Assembly (NCBI RefSeq): GCF_003932895.1 | Contig: NZ_RQYW01000016.1 | Coordinates: 1 to 53,051, forward strand | Reading direction: 5' to 3' | Length of the DNA: 53,051 nt | DNA from: Leptotrichia sp. OH3620_COT-345 | Lineage (GTDB): Bacteria; Fusobacteriota; Fusobacteriia; Fusobacteriales; Leptotrichiaceae | Shown here: one piece after another, positions 1 through 53,051 of the stretch | Layout of the letters: each line of letters starts with the position of its first letter | Position numbering within the stretch: the first letter of the stretch is position 1 | Position numbers and translations under genes: made by a program | Notes under the pieces: generated by a model | What the model saw: the letters and a program-made list of their open reading frames with translations, nothing else | The model's database searches: none | Told to the model about the DNA's origin: nothing

Positions 1-2652
1 TTGAATAGAAACATATGATGTATTTAAATCAGTATACACAATTTTCCTTTGTGTACAATGTATAGATTGAATAGAAACATATGATGTATTTAAATTGTCT
101 TTCTTAGACTTCATAGTTGCCTCTCTCTTAATATTGAATAGAAACATATGATGTATTTAAATAGTCTTGAAGCTGGCTAATCATGCTCTTATAAAATTAT
201 TGAATAGAAACATATGATGTATTTAAATCCCTCTTTTGACCTCTTAGCTCTTACAGACTCATAGATTGAATAGAAACATATGATGTATTTAAATGCGCAT
301 ATCCAGAGCCTGAGATATGAAGATCTCCTATTGAATAGAAACATATGATGTATTTAAATGCAAGCTAATTACATTTGTAATGGTGCATATGTTGATTGAA
401 TAGAAACATATGATGTATTTAAATAAATCTAGTTGGAAAAAACTTTCTCCCAACTCTACATTGAATAGAAACATATGATGTATTTAAATTTTAACAGCTA
501 AAGAAGATATAAATTTTGAAGAAAATTGAATAGAAACATATGATGTATTTAAATAGATGTTGAATTTAAAGTTTTTAGAGAACAAGAGGATTGAATAGAA
601 ACATATGATGTATTTAAATTCAAAAAACTTAATTACCTTGACTATTTTTTTTAGTATTGAATAGAAACATATGATGTATTTAAATTATTTGGTTAAATAA
701 CGACCATTTTGACAACAACATATTGAATAGAAACATATGATGTATTTAAATTCCCTGTGTTTCTGGGATATGAAGTTGACAAAGAAAATTGAATAGAAAC
801 ATATGATGTATTTAAATCTATTCCCTCATGTTTCACATGTTTCAGGCATATAATTGAATAGAAACATATGATGTATTTAAATTGAAACTAAGACCCGCAA
901 GTCCCAAATGGAGGTTTAATTGAATAGAAACATATGATGTATTTAAATTTTTCTAATTCACATACAACAGCAAGAAACATTAAATTGAATAGAAACATAT
1001 GATGTATTTAAATACGTTTGTACCATTTTGATGTTGTTGTCAAAATGGTATTGAATAGAAACATATGATGTATTTAAATAAAACATTTACATTTCATTTG
1101 TGGAGCTGCAAAAATATTGAATAGAAACATATGATGTATTTAAATATGTTGTAATTATATCTTTCGTCGTATGTCTTGAGAATTGAATAGAAACATATGA
1201 TGTATTTAAATTAAAAACGATTTACAAAATTGATACTCTATATAATTATTGAATAGAAACATATGATGTATTTAAATATGTCAGTTTTAATATTCAAACT
1301 GCGGGAGTTCTTATTGAATAGAAACATATGATGTATTTAAATAATGCTAAATCAAACTCTTTAAATCTGTAAGTTTTATTGAATAGAAACATATGATGTA
1401 TTTAAATATTCCACAAAATATTAATGAAATCCAAAATATTTTAATTGAATAGAAACATATGATGTATTTAAATTTGTCAAACTAAACAATAGAAGATTAC
1501 AAGCTGTTTATTGAATAGAAACATATGATGTATTTAAATTTTCAATAAACTTATGGAAAAATTAGAAATGGAGCATTGAATAGAAACATATGATGTATTT
1601 AAATACAGAGATTTCAGCTTTGATAGTGACCTGATAGATATTGAATAGAAACATATGATGTATTTAAATTTGTACAAAGTACGCCGTTTACATTTTCTAC
1701 GTTTAATTGAATAGAAACATATGATGTATTTAAATAGAGCTGTTCATTAACCATACCTTTCCACCTCTTTTATTGAATAGAAACATATGATGTATTTAAA
1801 TAAGACGAAACATCAAAGATTATATTTTATTTGGTGAATTGAATAGAAACATATGATGTATTTAAATCCGTATAGTGAGAGGGCTATGCAAGGAGGTGAA
1901 AAAATTGAATAGAAACATATGATGTATTTAAATCCATTACAGATCGTTTCCCCCGCTTTTATATGTTTATTGAATAGAAACATATGATGTATTTAAATCG
2001 GAGAAATCTGATACTATAAATTTATTCCTGTTACATTGAATAGAAACATATGATGTATTTAAATTTTTTTTGTTTCCTCCTGTTTTTTTTTATTTAATTA
2101 TTGAATAGAAACATATGATGTATTTAAATTTGATAAAAATATAAATGGCTTCAAAAAATATTTCATTGAATAGAAACATATGATGTATTTAAATACAATA
2201 TTAGTTATCAAATCAAAAGTTTCTCTTTTATTGAATAGAAACATATGATGTATTTAAATTTTAATAGGAGATTTTAGTAAGGTTTTATTTATAACATTGA
2301 ATAGAAACATATGATGTATTTAAATTTTAAACGCATTCCTTCCCTAAAAAATCTTTTCCCATTGAATAGAAACATATGATGTATTTAAATTAAAAAATTT
2401 TTGACAGCAAAAAAATCTTTTTGGGATTGAATAGAAACATATGATGTATTTAAATTCCTTAAGTATATTATAATAGATATTCCAAGACTCATTGAATAGA
2501 AACATATGATGTATTTAAATTACTCCCTTTGTAACCGTGTGTCCGTGCTACAGTTTATTGAATAGAAACATATGATGTATTTAAATAGAGTATTAAGCTC
2601 CTAGAAGAGGATATAGGAGAAGATTGAATAGAAACATATGATGTATTTAAAT
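1..2652 (+). CRISPR. CRISPR array, 41 repeats and 40 spacers
   Basis: A 30-base repeat beginning ATTGAATAGAAACATATGAT and ending GTATTTAAAT recurs every 65-67 bases. I count 41 copies, the first lacking its first base because the window starts there, so the array probably extends left. All copies look identical by eye. Spacers are 35-37 bases, all different. The repeat end ATTTAAAT resembles the 8-base 5' handle of type I-B crRNAs in clostridia and fusobacteria, so I infer transcription left to right with the leader outside the window. A decayed repeat-like stretch at 2676-2700 supports the right side being the old end. No cas gene is visible, so the type is an inference. Two spacers (686-721 and 1014-1049) overlap on opposite strands. 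Confidence 0.98.
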
Positions 2653-2675
2653 AAGTGTGTAGGTAAATAATAAGG

Positions 2676-2700
2676 ATAGAATCTTTAAACATATTTAAAT
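2676..2700 (+). repeat. Possible decayed terminal CRISPR repeat
   Basis: Twenty-three bases after the last intact repeat there is a 25-base stretch containing ATAGAAT, AAACATAT and TTTAAAT in repeat order. Relative to the repeat it has one mismatch in the first block, a short substitution, and loss of about five bases (GATGT) in the middle. It looks like a degenerate leader-distal repeat. The rest of 2653-2806 is AT-rich and presumably carries the promoter of the next gene; AAAGAGGTAG lies just before the ATG at 2807. Confidence 0.4.
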
Positions 2701-2806
2701 ATACAATTTAGATATTAAAATATGAAATTGTGTAGTATCATAACAATTTTTATTATCTATATATATGTTAATGATAAAGAATAAAAGGTATAAAAAGAGG
2801 TAGTTT

Positions 2807-3400
2807 ATGAAAATTGAAAAATTAGGGTTATCAACAAGAGCGTATAATTGTTTGATAGAAAATGGGATTTATACGATGCAGGAACTTATGGAGATTTCTG
2901 AAAAAGAACTGATAGAATTTAAAAATTTAGGGGTGAAGACGTTAAATGAAATTTTAGTAGTAAGAAAAAAATATATAGATTTTGGATTTCAGAAAGAAAC
3001 GGGTTTTATTGAAAATAATGAAATAAAAGATAAATATTTAGATGACTTTCATCAGGAATTTAAAAATTTGAAAGAAATTGTACTGGATATAATATTAAAA
3101 AATAAAGGGTTAATTTCAAATCTACAAATTAATGATAAGATATTTGAACGTTTACAAGAAACAAAAATTTTTCAAATTATATTGGACAGTTTAATAACGG
3201 AAAATAAAATAGAAAAAATTGAAAATAAATATAGAATTTATTTACCTAAATTAGAAGATTATATAAATAGTTTAAGTAAAAATAAAAAAATGATTTTTTT
3301 AAATAGATTAAAAGGAAAGACTTTAGAAGAAATAGGAAAAAGTATGGGAGTTACCAAAGAAAGAATAAGACAAATTGAAAAAAATTATATGAAAAAATAG
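2807..3400 (+). CDS. 5' part: alpha-CTD-like plus sigma-70 region 4 protein
   Basis: The 197-residue first part starts at an ATG 6 bases after AGAGGTA. Residues 1-50 (LGLSTRAYNCLIENGIYTMQ...) closely resemble the C-terminal domain of the RNA polymerase alpha subunit, with its paired helix-hairpin-helix pattern ending in NLGVKTLNEI. Residues about 55-150 are a helical linker. Residues about 158-197 match sigma-70 region 4, with the turn and recognition helix TLEEIGKSMGVTKERIRQIE, which contacts -35 promoter DNA in sigma factors. No sigma region 2 or 3 is present, so it is not a normal sigma factor. A DNA-binding or transcription-related role is inferred. Confidence 0.7.
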   Translation: MKIEKLGLSTRAYNCLIENGIYTMQELMEISEKELIEFKNLGVKTLNEILVVRKKYIDFGFQKETGFIENNEIKDKYLDDFHQEFKNLKEIVLDIILKNKGLISNLQINDKIFERLQETKIFQIILDSLITENKIEKIENKYRIYLPKLEDYINSLSKNKKMIFLNRLKGKTLEEIGKSMGVTKERIRQIEKNYMKK

Positions 3401-5055
3401 GAAAAGTAAGAGAAGATGATTATAAGGAAATATTTGAAAAATATTATTGGCATCGGGAAGAATTTACACATATTTTTAACACTTCGGAAATAATTTATAA
3501 TTTTTTAAAAGTAAAATATAAAAAAGGAAAAGAAAATCTAGAAAATATATTATTTGATAGTGAAATTTCTGAAGAACTAAGAAATAAAGCAGAAAAAATA
3601 ATATATAAAGATTTTATAAATGAAAAAGGGATAAGGATAAAAAAAGATAGAAATTCAATATTAGACTATTTATTAAGAACATATTGTGAAAGTGATACAA
3701 AAATAGAAAAATTGGATGAAATATATAAAAGTTTTTTAGAAAGTCACAATATGATAAATCAGGAAAAATTTAGATTTTCAGAACGATATCTTGAAAATAG
3801 AGTCGCAGAAAAAAGTACAGTTCTTTATAAAAAAGGAAGAAAAATCAGATATTATGGAAAAATAGAACAAACTCCCGAAAATATCATAAGAGAGTTGGAT
3901 TTTAATAAATTTAAAAATTTAGAAATTTCTACTTTAAAATTATTTACTGATTATCCTGAAAAAATGTTAGAGTGGGACATTAGAGATGAATATGAATTAC
4001 ATAATTTTCTAAAAAAAATTTTGAAAAATTGTGAAAAAATAGATTTAAATTTCGGGAAGATGCCGACATTAAAATTCGGAAATCCAAACAGGGAAATGCA
4101 AATGTTGGATTTGTTAATAGAATTAGCACCTGTAAGTTTAGATGAGCTGGTTTCTGCATATGAAGAAAAATATGGAGTAAAAAAGGAAACAATTTTAGCA
4201 AATTATATAAATTGTATTTCAGAATATCTTCAAAATGGCATGTATTCAATAGAGTATAAAGATTTAACATGGGAAGAACAGCAGTATCTGAGAAGGAAAT
4301 TAATGGAAGATATTTATTATATTGATGAAATAAAAGAGATCTATTTGGATAGATTTCCAAATAAAGACAGCTCAATTATAAATTCTTATAATTTAAAAAA
4401 ATTAGGATATAAAATTTATTACAATATGGTTTTATCTAATAAATACAGCAATTTAGAGCAGTATTATAAAAAAGTTTTAAAAAGTAAAGATACTATAGAT
4501 TTGAATTCCGAATATATTAAAGGAAGGCATACATCAAGTTTTTATCGAGTATTTAATATTTTAAAAAACGAATTTCAAATATTTGAATATCTTCCAAATA
4601 AGATAATATCTTTACAAAAGTTGAATATTTATGGAATTGAATTAAATGATTTAAAAGAATATATTGAAAATGTACATAATTTCAATACAGAAGAGCTTTT
4701 TACCATAAAATCTTTGAAAAAATGGGGATTTAAAGATAAAATTGAAGATTTAGGGTTTGAAGAATGGTTTTATGCTTCCGTATTAAGTTCAGATTCCAGA
4801 TTTAAGTTCAGAAAAACAAATAACACAATATTATTCGGAAAAGAAAAAGTTACTGTAGGAGATTTTGTTAAGTATGTTGTAGTAAGTAATACGGGCATTA
4901 ATATTTATAAATTACAGGATTATTTATTTCAATATTATGAGATAAAAATTGAAAAATATAAATTAATAGAAAATATAAAAGAAAAAAATTTATATTATGA
5001 TCAGATAATGGAAACGACATATATTGACTATAACAAATACTTGGAAATAAATTAA
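3401..5055 (+). CDS. 3' part of the frameshifted alpha-CTD/sigma-4 gene, large helical domain
   Basis: About 550 codons, open from before 3400 to 5055. The first plausible independent start is TTG at 3712, which has no good ribosome binding site, so separate translation is doubtful. The sequence is lysine- and tyrosine-rich and predicted mostly helical, with segments resembling winged-helix repeats (for example MLDLLIELAPVSLDELVSAY and KVTVGDFVKYVVVSNTGINI). I recognise no enzyme motif. In intact relatives of the fusion this tail follows the sigma-4 helix directly, which supports one original gene. Confidence 0.55.
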
Positions 5056-5096
5056 ATTCATTTTAAGATGGTAAATGTAATAATTGAAAGTCGAAG

Positions 5097-5128
5097 AAAG
5101 AGCTTGAAATATGGTAAACAAGCTCTTT
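5097..5128. terminator. Bidirectional terminator between convergent genes
   Basis: AAAGAGCTTG (5097-5106) pairs perfectly with CAAGCTCTTT (5119-5128) around a 12-base loop. It lies between the rightward gene ending at 5055 and leftward mvaA ending at 5136. T-rich sequence follows on the plus side and CTTTCTTC on the minus side, so it may serve both. Confidence 0.65.
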
Positions 5129-5135
5129 TGGTTAA

Positions 5136-6440
5136 TTATTCAATTTTTCTTAATTTTTTTCTAATTTCTTTCAGAAGTTTTTTTGCATTTTCTAAATTTA
5201 TATGTTTGGCTTCTGTGAGTTTTTGAGCTAAAATTTCCACTTCACTTCCAATAGCGCCTACTGAAAGAGCCAGTGATTTAGCTTGTAATTTCATATGTCC
5301 TTTCTGTATACCTTTAGTGACGAGAGCTTTGAGAGCAGCGAGATTTTGAGCAAGTCCTACAGAAACAATAATACAAGCTAAAGTTTTTGCATCAGGATTT
5401 TTTAAAATATTAAAAGCAGCTTTTACAGAGGGATTAAGTCCGATAGAACCACCCACAGAAGCAATGGGCATTGGAAGAGTCAGCATGCCTTTGAGTTTTA
5501 AGTTTTTTTCATCAAAAGTCCAAGTTGTAAGTCCTTTATATTTTCCACTTGAAGCTGCATAAGCATGTCCTCCGGCTTCTATTGCTCGCCAGTCATTTCC
5601 TACCGCAATAACGACAGCATCAATTCCGTTAAAAATACCTTTATTGTGAGTTGCGGCACGATAGATATCAATTTTGGCAAATTTACTTGCCAACTCGATT
5701 TTTTTTGCTATATTAACGGCAACGTTTATATCATTACTTAAAAACTTAATATCTATTTCACATGATGAAGTCACAAGAGACTTGTCGGCATAATTGGACA
5801 AAATTGTCATGAGGCAGATTCCTCCGGTTATTTTTTCAAGAAGAGATTTTATCCCTTCAAGCATACTGTTTATAATATTTGCCCCCATTGCTTCTTTTAC
5901 ATCGACAGTCAGATAGACTGAAAGAAAAGAAGTATTGTCATCATAAAAAATTTCCGCTCTTATATCTTCAGCTCCTCCTCCTCTCTTAACAATGGAAGGA
6001 TATGCTTCATTAGCAGTATTTAAAATTATCTCTTTATAATTAAGGACATTTTCAAAGGCTTTTTCGATATTTTCAATATTATATAAAATCACCTGTCCCG
6101 TCATTTTACGGTTTAAAATTTCCGCATAGAATCCTCCTGAAGAGGAAATCATTTTTGCGGCATAGCTACAGGCTGCAATAACTGAAGGCTCTTCAATAAC
6201 CATAGGAACTGTATATTTTTCACCGTTAATTAGAAAATTTGGTGCGATACCTAAAGGTAATGCTAAAGTTCCGATGTTGTTTTCGGATATTTTTTCAGCT
6301 ATGTCACAGGGCAAAGTAACATTGTTCAAAAGATTTTCTGAAAATTCATCATTCAGAAAACTGTTTTCTTTTAATATTTTTATACGTTCACTTCTACTTT
6401 TATTATGAAAGCCCAGCCATATATTTTTTTTAGTTTTCAT
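5136..6440 (-). CDS. mvaA: Hydroxymethylglutaryl-CoA reductase, class II (degradative type)
   Basis: A 434-residue enzyme interconverting HMG-CoA and mevalonate. The class II layout is complete: IEEPSVIAA with the catalytic Glu at 83 or 84, AMGANIIN near 185-191, Lys267 in HNKGIF, Asp283 in GNDWRA, and His382 in IQKGHMKL. These numbers match those known for the Pseudomonas mevalonii enzyme (Glu83, Lys267, Asp283, His381) almost exactly. It starts 15 bases after mvaS with GGAAC upstream, so the two form an operon. Class II enzymes are called degradative by homology, but beside an HMG-CoA synthase the role is more likely biosynthetic, supplying mevalonate for isoprenoids. Confidence 0.95.
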   Translation of the reverse strand: MKTKKNIWLGFHNKSRSERIKILKENSFLNDEFSENLLNNVTLPCDIAEKISENNIGTLALPLGIAPNFLINGEKYTVPMVIEEPSVIAACSYAAKMISSSGGFYAEILNRKMTGQVILYNIENIEKAFENVLNYKEIILNTANEAYPSIVKRGGGAEDIRAEIFYDDNTSFLSVYLTVDVKEAMGANIINSMLEGIKSLLEKITGGICLMTILSNYADKSLVTSSCEIDIKFLSNDINVAVNIAKKIELASKFAKIDIYRAATHNKGIFNGIDAVVIAVGNDWRAIEAGGHAYAASSGKYKGLTTWTFDEKNLKLKGMLTLPMPIASVGGSIGLNPSVKAAFNILKNPDAKTLACIIVSVGLAQNLAALKALVTKGIQKGHMKLQAKSLALSVGAIGSEVEILAQKLTEAKHINLENAKKLLKEIRKKLRKIE

Positions 6441-6455
6441 TATAAATTCGTTCCT

Positions 6456-7631
6456 TTATTTTTTTATGTTGCTTTTATAAATTCTTTTATGATTTTCTAT
6501 TTTTTCAAGAGAAAAAATACTGTCATCAGAGTTATTAAGGTCAAAATTTCCTTCTTCATTAACAGTAATCTCTTCAAAAAATATTTTTTCATACTCATTT
6601 ACGGATAGTCTATGACGTTTGGAAAATTCGGTTTTTCTATCTATACGGAGAGATTTTTTGAAATTTTCTGCTAATGTTACACTGAAAATCTCACCTACTG
6701 CACCACTTCCGTAACTGTACATGGCAATACTGTCACCTGATTTTAAATTATTTGAATTTTCCAGTAAAGAAAGCAGACTCAAATAAAGAGAGCCTGTGTA
6801 GATGTTTCCAATTTTTTGATTATATACTATGGAGGATTCAAAATTTTTCAGAAATTTATCTTTCATTTCTTTGGTGAAAGATTCTGGGAAAAGTGACTGT
6901 AGACCTTTAAGTCCCAATTTCGGATATGGAAGATGAAAACAAACAGCTTCAAAGTCTTCCAGAGTTTTACTGTTTCTTTTTAAATATTCATTCCATATGA
7001 CTGTCAAACAATCAAGATACTGTTTTGCGGAAAAATGCCCATTAACACAGGGGTATTTTGAATAATTTGGACGCCAGAAATCCATAATATCACGGGTATG
7101 GAAAACATTATCATCATTTAAAATAAGAAGTTTCGGATTCTTTTTTAGGAGCATTGCACAGCTGCCTGCACCCTGTGTGGATTCTCCCTGTGAATTTATA
7201 CCATATTTTGCTATATCACTTGCAATGACAAGAACGTAAGAATCAGGATTTTTTTCAATGTGATTTTTAGCAAAATTGAGACCGGCTGTTGCTCCGTAAC
7301 AGGCTTCTTTAATTTCTACTGAACGAGTAAAAGGCTGTATTTTTAAAAGATTATGTATAAATACTGAAGCAGCTTTACTATGATCGATTCCTGTTTCAGT
7401 GCACATTATAATCATATCTATTTTTTCCCTGTCGGAACTATCCAAAATTTCGTAAGCAGCGGCAGATCCTAATGTGACTATGTCCTGACTGACAGGGGAA
7501 ACACTCATTTCAAGCTGCATAAGCCCTTTTTTAAATTTGTTGGGATTGGCATTTCTACCGATTGCTAGATCTTCTATATCGAGATAATATTTAGGCATTG
7601 CAAATCCTATTTTATCAATTCCTATTTTCAT
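6456..7631 (-). CDS. mvaS: Hydroxymethylglutaryl-CoA synthase
   Basis: A 391-residue thiolase-fold enzyme that condenses acetyl-CoA with acetoacetyl-CoA to HMG-CoA. The catalytic triad is at the positions known from Staphylococcus aureus MvaS: Glu79 (CTETGID), Cys111 (EIKEACYGATAGL) and His233 (CFHLPYPKLG). The GSGAVGEIFS motif near the C-terminus is also present. AGAGAGGCAG precedes the ATG. It is the first gene of a leftward two-gene operon with mvaA, so two successive steps of the mevalonate pathway are encoded together. Confidence 0.95.
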   Translation of the reverse strand: MKIGIDKIGFAMPKYYLDIEDLAIGRNANPNKFKKGLMQLEMSVSPVSQDIVTLGSAAAYEILDSSDREKIDMIIMCTETGIDHSKAASVFIHNLLKIQPFTRSVEIKEACYGATAGLNFAKNHIEKNPDSYVLVIASDIAKYGINSQGESTQGAGSCAMLLKKNPKLLILNDDNVFHTRDIMDFWRPNYSKYPCVNGHFSAKQYLDCLTVIWNEYLKRNSKTLEDFEAVCFHLPYPKLGLKGLQSLFPESFTKEMKDKFLKNFESSIVYNQKIGNIYTGSLYLSLLSLLENSNNLKSGDSIAMYSYGSGAVGEIFSVTLAENFKKSLRIDRKTEFSKRHRLSVNEYEKIFFEEITVNEEGNFDLNNSDDSIFSLEKIENHKRIYKSNIKK

Positions 7632-7703
7632 ATATTCTGCCTCTCTTATAAATTTTAAAATAACTTTTTATAACTGTTCCGCTTTGTAATTTCTATGTGA
7701 TTT

Positions 7704-7732
7704 ATTTTACTACAAAAGCATCAAAATATCAA
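7704..7732 (-). promoter_or_regulatory. Predicted sigma-70 promoter for mvaS-mvaA
   Basis: On the minus strand TTGATA (7732-7727) and TAAAAT (7709-7704) are separated by 17 bases, about 73 bases upstream of the mvaS start. Found by eye in AT-rich DNA. Confidence 0.45.
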
Positions 7733-7856
7733 ACAAATAATTGAAAAAAATTAAGAAAATAATATATTTTATATTTATTCTATATTTATAAGTTAAAATA
7801 AAATTATGTATGTTATACTTAAAAAAATAAGATATTATGAAGGGAGATTTAAACTT

Positions 7857-9932
7857 ATGAAGAAATTATTAATAATTTCATTATTTTTAATCTGTCTGGG
7901 AACAACTTATGGAGCCGGTCAGAAAATTAAATCGGGAAAGGCGGAAGAAGTAAATATGTCTGTAAATATTTCAAATACTGGTGACGAAGAATTGACAAAG
8001 GATTTAAGTAAAACTGTAAAGCCTCAAGATGATTTTTACAGATTTGTGAATGAAAATTGGGAAAAAAGAACACAAATTCCATCAACAAAACCTGCGTGGG
8101 GTTCTTTTACAGAGCTTTCTGAAAAAAATCAGGATTTTTTAAAAAATTTAGTAGAAGAATTAAAAAAGAAAAAAAATATTAAAAATGCCGATGAGAAAAA
8201 AATAATAACTCTTTATTATTCCTATTTGAATATTAAAACAAGAAATGAAGCAGGAATAGAACCTATAAAAAAAGACTTGGAAGAAATAAATTTATTAAAA
8301 AACATAAAAGATTTTGAAAAATATACTATAAAAGTTACAAAAGAAGGAGGGGGAACGCTATATGGCTGGGGAGTAGGAACGGATTTAAATTCGTCAAAGG
8401 ATAATGCGGTTTACTTAGGTTCGGCGGGATTGGGGCTTTCAAAAGATTATTATCAGAAAGAAACTTCTGAAAATGCTGAAATTTTAAAAGAATATACTAA
8501 ATATGTAAGTGATATGCTTACTTATCTCGGAGAAAAAAATACCGTAGAAAAAGCTAAAAAATTAGTTGAATTTGAAAAACAGATAGCAAAACTGCTTCTT
8601 ACAAATGAAGAAAGTCATGATGTAAAAAAAATAAATAATCCGAGAAAAGTAAATGAATTAGATAAAATAGTCAAAAATGTTGATTTGAAAAATTATCTGA
8701 AACAGTCGGGAGTAAATACGGATAAAGTTATTATAGGTCAGATAAAATATTATGAAAATCTTGACAAAATATTAAATAATTCAAATATAGATGTGATTAA
8801 AGATTATTTGAAATTTCATCTTATTTCAGGAGCTTCGGGAATTCTCACAGATAAACTAGGAGAAAGAAAATTTGAATTTTATGGAAAATATATAAACGGT
8901 CAAAAGGAAAGGGAAAAGTTTGAAAAAAGAGCTCTGTATTTTGTAGATGGTACATTAGGAGAAATAGTTGGGAAAATTTATGTAGAAAAGAATTTTTCTC
9001 CTGAAGCCAAAAAAAATGCCAAAGAAATGGTAGATTACATTTTAAAGGCATTTCATAATAGGATTGAAAGAGTTACTTGGATGAGTGATATAACAAAAAA
9101 GAAAGCTCTTGAAAAATTAGGAAAAGTAACAGTGAAAATCGGATATCCTGATAAATGGAGAAATTTTGACGAACTGATTATAAATGAAAAAGACAGCTTA
9201 TATGAACAGATGAAAAGCATAAGTAAATGGGAGTATAAGAAAGAACTTAAAAAAGTAGGAAAACCCGTTGATAAGTCTGAATGGTACATGAATGCCAATC
9301 AGGTAAATGCCTATTATTCTCCTACAGGCAATGAGATAGTGTTCCCTGCGGGGATATTGCAATTTCCTTTTTATGACTACCGGAAACTTGGACCGGGGAG
9401 TAATTTTGGAGGTATAGGAGCAGTTATAGGTCATGAAATGACACACGGTTTTGATGTTTCGGGAGCTTCTTTTGATGGAGATGGAAATGTGAAAGATTGG
9501 TGGACAAAGGAAGATAAAAAAGAATTTGATGCTGTAACTGAAAAATTGGCTGAAGAATTTTCAAAATATTCGATATCTCCTAATGTGAATATAAACGGTA
9601 AATTTACATTAACTGAAAATATAGCTGATCTCGGTGGTGTAAACATAGCTTTTGACGCCTTACAGATGTATCTGAAAGATCATCCTGAAAAAGATATAAA
9701 GATAAACGGATATACACAAAATGAACTGTTTTTTATGAATCACGCGAGAATATGGAGACAGAAAGCTACAGAAGAGTATTTAAAAAATCTTGTTAAATCC
9801 GATCCTCATTCACCGAATTATTACCGTGTAAATGGAATTTTTCCTAATGTGGATGCTTTCCATAATATTTTTAAAACTGAAAAAGGTAATAAACTTTATA
9901 AAGAATCTAAAGATAGAATAAAAATATGGTAG
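7857..9932 (+). CDS. pepO: M13 family zinc metallopeptidase (PepO/neprilysin-like), exported
   Basis: A 691-residue endopeptidase. The ATG at 7857 is chosen over an in-frame ATG at 7806 because AAGGGAGAT lies 9 bases before it and because it begins a clear signal peptide (MKKLLIISLFLICLGTTYG). Zinc-site motifs are intact: HEMTH at about 526-530 and ENIADLGG with the third ligand at about 587. NAYYSPTGNEIVFPAG precedes them, and RVNGIFPNVDAFHNIF closes the C-terminus as is typical of M13. It probably degrades peptides in the periplasm or outside the cell. It is monocistronic, with a terminator at 9950. Confidence 0.93.
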   Translation: MKKLLIISLFLICLGTTYGAGQKIKSGKAEEVNMSVNISNTGDEELTKDLSKTVKPQDDFYRFVNENWEKRTQIPSTKPAWGSFTELSEKNQDFLKNLVEELKKKKNIKNADEKKIITLYYSYLNIKTRNEAGIEPIKKDLEEINLLKNIKDFEKYTIKVTKEGGGTLYGWGVGTDLNSSKDNAVYLGSAGLGLSKDYYQKETSENAEILKEYTKYVSDMLTYLGEKNTVEKAKKLVEFEKQIAKLLLTNEESHDVKKINNPRKVNELDKIVKNVDLKNYLKQSGVNTDKVIIGQIKYYENLDKILNNSNIDVIKDYLKFHLISGASGILTDKLGERKFEFYGKYINGQKEREKFEKRALYFVDGTLGEIVGKIYVEKNFSPEAKKNAKEMVDYILKAFHNRIERVTWMSDITKKKALEKLGKVTVKIGYPDKWRNFDELIINEKDSLYEQMKSISKWEYKKELKKVGKPVDKSEWYMNANQVNAYYSPTGNEIVFPAGILQFPFYDYRKLGPGSNFGGIGAVIGHEMTHGFDVSGASFDGDGNVKDWWTKEDKKEFDAVTEKLAEEFSKYSISPNVNINGKFTLTENIADLGGVNIAFDALQMYLKDHPEKDIKINGYTQNELFFMNHARIWRQKATEEYLKNLVKSDPHSPNYYRVNGIFPNVDAFHNIFKTEKGNKLYKESKDRIKIW

Positions 9933-9949
9933 ATAATAATAGAAGTTTT

Positions 9950-9980
9950 TTATGAGGACCGGTTGAAGTCCTCATAATTT
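9950..9980 (+). terminator. Rho-independent terminator after the M13 peptidase
   Basis: TTATGAGGAC (9950-9959) pairs with GTCCTCATAA (9968-9977) around an 8-base loop, followed by TTTTAAT. It lies 18 bases after the stop codon. Confidence 0.8.
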
Positions 9981-10067
9981 TAATATTGATTACATAGTTT
10001 TTGAAAAAGATTTCAATGATATTAAGATATAATGGAAATATACATACAAAAAGATATAAATAAAAGA

Positions 10068-10091
10068 GTGAGGATTTATAGTTATCCTCAC
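10068..10091 (-). terminator. Terminator of the EF-G-like gene
   Basis: GTGAGGAT (10068-10075) pairs with ATCCTCAC (10084-10091) around an 8-base loop. On the minus strand it follows the EF-G-like gene's stop and is followed by TCTTTTATTTAT. It shares the GAGGA core with the opposing hairpin at 9950. Nothing else is seen between the two. Confidence 0.75.
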
Positions 10092-10116
10092 AAAAAGAAA
10101 ATATAAAAATCATAGA

Positions 10117-12105
10117 TTATTTTTCTGTAAGACTTTCGTCAATTATTTTTTTAGCCAATTCATAAGGAACTTCTTCATATTTTAAAAGTTTCATTTCAAA
10201 ATATCCCCGTCCTTGGGTCATCGCTTTTAAGTCATTTGCATATTTAAAAGTTTCAGACATAGGAGCTTCAGCGATTATTTTCTGTTTTGTCCCTTTGTGA
10301 GATTCCATTCCCATTACTTTTCCGCGTTTTTTGTTTATATCTCCCATAATATCTCCTATATATTCTTCAGGAACAATTATCGACAGTTCCATAATCGGCT
10401 CAAGAAGTACAGGTTTGGCTTCCAGCATTCCTTTTTTAAATGCCAGATTTGCGGCAATTTTGAAAGACATTTCCGAAGAATCCACATCGTGATAGGAACC
10501 GTCATAAAGAACGGCTTTTATATTTGTAACAGGATATCCTGCCAAAACACCATGTGAAAGTGACTCTTTAAGTCCTTTTTCTACAGCAGGAATATATGAT
10601 TTAGGAACGCTGCCTCCTACTACAGTTTCTTCAAATGTAAAACTTTCATCAGCAGGCATAAATTTAATTTTAACATCTCCATACTGCCCGTGCCCTCCTG
10701 ACTGTTTCTTATATTTTCCCTGTACATCGGACTGTCCTGTTATAGTTTCTCTATACGGAACTTTTAATTCTTCAGTTTTTACTTCCACTCCAAATTTATT
10801 TTTCAACTTTTCAATTAATGTGACAATATGTAAGTCTCCTTGTACTCCGAGTACTGTCTGACTTGTTTCCATATTTCTGCTCCATATGAAAGAAGCATCT
10901 TCTTCCATGAGCTTCTGAAGTCCTGTAGATATTTTTTCATCATCGGCTTTATTTAAAGGTTCCACTGCAATGAGCATTTGAGCTTTCGGGAAAGATATAT
11001 TGGGAACTGAAGGCTCTTTTTCATTGCTTGCCAAAGTATCTGAAGTTTGAGTATTTGAAAATTTTGTAAATATGACGATATCTCCATATACTGCTTTAGG
11101 AATATCTATGAGTTTATCCATCACCATAGCGGATATTTTCCCAACTCTTTCTTTAATTCTTTTGTTGATATTATATATTTCACTTTCAGGCTTTAATTCT
11201 CCTGAAAGAACTTTTGCATAAGAAACTCTTCCCAAAAATGAATCTATGACAGTTTTAAATATCTGACATACAAATTCTTTTTTTTCAGGTTTGACTTTTT
11301 TATTGTCACGGGGTGCAGGCAGATAATCTCTTACCATATCGAAAGTTGTATGAAGACCTATATTTTTAAATGTAGATCCACATATAACGGGAATAATATT
11401 TCCATTGAGTACACCTTCTCTAAGTCCTTTATGAATTTCCGCAGTAGTAAATTCCGTTCCGTTAAAATATTTCTCCATAAGCTCTTCGTTTGTTTCGGCA
11501 ACTGCTTCGAGAAGCATATCTCTCACAGGTTGGATTTGCCCATCCATATCATCAGGAATGGAAGCATTCCGGCATTCTTTTCCATTGTACTCTCTGGCAT
11601 ACATATCAACTACATTTATATGTCCTTTGAATGAATCGGCTTTTCCCCATGGAACATGAAAAGGAGCAATTCTTTTTCCGTATTTTTCTCTTAATTGTGA
11701 AAGAATCTTTTCATAATCAGCTTTTTCACTATCAATTTTATTGACAAAAATAAATCTCGGAATATTTCTGCTGTTGGTCAGTTCAAGAGAAGTTTCAGTT
11801 CCCACAGATAAGTCAGTAGTTCCGTCAACAATTATAATAGCACCGTCAGCTGCGGCAAGACCTGATTCCAGTTCTCCAAAAAAATCGGCATATCCCGGAA
11901 TATCGAGAAAGTTAAATTTCAGAGATTGGTATTCAATCGTATGTAAAGATGTGGAACTGCTTATTTTTAGATTGTCATTGGGATTTGAAATTCTTGTTGT
12001 GAGTCCTGCAGTAAATTCCAGTGCTTCAGTCATGTTACTTTTTCCTGCACCGCTATGTCCTAAAATAGCTACATTTCTGATACTGTCACTCTCATAGATT
12101 CTCAT
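10117..12105 (-). CDS. Elongation factor G-like GTPase
   Basis: A 662-residue translational GTPase, a paralogue type rather than canonical FusA. The ATG at 12105 is preferred over an upstream TTG because AAAGGAG lies 5 bases before it. Visible are the P-loop GHSGAGKS, DIPGYADF where EF-G has DTPGHVDF, NKID for guanine recognition, and EF-G domains II to V (GGHGQYGDVKIKF, SDVQGKYKKQSGG, MGDINKKRGKVMGM). The residue after DxPG is Tyr, not the catalytic His of canonical EF-G; this is a feature of the EF-G-like/EF-G-2 group as I recall it. Its exact job is unsettled. It is transcribed alone, leftward, with a long structured leader. Confidence 0.88.
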   Translation of the reverse strand: MRIYESDSIRNVAILGHSGAGKSNMTEALEFTAGLTTRISNPNDNLKISSSTSLHTIEYQSLKFNFLDIPGYADFFGELESGLAAADGAIIIVDGTTDLSVGTETSLELTNSRNIPRFIFVNKIDSEKADYEKILSQLREKYGKRIAPFHVPWGKADSFKGHINVVDMYAREYNGKECRNASIPDDMDGQIQPVRDMLLEAVAETNEELMEKYFNGTEFTTAEIHKGLREGVLNGNIIPVICGSTFKNIGLHTTFDMVRDYLPAPRDNKKVKPEKKEFVCQIFKTVIDSFLGRVSYAKVLSGELKPESEIYNINKRIKERVGKISAMVMDKLIDIPKAVYGDIVIFTKFSNTQTSDTLASNEKEPSVPNISFPKAQMLIAVEPLNKADDEKISTGLQKLMEEDASFIWSRNMETSQTVLGVQGDLHIVTLIEKLKNKFGVEVKTEELKVPYRETITGQSDVQGKYKKQSGGHGQYGDVKIKFMPADESFTFEETVVGGSVPKSYIPAVEKGLKESLSHGVLAGYPVTNIKAVLYDGSYHDVDSSEMSFKIAANLAFKKGMLEAKPVLLEPIMELSIIVPEEYIGDIMGDINKKRGKVMGMESHKGTKQKIIAEAPMSETFKYANDLKAMTQGRGYFEMKLLKYEEVPYELAKKIIDESLTEK

Positions 12106-12119
12106 ATTTTCTCCTTTCA

Positions 12120-12244
12120 AAACCTTCTTAATAAAAGTCCGGCTTATTTTTCAAATATTATTGACAGCATTTCCGGAATTATAAAACTTTTAAAAAATGG
12201 AACATATAGATAATTTAAAGAAGTTCTATTATCTAAGAAGGTTT
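12120..12244 (-). promoter_or_regulatory. Structured leader of the EF-G-like gene
   Basis: Within the probable 5' untranslated region, AAACCTTCTTA (12120-12130) is an 11-base perfect inverted repeat of TAAGAAGGTTT (12234-12244), and TAGATAAT (12207-12214) pairs with ATTATCTA (12228-12235). On the minus strand the near arm TAAGAAGGTTT touches the Shine-Dalgarno AAAGGAG, so pairing could affect initiation. It matches no riboswitch class I know. Confidence 0.4.
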
Positions 12245-12288
12245 CTTTGTTAAAATAATATATTAAATAATTTAATTTCATACAATAT

Positions 12289-12317
12289 ATTATAACTGGA
12301 AAAATTCAAAAAGCAAC
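12289..12317 (-). promoter_or_regulatory. Predicted promoter for the EF-G-like gene
   Basis: On the minus strand TTGCTT (12317-12312) and TATAAT (12294-12289) are 17 bases apart. Transcription would start near 12282, giving a leader of about 175 bases. Confidence 0.45.
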
Positions 12318-12354
12318 AGGGAAAAGATGAAAAATATTTAATATTCTCAAACAT

Positions 12355-12382
12355 TTACAAAGTCAGAAAAATATAGTATAAT
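12355..12382 (+). promoter_or_regulatory. Predicted promoter for the mreC gene block
   Basis: TTTACA (12355-12360) and TATAAT (12377-12382) are separated by 16 bases, 37 bases before the mreC ATG. It diverges from the EF-G-like promoter in the same 300-base gap. Confidence 0.55.
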
Positions 12383-12419
12383 TTTAAAATAAAAATCATC
12401 ACTAAAAAGGAGCCTGCAG

Positions 12420-13349
12420 ATGGCAACAAAAAAATCGAAAAATGCTGAAAAGAGAAAAAATACGGGCAGAAATATTCTGATTATAGTAGTTGTAGCAACA
12501 GTTTTATTTATATTTAAAGACAGAGTGGTAAGTTCATTTAAAATTCTTGACGAGGCAGCTCAGATTATAAATTTTAAACTTGTAAATGTAAAAAGTATTA
12601 TTTACAAGCAAACATTGAAATTCAAATCAAGAATACAGGATATAAATTATGTGGATACGTATATTAAAAATAATAAAGAAAGAGATTTTGAGTTGCAGAA
12701 AAATAAAGTTCAAAATATGGAGCTTGCAAATATTGCCGAAGAAAATAAAAAATTAAGAACAATGCTTGAAATGAGAAGTAAAAATCCTTCAGAATATATT
12801 GCGGCAGATGTGGCACTTGTGGAAAATCTAAATTCTTCAGAAAGAATATTTATAGATAAAGGGAGAAATCATGGGATAATATTAAATTTGCCTGTGATGT
12901 ATAACGGTTTTCTTATAGGAAAAGTTTCCAAAGTAGGAGCTGATTATTCTGAAGTTACGTTATTGACGAGTAAAAATTCGAGAATCAGTACAGTAATAAA
13001 CGATACGGATATGCAAATTTTACGTGGAAACGGAAACGGAACATTTTCAATTTTTAATTATAACGAAAATGTAACTGAAAAATCTATATTTAATATAGAA
13101 ACTTCAGGAACGAGTGACATTTTTCCAAGAGGTCTCATAATAGGTTCATTTTATATAAAGGATCTTAATTCTTTTAAGCAGACAAAAGAATTAAGGTTCA
13201 GACCGTCTTATGAAGTTTACGATATTCAAAGTGTCCTTGTATATAAATGGAGCACGGATGATGCTGTTAATAAAGAAATTCAAAATCAAATTAATGAGGA
13301 AATAGAACAGGAATTCAAAAAAAATAAAGGAACTACACAGACAAACTAA
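12420..13349 (+). CDS. mreC: Rod shape-determining protein MreC
   Basis: A 309-residue bitopic protein of the elongasome, linking MreB and peptidoglycan synthases in rod-shaped cells. A lysine-rich cytoplasmic tail is followed by one membrane segment (about residues 18-35), a coiled coil (about 80-117) and the periplasmic beta-barrel MreC domain with ADVALVENLNSSERIFIDKG, GFLIGKVSKVG and SDIFPRGLIIG. AAAAAGGAGCC precedes the ATG. It opens a rightward run of genes. A partner mreD does not follow; the next gene is lolA-like. Confidence 0.92.
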   Translation: MATKKSKNAEKRKNTGRNILIIVVVATVLFIFKDRVVSSFKILDEAAQIINFKLVNVKSIIYKQTLKFKSRIQDINYVDTYIKNNKERDFELQKNKVQNMELANIAEENKKLRTMLEMRSKNPSEYIAADVALVENLNSSERIFIDKGRNHGIILNLPVMYNGFLIGKVSKVGADYSEVTLLTSKNSRISTVINDTDMQILRGNGNGTFSIFNYNENVTEKSIFNIETSGTSDIFPRGLIIGSFYIKDLNSFKQTKELRFRPSYEVYDIQSVLVYKWSTDDAVNKEIQNQINEEIEQEFKKNKGTTQTN

Positions 13350-13450
13350 AGGAACTTACATTAATATATATGAGTCGGAAGCATTATGAAAATAAAATAA
13401 TGAAATAAAACTATCTCCGATATTTATAAGTATTACTAAGAGGTGAGGAA

Positions 13451-13990
13451 ATGATAAAAAATAAAGCAACAGTAAGCAGAGTAATTTTTCTTTTTGTGTT
13501 AATATCAGTATTTTCTTTTTCTAAAGATTTCTGGGAAAAAAGCAGATTTACGGTAAATGTTACAGAAAGTTTGAAAATGAATAAATCTGTAAAAACAAAA
13601 AGATATGTTATGACATATAGTGGAGGAACATTGAAGCTACAAATGACTTATCCGGCTGTAAATAAAGGTGAAATTTATACATTTACCGGAAATAATAAAA
13701 CTATATATTATCCGTCATTAAATCAAACAGTTACTCAGAAGCTGCATGAAGATGAAGCGAATATACTAAGTGTGTTTAATAAGCTTAATAAAATTACATC
13801 TAAGAAAACTCAGACAACAAACGGAGATACATTTACATTTGAAAATTCATGGCTGACATCTATAATAAGTAAAGGATATAAAGTAAATTTCAGTGATTAT
13901 GTGAAATCAGGAGAATATACTTATCCTTCTAAAATATCAGTAACGGATGGTAATTCCCAGATAATTTACAGATTATCAAATTTTAAATAG
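13451..13990 (+). CDS. LolA-like outer-membrane lipoprotein carrier protein
   Basis: A 179-residue exported protein with signal peptide VIFLFVLISVFSFS. The mature part alternates short strands: FTVNVTESLKMNKSVKTKRY, LKLQMTYPAVNKGEIYTFTG and NKTIYYPSLNQTVTQK. This pattern fits the open barrel of LolA/LolB-type carriers, where a lipoprotein-binding cavity is built from such strands. Sequence identity to classical LolA is low. GAGGTGAGG precedes the ATG. A LolC/LolD-type transporter is encoded 4 kb downstream in the same direction, which supports a role in lipoprotein sorting. Confidence 0.6.
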   Translation: MIKNKATVSRVIFLFVLISVFSFSKDFWEKSRFTVNVTESLKMNKSVKTKRYVMTYSGGTLKLQMTYPAVNKGEIYTFTGNNKTIYYPSLNQTVTQKLHEDEANILSVFNKLNKITSKKTQTTNGDTFTFENSWLTSIISKGYKVNFSDYVKSGEYTYPSKISVTDGNSQIIYRLSNFK

Positions 13991-14012
13991 TATTAAACAA
14001 TGAAAGAAGAAT

Positions 14013-14702
14013 ATGAAAACTTTAAAAACAAAATGTCTTGTATTAAAAAAAGAAGAAATAAATGAAGCAGATTTAATGGCAACGGTTTTTAGCAGGGAAT
14101 ATGGAAAAATGAAAGTCGTGTCGTACGGTATAAGAAAATCAAAAAGAAGAAATCCTGTTGCCTTAAATCCCCTGAATATTACATATATAACAATACAGGA
14201 AAAAAATGGGTATTATATGATAAGTGAAGCGGAATTGGTAAAAATTTTCAAAAATATTATAAAAGATATTGAAAAATTGGAAATTTCATTGTATATTTTA
14301 GACAGTGTAAATAAAATTTATGATATTAATTATGAAGATAAAGTTTTTTTTGACAGGTTAATTGAAATACTTGAATTCATAAATACAAGGAGGAATATAA
14401 AGAAAGGTTATAAATATTATCTTCTTTTATCCTTTTTGAGAAGAATAATGTTGGAACAGGGGATTTATGATATTAATGAATTGGAAAATTTGCTCGGTTC
14501 TCAACTTATGTCAAAATATAAAAAAATATGTTTGATAAATAAGAAAAGTTCCGATTATACAGATATTGAAAGAGAGTTTGAAGAAAACTCCGAATATTTA
14601 AAAAAAATAATAATATTTTTTGAAAAATATATAAATGAGAATTTACAAGTGAAAATGGAAATGAAAAAATTTTTAATGGAGGAGTTATATGTTGCTCGAT
14701 AA
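14013..14702 (+). CDS. recO: DNA repair protein RecO
   Basis: A 229-residue recombination mediator that with RecR loads RecA on SSB-coated single-stranded DNA. The N-terminal OB fold is recognisable (KCLVLKKEEINEADLMATVF, SREYGKMKVVSYGIRKSKRR), followed by a helical C-terminal domain. The zinc-finger cysteines found in some RecO proteins are not evident. Its last 14 bases overlap the start of the next gene, so the two are translationally coupled. Confidence 0.85.
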   Translation: MKTLKTKCLVLKKEEINEADLMATVFSREYGKMKVVSYGIRKSKRRNPVALNPLNITYITIQEKNGYYMISEAELVKIFKNIIKDIEKLEISLYILDSVNKIYDINYEDKVFFDRLIEILEFINTRRNIKKGYKYYLLLSFLRRIMLEQGIYDINELENLLGSQLMSKYKKICLINKKSSDYTDIEREFEENSEYLKKIIIFFEKYINENLQVKMEMKKFLMEELYVAR

Positions 14703-15156
14703 AAAAGTTGCAGATTATATTAATGTGAAAACAATAGAACTTGACTTAAAGTCTAAAACTAAAAATGCGGTCATTAAAGAGCTTTTTGAAAATATAAAGA
14801 AAAGCGGATATGTTAAAAATGAAGAAATTGCACTAAATGATTTATATGCGAGAGAAGATATGGGAAGTACGGGAATAGGAAAAAACGTAGCCGTTCCCCA
14901 TGCAAAAACTGATGCTGTAAATGAACTTACTGTGACATTGGGAATTTCAAGAAATGGGATAGAATATGGAGCCATTGATGAGGAAAATGTGAATATATTT
15001 TTTATGTTTTTATGTCCTAAAAATCAGTCACAGGAGTATTTAAGGGTCTTGGCAAGGATATCAAGACTTATAAGAGAGGATAAATTCAGAGAAAGTCTGA
15101 TGAAAGCAAAGACAAGTGAAGAAATAATAGGAATAATAAAAAATGAAGAAAATTAA
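14689..15156 (+). CDS. PTS fructose/nitrogen-type EIIA domain protein
   Basis: A 155-residue single EIIA domain of the mannitol/fructose family (PtsN/FruA type). The phosphorylated histidine is His71 in VAVPHAK, preceded by REDMGSTGIG. There is no EIIB or EIIC domain and no sugar-PTS gene nearby. That suggests a regulatory EIIA like PtsN, but a share in sugar uptake with proteins encoded elsewhere cannot be excluded. ATGGAGGAG inside the end of recO is its ribosome binding site. Confidence 0.85.
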   Translation: MLLDKKVADYINVKTIELDLKSKTKNAVIKELFENIKKSGYVKNEEIALNDLYAREDMGSTGIGKNVAVPHAKTDAVNELTVTLGISRNGIEYGAIDEENVNIFFMFLCPKNQSQEYLRVLARISRLIREDKFRESLMKAKTSEEIIGIIKNEEN

Positions 15157-15201
15157 ATTAGAATATATTGAATTTTATTTATTTTAAAGTAAGGGGAAAT
15201 T

Positions 15202-15666
15202 ATGAAATGTCCATTTTGCGGCAGTGAAAATACAAAAGTAATTGATAGCAGAGCTTATTCGGATGGAAATTCCATCAAAAGACGGAGAGTCTGTGAAAAT
15301 TGTGGAAAAAGATTTACTACTCATGAAAAAGTAGTAGACTTGGCACTGTATGTAATAAAGAAAAACGGAGAAAAACAGCCTTATTCAAGGAAAAAAGTTT
15401 ATAACGGAATTATACGTGCATTGGAAAAACGGAATGTAGATTCTGAAAAAGTTGAAGAAGTTGTTGATAAAATTGAAAGAGTTATTTTAACTGAATATTC
15501 GGGTGAAATAAAGTCCAGTGAATTAGGGAATATTATAATTTCTTATCTGCTCGATTTAGATGAAATAGCATATGTAAGATTTGCGTCAGTATATAAAGAA
15601 TTTGACAGTCTGGACAGTTTTATCAAGGAAATAGAGAAAATAAGAAATGAAAAAGTAAATATGTAA
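15202..15666 (+). CDS. nrdR: Transcriptional repressor NrdR
   Basis: A 154-residue regulator of ribonucleotide reductase genes. The N-terminal zinc ribbon has Cys3, Cys6, Cys31 and Cys34 with RRRVCENCGKRFTTHE. An ATP-cone domain follows (VIKKNGEKQPYSRKKVYNGI ... YVRFASVYKEF), which senses ATP/dATP. No nrd gene is in the window, so its targets lie elsewhere. TAAGGGGAAA precedes the ATG. Confidence 0.95.
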   Translation: MKCPFCGSENTKVIDSRAYSDGNSIKRRRVCENCGKRFTTHEKVVDLALYVIKKNGEKQPYSRKKVYNGIIRALEKRNVDSEKVEEVVDKIERVILTEYSGEIKSSELGNIIISYLLDLDEIAYVRFASVYKEFDSLDSFIKEIEKIRNEKVNM

Positions 15667-15696
15667 AAGTGAAAATTGGAAAAATTAGGAGAAAAA

Positions 15697-15972
15697 ATGG
15701 CAAGAAAAAGAATATTTTTTGTTTTTAATTTATTTTTCTTTGTTATGATAGGTGTAATTTTTTATCAGACATTTGAAACTTATTTAATAAAAAAGGAAGT
15801 AAACAGGGAAATAAAAAATACTGAAAAAGAAGTGCAGGAATATGCTGAAAAAAAGAAAAAACTTGAAAGCAATATAAAGAATTTCAGTGAAGAGGAAAAA
15901 ATAGAAAGAGTTGCCCGTGATAGGTTAAACTTAAAAAAAGAAGGAGAAATTACTTATAAAATCATAGAATAA
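15697..15972 (+). CDS. FtsB/DivIC-like septum formation initiator
   Basis: A 91-residue protein. The ATG at 15697 follows TTAGGAG; a longer reading from TTG at 15676 would include that site and is rejected. It has a short basic tail, one membrane helix (FFVFNLFFFVMIGVIFYQTF), a charged coiled coil (about 30-65) and the ERVARDRLNLKKEGEI motif typical of FtsB/DivIC, which bridges FtsL and FtsQ in the divisome. Confidence 0.8.
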   Translation: MARKRIFFVFNLFFFVMIGVIFYQTFETYLIKKEVNREIKNTEKEVQEYAEKKKKLESNIKNFSEEEKIERVARDRLNLKKEGEITYKIIE

Positions 15973-16048
15973 TAAAATGAATAATGTATGCATTTGAAAA
16001 AATGTTTATTTTTAGATGAATTTTATATTTAGATAAAGAAGGGGAAAA

Positions 16049-16549
16049 ATGTTGAACTTGTATAATATGGAAATCTATAAGAAAAAACTTGAGGAATATA
16101 AAATAGAAGATGAAAAAAACATGTATATTTTCAGAGTAAATAAAAGATACATCATTTCATCATCTATTTTTTTTGTAATGCTTTTATTTGTGGCATTCTA
16201 TTCATTGTATAAAGGTTTAAGAGGAATAGAAAGGCTTACTTTTTTTAAATTGATTTTAATAGGAGTATTGATTGTTTATACTTTATTTTCAATATGGATA
16301 ATTTTCAAATATAAGATTATTATTAAGGAAAACATGATTATTTCAGATAAAACTCAAATAAATATGAATAAAATAAAAGAAGCTACTGTAAAGATTGATA
16401 GGATAAGCGTAAAAAAATTTGATAAATGTCTTGAAATTATTACGGAAGATAAAAAGAGAATAAAGTACAGGCTGAATATGGAAAATGATTTACTGTTTGT
16501 AAAGCTTGTACAAAAATATACAGGAGATAAATTGATTGTACAAAAATAA
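16049..16549 (+). CDS. Two-span membrane protein with PH-like tail, function unknown
   Basis: 166 residues. Two hydrophobic segments (about 34-54 and 65-86) are followed by a stretch of short strands (YKIIIKENMIISDKTQINMN, KKFDKCLEIITEDKKRIKYR) like the small membrane-attached PH/YcxB-type proteins. AGAAGGGGAAA precedes the ATG. Spacing of 21 bases to the protease gene suggests cotranscription. I cannot assign a function. Confidence 0.65.
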   Translation: MLNLYNMEIYKKKLEEYKIEDEKNMYIFRVNKRYIISSSIFFVMLLFVAFYSLYKGLRGIERLTFFKLILIGVLIVYTLFSIWIIFKYKIIIKENMIISDKTQINMNKIKEATVKIDRISVKKFDKCLEIITEDKKRIKYRLNMENDLLFVKLVQKYTGDKLIVQK

Positions 16550-16570
16550 AACAATTATTCAGGAGGAAAA

Positions 16571-18001
16571 ATGAAAAAAATATTAGTAATGATATATTTA
16601 ATATTGAGTATGTTAGTGTCTGCAAATGATGCAGTAATAAAAAAGGCACTGATTAAAGTATATACTTCGCATCAACTGTTTGATTATACAGCACCTTGGC
16701 AATATGGACAGAGTTTTAATTCTACTGCAACAGGATTTATAACAGAGGGAAATAAAATTATAACAAACGCTCATGCAGTTTTAAACTCGAAGTTCCTTCA
16801 GATAAGAAAAGAAGGAGATTCAAAAAAATATAAGGCGGCGGTTAAGTTTGTTTCTGAAGAATATGATTTGGCACTTATAGAAGTAGAGGATAAATCATTT
16901 TTTAACGGAACGGTTTCTTTAAAATTGGGAACATTGCCTCAAATAAGGGAAAATGTCACTGTATATGGCTATCCTTTAGGCGGAGACAAATTAAGCACGA
17001 CACAGGGAATTGTATCGAGAATGGAGCATAGCGCATATACATTGACAAATAAGAGATTTCTCATAGGTCAGACTGATGCTGCAATAAACAGGGGAAATAG
17101 CGGAGGCCCTGTTACAAGTAAAAATAAAATTGTTGGAGTGGCTTTTGCAGGAATAAGTTCAGCGGATAATATAGGATATTTTATACCTGTGAATATACTT
17201 GAACATTTTTTGGATGATATAAAAGATGGAAATTATGATGGAGCACCTGGGTTAGGTTTACAATATTCTAAATTGGAAAGTCCTTCTCACAGAAAAATGT
17301 TGGGACTTGAAAATAACTCTCGGGGTGTTCTTATAAAAAAAGTGTTTAAAAATTCACCTTTTGAAAATGTATTGAAAAGAAATGATGTATTATTAAAATT
17401 GGATAACAGCCCTATTGAATATGACGGGACTGTAGAATTCAGAAAAAATGAAAAAACCGATTTTTCATATGTAAATCAACAGAAAAAATACGGTGATACA
17501 ATAACATATGAAATAATAAGAGATAAAAAAAGACAGACCGGTCAGGTAAAACTTGATAAGAGAGATATAAATTACAGTGTAGTAAAGGAAGTTACATTGG
17601 AAACACCGCCGTCATATCTTGTTTATGGAGGACTGTTATTTGAACCTTTAACTAATAACTATATGAATATAGTACAAGGAGCTCTTTCTTCCGTTTATGA
17701 AAAAGAGGAGGCATTTAAAGATTATTCTGAACTTGTGGTATTAGTGAGAGTTTTAGCTTTTGATGTAAACTTAGGATATGCAGAAGAAGGTAATACTATA
17801 ATTACAAAAGTAAATGGACAAAAATATAAGGATTTCAAAGATTTTGTCCATAAAGTAAAAAATGTGAAATCTGAGTTTATAATATTTGAAAATGATAGAG
17901 GAGAAGAAATAGTTCTTGATGTAAAGGAAGTAGAGGCTCAGAAAGCGGAACTTATGAGAAATTATAATATAACATCGGATATGTCCGATGATGTCAAATA
18001 A
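16571..18001 (+). CDS. Deg-type (S1C) serine protease with PDZ region
   Basis: A 476-residue exported trypsin-fold protease. The signal peptide is MKKILVMIYLILSMLVSA. The catalytic triad is visible as His68 (ITNAHAV), Asp99 (EEYDLAL) and Ser177 (INRGNSGGP). The remainder (about 220-460) holds a PDZ domain (GVLIKKVFKNSPFENVLKRN) and a second PDZ-like part near 390-450. The arrangement is closer to the Deg9-like group than to DegP. It probably handles misfolded periplasmic proteins. It sits 10 bases before the ABC permease gene. Confidence 0.88.
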   Translation: MKKILVMIYLILSMLVSANDAVIKKALIKVYTSHQLFDYTAPWQYGQSFNSTATGFITEGNKIITNAHAVLNSKFLQIRKEGDSKKYKAAVKFVSEEYDLALIEVEDKSFFNGTVSLKLGTLPQIRENVTVYGYPLGGDKLSTTQGIVSRMEHSAYTLTNKRFLIGQTDAAINRGNSGGPVTSKNKIVGVAFAGISSADNIGYFIPVNILEHFLDDIKDGNYDGAPGLGLQYSKLESPSHRKMLGLENNSRGVLIKKVFKNSPFENVLKRNDVLLKLDNSPIEYDGTVEFRKNEKTDFSYVNQQKKYGDTITYEIIRDKKRQTGQVKLDKRDINYSVVKEVTLETPPSYLVYGGLLFEPLTNNYMNIVQGALSSVYEKEEAFKDYSELVVLVRVLAFDVNLGYAEEGNTIITKVNGQKYKDFKDFVHKVKNVKSEFIIFENDRGEEIVLDVKEVEAQKAELMRNYNITSDMSDDVK

Positions 18002-18010
18002 GGGAGAAAA

Positions 18011-19174
18011 ATGGTAGAATTATTTATAGCGTTTAGACATATAGTTGAAAGAAAATTTCAAAGTATATTTTCAGTTTTGGGAGTAGCAATAGCAGTAACA
18101 GTTTTTGTAGTTTCTCTCACCGTGTCAAACGGTCTTGAAAAAAATATGATTACTTCGCTTCTTACATTAAGTCCTCATATTTTAATAAAAAATGCCAAGG
18201 ATACGTATTTTGAAAGTTATCAGGAGATATTGGAAAAAACTAAGGGAATAAAAGGAGTGAAAGCCATTATCCCTCAAATAAGAAGTCAGTCAATAATAAA
18301 ATTTGAAGGTTTTGCCAAAGGTGTTCTTGCAGACGGTATTGAAGCGGAAAATGTAAAAAATGATTTGAATTTGAAAATACTTAAAGGAAATAATAATATA
18401 AATGAACTTAATTCAATTCTTATAGGAGAAGAGCTTTCAAAGGAAATGGAAATAGCTCCGGGAGATGAATTAAGTCTTGTATCAGCAGATAATAAAGAAA
18501 TAAAACTTATAGTAAGGGGAATCTTTAAAACCGGATTTCTTGATTACGATTCAAATTTAGTTATAGTTCCTCTTAAAACAATGCAAATTCTTACTGAAAG
18601 AGGAGAAGTAGCAACAGAAGTCGGAATAAAAGTAGAAAATCCTCAAAAAGTAGAAAGTCCGCTGCTCGGTGTACTTTCAAATTTACCTGAAAATGAGTAC
18701 AGAGTATTAAGCTGGAAACATATAAACCAGAATCTCCTTAATGCGGTTCAGTTTGAAAAATTTGTTTTAGTGGCTATTTTAAGTCTGTTACTTATAATAG
18801 CCTGCTTTGCCGTATCAGTAATACTAAATATGATTGTAAGGGAAAAGATAAAAGATATAGGGATATTGAAGTCTATCGGCTATACAAATGCAAATATACG
18901 GAGAATATTTACTATAGAAGGTCTGATAATAGGTATATCGGGAATGTTGCTGGCAAGTGTAATATCTCCTGTAGTACTCATCATATTGAAAAAATTATTC
19001 AAAATATATATGAAAAACTCCTATTACTATCTGGAAGAACTGCCTTTGTATATATCCGTAAATGAGATTACAATAGTGTATGCGGTGACTTTTATAGTAG
19101 TATTTATTTCTACGATTTATCCCGCTGTAAGAGCATCCAGAATGAAACCTGTGGAGGCATTGAAACATGAATAA
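18011..19174 (+). CDS. ABC transporter permease, LolC/LolE-MacB family
   Basis: 387 residues with the layout of lipoprotein-release permeases: one N-terminal membrane helix (SIFSVLGVAIAVTVFVVSLT), a large periplasmic MacB-PCD domain (about 45-240), then three C-terminal FtsX-domain helices with REKIKDIGILKSIGYTNANI between the first two. It ends with RMKPVEALKHE, as such permeases do. It overlaps the ATPase gene by 8 bases. Only one permease is present here, so the transporter may be a homodimer, as in LolF-type systems. Confidence 0.85.
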   Translation: MVELFIAFRHIVERKFQSIFSVLGVAIAVTVFVVSLTVSNGLEKNMITSLLTLSPHILIKNAKDTYFESYQEILEKTKGIKGVKAIIPQIRSQSIIKFEGFAKGVLADGIEAENVKNDLNLKILKGNNNINELNSILIGEELSKEMEIAPGDELSLVSADNKEIKLIVRGIFKTGFLDYDSNLVIVPLKTMQILTERGEVATEVGIKVENPQKVESPLLGVLSNLPENEYRVLSWKHINQNLLNAVQFEKFVLVAILSLLLIIACFAVSVILNMIVREKIKDIGILKSIGYTNANIRRIFTIEGLIIGISGMLLASVISPVVLIILKKLFKIYMKNSYYYLEELPLYISVNEITIVYAVTFIVVFISTIYPAVRASRMKPVEALKHE

Positions 19175-19850
19175 TACAATAATGGAACTAAAAAATGTAA
19201 ATAAGATATATAAAACTAAAGTGGAAGAAATACACATACTGAAAGGTGTAAATTTATCTTTTGGAAGAGGAGATTTTGTTTCCATACAGGGAAAATCGGG
19301 AAGTGGGAAAACAACACTTTTAAACATATTGGGACTTCTTGACATACCTACAGACGGAGAAATGAAAATAGATGGAAAGCCTGTAAATTATAAAAATGAA
19401 AAGACAAAAAATATAATAAGAAATGAAAAAATAGGATTTGTGTTTCAGTTTCACTATTTACTAAATGAATTTACCGCTCTTGAAAATGTTATGATCCCGG
19501 CTCTCATTAATAAACAGAGGGATAAAAAGGAAATAAGAGAAAAGGCTAAGGAGCTGTTGCAACTTGTAGGTTTGGAAGAAAGAGTGACTCATAAACCGTT
19601 AGAGCTGTCAGGAGGAGAGAAACAGAGAGTGGCGATAGCAAGATCAATGATAAATAATCCTGAAATTATTTTGGCTGATGAACCTACAGGAAATTTGGAT
19701 ACTGAAACGAGCAGTGTTATAAACAACCTTTTCAAAAAAATTAATGAAGAAAAAGAACAATCCATTATTATCGTGACTCATAGTACGGAGCTTGCAAATT
19801 TGGCGAAATACAAGTATAAAATAGAAAGAGGAAAATTCAATACTGTATAA
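19167..19850 (+). CDS. lolD: ABC transporter ATP-binding protein, LolD family
   Basis: 227 residues. Walker A GKSGSGKTT (42-50), Q-loop in FVFQFHYLLNEFTALENV, signature LSGGEKQRVAIARSM, Walker B IILADEPTGNLD and switch IVTHS are all intact. FQFHYLL is characteristic of the LolD/MacB branch. GTGGAGG in the end of the permease gene is the ribosome binding site. With its permease and the LolA-like carrier it probably detaches lipoproteins from the inner membrane for transport to the outer membrane. Confidence 0.88.
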   Translation: MNNTIMELKNVNKIYKTKVEEIHILKGVNLSFGRGDFVSIQGKSGSGKTTLLNILGLLDIPTDGEMKIDGKPVNYKNEKTKNIIRNEKIGFVFQFHYLLNEFTALENVMIPALINKQRDKKEIREKAKELLQLVGLEERVTHKPLELSGGEKQRVAIARSMINNPEIILADEPTGNLDTETSSVINNLFKKINEEKEQSIIIVTHSTELANLAKYKYKIERGKFNTV

Positions 19851-19870
19851 AAAATGGAAGGAAACTGAAA

Positions 19871-20944
19871 ATGGAGAGAAGTTATTCATCTGAAAAAATT
19901 TTCCTACATTATGATATGGATGCTTTTTTTGCTTCAGTGGAGCAGAGAGATAATCCTCAGTTAAAGGGAATACCCATTGCAGTGGGATTCGGAGTAGTGA
20001 CTACTGCAAATTATGAAGCAAGGAAATTTGGAGTAAAATCAGCTATGCCTACAGTTACTGCAAAAAAACTGTGTCCTAATTTGAAACTTCTTCCTGTGAG
20101 AAAAAATTATTATTCAAATATAGGTAAAGAAATTCAAGGTTTAATAAAAAAGTTTACAAATAAATATGAATTTACTTCTATAGATGAGGGTTATATAGAT
20201 ATTACCGAGTTTGTGAAAACCGATAATATTGAGAAATTTATTATCAAATTTAAAAAATATATTTTTAAAAATGTAGGTTTGACATGTTCTGTCGGTATAG
20301 GGTTCAGTAAAGTAAGTGCAAAAATTGCCAGTGATATTAATAAACCTGATAATTATTTCATTTTTTACAATAGAGAGCAATTTCTGGAATATATAAAGGA
20401 CAAAAACTTGTCTCTTATTCCGGGAATAGGAAAAAAAACAAGAGAACAACTTAAGCTTTTTAATATTTTTACAGTTTCTGAACTCTATAAAGTAGAAAAA
20501 AGGGAACTTATAAAAAAATTTGGTGAAAGTAGGGGTGAATATCTGTATAATGTAATCAGAGGTATACAGTATTCGGATATTGATAATAACCGTAAAAGAC
20601 AATCATACGGTCATGAAATTACTTTTAATCAGTCTATGAATGATATTCTTGAATTGCAGGATGAATTAAAGATTCAGGCGGAGAAATTAAGTAAAAGACT
20701 TAAAGAAAATAAGGAATTTGCTAAAACTGTAACATTGAAAATAAGATATTCAAATTTTGTAACTTACACTAAAGCAAAGACATTAAAATTTGCCGTTGAT
20801 GATACTGAATATATATTTAATTCAGCAATGGAAAATTTCAGACTTTTAAAGAAAAAAGATGAAGTGAAATTAATAGGGATACATTTAAGTTCAATTACAA
20901 AAAGTAATATAATTCAACTCTCTTTTAATGAATTGAAAAAATAA
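19871..20944 (+). CDS. dinB: DNA polymerase IV (Y family)
   Basis: A 357-residue error-prone translesion polymerase. Metal-binding Asp15 lies in YDMDAFFASVE, and Asp105-Glu106 in SIDEGYID. The thumb helix-hairpin-helix (LSLIPGIGKKTREQLKLFNI) and the little-finger domain (about 240-350) follow. No clamp-binding motif is obvious beyond IIQLSFNELKK at the C-terminus. It follows lolD by 20 bases. Confidence 0.95.
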   Translation: MERSYSSEKIFLHYDMDAFFASVEQRDNPQLKGIPIAVGFGVVTTANYEARKFGVKSAMPTVTAKKLCPNLKLLPVRKNYYSNIGKEIQGLIKKFTNKYEFTSIDEGYIDITEFVKTDNIEKFIIKFKKYIFKNVGLTCSVGIGFSKVSAKIASDINKPDNYFIFYNREQFLEYIKDKNLSLIPGIGKKTREQLKLFNIFTVSELYKVEKRELIKKFGESRGEYLYNVIRGIQYSDIDNNRKRQSYGHEITFNQSMNDILELQDELKIQAEKLSKRLKENKEFAKTVTLKIRYSNFVTYTKAKTLKFAVDDTEYIFNSAMENFRLLKKKDEVKLIGIHLSSITKSNIIQLSFNELKK

Positions 20945-20969
20945 CAAAGAAAAATTATAATTATTTATG

Positions 20970-21006
20970 AAAGGAGAAAGCTATATTTTACATAGCTTTA
21001 ACAGAA
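20970..21006 (+). promoter_or_regulatory. Shine-Dalgarno with intervening hairpin
   Basis: AAAGGAG (20970-20976) is followed at once by AAAGCTAT (20977-20984), a 7-base loop, and ATAGCTTT (20992-20999), a perfect 8-base-pair stem. Seven bases then lead to the ATG at 21007. Folding the hairpin brings the ribosome binding site to normal spacing. Confidence 0.5.
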
Positions 21007-21156
21007 ATGGAGTTTTACAAAAGATTAGTGATAAAAATTTTGGAAAGAAGCAGTCTGGCAGAAGATAATCCTCTTTTACAGAAATTAAAATCGGGGCATG
21101 ATTTGACTCAAAAAGAAATGGTTTTACTTGAAGAACTTTTTGATTCGATTATTTAA
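21007..21156 (+). CDS. Small hypothetical protein, 49 residues
   Basis: A short ORF between dinB and pepD with no homologue I recognise. The product is charged and helical, beginning MEFYKRLVIKILERSSL and ending EEDLFDSII-like (EELFDSII). No membrane segment or signal peptide. Support comes from the Shine-Dalgarno upstream (bridged by a hairpin), its same-direction position, and codon use like its neighbours. It could still be a chance ORF. Confidence 0.5.
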   Translation: MEFYKRLVIKILERSSLAEDNPLLQKLKSGHDLTQKEMVLLEELFDSII

Positions 21157-21208
21157 TAAGTTATTGAAAATAAAATAATTAAATATTGAAAAGGAAGGTG
21201 TAGAAAAT

Positions 21209-22699
21209 ATGAATGTTGCAGAGTTATACCCTGAAAAAGTTTTTTATTATTTCAGTGAAATTTCAAAAATACCGAGAGGGTCGAAAAAAGAAAAAAAAAT
21301 TAGTGATTGGTTAGTAAAGTTTGCTAAAGATAGAAAACTTGAAGTAATTCAGGATGAATTTTTGAATGTTATTATTAAAAAGAAAGCGACAAAAGGGTAT
21401 GAAGATTTTTCTCCGCTGATTTTACAAGGGCATATGGATATGGTATGGGAGAAAAATAAAGATACGAAATTTGATTTTGAAACTCAGGGAATAAAACTTG
21501 TAGTGGAAGATGGATTTCTGAAAGCTGACGGAACTACACTCGGTGCAGATGATGGAATTGCAGTAGCTTATGTTTTAGCAATATTAGACAGTGATGACAT
21601 AAAACATCCTGCACTTGAAATTTTAATAACAACCGATGAAGAAGACGGAATGACAGGTGCAAGTAATCTTGACTATTCGATTTTTCAGGGAAAGACACTT
21701 ATTAATCTGGATACGGAAGAATATGGAGAGATTTATGTGAGCAGTGCAGGAGGCGGTAGAACGACTACCCAATTCATATTTTCTCCTAAAAAAATTAAAA
21801 CTGAAAATTCAGTTTTAATTTCAATAGAAGTGAAAGGACTTTCAGGAGGACATTCAGGAGCAGAAATACATAAAAATTTAGGTAATTCAAACAAAATTTT
21901 GGGTGAGCTGCTATATCATTTGAGTAAAGGTTATTCCATAAGGTTGATTCACATAGATGGAGGAGAAAAAGTAAATGTCATCCCGAGAGAAGCCTCGGTA
22001 AAACTTAATGTAAACCTTGATGGAAGCTCTTTAAATGAATTCAGAAAAGCTGCAAGTCTCGCTTTTGAAAATATTTTAAAAGATTTTAAAGTAATTGATG
22101 AATCTCCTATTTTGGAAGTAAAAGAAATTAAAATAGAAGAACTTGGTAAAAAAGCGGCTGAAATTTCTCAGTCGGATACGGCAAATATAATTACTTATTT
22201 ACATGAATTTCATAACGGTGTAAGAGATATGAGCAAGGAAATTGAAGGACTTGTAGAAACTTCCACTAACTTAGGGGTAATAAAAACCGAAAGAGTAGGA
22301 GAAAATGTTCAAATTATTTTTAGAGCACTATCAAGAAGTTCCGTAAACAGTTCATTACAAAATGTGCTTACTGAAATTACTGATTCTGCAAGAAAACACG
22401 GGGCAAATTTAAGAGTAGATACTGTTTATCCGTCTTGGGAATATAAAAAAGATTCCAGAATAAGAGAGTTGATAGTAAAATCTTTTAAGGAAGTTACAGG
22501 GAAGGACGCTGAAATAAAAGCAATTCATGCAGGATTGGAATGCGGTTATTTTGCAGACGGAATAAATGAACTTGATGTAGTTTCAATAGGTCCTAATATA
22601 TATGGTGCACATTCGCCTCAGGAAAAGATGGATATAAAGTCTGTGGGAGATACATGGGATTTACTTTTAAAAATTCTTGAAGATTATAATATAAAGTAA
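21209..22699 (+). CDS. pepD: Aminoacyl-histidine dipeptidase (PepD, M20 family)
   Basis: A 496-residue cytosolic zinc dipeptidase releasing C-terminal amino acids from Xaa-His and other dipeptides. Metal-site motifs are visible: LQGHMDMVWEK, GTTLGADDGIAVAY, TTDEEDGMTGA, and IHAGLECGYFA near the C-terminus. The dimerisation lid domain begins after SGGHSGAEI. AGGAAGGTG precedes the ATG. It lies 14 bases before rnmV. Confidence 0.92.
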   Translation: MNVAELYPEKVFYYFSEISKIPRGSKKEKKISDWLVKFAKDRKLEVIQDEFLNVIIKKKATKGYEDFSPLILQGHMDMVWEKNKDTKFDFETQGIKLVVEDGFLKADGTTLGADDGIAVAYVLAILDSDDIKHPALEILITTDEEDGMTGASNLDYSIFQGKTLINLDTEEYGEIYVSSAGGGRTTTQFIFSPKKIKTENSVLISIEVKGLSGGHSGAEIHKNLGNSNKILGELLYHLSKGYSIRLIHIDGGEKVNVIPREASVKLNVNLDGSSLNEFRKAASLAFENILKDFKVIDESPILEVKEIKIEELGKKAAEISQSDTANIITYLHEFHNGVRDMSKEIEGLVETSTNLGVIKTERVGENVQIIFRALSRSSVNSSLQNVLTEITDSARKHGANLRVDTVYPSWEYKKDSRIRELIVKSFKEVTGKDAEIKAIHAGLECGYFADGINELDVVSIGPNIYGAHSPQEKMDIKSVGDTWDLLLKILEDYNIK

Positions 22700-22713
22700 T
22701 TTAAGGAAATTTA

Positions 22714-23286
22714 ATGAAAAAGAAAAAAATGAAAATTAGTGAAATTATTGTTGTAGAAGGTCGAGATGATATAACTGCTTTGAAAAGAGTGGTAGATGGT
22801 CATATTATAGCTTTAAACGGATTTTCAGGGATTACGAAAAAATCTGTTACTCGGCTTTTCCAACTGTCAAAATATAATGATATTATACTATTGACTGATC
22901 CTGATCATGCAGGGAAGAAAATAAGAAATGTGCTTAAAGAAAAAATTCCTAATATCAAACATGTGTTTATAGAAAGAAAAAATGCAATAAAAGGAAATAA
23001 CGTAGGTGTAGAAAATGCTTCAGATGAAGTTATAATTGAAGCTCTTTCAAATGTGATAAAGTATAGGGAGAAAATTGGCAACAATCAAAAATATATTTTT
23101 ACAATTCGAGATTTGATGGTAAACGGACTGTGTTTTGGAACAGATTCGAGACGGAACAGGATTAAGTTGGGAGATATATTGAAAATAGGTTATTATAATT
23201 CAAAACAGTTGTTGGCTGCATTAAATTCTTTTAATATTTCTAAAGAAAAATTTCAAAAAGCGGTTAGAAAGATAAAAAGTGATTAA
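22714..23286 (+). CDS. rnmV: Ribonuclease M5
   Basis: A 190-residue Toprim nuclease that matures 5S rRNA in low-GC bacteria. The Toprim motifs are IIVVEGRDDITALKRV near the N-terminus and LLTDPDHAGKKIR about 50 residues later; IERKNAIKGNNVGVENAS is typical of the family. The C-terminal part (RDLMVNGLCFGTDSRRNRIK) is the RNA-binding region. It ends the rightward block and faces hpf across a terminator. Confidence 0.92.
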   Translation: MKKKKMKISEIIVVEGRDDITALKRVVDGHIIALNGFSGITKKSVTRLFQLSKYNDIILLTDPDHAGKKIRNVLKEKIPNIKHVFIERKNAIKGNNVGVENASDEVIIEALSNVIKYREKIGNNQKYIFTIRDLMVNGLCFGTDSRRNRIKLGDILKIGYYNSKQLLAALNSFNISKEKFQKAVRKIKSD

Positions 23287-23329
23287 ATTATTTTTTCCAT
23301 GAAATTTTATTGTTGTCCTTATATTCCCG

Positions 23330-23470
23330 TTACTGGTTAAAAAATTTTTTTAGTTCTCAAAAACATAAATTATGTTTAGAGAATATGAGATTTAATGGAT
23401 TTGGACAGCTTATTCCCCCTTTTTGATATAATTTCATATTTTTTTGAAATTTTGAACGTCGGAACAAGAT
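23330..23470 (+). repeat. Intergenic repeat family, copy A (half element)
   Basis: The stretch CCCGTTACTGGTTAAAAAAT ... ATTTCATATTTTTTTGAAAT, TTTGAACGTCGG aligns by eye with the copies near 24.7, 28.0, 42.7 and 47.3 kb. Only the outer half up to the GAAYGTCGG motif is clear. A 62-codon ORF here (23395-23583) covers the repeat and terminator and is not considered real. Confidence 0.45.
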
Positions 23471-23501
23471 TTTTTTATCATAACATCTACAATATTAAAA
23501 T

Positions 23502-23556
23502 AAAAGTCCGCTTCGATAAAAGTATATTTATACTTAAATCTGAAACGGCTTTTTTA
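23502..23556. terminator. Bidirectional terminator between rnmV and hpf
   Basis: AAAAGTCCGCTTC-GAT (from 23502) pairs imperfectly with ATCTGAAACGGCTTTT (to 23553), and an inner AAGTATA/TATACTT stem sits inside. TTTTTTATTTATT follows on the plus side and TTTTATTTTAA on the minus side. It lies between convergent genes. Confidence 0.65.
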
Positions 23557-23597
23557 TTTATTGGAAAAGTAATTTTATTTTAAATTTTCATTTATTA

Positions 23598-23918
23598 TTA
23601 ATGACTTCCTTTTTTATTATGATCTTTCTGTTTTTCTTTATATTTTCTTACCTGTCTTTCCAATCTTTCGGATAGTTCATCAATAGCGGCATATAAATCA
23701 CTATTTCTTGCTTCTATTTTTATTTTTGTTCCGCTCGCATAAACTAAACCGTCAGCTTTATGGACATCCCCCTCAGTTTTCTTTTTTTCAACTGTTAAGA
23801 CAACATCGACTTCAGTTATAGCATCAGTATACTTCGAAATTTTATTAATTTTTTCCTCAGTATAGCTTTTAATTGCATCCGTAATTTTCAACTGTTTTCC
23901 GCTAATAATGATTTTCAT
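23598..23918 (-). CDS. hpf: Ribosome hibernation-promoting factor, short HPF/YfiA type
   Basis: A 106-residue protein that binds the 30S decoding site in stationary phase. I start it at 23918, which gives the family's usual beginning MKIIISGKQLKITDAIKSYT; an ATG ten codons upstream is possible. The S30AE fold is recognisable (KINKISKYTDAITEVDVVLT, YAAIDELSERLERQVRKYKE). The C-terminal dimerisation domain of long HPF is absent, so it is the short form. It is transcribed alone. Confidence 0.9.
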   Translation of the reverse strand: MKIIISGKQLKITDAIKSYTEEKINKISKYTDAITEVDVVLTVEKKKTEGDVHKADGLVYASGTKIKIEARNSDLYAAIDELSERLERQVRKYKEKQKDHNKKGSH

Positions 23919-24071
23919 AATAAAACCACATCCTCTCTTAATTGTCATTAATATTATAACTCATAATAAAAAAATGTCAATATATCTTCATTATTTAAGT
24001 CTTAGTTTTAGCTTTTGAAAGCACAAGATAATATTTTTTTCTTAAATTTAAAAAAAATTATAAAAAAATAT

Positions 24072-24099
24072 TTGTTATATAAAAAAAATATGCTAGAAT
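24072..24099 (+). promoter_or_regulatory. Predicted promoter for ridA
   Basis: TTGTTA (24072-24077) and TAGAAT (24094-24099) are 16 bases apart, and TGC directly before the -10 makes it an extended -10 site. It lies 41 bases before the ridA start. Confidence 0.5.
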
Positions 24100-24140
24100 A
24101 TATTAGAAGAAAAATCTAAATATTTACGGAGGTAATGAAA

Positions 24141-24503
24141 ATGAAAAAAATACCTGAAGCGGTAGGACCTTATTCAGCATTCAGAATTGTAGGAGATTTT
24201 ATGTATATATCCGGGCAGTTGGGAATAAATCCTGAAACTCAAAATATTGATTCGGATACAGTTGAAGGGCAGGCAAAACAAGCTCTGGAAAATATGAAAG
24301 CAATATTGGAAAATAACGGATTTACAATGGCAAATGTAATAAAAACAACTGTACTGCTTGACAAAATATCTGATTTTGTCCCTGTAAACAACATATATGC
24401 AGAATATTTCGAAGCACCTTATCCTGCGAGATCAGCTTTTGAAGTAGCTAAATTACCTAAAGGAGCTCTTGTTGAAATAGAAGCTATAGCTTATATTAAA
24501 TAA
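24141..24503 (+). CDS. ridA: RidA family reactive enamine/imine deaminase
   Basis: A 120-residue trimeric protein that hydrolyses 2-aminoacrylate and related reactive enamines. The ATG at 24141 is chosen because GGAGG ends 7 bases before it; the ATG at 24135 is too close. Family motifs: AVGPYSAF, MYISGQLGINPET, and PYPARSAFEVAKLPKGALVE with the key Arg97. It is monocistronic between a predicted promoter and a strong terminator. Confidence 0.95.
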   Translation: MKKIPEAVGPYSAFRIVGDFMYISGQLGINPETQNIDSDTVEGQAKQALENMKAILENNGFTMANVIKTTVLLDKISDFVPVNNIYAEYFEAPYPARSAFEVAKLPKGALVEIEAIAYIK

Positions 24504-24533
24504 AAAACTGTAAAATAAAAATATTTATTTGAG

Positions 24534-24588
24534 AATAACTTTTTAAAAGGAAAATAATACTTTTAAAAAGTTATTTTTTTGATTTTTT
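24534..24588 (+). terminator. Strong rho-independent terminator after ridA
   Basis: AATAACTTTTTAAAAG (24534-24549) and CTTTTAAAAAGTTATT (24560-24575) form a perfect 16-base-pair stem with a 10-base loop, followed by TTTTTGATTTTTTT. Confidence 0.85.
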
Positions 24589-24619
24589 TATGAAGATTCA
24601 TTGTGGTTTTTACATATTT

Positions 24620-24760
24620 TTGCTACCGATTGTAAAATTTTTTAAATTTCAAAAATACTTGTTATGCTTGGAAAATAAGAAAATTTTAATGTTTTAGTCA
24701 GTTGTTTTCCTAAATAGGATAATTTCATATTTTTTTGAAAAATTCTGAATGTCTGGAAGA
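24620..24760 (+). repeat. Intergenic repeat family, copy B (half element)
   Basis: In the gap between ridA and cls. The stretch from GCTACCGATTGTAAAATTTT through ATTTCATATTTTTTTGAAAA to TCTGAATGTCTGG aligns with copy A and the others. The remaining part of the gap (24760-25102) is plain AT-rich sequence; a TATAAT at 25040-25045 may be the cls -10 but I see no good -35. Confidence 0.45.
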
Positions 24761-25102
24761 AAAAAACTAATATTTGAGAAATGTAAGATGATATGGAATT
24801 AAGAATAAAATTATATTTTTTAGTGCTTTCCAAAAAAGATAAAAATCAGTATTCAAAATATTTCAACAAAAAAATGTGTGAATGAAAATAAAGAAAAATC
24901 AGTATTTAAATGGAGCAAGTCTGTGATTTTTAGCAAATGGAGTTTGTAAATATAAAATAATTTGAGTTTAAAATTTTTTTCAAAAAGCATAGCAAGAAAA
25001 AATGCAAGTTTGAAAATATTTTTTAAAAATGATACTATGTATAATAAAACAGGAATTTTTAGTTAATCAGGGATAAAAATAAAATGAATGGAGGAAATCT
25101 GT

Positions 25103-26626
25103 ATGTTTAATGATTTGGGGAACTTATTAGTATGGATCGTTTCAATAGAGCATATTCATCTTGCATTATATATTATTTTCCTTATTGGGATACTTGTTTC
25201 GGAAAAATCACCTGAAAGTATGGTAGCATGGATATTTACAATTACTGTATTTCCTATTTTCGGTTTTATACTATATATTGTATTTGGAGTGAATTGGAGA
25301 AAAAACAGAATAACCGGGAATGGAAATAAAAAAAGAAGGACAAGTATTTTAAACAGTTTTTCAGGAAATTTTATGAAATATGATCCTGAGCAATTTTTTG
25401 ATTCAAAAGAACTAAGAGTTAAAAATTTAGAAGAAATAATGAAAAATTTTATTCTTGGAGAAGAAGAAAAGGAAATTGTGAAATTGCTATATGAAACTGA
25501 AAGAACCTATTTGACAAATAACAGTTCATATAAGATGTTTTATGACGGAAGAGAAGCTTTTGCATCGATTATTAGAGATATTGAAAATGCAAAAGAAGTC
25601 ATTTATATGGAATATTTTATATGGCGTTCAGATGAACTTGGTGAAAAAATAAAAAATCTTCTTATAAAAAAAGCCAAGCAAGGAGTAAAAATAAAACTTC
25701 TGTTTGATGGTATGGGTTCTATGGGGACTATTTCAAGAAAATATAGGAGAGAGTTGTCTGAAGTAGGGGTGGAATTCAGATATTTTCTGGATATAAAATA
25801 TAAAATATCAAAACTGAATTACAGAAATCATAGAAAAATGACTATAATTGATCATAAAATATTACATACCGGTGGAATGAACCTTGGAGAAGAATATATA
25901 ACAGGAGGGAAAAGATTTAAAAGCTGGAGGGATACTAATATAAGAATAGAAGGAGAACTCGTAATTCACTATTTAGCAATATTTGCGGCAGATTGGCTAA
26001 ATAGTGGAGGAAAAGAAGATTTTGAAAAAGAAAAGATAGATAGAATAATAAAGGAAAATAGAGTTGCAGGAGATAATTCATATTTAATGCAGGTATCTTC
26101 AAGCGGTCCTGATACTGTCTGGGCTTCATTGAAGTATATGTATTCAAAGATGATAGCCGTAGCTAAAGAAGAAGTTTTAATACAGAGCCCTTATTTTATT
26201 CCTGATATGTCCCTTATATCCCAATTACAGATAGCCTCTCTTTCAGGGATAAAAATAAAAATTATGATAACAGGAGTTCCTGATAAAAAAATACCGTATT
26301 GGATTGCAGAAACATATTTTGAAGAACTTCTTTCGGCAGGAGTAGAAATTTACAGATATAATGCAGGCTTTTTGCATTGTAAAAATATTGTTACAGATGG
26401 TAAATTTTCTACAATGGGAACATGTAATTTTGATATGAGAAGTTTTGAAATAAATTATGAAGTAAATACAGTTTTTTATAATGAGGAAATCAGTCAAGAT
26501 ATGAAAGAGCAATTTTATAAAGATTTAGAAAAATGTGAAAAAATTGAAGTAGGAAATCTTAAAAAAATGGTATTTTGGAGAAAAATAAGAAACTCACTGT
26601 TTAAAGTAGTATCGCCGATAATGTAA
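25103..26626 (+). CDS. cls: Cardiolipin synthase
   Basis: A 507-residue membrane phospholipase-D-type enzyme joining two phosphatidylglycerols to make cardiolipin. The start at 25103 follows GGAGG by 8 bases; an ATG at 25088 lies before that site and is rejected. Two N-terminal membrane helices (about 10-30 and 40-62) precede two HKD motifs: HRKMTIIDHKILHTGGMNLG (His243) and HCKNIVTDGKFSTMGTCNFD (His425). Confidence 0.94.
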   Translation: MFNDLGNLLVWIVSIEHIHLALYIIFLIGILVSEKSPESMVAWIFTITVFPIFGFILYIVFGVNWRKNRITGNGNKKRRTSILNSFSGNFMKYDPEQFFDSKELRVKNLEEIMKNFILGEEEKEIVKLLYETERTYLTNNSSYKMFYDGREAFASIIRDIENAKEVIYMEYFIWRSDELGEKIKNLLIKKAKQGVKIKLLFDGMGSMGTISRKYRRELSEVGVEFRYFLDIKYKISKLNYRNHRKMTIIDHKILHTGGMNLGEEYITGGKRFKSWRDTNIRIEGELVIHYLAIFAADWLNSGGKEDFEKEKIDRIIKENRVAGDNSYLMQVSSSGPDTVWASLKYMYSKMIAVAKEEVLIQSPYFIPDMSLISQLQIASLSGIKIKIMITGVPDKKIPYWIAETYFEELLSAGVEIYRYNAGFLHCKNIVTDGKFSTMGTCNFDMRSFEINYEVNTVFYNEEISQDMKEQFYKDLEKCEKIEVGNLKKMVFWRKIRNSLFKVVSPIM

Positions 26627-26662
26627 TAATATTATAAGTTATATGAAATTAAAGGAAGAGAA

Positions 26663-27637
26663 ATGAAAAAGAATAATAAATTTTTAACAGATGGAATTAT
26701 TTTGCTGAATAAAGAAAAAGGGATAAGCTCTTTCGGAGCGGTCAATAGACTTAAAAAGCTTTTAAATGCTGATAAAAGCGGTCATGCAGGGACTCTTGAT
26801 CCTATGGCTGAAGGCCTTTTGATAATAATGTTGAACAGAGCAACAAAGTTTTCTGATAGTCTAATGAAAAAAGATAAAGAATATTACATAGAAATGGAAT
26901 TGGGATATCAGACAGATACTTACGATACTGAAGGAATGATAATTCATAAATATGAAGAGGAAATTGAAATAAGTAATGAAAAAATAATCGAAGTAATAAA
27001 AAGTTTTTTAGGAAGTATAGAGCAATTTCCCCCAATGTATTCAGCTATAAAAATGGGTGGAAAGAAATTATACGAGCTTGCAAGGAAAGGCATTGAAGTA
27101 GAAAGGAAACCGAGAAAAGTAAAAATAAATTCTATTAAGAAGATAAAAATAGAAAGAGGAAAATCTTTTAAAATATTTTTTTATGCAGATGTAAGCAGCG
27201 GTACATATATAAGAACCTTGGTCAAGGATATAGGTGACAGACTTGGAGTTTACGCAACAATGACAAAGCTTGTAAGGACAAGGATAGGAAACTTTGCTCT
27301 TGAAGAAGCCGTGAGTATGAAAAATATAGAAAAGATAAACGAAAGTTTAACTGTTTTGGAAATTGAAAATATAACTAAATTAAAAAATGTTGAATGTATT
27401 TTTGATTATGATAAAATGACCGTAAATGAGGAAAAATACAGAAAATTAAAAAATGGAATGACAGTTTTATTTAAAACTAATAAGTTTAAAGAAATAGATA
27501 AACTGAATGAAAATACAAAATATAAAGTGTATATGGAAAATAAAATGACAGGACAGAAAGAATTTAAGGGAGTTGCAGGGATTGTAAAAAAAGGATTAAA
27601 TTCTGTTTATATAAAAAGAGAAAAATATTTTTTATAA
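26663..27637 (+). CDS. truB: tRNA pseudouridine-55 synthase
   Basis: A 324-residue enzyme making pseudouridine 55 in the T-loop of tRNAs. The catalytic Asp46 is in GHAGTLDPMAEG. Other TruB motifs are FPPMYSAIKMGGKKLYELAR and SSGTYIRTLVKDIGDRLG. The C-terminal extension (about 245-324) is in the place of the PUA domain. AAAGGAAGAG precedes the ATG. It follows cls by 36 bases, so they may share a transcript. Confidence 0.94.
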   Translation: MKKNNKFLTDGIILLNKEKGISSFGAVNRLKKLLNADKSGHAGTLDPMAEGLLIIMLNRATKFSDSLMKKDKEYYIEMELGYQTDTYDTEGMIIHKYEEEIEISNEKIIEVIKSFLGSIEQFPPMYSAIKMGGKKLYELARKGIEVERKPRKVKINSIKKIKIERGKSFKIFFYADVSSGTYIRTLVKDIGDRLGVYATMTKLVRTRIGNFALEEAVSMKNIEKINESLTVLEIENITKLKNVECIFDYDKMTVNEEKYRKLKNGMTVLFKTNKFKEIDKLNENTKYKVYMENKMTGQKEFKGVAGIVKKGLNSVYIKREKYFL

Positions 27638-27879
27638 TTTTTTTAGCAAGAATTTGTTATAATTCTTAAATTTATTTATATATTTTTTAAAAAAATTAAT
27701 AATTTCTAGAAAGTTTTCGGTATTTTTTATACTTTTTAAAAAGATTGGAAGAATATTTGAGACTTTTCTTGTAAAAAAGACTTTATTAAAAAAATTAAAA
27801 TCAAAATTTTGTGATTATTCAAAAATATCCGTTTGTTGTAAAAACCAAAAAGGATATTTTTATGTTGTTTATTTAAGAA

Positions 27880-28170
27880 TTTTTTACATTACAAAATTTG
27901 AATGTTGAAGAAGAATTGAAATCTAAAGAAAATATTTTAAATGGAAGTATAGCAAAAATATTGTAACAGTAATAACAAAAGTATATAATTGAAGTAAAAG
28001 TAAAATTTCCGACATTCAGGATTTTTTGAAGAAATATGAAGATATATCGATAAGGAAAGCAGCTGTTTGAGTGTAGTAAGTTTGACATTTTCAAAACATA
28101 ATGAGTGTTTATGAAGGATAAAAAATTGTAACCGTCAGAAGGTGTAGGGTAAGCAATGAGTACTCATGAA
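27880..28170 (-). repeat. Intergenic repeat family, copy C (full element, inverted)
   Basis: The core is bounded by inverted ends AAAATTTGAATGTTGAA (27893-27909) and TTCCGACATTCAGGATTTT (28007-28025). Outside the right end a longer arm continues through CACTCATTATG-type sequence (minus strand) to the palindrome at 28156-28167. It aligns with copy E in the same direction and with copy D in reverse. Confidence 0.55.
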
Positions 28171-28280
28171 AAAAATTAACTGTTAAAAAACATAATTATA
28201 CTGAAAAAATTTATTTTAAATTATATGAAAAATATTTTTAAATACCTATCAAACAATGAACATTTGTTCAGATTTTCAGA

Positions 28281-28309
28281 TTGAAAAAATAACATTTGTA
28301 TGTTATAAT
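28281..28309 (+). promoter_or_regulatory. Predicted promoter for ruvC
   Basis: TTGAAA (28281-28286) and TATAAT (28304-28309) are 17 bases apart, 38 bases before the ruvC ATG. Confidence 0.55.
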
Positions 28310-28347
28310 AAAACCCAAATAAATTTAACTGGAACCTTAGGAGAAAT

Positions 28348-28920
28348 ATGAGAATTTTAGGTATCGATCCGGGAACGGCCATAGTAGGATACTCAATAGT
28401 TGACTTTGAAAAAGGCAAATATGAAGTTCTTGATTACGGTTGTATTTATACGGATAAAGATGAAGATATGCCTGCAAGACTTGAAAAAATTTATGACGGT
28501 CTGAATACAATTATAAAATTATGGAAACCTATTGATATGGCCATAGAAGAGTTGTATTTTTTTAAAAATCAGAAAACTATAGTAAAAGTAGGTCAGGCAA
28601 GAGGAGTGATAACTCTTGTAGGTCAGAAAAACGGGATGAATTTATTCAGTTATACACCGTTGCAGGTGAAAATGGGAATAGCCGGATATGGAAGGGCCGA
28701 TAAAAAACAGATACAGGAAATGGTAAAAGTTATACTTAGAATGGACGAAGTACCTAAACCGGATGATGCTGCCGATGCTCTTGCCATTGCAATAACTCAT
28801 GTTAACTCTAAAAACAGTTTTGGAGGATTTACAAGAGGGGATAACATTACCAAAAAACTTGAAAAATTGAATACGGATAAAATAAAACTTTCAGACTATA
28901 AAAAACTTATGGACGGATAA
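28348..28920 (+). CDS. ruvC: Holliday junction resolvase RuvC
   Basis: A 190-residue RNase H-fold endonuclease cutting Holliday junctions. The acidic active-site residues are visible: Asp7 in LGIDPGT, Glu in IEELYFFKNQKT, and the Asp pair in DDAADALAIAI. GYGRADKKQIQEMV is also conserved. TTAGGAG precedes the ATG. No ruvA or ruvB is adjacent. trmL follows by 30 bases. Confidence 0.96.
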   Translation: MRILGIDPGTAIVGYSIVDFEKGKYEVLDYGCIYTDKDEDMPARLEKIYDGLNTIIKLWKPIDMAIEELYFFKNQKTIVKVGQARGVITLVGQKNGMNLFSYTPLQVKMGIAGYGRADKKQIQEMVKVILRMDEVPKPDDAADALAIAITHVNSKNSFGGFTRGDNITKKLEKLNTDKIKLSDYKKLMDG

Positions 28921-28950
28921 ACAAAAAATTTAACTTAGAAAGGTGATTTG

Positions 28951-29412
28951 ATGAATATTGTTCTGCTAAATCCTGAAATTCCATATAATACCGGAAACAT
29001 AGGAAGAACATGTGTTCTGACAAATACAGGATTACATTTAATAAAGCCTTTGGGATTTTCCTTAGACGAAAAAGCTGTAAAAAGATCAGGACTTGATTAT
29101 TGGAAAGATGTACAGTTATACATCTGGGAGGATTTTGAACATTTTTTAAAAGAAAATATAGAAAATAAAAATGCAAATTTATATTTTGCAACGACTAAAA
29201 CAGAAAAAAAATATTCAGATATTAAATATGAAAAGAATGATTATATCATGTTCGGTCCTGAATCAAAAGGTATACCAGAAGAAATACTGAATAGATATAA
29301 AGAAAATAATATTACGATTCCTATGCTTCCTTTAGGTCGTTCTATTAATTTGTCAAATTCTGTGGCAATTATTTTGTACGAAGCATTAAGACAGAACAAT
29401 TTTGAATATTAA
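28951..29412 (+). CDS. trmL: tRNA (cytidine/uridine-34-2'-O)-methyltransferase TrmL
   Basis: A 153-residue SPOUT methyltransferase modifying the wobble ribose of tRNA-Leu. Family motifs are NPEIPYNTGNIGRTC at the start, MFGPESKGIPEEIL, and the knot-forming IPMLPLGRSINLSNSVAIIL. The ATG at 28951 follows AAAGGTGATTTG; a TTG one codon earlier is also open. Confidence 0.95.
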   Translation: MNIVLLNPEIPYNTGNIGRTCVLTNTGLHLIKPLGFSLDEKAVKRSGLDYWKDVQLYIWEDFEHFLKENIENKNANLYFATTKTEKKYSDIKYEKNDYIMFGPESKGIPEEILNRYKENNITIPMLPLGRSINLSNSVAIILYEALRQNNFEY

Positions 29413-29430
29413 TATATAAACTATAAGAAA

Positions 29431-29541
29431 GAAGGAGGTAAGTTTACTGTAATCTTAGTGCAGGAGTCATTTTAAAAATAGAAATTGTTTTCTGTTTTTT
29501 AAATAATTTCTGTTAGAGATTAAAAACGGTAAATTAAGAAA
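29431..29541 (+). promoter_or_regulatory. Structured leader separating thyA from its ribosome binding site
   Basis: A near-ideal Shine-Dalgarno, GAAGGAGGT (29431-29439), is not followed by a start codon. Instead AGTTTACTGT (29441-29450) can pair with ACGGTAAATT (29526-29535), ten pairs with two G-U. Next AATCTT (29451-29456) pairs with GAGATT (29516-29521). Inside, a hairpin runs from AATAGAAATT (29477-29486) to AATTTCTGTT (29505-29514). Folding leaves about 8 bases between GGAGG and the thyA ATG at 29542. Confidence 0.55.
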
Positions 29542-30411
29542 ATGAAAGAGTATCTGGAACTTGTAAATTATGTTATAAAAAATGGAGTAAAAAAAGAAAA
29601 TAGAACAGGAGTGGACACCATTTCCGCTTTTGCTTACACATATAAAGTTGATTTGAGCAAAGGGTTTCCTTTACTTACAACAAAAAAAATGTACTTCAAT
29701 TCAATGTTGCATGAGCTGTTCTGGTATTTAACAGGGGAAGAGCATATAAAAAATTTAAGAACAAAAACTAAAATATGGGATGCTTGGGCAGATGAAGAAG
29801 GCAGACTTGAAACAGCATATGGAAGATTTTGGAGAAGATACCCTGTACCTGAGATTTCTTTGGATGGAGAAGTTTTTACAGATGAAAATAACAGGTGGAC
29901 CACACGAGAAAAGAACGGTCAGCTTGTTTTTGATCAGATACAGTATATAATAGACACATTAAAAGAAATGAAAACAAATCCTAATCATAAAAATGGAAGA
30001 AGACTTATTGTGTTGGCATGGAATCCGGGAAATGCTTCAATAAGCAAATTACCTCCTTGTCATTATACATTTGCATTTAATGTGCTTGGTAATAAACTGA
30101 ATTGTCATCTTACTCAAAGAAGTGGAGATATAGCTTTGGGGATACCATTTAATTTAGCATGTTATTCGCTGCTTACAATGATGATTGCAAAAGAGTGCGG
30201 TTATCAAGCGGGAGAGTTTTCACATACTATAATTGATGCACATATTTATGAAAATCATATTGAAGGATTGAAAGAACAGCTTAAAAGAGAACCGTTAAAA
30301 CTTTCAAAAATTACAATTGCCGATAAGCCTTTTAATGAACTCAAGTTTGAAGATATAAAACTGGAAAATTATGAAAGTCATCCTGTAATAAAATTTGAAG
30401 TTGCGGTATAA
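29542..30411 (+). CDS. thyA: Thymidylate synthase
   Basis: A 289-residue enzyme methylating dUMP to dTMP with methylenetetrahydrofolate. The nucleophile is Cys173 in LPPCHYTFAF; QRSGDIALGIPFNLACYSLL and HIYENHIEGLKEQL are intact. The start is set by the family's MKEYLELVNYV beginning. There is no Shine-Dalgarno directly before it; the nearest strong one is 100 bases upstream across a foldable stretch. Dihydrofolate reductase follows by 33 bases, pairing the enzyme that makes dihydrofolate with the one that recycles it. Confidence 0.97.
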   Translation: MKEYLELVNYVIKNGVKKENRTGVDTISAFAYTYKVDLSKGFPLLTTKKMYFNSMLHELFWYLTGEEHIKNLRTKTKIWDAWADEEGRLETAYGRFWRRYPVPEISLDGEVFTDENNRWTTREKNGQLVFDQIQYIIDTLKEMKTNPNHKNGRRLIVLAWNPGNASISKLPPCHYTFAFNVLGNKLNCHLTQRSGDIALGIPFNLACYSLLTMMIAKECGYQAGEFSHTIIDAHIYENHIEGLKEQLKREPLKLSKITIADKPFNELKFEDIKLENYESHPVIKFEVAV

Positions 30412-30444
30412 GATTATTAAAATATATTTATAAAAAGGATTGAA

Positions 30445-30921
30445 ATGTTTAGTATAATAGTTGCAATGGGTAAAAATAGAGAAATAGGAAAAGGAAATAG
30501 ACTTTTATGGCATATTCCTGAAGATTTGAAAAATTTTAAAGAAATAACTATGGGAAAAACCGTAGTAATGGGTCGTAAGACTTTCGAAAGTATAGGAAAG
30601 GCATTACCGGGAAGAAAAAATATAGTTATATCAAGAACTTTGACTAGAAAAGACGAAGATATTTTTCAAATAAACATATATAATGATTTTCAAAATGTAA
30701 TAAGAGATTTTAAGAATGTAAAAGAAGAAGTATTCATAATAGGAGGAGCGGAAATATATAAAGCAGCTTTGAAATATACGGATAAGTTGTATATAAGTCA
30801 TGTAGAATTTTCCGACAAAGAAGCGGATGCATATTTTCCGGAAGTTAATTATAATGAATGGAGATTAAGTGAGGAAAAACAGTTTGACAACTGGAAGTTT
30901 TGTATATATAAAAAATTATAA
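30445..30921 (+). CDS. folA: Dihydrofolate reductase
   Basis: A 158-residue NADPH-dependent enzyme regenerating tetrahydrofolate. Motifs: IVAMGKNREIGKGNRLLWHI, catalytic acid Asp27 in PEDLKNFKEIT, MGRKTFESIGKALPGRKNIV and FIIGGAEIYKAAL. It is encoded directly after thyA, whose reaction consumes the cofactor. AAAAAGGATTG precedes the ATG. Confidence 0.97.
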   Translation: MFSIIVAMGKNREIGKGNRLLWHIPEDLKNFKEITMGKTVVMGRKTFESIGKALPGRKNIVISRTLTRKDEDIFQINIYNDFQNVIRDFKNVKEEVFIIGGAEIYKAALKYTDKLYISHVEFSDKEADAYFPEVNYNEWRLSEEKQFDNWKFCIYKKL

Positions 30922-30954
30922 AAATATATAATCAGGAGAAACGGGAGAAAAGTT

Positions 30955-31527
30955 ATGCCAAAAGTAAAATTTACAAAAAAAGACATAATTAAAGCTACAT
31001 ATGAAATAATGAAGTATGAGGGAATAAAAAATATAAGTGCAAGAAAAATAGCAGGGAAATTTAAAGGATCGACAGCACCGATTTACGCTAATTTTTCTAC
31101 AATAGAAGAATTAAAAGAAGAAATTGTAAAACTTGCTGAAGACAAATTAAACGAATATTTAAGTAAAGTTTATTCGGAAAAAGGGAATTCCGAAAGGAAA
31201 ATATTGAATAATGCAATAGGTTTTATAGTATTTGCAAGGGAAGAAAAAGAACTGTACAGAGCAATATTTCTGGATGGCTCAAAAGGTTTCAAAGCATTGT
31301 TTGATGAAACTATTACAAGACTTTTGAGTAAAGAAGAATTGTTGAAAAGTTTTCCTCAACTACCTGAAGAAGAGGCTAAAATGTCAGTTATGAGATTATG
31401 GTATTTTCTTTACGGATATGGAACACTGGTTTGTACAAATGCAATTACGGATCAGACAAATGAAGTTATTGAAGACAGAATACTTGATATAGCCAAGCAT
31501 TTCAAAGCTCTTCATGGCTTGGATTAA
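30955..31527 (+). CDS. TetR/AcrR family transcriptional regulator
   Basis: 190 residues. The N-terminal helix-turn-helix (about 8-53) reads FTKKDIIKATYEIM, then ISARKIAGKFKGSTAPIYAN. The ligand domain (about 75-190) is not recognised as a known subtype. The gene has ACGGGAG before the ATG and sits between folA and the acyltransferase gene, all in the same direction. Its targets are unknown. Confidence 0.85.
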   Translation: MPKVKFTKKDIIKATYEIMKYEGIKNISARKIAGKFKGSTAPIYANFSTIEELKEEIVKLAEDKLNEYLSKVYSEKGNSERKILNNAIGFIVFAREEKELYRAIFLDGSKGFKALFDETITRLLSKEELLKSFPQLPEEEAKMSVMRLWYFLYGYGTLVCTNAITDQTNEVIEDRILDIAKHFKALHGLD

Positions 31528-31569
31528 ATTTGATTTCGTGTATTAAAAAACATTAAATTCGGAGAAAAT

Positions 31570-32214
31570 ATGAATAAATATAAATTTATGGGAATAATTT
31601 TTCATTGGATTTACAGAATGCTCAGTTTTACTACAAAAAAAGAGTATTATTATGGAGAAAATGTATATATGAATAATCAGAATATAGTTGTATTCTGGCA
31701 TAGGAAAATATTCACAGTATGTAATGCCACAAGAATAATAAAAAAGAAGGCCTCTATGGTGAGTGCATCAAATGACGGAGAGATACTTTCAGAAGTGTTA
31801 AAAAGAGAAGGAAATGAACTTATAAGAGGATCTTCAAACAGAGATAATATAAAAAGCCTGAAAGAAGCTGTAAGATATGCTAAAAATGGTTATACATTGG
31901 GAATAGCTATAGACGGGCCTAAAGGTCCCATATTTGAGCCTAAAGCGGGAGCAATTTATATCGCCCAGAAAACGGGTCTTCCTATGATTTGTGTAAGTTC
32001 TTATTGTAGTAAAAAATGGGTTTTGAAAAATTTATGGGACAGACTGGAAATCCCTAAACCGTTTTCAAGAAATATTCATTATGTGGGAGAGCCGTTTTAT
32101 ATCTCCGGAGAAATTTCCATAGAAGCCGCAACGAAAATTGTCAAAGAAAAAATACATGAAGCGGGAAGAAAAGCTTATGAAATATATATAGATAAATATA
32201 AAGTAAAAAAATAA
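31570..32214 (+). CDS. DUF374 lysophospholipid acyltransferase-like protein
   Basis: A 214-residue member of the acyltransferase superfamily. The HX4D-like region is VVFWHRKIF, followed by MVSASNDGEILSEVLKREG, RGSSNRDNIKSLKE and AIDGPKGPIFEPKAGAIYIA, all DUF374 hallmarks. An N-terminal hydrophobic segment suggests membrane attachment. Such proteins are often encoded near lipid A or Kdo genes; here it sits between tetR and metG. The substrate is not known. Confidence 0.85.
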   Translation: MNKYKFMGIIFHWIYRMLSFTTKKEYYYGENVYMNNQNIVVFWHRKIFTVCNATRIIKKKASMVSASNDGEILSEVLKREGNELIRGSSNRDNIKSLKEAVRYAKNGYTLGIAIDGPKGPIFEPKAGAIYIAQKTGLPMICVSSYCSKKWVLKNLWDRLEIPKPFSRNIHYVGEPFYISGEISIEAATKIVKEKIHEAGRKAYEIYIDKYKVKK

Positions 32215-32249
32215 ATAATCAATAATAAATGTAACAGGGAGGAATAAAA

Positions 32250-34151
32250 ATGTCCAATTCATTTTACATCACATCACCGATATACTATCCTAACGCAGCT
32301 CCTCATGTAGGAACTGCATATACAACGATTATTTGTGATGTAGTTTCCAGATATAAGAGAATTAAAGGATTTGAGGTATCATTTATGACCGGAGTGGATG
32401 AACATGGTCAGAAAATACAGGAAGCAGCTGAGAAAAATGGATATACCCCTATACAATGGGTAGATAAAATGTCACTGAATTTTACAAATCTGTGGGAAAA
32501 ACTTAATATATCCAATACGGATTATTTAAGAACCACTCAGGAAAGACATATAAACAGTGTAAGAGAAATAGTGAAAAGAGTAAATGATAACGGAGATATA
32601 TATAGAGGCGAGTATACAGGAAAATACAGTGTTTCTGAGGAAACATTCGTACCTGAAAGTCAGCTTGTAGATGGAAAATATATGGGAAAAGAAGTTATAG
32701 ATGTAAAGGAAGTTTCATATTTTTTCAAATTATCCAAATATCAGGATGCCCTTTTAAAACATATTGAAGAAAATCCTGACTTTATAAAGCCCGAAAGCAA
32801 GAAAAATGAAGTTGTAGCATTTATAAAACAGGGATTGCAGGATTTGTCCATATCAAGAACTACATTTGATTGGGGAATACCTCTCGAGCTTGAAGAAGGT
32901 CATATAATATATGTATGGTTTGATGCACTGACCAGTTATCTTACAGGAGCAGAGTTTAAAAAAGATGATGACAGGTTTTCAAAGATATGGCATGATGGAA
33001 AAGTAGTTCATGTAATAGGAAAAGATATACTCAGGTTTCATGCGATTATATGGCCTGCAATGCTTATGTCGGCGGGAATAAAGCTTCCTGACACGGTAGC
33101 AGCCCACGGTTGGTGGACTGTAGAAGGTGAAAAAATGTCAAAATCTCTTGGAAATGTGGTAAATCCTGAAGTAGAAGTAAAAAAATACGGATTAGACGCT
33201 TTCAGATATTATTTAATGAGGGAAGCAACATTCGGACAAGATGCGGATTATTCAAAAAAAGCAATGACTCAGAGAATAAATTCAGATTTGGCAAATGATT
33301 TAGGAAATTTGCTGAATAGGACAATAGGTATGCAAAAAAAGTATTTTAATTCAGAAGTGATACTGAATAAGATCGAAGATATATATGATAGTGAAATAAA
33401 GGAACTGTGGAAAAAAACTTTAACGGAATTGGATAATCATATGAACGAATATCAGTTTTCCGAAGCATTGAAAGATATATGGAAATTTATATCGAGGATG
33501 AATAAATATATTGATGAATGTGAACCGTGGAATTTGGCAAAAGACGAAAAAAATAAAGACAGACTTTCCACTGTAATGTACAATCTGGTAGATTCCCTTT
33601 ATAAAACTGCAATGTTAATTTTTCCTTTTATGCCTGAAACTGCTGAAAAAATAACAAAGCAGTTAGGTTTAAACGTAGATTTCAATCTGTTGAAATTAAA
33701 AGATGTGGAAGAATGGGGAAGTTATCCTGTGGGGACGAAATTGAATGAAGCAATACCTTTATTTCCAAGAATTGAAACTGAAAAAGAGGAAAAAAAGGAA
33801 TATAATGAAAATCTTCATATAGAAAATCCGATAACAATTAATGATTTTTCAAAAGTCGAAATTAAAGTTGTGGAAATAGTTAAAGCGGAAAAAGTGAAAA
33901 ATGCAGATAAACTGCTGAAATTTATTGTAGATACGGGAACCGAAAAAAGACAAATTATATCAGGAATAGCAAAATGGTATCCTGACGAAAAGGAATTGAT
34001 AGGAAAAAAGGTAACGGCAGTTTTAAACTTGGAACCGGTTACCTTGAAAGGGGAAATATCTCAAGGAATGCTGCTGACAACAGCTGAAAAAAAGAAAATG
34101 CGTTTAATAGAAGTGGATAATGGAATAAAAACGGGAACAGGAGTGAAATAA
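32250..34151 (+). CDS. metG: Methionyl-tRNA synthetase
   Basis: 633 residues, charging tRNA-Met. The HIGH-type motif is PHVGTAYT (19-26) and KMSKS is at about 295-299. The zinc-knuckle cysteines of MetG1 are absent, as in the short class (EETFVPESQLVDGKY). A C-terminal tRNA-binding OB domain (about 530-633) begins FSKVEIKVVEIVKAEKVKNA, so it is the homodimer-forming type. AGGGAGGAA precedes the ATG. Confidence 0.97.
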   Translation: MSNSFYITSPIYYPNAAPHVGTAYTTIICDVVSRYKRIKGFEVSFMTGVDEHGQKIQEAAEKNGYTPIQWVDKMSLNFTNLWEKLNISNTDYLRTTQERHINSVREIVKRVNDNGDIYRGEYTGKYSVSEETFVPESQLVDGKYMGKEVIDVKEVSYFFKLSKYQDALLKHIEENPDFIKPESKKNEVVAFIKQGLQDLSISRTTFDWGIPLELEEGHIIYVWFDALTSYLTGAEFKKDDDRFSKIWHDGKVVHVIGKDILRFHAIIWPAMLMSAGIKLPDTVAAHGWWTVEGEKMSKSLGNVVNPEVEVKKYGLDAFRYYLMREATFGQDADYSKKAMTQRINSDLANDLGNLLNRTIGMQKKYFNSEVILNKIEDIYDSEIKELWKKTLTELDNHMNEYQFSEALKDIWKFISRMNKYIDECEPWNLAKDEKNKDRLSTVMYNLVDSLYKTAMLIFPFMPETAEKITKQLGLNVDFNLLKLKDVEEWGSYPVGTKLNEAIPLFPRIETEKEEKKEYNENLHIENPITINDFSKVEIKVVEIVKAEKVKNADKLLKFIVDTGTEKRQIISGIAKWYPDEKELIGKKVTAVLNLEPVTLKGEISQGMLLTTAEKKKMRLIEVDNGIKTGTGVK

Positions 34152-34189
34152 ATTAATTTTGTGGATATGAAGGATGATGAGAGTTAGCT

Positions 34190-35587
34190 ATGAAAAAAAT
34201 AGTATGTATGATTTTATTTCCGTTGATTATACTATCATGCGGGAAAACTGACAGGGGATATGATGCTCTTGAAAACGGTCTGTTGGGAATTTTAAGAAAA
34301 AAAGATGAAAAGTATATAACTGCAAATCTTGAGCAGGCTGCAAAAGATGGAAACATGGATGTATTTTCTCTTGCTTATGTATATTGGGGAATATCGGGAG
34401 AAGAATTTTTTAACAAATATCTGAATAAAAGTAAAGGCAATGCTGAATATTACAAAGCTCTCATAATGAAAGAAAAAAATGATCCTGAAGAAAAAGTGGT
34501 AGGTATGCTTGAAAATGCTGCAAGTCAAGGCAATTATAAGGCATATTATGTATTAGGAAATATTTTTCAGGATAAGTTGGAATTTTCCAAGGCACAGGAA
34601 TATTTGAAAAAAGGTAAGGAACATGGAGAGATATATTCTTTATATTCCTATGAGTATAATAAAAGTCTTACAGGAGTATATAAGAGAATAGAGGAACTGA
34701 ATAAAAAGTTGAAAAACAATGTAATAACTCCTGATGAAAAAAAGGAACTGGGGACTCTCGTTTTGGAAAAATTTTCAAATTATGACACAGCATATAACAT
34801 ATTGAGGGAGTTTTTGTCTGAGGGATATTCTCCGGCATTATATTCCAAAGCGAAAAAACTGGAAACTGAAAATAAAGATGAGGAAGCAGTTCGGATATAC
34901 AATGATCTTTTTTCAGAAAACAAATATTATTTAGCTTCTTTTGAACTGGCTTATAAGCTTGTAAATATGAGCAAAAATTATAATTTGGCTCTTAGAGTTC
35001 TTGAAGATACATCTTCGGAAGATTCACTTATCACAGGATATAAGGGATTTGTTTATGAAAATTTGAAAAAATATGATAAAGCTGAAGAAAATTATCTGAA
35101 ATCAGTTCAAAAGAATGATATTGACATAATGTCATATTTAGGGAGACTGTACGAAGAGAAAAATAAGCAGAAAGAAGCAAAAGATATATATAATAGAGCT
35201 TATTCTTCAGGATCGATTTCTGCAGGGTACAGACTTGCAAATCTTCTTGAAGAATCAGATAAGGGGAAAAATGACAAAAATAAAAAAAATAAACAATACA
35301 GAACTCAGAGAAGTAATAAGGCTGCAAAAAAAATCCTTGAAAGACTGTCGGAAAATGGAGATGATTATTCGACAGTAGATTTGAGCCTTTATTATCCTGA
35401 AACGGACAAAAATGTCAAGGTATTGAATTTAAGAGCTGCTATAAAACTTAATGAAACGGCTTTTCATAATTTAGGAGTTTATTATTACAATAAGAAAAAT
35501 AAAAAGAAAGCGAAATTATATTTTCAAATTGCGAAAGAATATGGATATCGTTTAGAGCCTGAATACGAAGCATTTATAAGTATTTAA
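34190..35587 (+). CDS. TPR/Sel1-repeat lipoprotein
   Basis: A 465-residue exported protein with signal sequence MKKIVCMILFPLIILSCGK; the lipobox LILSC puts the lipidated Cys at 17. The rest consists of helical tetratricopeptide/Sel1-like repeats (AYVYWGISGEEFFNKYLNKS, AYYVLGNIFQDKLEFSKAQE, YLGRLYEEKNKQKEAKDIYN, FHNLGVYYYNKKNKKKAKLY). Probably a protein-interaction scaffold in the periplasm. No specific partner is suggested by the neighbours. Confidence 0.75.
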   Translation: MKKIVCMILFPLIILSCGKTDRGYDALENGLLGILRKKDEKYITANLEQAAKDGNMDVFSLAYVYWGISGEEFFNKYLNKSKGNAEYYKALIMKEKNDPEEKVVGMLENAASQGNYKAYYVLGNIFQDKLEFSKAQEYLKKGKEHGEIYSLYSYEYNKSLTGVYKRIEELNKKLKNNVITPDEKKELGTLVLEKFSNYDTAYNILREFLSEGYSPALYSKAKKLETENKDEEAVRIYNDLFSENKYYLASFELAYKLVNMSKNYNLALRVLEDTSSEDSLITGYKGFVYENLKKYDKAEENYLKSVQKNDIDIMSYLGRLYEEKNKQKEAKDIYNRAYSSGSISAGYRLANLLEESDKGKNDKNKKNKQYRTQRSNKAAKKILERLSENGDDYSTVDLSLYYPETDKNVKVLNLRAAIKLNETAFHNLGVYYYNKKNKKKAKLYFQIAKEYGYRLEPEYEAFISI

Positions 35588-35659
35588 AAATAAAATTCAA
35601 AAAGAAATAAAAGAACAGTGAAGTAGAATTTGTTGAAAATTAAAATTAAGAGGTGTAAA

Positions 35660-36148
35660 ATGAAAAAAATAATATTTTTATTAATGATGATAATATTTGC
35701 ATTGGGATGTAGCAAAGAAGTTTCAGTTAAACCTGAGCCTAATGCAAAAATACCCGACTTCAAACTTCAAGATCTTGAGGGAAAAAAGTATGAAAGTTCA
35801 AAGTTGATTAATAACGGGAAAAAAACTTTATTTGTCATGGCTGCCGAGTGGTGTCCGCACTGTAAGTCTGAAGCTCCTGAAATACAGAGATTTTATGATG
35901 AATACAAAGATAAGGTAAACGTAGTTGTTGTATATTCAAATGTGAATTCGAGTTTGGATGAAGTAAAAAATTATATAAAAAATAATGAGTATACTTTCCC
36001 TGTATACTACGACAAGGATGGAGAAACATTGAGAACGTTCCAAGTTCAGGCATTTCCGTTTAATCTAAAAATAGACGGAAATAAAATTGCAGAAGTGTAT
36101 AAAGGTGAACTGGACTATGATTTAATTGTAAGTGAGTTTTTAAAATAA
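35660..36148 (+). CDS. TlpA-like thioredoxin-fold lipoprotein
   Basis: 162 residues. The ATG at 35660 follows AAGAGGTGT and begins a lipoprotein signal (IIFALGC, Cys17); an upstream TTG start is rejected. The thioredoxin fold shows PDFKLQDLEGKKYESSKL, the redox pair Cys65 and Cys68 in EWCPHCKSEAP, and cis-Pro in AFPFNL. This is the AhpC/TSA-Redoxin family used in periplasmic disulfide reduction or cytochrome maturation; no cytochrome gene is nearby. Confidence 0.87.
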   Translation: MKKIIFLLMMIIFALGCSKEVSVKPEPNAKIPDFKLQDLEGKKYESSKLINNGKKTLFVMAAEWCPHCKSEAPEIQRFYDEYKDKVNVVVVYSNVNSSLDEVKNYIKNNEYTFPVYYDKDGETLRTFQVQAFPFNLKIDGNKIAEVYKGELDYDLIVSEFLK

Positions 36149-36179
36149 AAATATTTAGGTATAATTTGTATTTACAGGC

Positions 36180-36208
36180 TTTACAAAATGAAATAAATAT
36201 GGTAACAT
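36180..36208 (+). promoter_or_regulatory. Predicted promoter for rpsO
   Basis: TTTACA (36180-36185) and TAACAT (36203-36208) are 17 bases apart, leaving a leader of about 70 bases before rpsO. In other bacteria S15 represses its own translation through such a leader; I cannot confirm a binding structure here. Confidence 0.45.
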
Positions 36209-36284
36209 AATAAGGAATTTTTTCTATGAACATAAGTTGCCAATATGTTCTTGGATTAAATAATATAAATTAGGAGGAAAGATA

Positions 36285-36548
36285 ATGGCAATGAAATCAA
36301 AACAGGAAATAATCAATGCATTCGGTAAAAATGCACAGGATACGGGATCTGCAGATGTTCAGATTGCTTTACTTACAGAAAGAATAAATCATTTGACAGA
36401 GCATTTGAGAATACATCCTAAAGATGTTCACTCAAGAGTGGGATTGTTAAAAATGGTAGGTAAAAGAAGAAGATTACTGAATTATGTAAAAAATAAAAAT
36501 GTGGACAACTACAGAGAATTAATTCAAAAATTGGGAATAAGAAAATAA
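36285..36548 (+). CDS. rpsO: 30S ribosomal protein S15
   Basis: 87 residues, the usual bacterial length. It binds the central domain of 16S rRNA. Typical motifs: [40 protein letters not shown] and [31 protein letters not shown] precedes the ATG. It is monocistronic with a terminator. Confidence 0.98.
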
Positions 36549-36567
36549 TAAATAATATTTTCACGGT

Positions 36568-36597
36568 AAGAGAGCGTAGGTAATATGCTCTCTTTTG
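36568..36597 (+). terminator. Terminator after rpsO
   Basis: AAGAGAGC (36568-36575) pairs with GCTCTCTT (36587-36594) around an 11-base loop, followed by TTGACT. The T-run is short. Confidence 0.65.
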
Positions 36598-36643
36598 ACT
36601 AAATAAAGATTTACGGAATTTTCATTAAAAGGACGGACTTTAT

Positions 36644-37495
36644 ATGAAGTATAAAATAGGAGAAAATATTGAAGGATGGATTGCAATATTTTTTAGAAAA
36701 ACATTGTCACTGTTTCCATTAAAATTAAGATACAAATTTTTTGAAAATATGGGGATAATGGCTTTTTATCTGATAAAAAAAAGAAGAGAACTCACGATAG
36801 GAAATATAAAAAGGGCTTTTCCCGAAAAAAATGAAAAGGAAATAATGGACATAGCAAAAGAATCTTACAGAACAATGGGAAAGATGATAATGACTTCAAT
36901 TTATCTTAAAGAAATAACTTCAAACGGGAATACGGTAGTTGAAAATGAGGAACTAATGATAAAAGCATGTGAAAATGAAAAGGCAGTTATAATTGTTTCA
37001 CTTCATTTTGGGGGATTTGAAGCAGGAAGTGTTATGAAAAATATAAGAGAATTTTATGCAGTTTTCAGAAAGCAGAAAAATAGAAAACTGAATGATTTGA
37101 TGACAAAATGGAGAAGAGAAGGAGGACTTAATTCAATAGCTTTGAGAGATTCCGAAGCTTTAAATAATGCTTTAAAAAGTAAAACGATAATTGCCCTTGC
37201 TTCCGATCATCATGCTGATGATATACCCGTAGAGTATTTCGGACAGAAAACGACGGCAGTATCAGGACCGATTTTGCTGGGACTGAAGTATAAGGTTCCT
37301 TTAGTTCTTGCATATTCAGTATTTGAAGAGGAAAAAATTAAAATTATAAATAAAGAAATTATAGAGATAGAAAAAAAAGAAAATTTTAAGGAAACTGTAA
37401 AGTACAACATGCAAAAGATATTCTATAAATTTGAGGAAATAATAAGAGAAAATCCCGGACAATATATGTGGCAACATAAAAGATGGAGAAGTTAA
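36644..37495 (+). CDS. LpxL/HtrB-type lipid A acyltransferase
   Basis: 283 residues. A membrane-associated N-terminus (FPLKLRYKFFENMGIMAFYL) is followed by RRELTIGNIKRAFPEKNEKE, the catalytic HX4E-type motif VSLHFGGFEAG, and ALASDHHADDIPVEYFGQKT; PGQYMWQHKRWR ends the protein as in LpxL/LpxM. It probably adds a secondary acyl chain to lipid A on the inner membrane. Which of the LpxL or LpxM roles it fills cannot be told from sequence. Confidence 0.87.
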   Translation: MKYKIGENIEGWIAIFFRKTLSLFPLKLRYKFFENMGIMAFYLIKKRRELTIGNIKRAFPEKNEKEIMDIAKESYRTMGKMIMTSIYLKEITSNGNTVVENEELMIKACENEKAVIIVSLHFGGFEAGSVMKNIREFYAVFRKQKNRKLNDLMTKWRREGGLNSIALRDSEALNNALKSKTIIALASDHHADDIPVEYFGQKTTAVSGPILLGLKYKVPLVLAYSVFEEEKIKIINKEIIEIEKKENFKETVKYNMQKIFYKFEEIIRENPGQYMWQHKRWRS

Positions 37496-37538
37496 ATGTA
37501 ATAGATTAAAAAAACGGTAATTTAATTTTGATATAGGC

Positions 37539-37567
37539 TTGAATAAGGAAAAAAAGTGTGCTAAAAT
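37539..37567 (+). promoter_or_regulatory. Predicted promoter for the small lipoprotein and rny
   Basis: TTGAAT (37539-37544) and TAAAAT (37562-37567) are 17 bases apart, with TGC directly before the -10. It lies 26 bases upstream of the lipoprotein ATG. Confidence 0.5.
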
Positions 37568-37593
37568 TAAAGAGCGAAATTTTTGGAGGGAAT

Positions 37594-37983
37594 ATGAAAA
37601 AATATTTATTTCTACCGATTTTGTTGATTTTTATAAATTGCACTACTGTTAATTTAACTCGTGTTGAAACAGAAAAAATCAACACTGAGGTCACAGATAC
37701 AATTGAAGAATTAAAAGAAGCTGCAAATTTTAATAAATATGATAAATTAAAAGAATTTTTTTTACCTACATTTAAAAATAATATTATTGTAAACAATATC
37801 AAACAATATAATCTTTCGAAATTGACATTTATATTTTCAGAAGTAAAAGTCATTTCAAAAAACAAAGTGAAGGGTATAATGATAGTAAATTATGGCTCGG
37901 AGAGTAATTATTATATAGTAACATGGAAAATGACAAATGAAAATGGACGATGGAAAATTTCAAATGTAGATGAGAAAAAATAG
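37594..37983 (+). CDS. Small lipoprotein of unknown function
   Basis: 129 residues. The ATG at 37594 follows TTGGAGGG; a TTG-type start at 37558 is rejected. MKKYLFLPILLIFINC is a lipoprotein signal with Cys16. The mature part resembles DUF4878/NTF2-like small folds (EELKEAANFNKYDKLKEFFL ... SNYYIVTWKMTNENGRWKIS), but I do not recognise a specific family. It precedes rny by 12 bases and may share its transcript. Confidence 0.7.
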   Translation: MKKYLFLPILLIFINCTTVNLTRVETEKINTEVTDTIEELKEAANFNKYDKLKEFFLPTFKNNIIVNNIKQYNLSKLTFIFSEVKVISKNKVKGIMIVNYGSESNYYIVTWKMTNENGRWKISNVDEKK

Positions 37984-37995
37984 GAAAGGAGAAAT

Positions 37996-39570
37996 ATGCC
38001 ATTACTAATAGCAATATTACTGATTGTTATTTTTTCTTTTTTAGCTTTTTTTATAGCCTATTTTTTCGGTAGTTCCGTTTTTAAAAAGAAATACGGGGAA
38101 CTTAGCGAACTGGAATTGAGAATAGTTGATGCAAAAAGGAGACTGGAATCATCTAAAAAAGAAGTTGAAAGAGAAATAGAATCATTTAAAAAAGAAGAAA
38201 CTTTAAAAGTTAAGGAAACTTTGCTAAATGAGAAAAAGAAAGCGGACGAGGAAATAAAAAAAATGAAGTCCGAAATACTTTCAAAAGAAGAAAGGCTTTC
38301 AAAAAAAGAGGAAGTTCTTGAGACAAAAATTGAAAGACTTGAAGAAAGAGAATTAAAAATTGAGAAGCAGCGTGAAAAAATTTCAAGAAAAGAAACGGAA
38401 CTGAGTGAATTAATCCAGAAAGAAGAAAAAGAACTTGAAAGGATTTCCGAATTAACAAAAGAAGATGCTTCTAAAATAATTTTAACACGTTTGGAAAATG
38501 AGCTTGATCATGATAAAGCCATTTTAATAAGAGATTTTGAGCATAGTCTGGATAGAGAGAAAGACAGAATATCAAAGAGAATAATATCAACGGCAATAGG
38601 AAAAGCTTCAGCAGATTATGTGGTAGACTCGACAATATCTGTAATACAATTACCAAGTGAAGAAATGAAAGGTAGAATAATAGGTCGTGAAGGAAGAAAT
38701 ATAAGAGCAATAGAAGCAGCTACCGGAGTGGATCTCATAATAGATGATACACCTGAAGCGGTAGTTCTTTCATCATTTGACGGAGTGAGGAGAGAAGTGG
38801 CAAGAATAGCTCTTGAAAAGCTTATCTCCGACGGAAGAATACATCCTACAAAAATAGAGGAAGTGGTCCAGAAAGCTCAGGAAGAAGTTGAAGAAAGTGT
38901 TATGGACGCTGCAGAACAGGCAATACTTGAAGTAGGCATTCCTACATTGCCGAGAGAAGTTCTCAAAGTGTTTGGAAGGCTTAAATTTAGAACATCATTT
39001 GGACAGAATATACTTCAGCACTCAATAGAAGTTGCGCACATTGCCGCAGCTCTTGCGGCAGAAGTGGGAGCAAATATTGATATAGCGAAAAGAGCGGGAT
39101 TGTTACATGATATAGGTAAAGCTTTTTCACATGAGCAGGAAGGTTCTCACGCAATAAACGGAGGAGAATTTCTCAGAAAATTTTCTAAAGAAAATGAAAC
39201 AGTTATAAATGCAGTGGAAGCCCATCATAATGAAGTTGAACAGTTAAGTGTGGAAGCTGTCCTCGTTCAGGCGGCAGACTCCATATCCGCTTCGAGACCG
39301 GGAGCAAGAAGGGAGACATTATCAAATTATCTGAAAAGACTTGAGCAGCTTGAAGAAATTGCAAATAGTCATGAAGGAATCGAAAGTTCTTATGCCATAC
39401 AGGCAGGACGTGAGTTAAGACTGATTGTTCACCCTGATCAGATAAATGATGATAAAGCAATTATACTGTCAAGGGAAGTAGCAAAAGAAATAGAAGAGAA
39501 AATGCAATATCCCGGACAGATAAAAGTAACTGTTATAAGAGAAACAAGAGCTGTAGAATATGCGAAATAA
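37996..39570 (+). CDS. rny: Ribonuclease Y
   Basis: A 524-residue membrane-anchored endoribonuclease starting mRNA decay. An N-terminal membrane helix (LLIAILLIVIFSFLAFFIAY) leads into a long charged coiled coil (about 35-160). The KH domain follows (IQLPSEEMKGRIIGREGRNI), then the HD domain (IEVAHIAAALAAEVG, AGLLHDIGKA, AVEAHHNE) and a C-terminal domain ending TVIRETRAVEYAK. GGAAAGGAG precedes the ATG. Confidence 0.97.
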   Translation: MPLLIAILLIVIFSFLAFFIAYFFGSSVFKKKYGELSELELRIVDAKRRLESSKKEVEREIESFKKEETLKVKETLLNEKKKADEEIKKMKSEILSKEERLSKKEEVLETKIERLEERELKIEKQREKISRKETELSELIQKEEKELERISELTKEDASKIILTRLENELDHDKAILIRDFEHSLDREKDRISKRIISTAIGKASADYVVDSTISVIQLPSEEMKGRIIGREGRNIRAIEAATGVDLIIDDTPEAVVLSSFDGVRREVARIALEKLISDGRIHPTKIEEVVQKAQEEVEESVMDAAEQAILEVGIPTLPREVLKVFGRLKFRTSFGQNILQHSIEVAHIAAALAAEVGANIDIAKRAGLLHDIGKAFSHEQEGSHAINGGEFLRKFSKENETVINAVEAHHNEVEQLSVEAVLVQAADSISASRPGARRETLSNYLKRLEQLEEIANSHEGIESSYAIQAGRELRLIVHPDQINDDKAIILSREVAKEIEEKMQYPGQIKVTVIRETRAVEYAK

Positions 39571-39574
39571 ATAG

Positions 39575-39600
39575 AGTGGGAAGTGGACTTCCCACTTTTT
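39575..39600 (+). terminator. Terminator-like hairpin between rny and ymdB
   Basis: AGTGGGAAG (39575-39583) and CTTCCCACT (39588-39596) form nine pairs with a TGGA loop, followed by TTTTG. Only 22 bases then remain before ymdB, too few for a separate promoter, so it is probably a partial terminator or processing site within the operon. Confidence 0.7.
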
Positions 39601-39622
39601 GTAAAAATAGTAAGGAGAATGA

Positions 39623-40402
39623 ATGAAATTTTTAATAATAGGAGATGTGGTCGGGGAGCCGGGAAGAAAGATTTTATTTAAATATTTGGAAAAAAGAAAA
39701 CAAAATTACGATTTTATAGTAGTAAATGGTGAAAATTCCGCAGGAGGATTTGGAATAACAGCGAAGATAGCCGATCAGATTTTTTCCCGTGGAGCCGATG
39801 TTATCACATTGGGAAATCACAGTTGGGATAAAAAAGAAATATATACATATATAAATGATGAAAAAAGAATGGTCAGACCTATAAATTATGTAAAGGAAGC
39901 TCCCGGTAGGGGATATACCATAATTGAGAAAAAAGATAGGAAAATAGCGGTAATAAATGCTCAAGCAAAGATATTTATGCCTCCCATTGCATGTCCGTTT
40001 TTGGCATTAGATGAAATAGTACCTGAAATATTAAAAGAAACTAATATAATAATTTTAGATTTTCATGGAGAAGCAACATCTGAGAAATTGGCAATGGGTT
40101 GGAATTTGAACGGGAAGGTATCTCTTGTCTACGGAACGCATACTCATGTACAAACCGCAGATGAAAGGATATTATCGGGAGGAACTGCTTACATAACTGA
40201 TGTAGGTATGACAGGGGGGCATGACGGAGTCCTTGGAATGAACAGAAAGGAAAGTTTACAGAAATTTAAAGACGGAATGCCTTCGAGATATTCGGTATGT
40301 GAGGAAAATATAAAAATAAACGGGCTTGAAGTTGAAATAAATGAAAATACAGGGAAAGCAGAATCTATAAAAAGAATTAATATACATTATGATGAGGTTT
40401 AA
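39623..40402 (+). CDS. ymdB: YmdB family metallophosphoesterase
   Basis: A 259-residue enzyme of the TIGR00282 family; the Bacillus member hydrolyses 2',3'-cyclic AMP. The metal-binding motifs are IIGDVVGEPGRK, NGENSAGGFG, TLGNHSWDKK, DFHGEATSEK and YGTHTHVQTAD. It follows rny, as in many Firmicutes. TAAGGAGAATG precedes the start. Confidence 0.94.
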   Translation: MKFLIIGDVVGEPGRKILFKYLEKRKQNYDFIVVNGENSAGGFGITAKIADQIFSRGADVITLGNHSWDKKEIYTYINDEKRMVRPINYVKEAPGRGYTIIEKKDRKIAVINAQAKIFMPPIACPFLALDEIVPEILKETNIIILDFHGEATSEKLAMGWNLNGKVSLVYGTHTHVQTADERILSGGTAYITDVGMTGGHDGVLGMNRKESLQKFKDGMPSRYSVCEENIKINGLEVEINENTGKAESIKRINIHYDEV

Positions 40403-40403
40403 A

Positions 40404-41339
40404 ATGAAATGGATAAAAGTTAAAACCGATTATTTTTCAGATAATTTAGAAATTGCAAAAGCAAAAGTGATGAATATATTTGAAGAAATCGGTATAAAAC
40501 AGATTGAAATGACAGATTATTTTTCAGACAGCTCTTTAGATTATAATGTAAATTTTAAAAATGTGAATGATATTTGGAGTATTACAGGCTATATAATAAA
40601 TAACAGGTTTTCAAATTCAAAGCTGAATATAATTAGAGAGAAATTGGAGGAATATTCAGAAAGCAATGAAGAATTCGGATATGAAATGTATACTTCCGAA
40701 TGTTCTGATAATGACTGGAAAGATGAATGGAAAAAATATTTTCATACTGTGAAGATAACTCCAAGTATAGTAATAAAACCGAGCTGGGAAAAATACGAAC
40801 CTGAAAGAGATGAAAAAGTAATAGAAATAGATCCCGGAATGGCTTTCGGAACAGGAACGCATGAAACAACAGCCTTGTGTGTGGAATTTTTAGAAAAATA
40901 TTCTCAGGACAGGAAAAAATTTCTTGATATAGGATGCGGCTCCGGAATATTAATGCTGATTGCCAAGAGATTCGGTATAGAAAAAGTTTCAGGAATAGAT
41001 ATTGACGATAAAGTTAAAGAAGTCGTATTTGAAAATTTCAGAAGAAATAACATATGTGAGAATTTTGAGGTAGTAATCGGCAATCTTGTAGACAATATAA
41101 ATGAAAAATACGATATTGTAGTTTCAAATATATTAGTAGATGTTTTGACTGAATTACTTGAAAATATAGAGAATGTTCTTGAAAAAAATTCAATTGTTAT
41201 TTTTTCGGGTATACTGAAAGAAAAGGAAGAAAAATTTCTTATAAAAACAAAGAAACATAAATTAAAGAAAATTGACAGGAATGAAAAAAATAATTGGGTA
41301 TCGCTTGTATTTGAATATAAAGGAGAAAAAATATTATGA
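40404..41339 (+). CDS. prmA: Ribosomal protein L11 methyltransferase
   Basis: 311 residues, methylating L11. The ATG at 40404 lies one base after the ymdB stop and 7 bases after GAGG; an ATG at 40389 inside ymdB is rejected because MKWIKVKTDY is the family's normal beginning. The AdoMet site is FLDIGCGSGILML, preceded by IDPGMAFGTGTHETT and followed by SNILVDVLTELL. Its stop overlaps the cmk start. Confidence 0.93.
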   Translation: MKWIKVKTDYFSDNLEIAKAKVMNIFEEIGIKQIEMTDYFSDSSLDYNVNFKNVNDIWSITGYIINNRFSNSKLNIIREKLEEYSESNEEFGYEMYTSECSDNDWKDEWKKYFHTVKITPSIVIKPSWEKYEPERDEKVIEIDPGMAFGTGTHETTALCVEFLEKYSQDRKKFLDIGCGSGILMLIAKRFGIEKVSGIDIDDKVKEVVFENFRRNNICENFEVVIGNLVDNINEKYDIVVSNILVDVLTELLENIENVLEKNSIVIFSGILKEKEEKFLIKTKKHKLKKIDRNEKNNWVSLVFEYKGEKIL

Positions 41340-41989
41340 TAATTGCAATTGATGGACCTGCCGGCAGTGGAAAAAGTACTATTTCAAAATTGATAGCTGA
41401 AAATCTGGGAATAACTTATCTTGACACGGGAGCGATGTACAGACTTTTTACTTTAAAACTGTTAAAAGAAAAAGTTTTATTGACGGATAAAGATAAAATA
41501 AATAAATTTCTTGAAAATCTGGATATTGATATTACAAATGACAGATTTTATCTGGATGGTGAAAATGTCAGTGAAGAAATAAGAAAAACTGATATTTCGG
41601 AAAATGTTTCAAAAGTTGCAGCAATTAAAGAAGTAAGAGAAAAAATGGTTGATTTACAGAGAAAGTTTTCCAAATCACAGGATGTTATAATGGATGGAAG
41701 AGATATAGGAACTGTAGTTTTTCCAAATGCAGATATAAAAATATTTTTAGTAGCGGATCTTAAAGAAAGGGCTGAAAGAAGATATAAGGAAATTATTGAA
41801 AAAGGGCAGAAAGTATCTTTTGATGAAATTTATGAAAATATAGTAAATAGAGATAATCTCGATTCTACAAGGGAAATCACTCCTTTAAGGAAAGCGGAGG
41901 ATGCAATAGAAATAGATACTACCGGTAAAAGCATTGAAAAAGTTAAAAATGAAATCTTAGAAATATGCAGAAATAGGAATAAACTTTAA
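41336..41989 (+). CDS. cmk: Cytidylate kinase
   Basis: A 217-residue kinase phosphorylating CMP and dCMP. P-loop GPAGSGKST (7-15), YLDTGAMYR, and MDGRDIGTVVFPNADIKIFL are intact, and RDNLDSTREITPLRKAEDA forms the CMP-binding side. The ATGA overlap with prmA indicates translational coupling. Confidence 0.96.
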   Translation: MIIAIDGPAGSGKSTISKLIAENLGITYLDTGAMYRLFTLKLLKEKVLLTDKDKINKFLENLDIDITNDRFYLDGENVSEEIRKTDISENVSKVAAIKEVREKMVDLQRKFSKSQDVIMDGRDIGTVVFPNADIKIFLVADLKERAERRYKEIIEKGQKVSFDEIYENIVNRDNLDSTREITPLRKAEDAIEIDTTGKSIEKVKNEILEICRNRNKL

Positions 41990-42089
41990 AATTGCATAAA
42001 TAATACAAATTTTAGAGTTGAAATATCTGATTGTTTAGGTTTTTCAGGTACAAAAAGTTTTCAAATGAGTATCTAAGCTAAAAAAAAGC

Positions 42090-42117
42090 TGGACAAATGT
42101 AGAAAATAGTGTATAAT
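42090..42117 (+). promoter_or_regulatory. Predicted promoter for hup
   Basis: TGGACA (42090-42095) and TATAAT (42112-42117) are 16 bases apart, 45 bases before the hup ATG. The 100 bases between cmk and this site hold nothing I recognise. Confidence 0.55.
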
Positions 42118-42162
42118 ATCTATGAAATAAATCACAATATCAAAATAACGGAGGTTAATAAT

Positions 42163-42438
42163 ATGTCAAAAAAAGAATTTGTTGAGGCTTATGCAAAAGC
42201 TACAGGAGAAACTAAAAAGAGAGCTGAAGAATTAGTAAATGAGTTTTTAGGAACAGTTGAAAAAGCTTTAGTAAAAGGTGAAACTGTGCAGTTTGTCGGA
42301 TGGGGAACATTTGGAGTTCAAAAAAGAGCTGCAAGAACTGGAAGAAATCCTCAAACAGGAAAAGAAATTAAAATAGCTGCTAAAAAAGTAGTTAAATTTA
42401 AAGTCGGAAAAAAATTAGCTGATAAAGTAGCTAAGTAA
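42163..42438 (+). CDS. hup: HU family DNA-binding protein
   Basis: A 91-residue nucleoid protein. The start at 42163 follows ACGGAGGTT; a longer reading from 42109 would begin inside the promoter. The body helices (MSKKEFVEAYAKATGETKKR) and the DNA-wrapping arm (FGVQKRAARTGRNPQTGKEI) are typical of HU. It has its own promoter and a strong terminator, and is probably highly expressed. Confidence 0.96.
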   Translation: MSKKEFVEAYAKATGETKKRAEELVNEFLGTVEKALVKGETVQFVGWGTFGVQKRAARTGRNPQTGKEIKIAAKKVVKFKVGKKLADKVAK

Positions 42439-42455
42439 TATATTTAAAAATCGGA

Positions 42456-42502
42456 AAAACTGTTTTATAACGGATATAAACCATTATAGGACAGTTTTTT
42501 TA
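42456..42502 (+). terminator. Terminator after hup
   Basis: AAAACTGTTTTATAACGG (42456-42473) pairs with CCATTATAGGACAGTTTT (42481-42498) with two G-U pairs and one mismatch, around a 7-base loop, followed by TTTATTTG. Confidence 0.85.
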
Positions 42503-42549
42503 TTTGAAATTTTTGATAAAAAGTTTTTAATTTAAATTATTTCATCTTT

Positions 42550-42835
42550 TTTGTGAGAGTGGCAATGAGTCCTCATACTCTCGCTATTGTCTACAAAATT
42601 TTTCAATACTCAAAAAATACTCATTATACTTAAAAAACGGGAAACTTGTTATGTTCAGACAGTGATTTCTCTGAACAATCATTTTTGTATTTTTTTATTG
42701 AAATAATTTGAATGTCGAATTTTTACTTATAATTTAAATATATATTTCTATTGCTGTTACAACTTAACTGTACTTTTCTTTAAAACCGTTTCCTTTTATA
42801 TTTCAATTTCCCTCAACATTTGAATTTTACCGCAT
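42550..42835 (+). repeat. Intergenic repeat family, copy D (full element)
   Basis: In the 473-base gap between hup and kdtA. The outer arm has nested hairpins, GAGAG/CTCTC enclosing ATGAG-TC-CTCAT (42565-42576), then CTACAAAATTTTTCAATACT. The core runs between AATTTGAATGTCGA (near 42708) and TCAACATTTGAATTTTA (near 42815). It aligns with the reverse complement of copies C and E. The rest of the gap holds the hup terminator and the kdtA promoter region, with TGATATAAT at 42864-42872. Confidence 0.55.
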
Positions 42836-42911
42836 AAAAATAGAAGTATTTTTTTTATTAATATGATATAATTTAAAAAATATAATTTTAAAATTATCGG
42901 AGAAAAAAATA

Positions 42912-44126
42912 ATGATATATAATTTATTAAGATTTATTTTATATTTAGTAATATCTGGAGTTTCAATATTTAATAAAAAACTGCGTTTATTTTTTAAAAA
43001 AAGGCTATGTCAGAATTTTAAAAATAATCTTTTTGAAGATAGGAAAACAGAAATAATATTAATACATATGTCTTCAGTGGGGGAATTTAATTTATCAAAA
43101 GAACTTATTGAAAGATTATTACGAAAAAATGAGAAAATAATAATATCGATTATGACCGATACCGGAAAAGAAGCAGCTGAAAGAATATACGGAAATAATC
43201 AAAATGTAAAAGTTATATATTTTCCGTTAGATGACTATATTTTATTGTTAAGAATATTTGAACTGTATAAAATAAAGAAAACGATTATTATAGAAACGGA
43301 AATATGGCCGAATTTATATTCAATAGCAGGGAAAAAATCCGAGCTGTATATTGTCAATGGACGGTTGACCGCGAAAAAAATGAAATCATATATGAAAATG
43401 AAGAGATTGAGTAAAAAAATTCTTAATAAAGCCTCTAAAATAATGGTTCAAAGTGAAGAAGATAAAGAAAGATATTTAAAACTTGAAGTGGAAAAAAATA
43501 AATTGAAGATCTATAAAAATTTAAAGTATTCCATAAAATATGAAACACTGACTGAAGAACGAAAAAATAAATATTTTGAAACAATTATAAGTAAAGATAA
43601 GAAAATAATAGTATGTGGGAGTACTCGTTCGGGAGAAGAAAAAATATGGATTGAAGTATTTAAAAGTATAAACAGTGAGAAAGAATATCAATTAATAATA
43701 GTACCGAGACATATAGAAAGAATTGATGAAATTATAAATGAGACAGACAATATTTTATATGGGAAGGAAAGCTGTTCACTGTTTTCCGAAAATAAAAAAA
43801 GTGATATTGTAATAGTGAATAAAATGGGGATATTAAGAGAACTTTATCAAATTGCCGATTTTGTATTTGTAGGAGGAACTCTTGTAAATATAGGCGGACA
43901 TTCGATACTTGAGCCTCTTTTTTACGGTAAATTGCCTATAATAGGTTCTTATTATGAAAATATAGAGGAGATAGTAAAAGAAGCTGAAAAAATGGGGTTT
44001 GTAAAAATTGTCAATGATAAAGATGAAATAACAGATTATTTAAGAAAGAGTCAAAATATTGATACTTCGGAATTTTTCAGAAAAAACAATGAAATAGATG
44101 GAATTTTGGAAGAACTTTATAAGTAA
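42912..44126 (+). CDS. kdtA: 3-deoxy-D-manno-octulosonic acid (Kdo) transferase
   Basis: A 404-residue GT-B glycosyltransferase (WaaA) that links Kdo to lipid IVA on the inner membrane. An N-terminal membrane anchor is followed by ILIHMSSVGEFNLSKELI, ETEIWPNLYSIA, NGRLTAKKMKSYMK, CGSTRSGEEKIW and FVGGTLVNIGGHSILEPLFY. It shows that the cell makes Kdo-containing LPS. TATCGGAGAA precedes the ATG. Confidence 0.95.
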   Translation: MIYNLLRFILYLVISGVSIFNKKLRLFFKKRLCQNFKNNLFEDRKTEIILIHMSSVGEFNLSKELIERLLRKNEKIIISIMTDTGKEAAERIYGNNQNVKVIYFPLDDYILLLRIFELYKIKKTIIIETEIWPNLYSIAGKKSELYIVNGRLTAKKMKSYMKMKRLSKKILNKASKIMVQSEEDKERYLKLEVEKNKLKIYKNLKYSIKYETLTEERKNKYFETIISKDKKIIVCGSTRSGEEKIWIEVFKSINSEKEYQLIIVPRHIERIDEIINETDNILYGKESCSLFSENKKSDIVIVNKMGILRELYQIADFVFVGGTLVNIGGHSILEPLFYGKLPIIGSYYENIEEIVKEAEKMGFVKIVNDKDEITDYLRKSQNIDTSEFFRKNNEIDGILEELYK

Positions 44127-44159
44127 ATCAAATTAATTGAAAGGATAAAAAAATTAAAA

Positions 44160-44888
44160 ATGAAAAAAGATGAAATAAAAGAGGAAAGTAATGAAATTGA
44201 AAGAAAAAAAGGAGAAGTATGGAAATATTTTTTTGAAAGACCTAAAAAGAATTATAATAAATATATGTATGAAATGGTAGAATATCCGGAATATTTAATA
44301 TATGATAATGAAGAAGTCAAAAAAAATAAAGGAAAATGGAATGAATTTTTTGGAAATAATAACGGAATATATTTGGAAATCGGTTGTGGAAGCGGTAATT
44401 TTACAGTAGGAAATGCTGAAAAATTTAAAGACAGAAATTATATTGCATTGGAATTAAGGTTTAAAAGACTTGTACTGGGAGCACGAAAATCTGAAAAAAG
44501 AAACCTTAAAAATATACTATTTATAAGAAAAAGAGGAGAAACAATACTTGACTTTATCGGAAAGGATGAAATATCCGGAATATATATCAATTTTCCTGAT
44601 CCATGGGAAGGAGAAGAAAGAAAAAGAATTATAACTAAAGAGCTTTTTGAAAAATTGGATATTATTTTAAAAAATGGAGGGAAACTTTATTTTAAAACAG
44701 ACCATCAGAAATATTATGAAGATGTACTTGAACTTGTGAGTGAACTTGACGGATATGAAATGTGTTACCGTACTGATGATTTACATAATACTGAAAAAGC
44801 TGCTGAAAATATAAAAACTGAATTTGAACAGATGTTTTTGAGTAAACATAATATGAATATAAAATATGTTGAAATAATTAAAAAATAA
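44160..44888 (+). CDS. trmB: tRNA (guanine-46-N7)-methyltransferase
   Basis: A 242-residue class I methyltransferase. Motifs: LEIGCGSGNFTVGNAEKF, ALELRFKRLVLGARK, IYINFPDPWEGEERKRIITK and FKTDHQKYYEDVLELV. The charged N-terminal 40 residues are longer than usual. It follows kdtA by 33 bases and probably shares its transcript. Confidence 0.93.
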   Translation: MKKDEIKEESNEIERKKGEVWKYFFERPKKNYNKYMYEMVEYPEYLIYDNEEVKKNKGKWNEFFGNNNGIYLEIGCGSGNFTVGNAEKFKDRNYIALELRFKRLVLGARKSEKRNLKNILFIRKRGETILDFIGKDEISGIYINFPDPWEGEERKRIITKELFEKLDIILKNGGKLYFKTDHQKYYEDVLELVSELDGYEMCYRTDDLHNTEKAAENIKTEFEQMFLSKHNMNIKYVEIIKK

Positions 44889-45085
44889 GAGAAAGGGTTA
44901 TAGAGAAGATTTAACTTTATTAGTGTGAAGAGAGTTTCAAAATATTAAAAAAAGGGAATAAAAATATTATAAAAAATTATATTTGAAATATATATATATA
45001 AATGTAAGAAAAAATTTTAATAAGATTAATATATGGAAAATATGATTTGATTGTAAAATATAAAATATCTACGAACTGTCAAATT

Positions 45086-45139
45086 AAATGCGACATCTAA
45101 TTCGAGTGACCGAAAGAAACTTTATTAGATGTCGCATTT
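45086..45139. repeat. Perfect 16-base inverted repeat (orphan hairpin)
   Basis: AAATGCGACATCTAAT (45086-45101) and ATTAGATGTCGCATTT (45124-45139) are exact reverse complements around a 22-base loop. It lies in the 472-base gap between trmB and tpsB, which otherwise is AT-rich without genes. There is no T-run directly after it, so it is not a standard terminator. It is richer in GC than its surroundings and could be a remnant insertion-sequence end or a small RNA. Confidence 0.7.
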
Positions 45140-45264
45140 GTAATATATTCATTTATTTATAAAATTAACTGAAAATATTTATGAAAACAGGACATAAACA
45201 TCAATATATTTTAAAACATTATTAAAGGAAATGTGAAAATAAAAAAAATATATATTTAAAAGTT

Positions 45265-45293
45265 ATTGTCTTTATTTTCAAAATAAGATATAA
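45265..45293 (+). promoter_or_regulatory. Predicted promoter for the tpsB-tpsA locus
   Basis: TTGTCT (45265-45270) and TATAAT (45288-45293) are 17 bases apart, 67 bases before the tpsB ATG. Confidence 0.5.
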
Positions 45294-45360
45294 TTCATAA
45301 TAAGGAAAATCTAATATATGATTTTAATAAACTTAACAAAATTTATGAAAGGAGTTGAAA

Positions 45361-47160
45361 ATGAGAAAAAGTTTAACACTTCTTTTTCTTTTTACGTCAC
45401 TGTTTTCTTTATCTGCACCTGAAGATGAGGCGATAAAAATTTTTGAAAAGGAGCAACAAAGACTCGAACAGGAAAGACGGCGTATTGAACAGGAGAGAAA
45501 ACAGAGAGAGTTTGAAAATATTAAATTAAGCCCTTCAGTTCAAAATAATACTGAAGTTGTTACAGATAATACAGAACCTAAATTTTTAATAATTGAAATA
45601 AATTTATATGATAATGAAAATCTTTTAAACGGAAATGAAGAATTTTCTGTTTTAAGAAAATACAAATACACTTATATGGGAAGTACGGATATTCAAAAAC
45701 TTTTAACGGAACTTACAAACAAAATAATATCTAAAGGCTATATTACAAGTGCCGTAACAGTTTCAAAAGATAATGACCTGAAAACGGGAAGATTGAACCT
45801 TGAAATCATTCCAGGAAAAGTACAGGAAATAATAATAAATAGCGGTAATATCCTTGATAGATACAAAGAATTTTTCATGTTCGGAATAAATAAGGGAGAT
45901 GTTCTTAATATAAGAGATATAGATACTGCAACTGAAAATTTTAATTCACTCGGTTCAAATAATATGACAATGGAAATAGTTGCAGGGACAAAACCGAATT
46001 ATTCTATAATAAAAATAAAGAACATTATGAAAGATAAATACAAGCTCTCATTGACGGGAAATAATCATGGAGAAAATAATCAGAGCGGATTTTGGAGACC
46101 GGGAATAAGTTTAAATATAGACAGTCCTTTAGGAATAGGTGATAATTTTCTGTTTTCATATTTGACAGTAGATAAAAAAATACCTGACAGGGGTTGGAAA
46201 AAGAAAGCAAGTGAACTGGAGGCGGGAGAGATTCTTCCGATAGGACCTCCCGGTTATGATCCTTTAAAAGGGGAAAGTTTACCATATAAAAGAAGGCTCG
46301 ACATGTTTACGTTTGTATATACATTAAAGTTCAGAGAATATACTTTAAAGTTTAATTCAAGCAAAAGTATAAGTGAAAGCAGTTTTTTTCCATATAATAC
46401 AGTATATGACATGAAATCCGCAAGTCATACATTGTCTGCAAATATGGAAAGAGTAATGTGGAGAAACCAGAGAAGTAAAGTCAGTTTGGGAATAGGAATA
46501 AAAAGAAAGCATAATGAAACTTATCTGGAGCAATCCGAGTTGTCAAATAGAAAGTTGTCAATAGGAAATATAAGTCTGAATATGTCTACATCTATATTTA
46601 AGGGATTACTCGGAATTACACTTGGACATGAAAGAGGACTTGGAATATTTAATGCTGAAAAGGATAAAGATAAGTTTGATACAACACCTAAATCCCGATT
46701 TAAAAAATATACGGTAGATATAAATTATTACAAACCTGTAACACAGAAACTCATATACAGATTTAATTTAACAGGCTCGTATTCTCCTGATGTAATGTAC
46801 GGTTCCGAAAGACAGACAATAGGCGGTGTAGGAAGTATAGGAGGTTATCATAGAACGGGGACATTACAGGGAGATAGAGCAATAGAAGTAAATTCGGAAT
46901 TATCGTACAACATTCCTGTATTTAAGAAATGGGGATACTTTACACCGTATATAAGTTACGGATACGGAGCAACTCAAAATAATAAAGATAATTCTAGGTA
47001 CAGAATAGGGTATATGAACGGACTTACAGTAGGAGTAAGATATAACAGTAAATTTTTTGACTTTGATTTCGGATATGCAAAAGCGATGAAACATTCGGAA
47101 TATTTAAAGCCTGAAAGTCAGGAAATGTATTTCAGCGGAGCTTTTAAAATAATTTTTTAG
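45361..47160 (+). CDS. Two-partner secretion outer-membrane transporter (ShlB/FhaC/HecB family)
   Basis: A 599-residue TpsB. The ATG at 45361 follows AAAGGAG; a TTG two codons earlier is rejected. A signal peptide (MRKSLTLLFLFTSLFSLSA) leads to a charged, glutamine-rich helix (about 30-60, the plug helix position), POTRA domains (SKGYITSAVTVSKDN, LNLEIIPGKVQEIIIN) and a 16-strand beta barrel (about 225-599) ending in an aromatic residue (FSGAFKIIF). It secretes the product of the gene that follows. Confidence 0.92.
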   Translation: MRKSLTLLFLFTSLFSLSAPEDEAIKIFEKEQQRLEQERRRIEQERKQREFENIKLSPSVQNNTEVVTDNTEPKFLIIEINLYDNENLLNGNEEFSVLRKYKYTYMGSTDIQKLLTELTNKIISKGYITSAVTVSKDNDLKTGRLNLEIIPGKVQEIIINSGNILDRYKEFFMFGINKGDVLNIRDIDTATENFNSLGSNNMTMEIVAGTKPNYSIIKIKNIMKDKYKLSLTGNNHGENNQSGFWRPGISLNIDSPLGIGDNFLFSYLTVDKKIPDRGWKKKASELEAGEILPIGPPGYDPLKGESLPYKRRLDMFTFVYTLKFREYTLKFNSSKSISESSFFPYNTVYDMKSASHTLSANMERVMWRNQRSKVSLGIGIKRKHNETYLEQSELSNRKLSIGNISLNMSTSIFKGLLGITLGHERGLGIFNAEKDKDKFDTTPKSRFKKYTVDINYYKPVTQKLIYRFNLTGSYSPDVMYGSERQTIGGVGSIGGYHRTGTLQGDRAIEVNSELSYNIPVFKKWGYFTPYISYGYGATQNNKDNSRYRIGYMNGLTVGVRYNSKFFDFDFGYAKAMKHSEYLKPESQEMYFSGAFKIIF

Positions 47161-47214
47161 GAATTCCGAACTTTTTTGTAAAAAAGTTTGAATAAAAAAC
47201 AGTTCAGCTCAAAT

Positions 47215-47455
47215 TTTACTATAGCTCAAAAGCCCGTTACTGTAAAAAATAAAAAATGCTCACTTTACGTATTTTTTGCCCAGTAAAATTTGAATGTTGA
47301 AGAGAAACTTAAAATAAAGGAAATACTTTTAAATAAAAGTATGGTTAAATCGTAATAATAAAATAAAAGTAAAAAGCTCCGATATTCAAAATTTTTTGTA
47401 AAATTTTGTAGTCGATAGCGGTAGTGTGAGGAGTTAATAAACACTCACGAAAAGA
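47215..47455 (-). repeat. Intergenic repeat family, copy E (full element)
   Basis: It fills most of the 315-base gap between tpsB and tpsA. The core is bounded by AAAATTTGAATGTTGAAG (47285-47302) and GCTCCGATATTCAAAATTTT (47376-47395). Outer arms carry CCCGTTACTGTAAAAAAT on the left and, on the minus strand, CTACCGCTATCGACTACAAA on the right. The left 18 bases of the core match copy C exactly. A short A/T hairpin just after the tpsB stop (AACTTTTT/AAAAAGTT, 47169-47188) is a poor terminator. Confidence 0.6.
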
Positions 47456-47475
47456 AAAATAAAAAGGAGATAAAA

Positions 47476-50400
47476 ATGAGAGAAGTCAACAAACGTATGA
47501 AAAAAATAATAGCGATAATGTTTTTGTACATAATGTCATTTAACATATTCAGTGACGGAGTAATACTTGACCCTAATTCACCATATAATACTAAAATAGA
47601 CAGGTCATCTTCGGGAGTACCTGTAATAAATATATCTACTCCAAATAACAGCGGGATAAGTATAAATAATTTTCTGGAATACAATGTAGGGAAAGAAGGT
47701 CAGATATTAAATAATGCTGATAATTTGGGAAGGAGTCATTTAGGAGGTATAATAAATGCCAATCCCAATCTGGGACCTCATCAGGCTGCCAATCTTATCA
47801 TATTACAGGTAAACGGAGCAAACCGTTCTCAAATAGAAGGGTATATAGAAGCTTTAAGCAGGCAGAGAGTAAATGTAATATTGGGAAATGAAAACGGAAT
47901 ATATATAAATGGAGGAGGAACAGTCAATATTAAAAATTTTATTCCTACAACAGGAAAGATAAATCTGAAAGATGGACAGTTTGTAGGAATAGATGTTGAA
48001 AAAGGTCAGATAATAGTGGGTCTTAACGGTTTTGATGCAAGCAGAACCGATTTTGTCGATTTAATATCCAAAAGTGTAACACTTCAAGGAAATGTGGTAG
48101 GAAATGAAATAAAAGCGGTAACAGGCTCAAATAATGTGGATAAAGACGGAAATATACAAAAGAACGGTAAGGGAACCCCTTCTTCGGTAGCGATAGATGC
48201 AAGCAGTCTCGGAGGAATGTATGCAAATACGGTTAAGATAATAAGCACGGATAAGGGAGCGGGAGTAAATTCCGATGCTTTTATAGTATCTGCAAACAGT
48301 AAACTTGAAGTTACGGCGGACGGTAAAGTAAAAGTAAAAAAAGTACAGGGAAAAGGAATAGAGATAAAAGGAAGTGAATATGAACAGACGGATCTTTCCT
48401 ATTCAGAAGGGGATATAAATATATCAGCCGGTACGATAAAGCTTTCAGGAACAGGAACACAGTCGACAGGAAATATAAATCTTACAGGTAATGTGGAAAA
48501 TACTTCGGCATTGTATGCTAAAGGAACACTTATTACGGGAATGTTGAAAAACAGTTCCGATATACAGACAGGTAAAAACTTGGATATATTCGGGGATTTA
48601 AAAAATTCGGGACATATAAGGAGTTTAGACAATGTAAATATATTGGGAAATCTTAATAATAAGGGGAATATAGAAACAAATTCAAATATAAATGTAAAAA
48701 ATACAGTATCTTCAGGTACTATTTCAGGAAAGAATATAACTACAGGAAAATTAGACAATAACGGTTCATTAAATGTAAATGGAAATTTAACAACGGAAGA
48801 TATTTTAAATAAAGGAAATATTCTTGTTTCAGGAATAATGAAAAGCGGTAATGTATCAAATGAAGGAAAAGTATTAGTAAACGGAACGATACAGCTTCTT
48901 AATACAAAGACGTCGGGAATACTTGCAGCAGGGGACAATATTGCAGTAAAGAATATTGAAAATGGCGGGGAGTTTGCAACGAAGCAAAATATTTTTGTTG
49001 AAGGTTCATTCATAAATACCGGAAAAATTGAAGGAAATGATATATCTGTAAAAGGAACATCATTATCAAATAAAGGAAGCATAAAAGGAAAAAATATATT
49101 TGCAACAGTGAATGATACCAAAAATGAAGGTGAAATACATATATCGGAAAATATAGCTTTTGTAACGGAAAATTTAACAAATACAAAGGAAATATTGGCG
49201 GGAAATGATATTTCGTCAAATAATGTAAATCTGATAAATACAGGAAAGATAGCTTCAAACGGTAAAATAAATTTTAATAATTCTTCAATAAGTAATAAAG
49301 GAGAAATACTGTCGAATACGATAGAAATGCAGGATGTTTCAAAATATGAAAATACAGGTCATATAAAAGGTGATACAACAACACTTACGACAGTAAATGA
49401 TATAAATCTTACGGGAACTTTACACGGAGAAAATAACCTGACAATAAAGGGAAATAATATAGTAAATATTGGAAAAACTACAGGAATCGGGAAAATATCA
49501 ATAACATCCAATGATTTTACAAATAACAGTGAATTGTCATCAGACAGTGTAACTGTAACTGCATCAGGCAATGTTATAAATAACAGCATGATAAGCGGAG
49601 AAAAAGGAACGATAAAAGGTAAGGAGCTGTATAATAATGACCTTATTGCTGTAAACGGCGATCTTGAAATAGAAGTACAGAACAAAATAGTAAATTCAGC
49701 AGGGAAAGTAATATATGCAGGGAAGAGTTCAATACTTAAAGGAAAGGAAATACTTAATAACAGGGGAGATATACTCGGAGGAAACATATCTCTTGAAGCT
49801 TCAAAAGTGAGGAATGAAGTAGGGACAATACAGGGGACGGGAAATATAGATATAAAGTCATCTTCATTTGAAAATATAGGGGAAGTTACGGACATTAATC
49901 GTTATGAACTGTATTATGAAACATGGGACGGAAAAAGACTTTCAGAGGGAGAACTTGTAAATTGGGAAAGATATGACGATCCCGGAGTTATGAAAGGAAA
50001 ACACAGTCATAATGCTACAGGACCTCAAAGACAGTGGCTTGAAAACTATATATTAAATTCAGAAAGAATAACGGGGTATAAGTCATATCTACTGACATCG
50101 GAACCTGATACGGTAAGCGGTGTAATAGGTCTTCAGGGAGACTATACTTTTGCTTCAAATACGGCAAGATTTCCTGTAAAAGCCCTTGAGGGTAAACTTG
50201 AAAGCAGGGCGAATACAAATTATGGAAGAGTTACTGCAGGGGGCAATATTACGATAAATTCAAGCGATGTAGTGAACAAGGACGGTTTCATATCGGCAGG
50301 AAATACGGCGGATATAAAAGCTGACAGGATAGAAAATACAGTTACTACAGGAAATGGTGTTCAGCTAAAGGACGGAAGAGAAAGAATATATCTACGTTTT

Positions 50401-53051
50401 AAGAGAGGAAGCAAAGAAGCATCCGCAAATGCAGTATTTGCAAGAGAATTGGTAGCAGGAGGTACAGCATATACATCAGGTCAATCGAGTGTCATTGAAG
50501 GAAGAAGTGTAATAGTGGACAGCACAAAAATAATTCCTCAGAGTATACCACAGGCAAACGGAGAAGTAAGAACGACTTCTTCAGGAGGAAGCGGGAAAGC
50601 TGTAAATGTAATGGTAAACAGAGGAATAACAGGTACAAACGGGAAAATACATATAGTAGGTAATACAGCAACGATAGCGGATATAAAAAATACAGGGACA
50701 ATATCAGTAAATCCTTCATTTTCAAATTCACTGTTTATTAAAAATGTAAATCCGTCATCAATGTATATCATGGAAACAAGGGGAAGATACATTAATCTTA
50801 ACGGGTATCTCGGAAGCGAATATTTTTTAAATAAAGTAGCATATAAAGAGGATTGGAGCAGGGTAAAGCGACTTGGAGATGCTTATTATGAAAACCAGAT
50901 TATATCCAAAGCGTTAAATGAAAAACTGGGAACAGGTTTCATAAACGGAAAGTCCGGACAGGAACTTGTAAAGAACATGATGGACGGAGCGGAAACGGAA
51001 GCAAAAGCTCAGGGATTGAAAGTAGGAGAAGCACTGACAGCAGAACAGGTAAAAAATCTGAAAAAAGATATAATATGGTATGTATATACTGAAGTAAACG
51101 GTCAGAAAGTACTCACTCCTCAAGTATATTTGAGTAGAACAACTCTTGCAGGGCTGGAAGAAGACAGCAGAAGCAGAATAGGAGGAAGTGAATATACAAG
51201 TCTCAAAACAGAAGATTTAGTCAACAAAGGAATGAAAATAGGAAATAAAGGAACAACGATAGTTGACGTAAAGACGTTAAAAAATGAAACATTGACAAAT
51301 CAACTGTCGGAAATATCAGGAGATACAACGATTGTAAAATCTGAAGGAGACATAAGGAATATAGGCGGAAAAATATCCGGAAAAGATTTTGTCGGTTTAA
51401 CATCTGCAAAAGGGGACATAGTAAATGAAACAACAAAAGTGACGACAGTTCGTAATACGGGAGCATATGACAGGACAAAATACGAAGAAGTAGGGAGTAT
51501 AGGAGAGATAGACGGAAAGAAAATTTATCTTTCAGGAAAAGACTATAATTCAACAGGGGCAATATTAAATACAGAAAATCTGGTATTGAACCTAAGCGGA
51601 GATATAAATGCTTCTTCTCTTGAACTTGAAGGAAATGATAAGCTTGGAACAAACAGTAAAAACTACAGTACATTCAGCTCGAAAGAAAATGCAGGCTCAG
51701 CTATAGTAACAAAAAAAGTGAGCGGAACGGTAAATAATATCAATTTAACAGGTTCCGCATTTATAGCGGAAGACGGAAAGGGTCTTTCAGTAAAGAATGT
51801 AAATGTGGAATCGGCAGTAAACAAATATGATGAATACAGAACAGCTTCGAGCAGCAACACATTTACAAAGAAGAACAGCACAATGAAATCCCATACTGAA
51901 GAAAATGCGGCATCAACTTTTGCAATAGAAAAAAATGCACATATATCGGGAACAGTCAAGGCAATAGGGAGCAATGTACTGTTAGGACAGGACAGTTATG
52001 TGGGCGGAAAAGTAACAACGGATTCAAGGGAGCTACATAACAGTTATTATCAGGAAGATAAGAAAAGCGGGTTTAGCGGAAGTATAGGAAAAGGGAGTAT
52101 TACAGCAGGTTATGGCAAGAACAGAAATACCTATGATGAAAAAAGTGTAATAAATGCAAAATCAAATTTACAGATAGGTGACGGAAGTGTATTAAATAAG
52201 GGAGCGGAAATAACAGCTACCAATTTTTCGCATGGTCAAATATCAATAAATAACGGGGATGTAGTATACGGAGCAAGAAAAGACACAAGAGATGTGACTA
52301 CTACAAGTAAGAGCAGCCGGATAGGAGTCAGTGCAAGTGTAAAGAGTCCCGCTCTTGACAGAGTAAGACAGGCAAAAGATACTGCTAATCAGATAAAAAG
52401 CGGTGACAATATAGGTGGAGCCGTAAATATAGGTAATATTGTGACAGGAGTAATATCGGGACTTGCAGGAAATCAGGGTAACAGACAGGGAAGATATGAT
52501 TCAAGAGGAAGTGTAGGAAAGGAAGGAGTAAAATCTGCCCTTGCCAATAACAACTTTTATGCAAATATAGGTATAAATGCAGGAATTAATACTTCAAAAA
52601 ACGAAACAAATTCTCATACGGAACATGCAGTAGTAACAACAATAACGGGACTTGACGGAAATTCAAGTATAACATACAATAATGTAAAGAACATAACTTA
52701 TAAAGGAACACATGCAGAAGACACAACAATGATATACAATAATGTGGAGAACATAAATAAAGAAGCAGTGGAACTGAATAACAGATATTCTTCAAGCGGA
52801 AAAAGTACGGGAATAAATGCAGGAGCAACAGTAGGCTATGGACATAAGTTACAGACAACGGGAAATGGTGGAAGTATATCATTTAATAAAAGCAATATGA
52901 ATACAACAGAAACTATTCATCATAACGGAAGCTTCTTAAATGTAAATGAAGTACATAACAATACAAAGAATATGAAGTTAAAAGGTTTTAATCAGGAAGG
53001 CGGAACGGTAACAGGAAACATAAAAAACCTTGAGCTTGTATCAGTTCAGAA
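47476..53051 (+). CDS. Giant TpsA exoprotein, filamentous hemagglutinin/CdiA type (partial, 3' end outside)
   Basis: Open from ATG at 47476 (AAAAGGAGA upstream) to the window end: 1858 codons with no stop. A signal peptide (MKKIIAIMFLYIMSFNIFS) precedes the TPS secretion domain, with NNFLEYNVGKEGQILNN and the conserved NPNL at 96-99. About residues 300-800 are short beta-helix repeats (GNINLTGNVENTS, KNSGHIRSLDNVNI). A conserved FHA/CdiA module lies near 1110-1220 (RVKRLGDAYYENQIISKALN, LTAEQVKNLKKDIIWYVYTE), and FHA-2-type repeats follow (KKSGFSGSIGKGSITAGYGK). The protein is exported by the neighbouring TpsB. Whether it ends in an adhesin or in a contact-dependent toxin tip cannot be seen here. 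Confidence 0.93.
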   Translation, partial: MREVNKRMKKIIAIMFLYIMSFNIFSDGVILDPNSPYNTKIDRSSSGVPVINISTPNNSGISINNFLEYNVGKEGQILNNADNLGRSHLGGIINANPNLGPHQAANLIILQVNGANRSQIEGYIEALSRQRVNVILGNENGIYINGGGTVNIKNFIPTTGKINLKDGQFVGIDVEKGQIIVGLNGFDASRTDFVDLISKSVTLQGNVVGNEIKAVTGSNNVDKDGNIQKNGKGTPSSVAIDASSLGGMYANTVKIISTDKGAGVNSDAFIVSANSKLEVTADGKVKVKKVQGKGIEIKGSEYEQTDLSYSEGDINISAGTIKLSGTGTQSTGNINLTGNVENTSALYAKGTLITGMLKNSSDIQTGKNLDIFGDLKNSGHIRSLDNVNILGNLNNKGNIETNSNINVKNTVSSGTISGKNITTGKLDNNGSLNVNGNLTTEDILNKGNILVSGIMKSGNVSNEGKVLVNGTIQLLNTKTSGILAAGDNIAVKNIENGGEFATKQNIFVEGSFINTGKIEGNDISVKGTSLSNKGSIKGKNIFATVNDTKNEGEIHISENIAFVTENLTNTKEILAGNDISSNNVNLINTGKIASNGKINFNNSSISNKGEILSNTIEMQDVSKYENTGHIKGDTTTLTTVNDINLTGTLHGENNLTIKGNNIVNIGKTTGIGKISITSNDFTNNSELSSDSVTVTASGNVINNSMISGEKGTIKGKELYNNDLIAVNGDLEIEVQNKIVNSAGKVIYAGKSSILKGKEILNNRGDILGGNISLEASKVRNEVGTIQGTGNIDIKSSSFENIGEVTDINRYELYYETWDGKRLSEGELVNWERYDDPGVMKGKHSHNATGPQRQWLENYILNSERITGYKSYLLTSEPDTVSGVIGLQGDYTFASNTARFPVKALEGKLESRANTNYGRVTAGGNITINSSDVVNKDGFISAGNTADIKADRIENTVTTGNGVQLKDGRERIYLRFKRGSKEASANAVFARELVAGGTAYTSGQSSVIEGRSVIVDSTKIIPQSIPQANGEVRTTSSGGSGKAVNVMVNRGITGTNGKIHIVGNTATIADIKNTGTISVNPSFSNSLFIKNVNPSSMYIMETRGRYINLNGYLGSEYFLNKVAYKEDWSRVKRLGDAYYENQIISKALNEKLGTGFINGKSGQELVKNMMDGAETEAKAQGLKVGEALTAEQVKNLKKDIIWYVYTEVNGQKVLTPQVYLSRTTLAGLEEDSRSRIGGSEYTSLKTEDLVNKGMKIGNKGTTIVDVKTLKNETLTNQLSEISGDTTIVKSEGDIRNIGGKISGKDFVGLTSAKGDIVNETTKVTTVRNTGAYDRTKYEEVGSIGEIDGKKIYLSGKDYNSTGAILNTENLVLNLSGDINASSLELEGNDKLGTNSKNYSTFSSKENAGSAIVTKKVSGTVNNINLTGSAFIAEDGKGLSVKNVNVESAVNKYDEYRTASSSNTFTKKNSTMKSHTEENAASTFAIEKNAHISGTVKAIGSNVLLGQDSYVGGKVTTDSRELHNSYYQEDKKSGFSGSIGKGSITAGYGKNRNTYDEKSVINAKSNLQIGDGSVLNKGAEITATNFSHGQISINNGDVVYGARKDTRDVTTTSKSSRIGVSASVKSPALDRVRQAKDTANQIKSGDNIGGAVNIGNIVTGVISGLAGNQGNRQGRYDSRGSVGKEGVKSALANNNFYANIGINAGINTSKNETNSHTEHAVVTTITGLDGNSSITYNNVKNITYKGTHAEDTTMIYNNVENINKEAVELNNRYSSSGKSTGINAGATVGYGHKLQTTGNGGSISFNKSNMNTTETIHHNGSFLNVNEVHNNTKNMKLKGFNQEGGTVTGNIKNLELVSVQ

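What the first reader, a model, noticed from the sequence alone, without database searches (positions are those of the whole stretch)
29431..29544. thyA leader: strong Shine-Dalgarno held 100 bases away by a nested RNA structure
GAAGGAGGT at 29431-29439 has no start codon after it. The intervening bases fold into a ten-pair closing helix (two G-U), a six-pair helix and a ten-pair inner hairpin. The closing helix ends exactly where 8 bases would remain between GGAGG and the thyA ATG. This could be a regulated initiation site, sensing for example folate or dTMP, or a tolerated insertion that survives because it folds. Together with the hairpin at 20970 it suggests a recurring strategy in this genome.
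Basis: partly seen in the sequence, partly recalled or inferred. Interest (0 to 1): 0.52.

Follow-up and report, generated by a model that had tools for sequence, protein, structure and literature searches.

The report
Hairpin-bridged ribosome-binding site before thyA
In this bacterium the ribosome's docking signal for a DNA-building enzyme sits about 100 bases too far from the gene, and a folded RNA very probably pinches out the gap; the same trick recurs at other genes of related bacteria, although until now it was documented mainly in a phage.

Summary
GAAGGAGGT at 29431-29439 is the only good Shine-Dalgarno (SD) for thyA. The 103 bases from the end of its GGAGG to the ATG fold into one domain (-31.7 kcal/mol, 0 of 500 shuffles as stable) that leaves 8 unpaired spacer bases. 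Of 26 full-length family thyA loci, 6 lack a proximal SD; all 6 carry a distant SD plus a bridging structure, with different sequences and shapes. The other 20 keep a proximal SD. The arrangement recurs at argS, argJ, coaX, ftsZ, alaS and others. In samples of six Leptotrichia-group genomes, 17 of 30 distant-SD genes without a proximal SD are bridged (4.9 expected), against 1 of 19 with one. ftsZ stems are kept in 13 genomes while loops vary; coaX shows two double compensatory pairs between two genomes. Best explanation: a split ('accommodated') ribosome-binding site as in phage T4 genes 38 and 25, used repeatedly on bacterial chromosomes. Folate/dTMP sensing is not supported: no shared aptamer, no Rfam match, unrelated genes. 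The mechanism is inferred from sequence; no RNA or translation was measured. I found no report of this for Leptotrichia in the open-access papers searched.

The parts
29431..29439 (+). distant Shine-Dalgarno GAAGGAGGT of thyA
29441..29535 (+). bridging RNA domain: closing helix 29441-29450/29526-29535, second helix 29451-29456/29516-29521, inner arm 29460-29513
29536..29541 (+). unpaired 3' spacer before the AUG (with 29439-29440 makes an effective spacing of 8)
29542..30411 (+). thyA, thymidylate synthase
28951..29412 (+). trmL-like SpoU methylase gene, upstream neighbour
30445..30921 (+). dihydrofolate reductase gene, downstream neighbour
20970..20976 (+). distant SD AAAGGAG of the 49-aa gene
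20978..20998 (+). bridging hairpin of the 49-aa gene (7 bp), followed by 8 unpaired bases
21007..21156 (+). 49-aa conserved gene (no Pfam match) with the second split site of the window

Best explanation
The thyA leader is a split (hairpin-accommodated) ribosome-binding site. The 30S subunit pairs with GAAGGAGGT; the next ~95 bases fold into a domain that starts 2 bases after GGAGG and ends 6 bases before the AUG; the folded domain is left outside the decoding channel, so the AUG lies at an effective distance of 8 bases and can enter the P site. The same solution recurs in the Leptotrichia group at many genes, with hairpins of unrelated sequence and inserts of about 26 to 112 bases. Shown here: the distant SD, the missing proximal SD, predicted structures beyond chance, the narrow residual spacing, recurrence, and near mutual exclusion with a proximal SD. 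Inferred: that the RNA folds so in the cell, that ribosomes start this way, and that the fold raises thyA translation.
For: Insert fold 0 of 500 shuffles as stable, effective spacing 8. Of 26 thyA loci, the 6 without proximal SD are exactly those with distant SD plus structure (20 of 26 have a proximal SD), hairpins differing in sequence and shape. Survey of six genomes: 17 of 30 bridged vs 4.90 expected in the class without proximal SD; 1 of 19 vs 1.87 in the class with one (Fisher p 2e-4). Genomes not used to shape the rule: 9 vs 2.52. Most hairpins start 0-3 bases after the SD and end 5-12 before the AUG without any spacing rule. ftsZ: stem kept in 13 of 21 orthologs examined, loop free. 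coaX: two double compensatory pairs between G000 and G002. Positive control T4 gene 38 found by the same rule; T4 precedent in PMC3014915 (passages).
Against: No RNA or translation data. Formal covariation tests are uninformative (ftsZ and alaS stems too conserved) or not above shuffles (argS, 211 of 500). Structures in G013, G014, G012 thyA are only marginally beyond chance by energy (21, 28 and 35 of 500) and spacings of 15-16 in G012 and G016 are long. At least one of the 17 survey hits (L111) looks spurious. Nine of 144 orthologous starts have neither a proximal SD nor a bridge, and two have both. Genes for the ortholog table were chosen because they showed the layout. The distant SD could be a relic and thyA could start without an SD.
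Confidence: 0.8

Rival explanations
1. Regulatory RNA: the structure senses folate, dTMP or another signal and switches thyA translation, the bridged form being one state.
For: Highly stable structured leader on a folate-pathway operon; a Leptotrichia leader before fhsA was proposed elsewhere as a tetrahydrofolate-related riboswitch candidate (PMC11109978, passages).
Against: No conserved aptamer between thyA leaders of relatives; no Rfam match at gathering score; no terminator; most relatives lack the insert; the same layout precedes ftsZ, alaS, coaX.
Confidence: 0.06
2. Relic: an insertion separated the SD from thyA and thyA is now translated without an SD, by read-through from trmL or from an internal transcript start; the fold is incidental.
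For: Relatives have short gaps with ordinary SDs; one weak promoter-like site lies at 29479-29507.
Against: Promoter-like hits are fewer than in shuffles (2 vs 4.2); fold z -6.93; same layout independently in 6 of 26 thyA loci; intact 8-base SD match kept; recurrence at many genes with constant position.
Confidence: 0.1
3. Copy of a mobile palindromic element (MITE-like) that landed between SD and start codon.
For: The insert is one long imperfect palindrome; many relatives lack it.
Against: The genome holds one match of the 201-base query; with the 129-base gap as query a second, 43-base, 81% match (E 1.5e-4) appears in C3, which reads as AT-rich chance. The same-genus relative G001 has an unrelated structured insert at the same place.
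Confidence: 0.03

Closest known systems
Phage T4 genes 38 and 25: split / 'accommodated' ribosome-binding site (reviewed in PMC3014915, passages read; primary papers not read)
   Same: SD too far from AUG, no SD at normal distance, RNA hairpin between that leaves a working spacer; T4 gene 38 is found by the same scan.
   Different: T4 inserts are 22 and 27 bases in a phage; here up to 103 (thyA) or 112 bases, on bacterial chromosomes, at many genes including essential ones, with unrelated hairpins. Function shown in T4, only inferred here.
E. coli thrS split ribosome-binding site (PMC3936740, passage read)
   Same: The ribosome is said to accommodate a long hairpin without unfolding it.
   Different: As I recall, in thrS the hairpin separates an upstream single-stranded region from an SD that lies next to the AUG (recalled, not in the passage read); here it separates the SD itself from the AUG.
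Leptotrichia riboswitch candidates manA-II and fhsA (PMC11109978, passages)
   Same: Structured leaders in the same bacteria; fhsA is one-carbon related.
   Different: Described with terminator hairpins and upstream of other genes; no terminator here. Their alignments were not available to compare.

Membership tests
Split/accommodated ribosome-binding site (T4 gene 38/25 type) | Good SD outside the normal spacing and none inside it | tested here: met
   SD 103 bases from the ATG, proximal SD score 0
Split/accommodated ribosome-binding site (T4 gene 38/25 type) | Predicted structure between SD and AUG leaving a working spacer | tested here: met
   effective spacing 8, 0 of 500 shuffles as stable
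Split/accommodated ribosome-binding site (T4 gene 38/25 type) | Pairing kept by evolution | tested here: inconclusive
   architecture kept in 6 of 26 thyA loci with different helices; coaX two compensatory pairs; argS not above shuffles; ftsZ and alaS stems nearly invariant
Split/accommodated ribosome-binding site (T4 gene 38/25 type) | Structure forms in the RNA (probing) | not testable with these tools
   needs SHAPE/DMS
Split/accommodated ribosome-binding site (T4 gene 38/25 type) | Destabilising mutations lower initiation | not testable with these tools
   needs reporters or toeprinting
Riboswitch (folate or other) | Conserved aptamer sequence and structure across relatives | tested here: not met
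   thyA leaders differ in sequence and shape; no Rfam match at gathering score
Mobile palindromic element (MITE-like) | Several near-identical copies in the genome | tested here: not met
   one full match; one further weak 43-base match
Standby-site / thrS-type leader | SD adjacent to the AUG with the structure upstream of the SD | tested here: not met
   structure lies between SD and AUG

The most novel reading that the evidence does not exclude
Hairpin-bridged start sites are a regular initiation class in the Leptotrichia group (about 1% of sampled ORFs), gained and lost gene by gene, and used at essential genes such as ftsZ, alaS, argS and thyA. The ribosomes of this lineage may tolerate or exploit structured spacers unusually well, and the hairpins may tune translation of these genes.
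Probability: 0.4. Interest if true: 0.75.

Novelty: new variant of a known kind. Interest (0 to 1): 0.62.

Why it matters
Gene finders and translation models treat a strong SD 25-110 bases from the start as meaningless. If these sites work, a bacterial lineage offers many natural tests of how much RNA a 30S subunit can loop out between SD and AUG, and essential genes such as ftsZ and alaS would depend on it. The clade also offers pairs of the same gene with an ordinary and a split site, so the question is directly testable.

Tried and rejected
Riboswitch search in Rfam: nothing at gathering score. Promoter/terminator scan: nothing above chance. Mobile-element search: no real copies. Formal covariation on MAFFT alignments of ftsZ, argS and alaS: stems too conserved, or arms misaligned, to show covariation. 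A looser survey with 5-base SDs mixed in coding-sequence hits and was replaced. infC of G001 (L136), flagged, was dropped as probably starting at a non-AUG codon near its SD. Loss of ribosomal protein S1 as a cause: S1-like hits exist in all 96 genomes, none over the curated cut-off, so loss has no support. E. coli (one 50-kb stretch) gave no distant-SD gene, too small to conclude from. Restriction to the family is suggestive only: 18 of 1404 ORFs in the six genomes against 2 of 549 in three comparison genomes (Fisher p 0.05).

Papers: PMC3014915, PMC6200909, PMC13009471, PMC4631060, PMC11109978 and PMC3936740 were read as passages only; all others as search listings. 'Not in print' rests on the searches in one open-access library.

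Full report
WHAT IS THERE. The window is a 53-kb contig of a 2.5-Mb draft genome; the best named relatives of its ThyA are Leptotrichia records. The local gene order is ruvC, a SpoU methylase (trmL-like), thyA and a dihydrofolate reductase gene. Between the trmL stop (29412) and the thyA ATG (29542) lie 129 bases. They hold GAAGGAGGT at 29431-29439, no start codon at a normal distance from it, and no SD near the ATG. The bases between fold into one nested domain: closing helix of 10 pairs, 6 pairs, then a stacked arm of 8, 4 and 11 pairs. The insert alone scores -31.7 kcal/mol, z -6.93, with 0 of 500 dinucleotide shuffles as stable. Two bases before and six after the domain stay unpaired, so GGAGG and AUG are 8 bases apart if the domain is ignored.

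RELATIVES OF thyA. Thirty-three family genomes were searched: 27 had a thyA-like hit, 26 of them full length and one (G022) partial. In the 26, 20 have an SD match of 4-7 bases at a normal distance and 6 have none. These six are G000 (this genome), G001 (same genus) and G012, G013, G014 and G016 from the genus whose thyA leaders match named Leptotrichia records (compare). All six have AAGGAG or AAGGAGG farther upstream with a structure between. The structures differ: a nested long hairpin in G000, a branched one in G001 (82-nt insert), a plain 11-bp hairpin in G013 (47 nt), and long AT-rich hairpins in the other three (80-89 nt). Effective spacings are 8 (G000), 13 (G001), 13 (G013), 16 (G016), 12 (G014) and 15 (G012) (the G016 value is read from the fold). 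By energy the fold is beyond chance in G000 (0 of 500), G016 (1 of 500) and G001 (8 of 500), and marginal in G013, G014 and G012 (21, 28 and 35 of 500). Two loci with a proximal SD (G024, G026) also passed the automatic bridging rule. G014 also has AAGGAGT touching its ATG, too close to count as a normal SD.

OTHER GENES. A scan for genes without a proximal SD but with a strong distant SD was run on samples: G000 273 kb, G001 380 kb and 200 kb each of G014, G004, G009 and G020. In these six, 490 ORFs lack a proximal SD, 30 of them have a distant strong SD, and 17 of the 30 are bridged at effective spacing 3-14; shuffled inserts predict 4.90. Of 914 ORFs with a proximal SD, 19 have a distant SD and 1 is bridged; 1.87 expected. 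Fisher p for 17/30 against 1/19 is 2e-4. The rule was shaped on G000, G001 and G014; the later genomes G004, G009 and G020 give 9 against 2.52 expected (p 0.0012). At least one of the 17 (L111, a kinase-like ORF) is probably spurious. Genes found, named from their sequence by recall and, where noted, by Pfam: thyA (Pfam), coaX, argS, argJ, ftsZ-like (G004 and G009), alaS, leuS, rlmB, a nicotinamide phosphoribosyltransferase (Pfam), a NUDIX protein (Pfam), an ABC ATPase (Pfam), an oligopeptidase, a carbonic-anhydrase-like protein, the 49-aa gene at 21007 and a 281-aa protein without Pfam match. A BCCT transporter (Pfam) was found by the earlier scans but not. Comparison genomes: Sebaldella-like G026, 0 of 2 distant-SD genes without proximal SD bridged; G047, 0 of 0; G057, 1 of 2, plus 1 of 3 with a proximal SD.

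POSITION OF THE HAIRPIN. Without any spacing rule, most minimum-energy folds in the no-proximal-SD class form a single domain starting 0-3 bases after the SD and ending 5-12 bases before the AUG; the class with a proximal SD shows no such pattern (all rows listed there, including exceptions such as G009 L308, G014 L146 and window 51069 on the minus strand). The mean effective spacing of the 17 is 9.8 against 7.0 for ordinary SDs in the same samples. T4 gene 38, fetched as a control, is found by the same rule (insert 21, effective 7); T4 gene 25 folds likewise but its 4-base SD is below the rule's threshold.

ORTHOLOGS. For seven genes, each chosen because at least one genome showed the layout, 144 orthologous starts were classed: thyA 26, argS 18, argJ 17, coaX 19, the 49-aa gene 22, ftsZ 21, alaS 21. 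For argS, coaX, the 49-aa gene, ftsZ and alaS these are the better-matching part of what the searches found. Result: 42 bridged without proximal SD, 2 bridged with one, 9 with neither, 91 with a proximal SD only. Orthologs are not independent, so the formal p value overstates the case; the near mutual exclusion is plain nonetheless. ftsZ is the clearest: 13 genomes keep AAAGGAGA, a GCUACUU/AAGUAGC stem (GCUAUUU in three) and an A-rich tail, while the bases between the arms differ in length and sequence. All 77 stem cells pair (11 distinct rows), against 17-48% when the partner is slid by 1-3 columns. Five genomes outside that group (G000, G001, G002, G005, G020) keep an ordinary CAGGAGG next to the start. 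alaS: nine genomes have an 8-bp hairpin, twelve an ordinary SD. coaX: G000 UGCAAAAU/AUUUUGCA and G002 UGUGAAAU/AUUUCACA differ by two full pair swaps (read by hand; MAFFT misplaces one arm), while G001 has an ordinary SD. argJ: near-identical hairpins in six genomes. argS: five genomes have different closing helices; on the MAFFT alignment only one double change is visible, equalled by 211 of 500 shuffles.

INTERPRETATION. The simplest account is a split ribosome-binding site that works like T4 genes 38 and 25, where a structure between SD and AUG shortens the spacing from 22 to 5 and from 27 to 11 bases and where destabilising mutations lower initiation (PMC3014915, passages). What the hairpin looks like varies; what is kept is its position. 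That argues for a mechanical role and against a ligand sensor. How such sites arise is open: small inverted duplications next to an SD, kept afterwards because the fold is needed, would fit the gene-by-gene, clade-by-clade pattern (inference). Membership in the T4-type class is by architecture only; the defining functional test was not possible.

NOVELTY. The mechanism is known from a phage. Its repeated use on bacterial chromosomes, at essential genes and with inserts near 100 bases, was not found in the open-access searches I made. A 2024 survey of intergenic regions that included Leptotrichia buccalis reports other structured leaders there (PMC11109978, passages), and its supplements were not available. 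I therefore rate it a new variant of a known kind.

Noticed in passing
L172-L181 (argS upstream regions of G007-G011, G013, G015, G017-G019): Ten Leptotrichia-genus argS leaders share GGATTATGCGTTATCC...ATTAACGTAAAT, which could form a hairpin plus pseudoknot (CGUUA/UAACG); no Rfam match at gathering score in the two scanned (L172, L178).
   Followed up: partly
L089:541-1464: In G013 a 307-aa ORF sits between trmL and thyA; the thyA SD lies in its last codons and its stop codon falls in the 5' arm of the bridging hairpin, so terminating ribosomes might open it.
   Followed up: no
Genomes G004 and G007-G019 (table): Three to five FtsZ-like matches per genome, some with stops inside, against one in most other family members.
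   Followed up: no
L136, minus strand, upstream of L136:5875-6363 (G001): infC has AGGAGGTG but its first in-frame ATG lies 41 bases downstream; an AUA/AUU-type start nearer the SD is likely.
   Followed up: no
G014:C1:1343688-1345414: The ribosomal protein S1-like gene appears split into two frames (245 and 372 codons) in G014, while Leptotrichia relatives have one frame of about 606-622 codons.
   Followed up: no
L123 (G001), minus strand, upstream of L123:2902-4593: Longest survey insert: 112 nt closed by an 8-bp helix before an oligopeptidase-like gene, effective spacing 10, 0 of 500 shuffles matching geometry and energy.
   Followed up: partly
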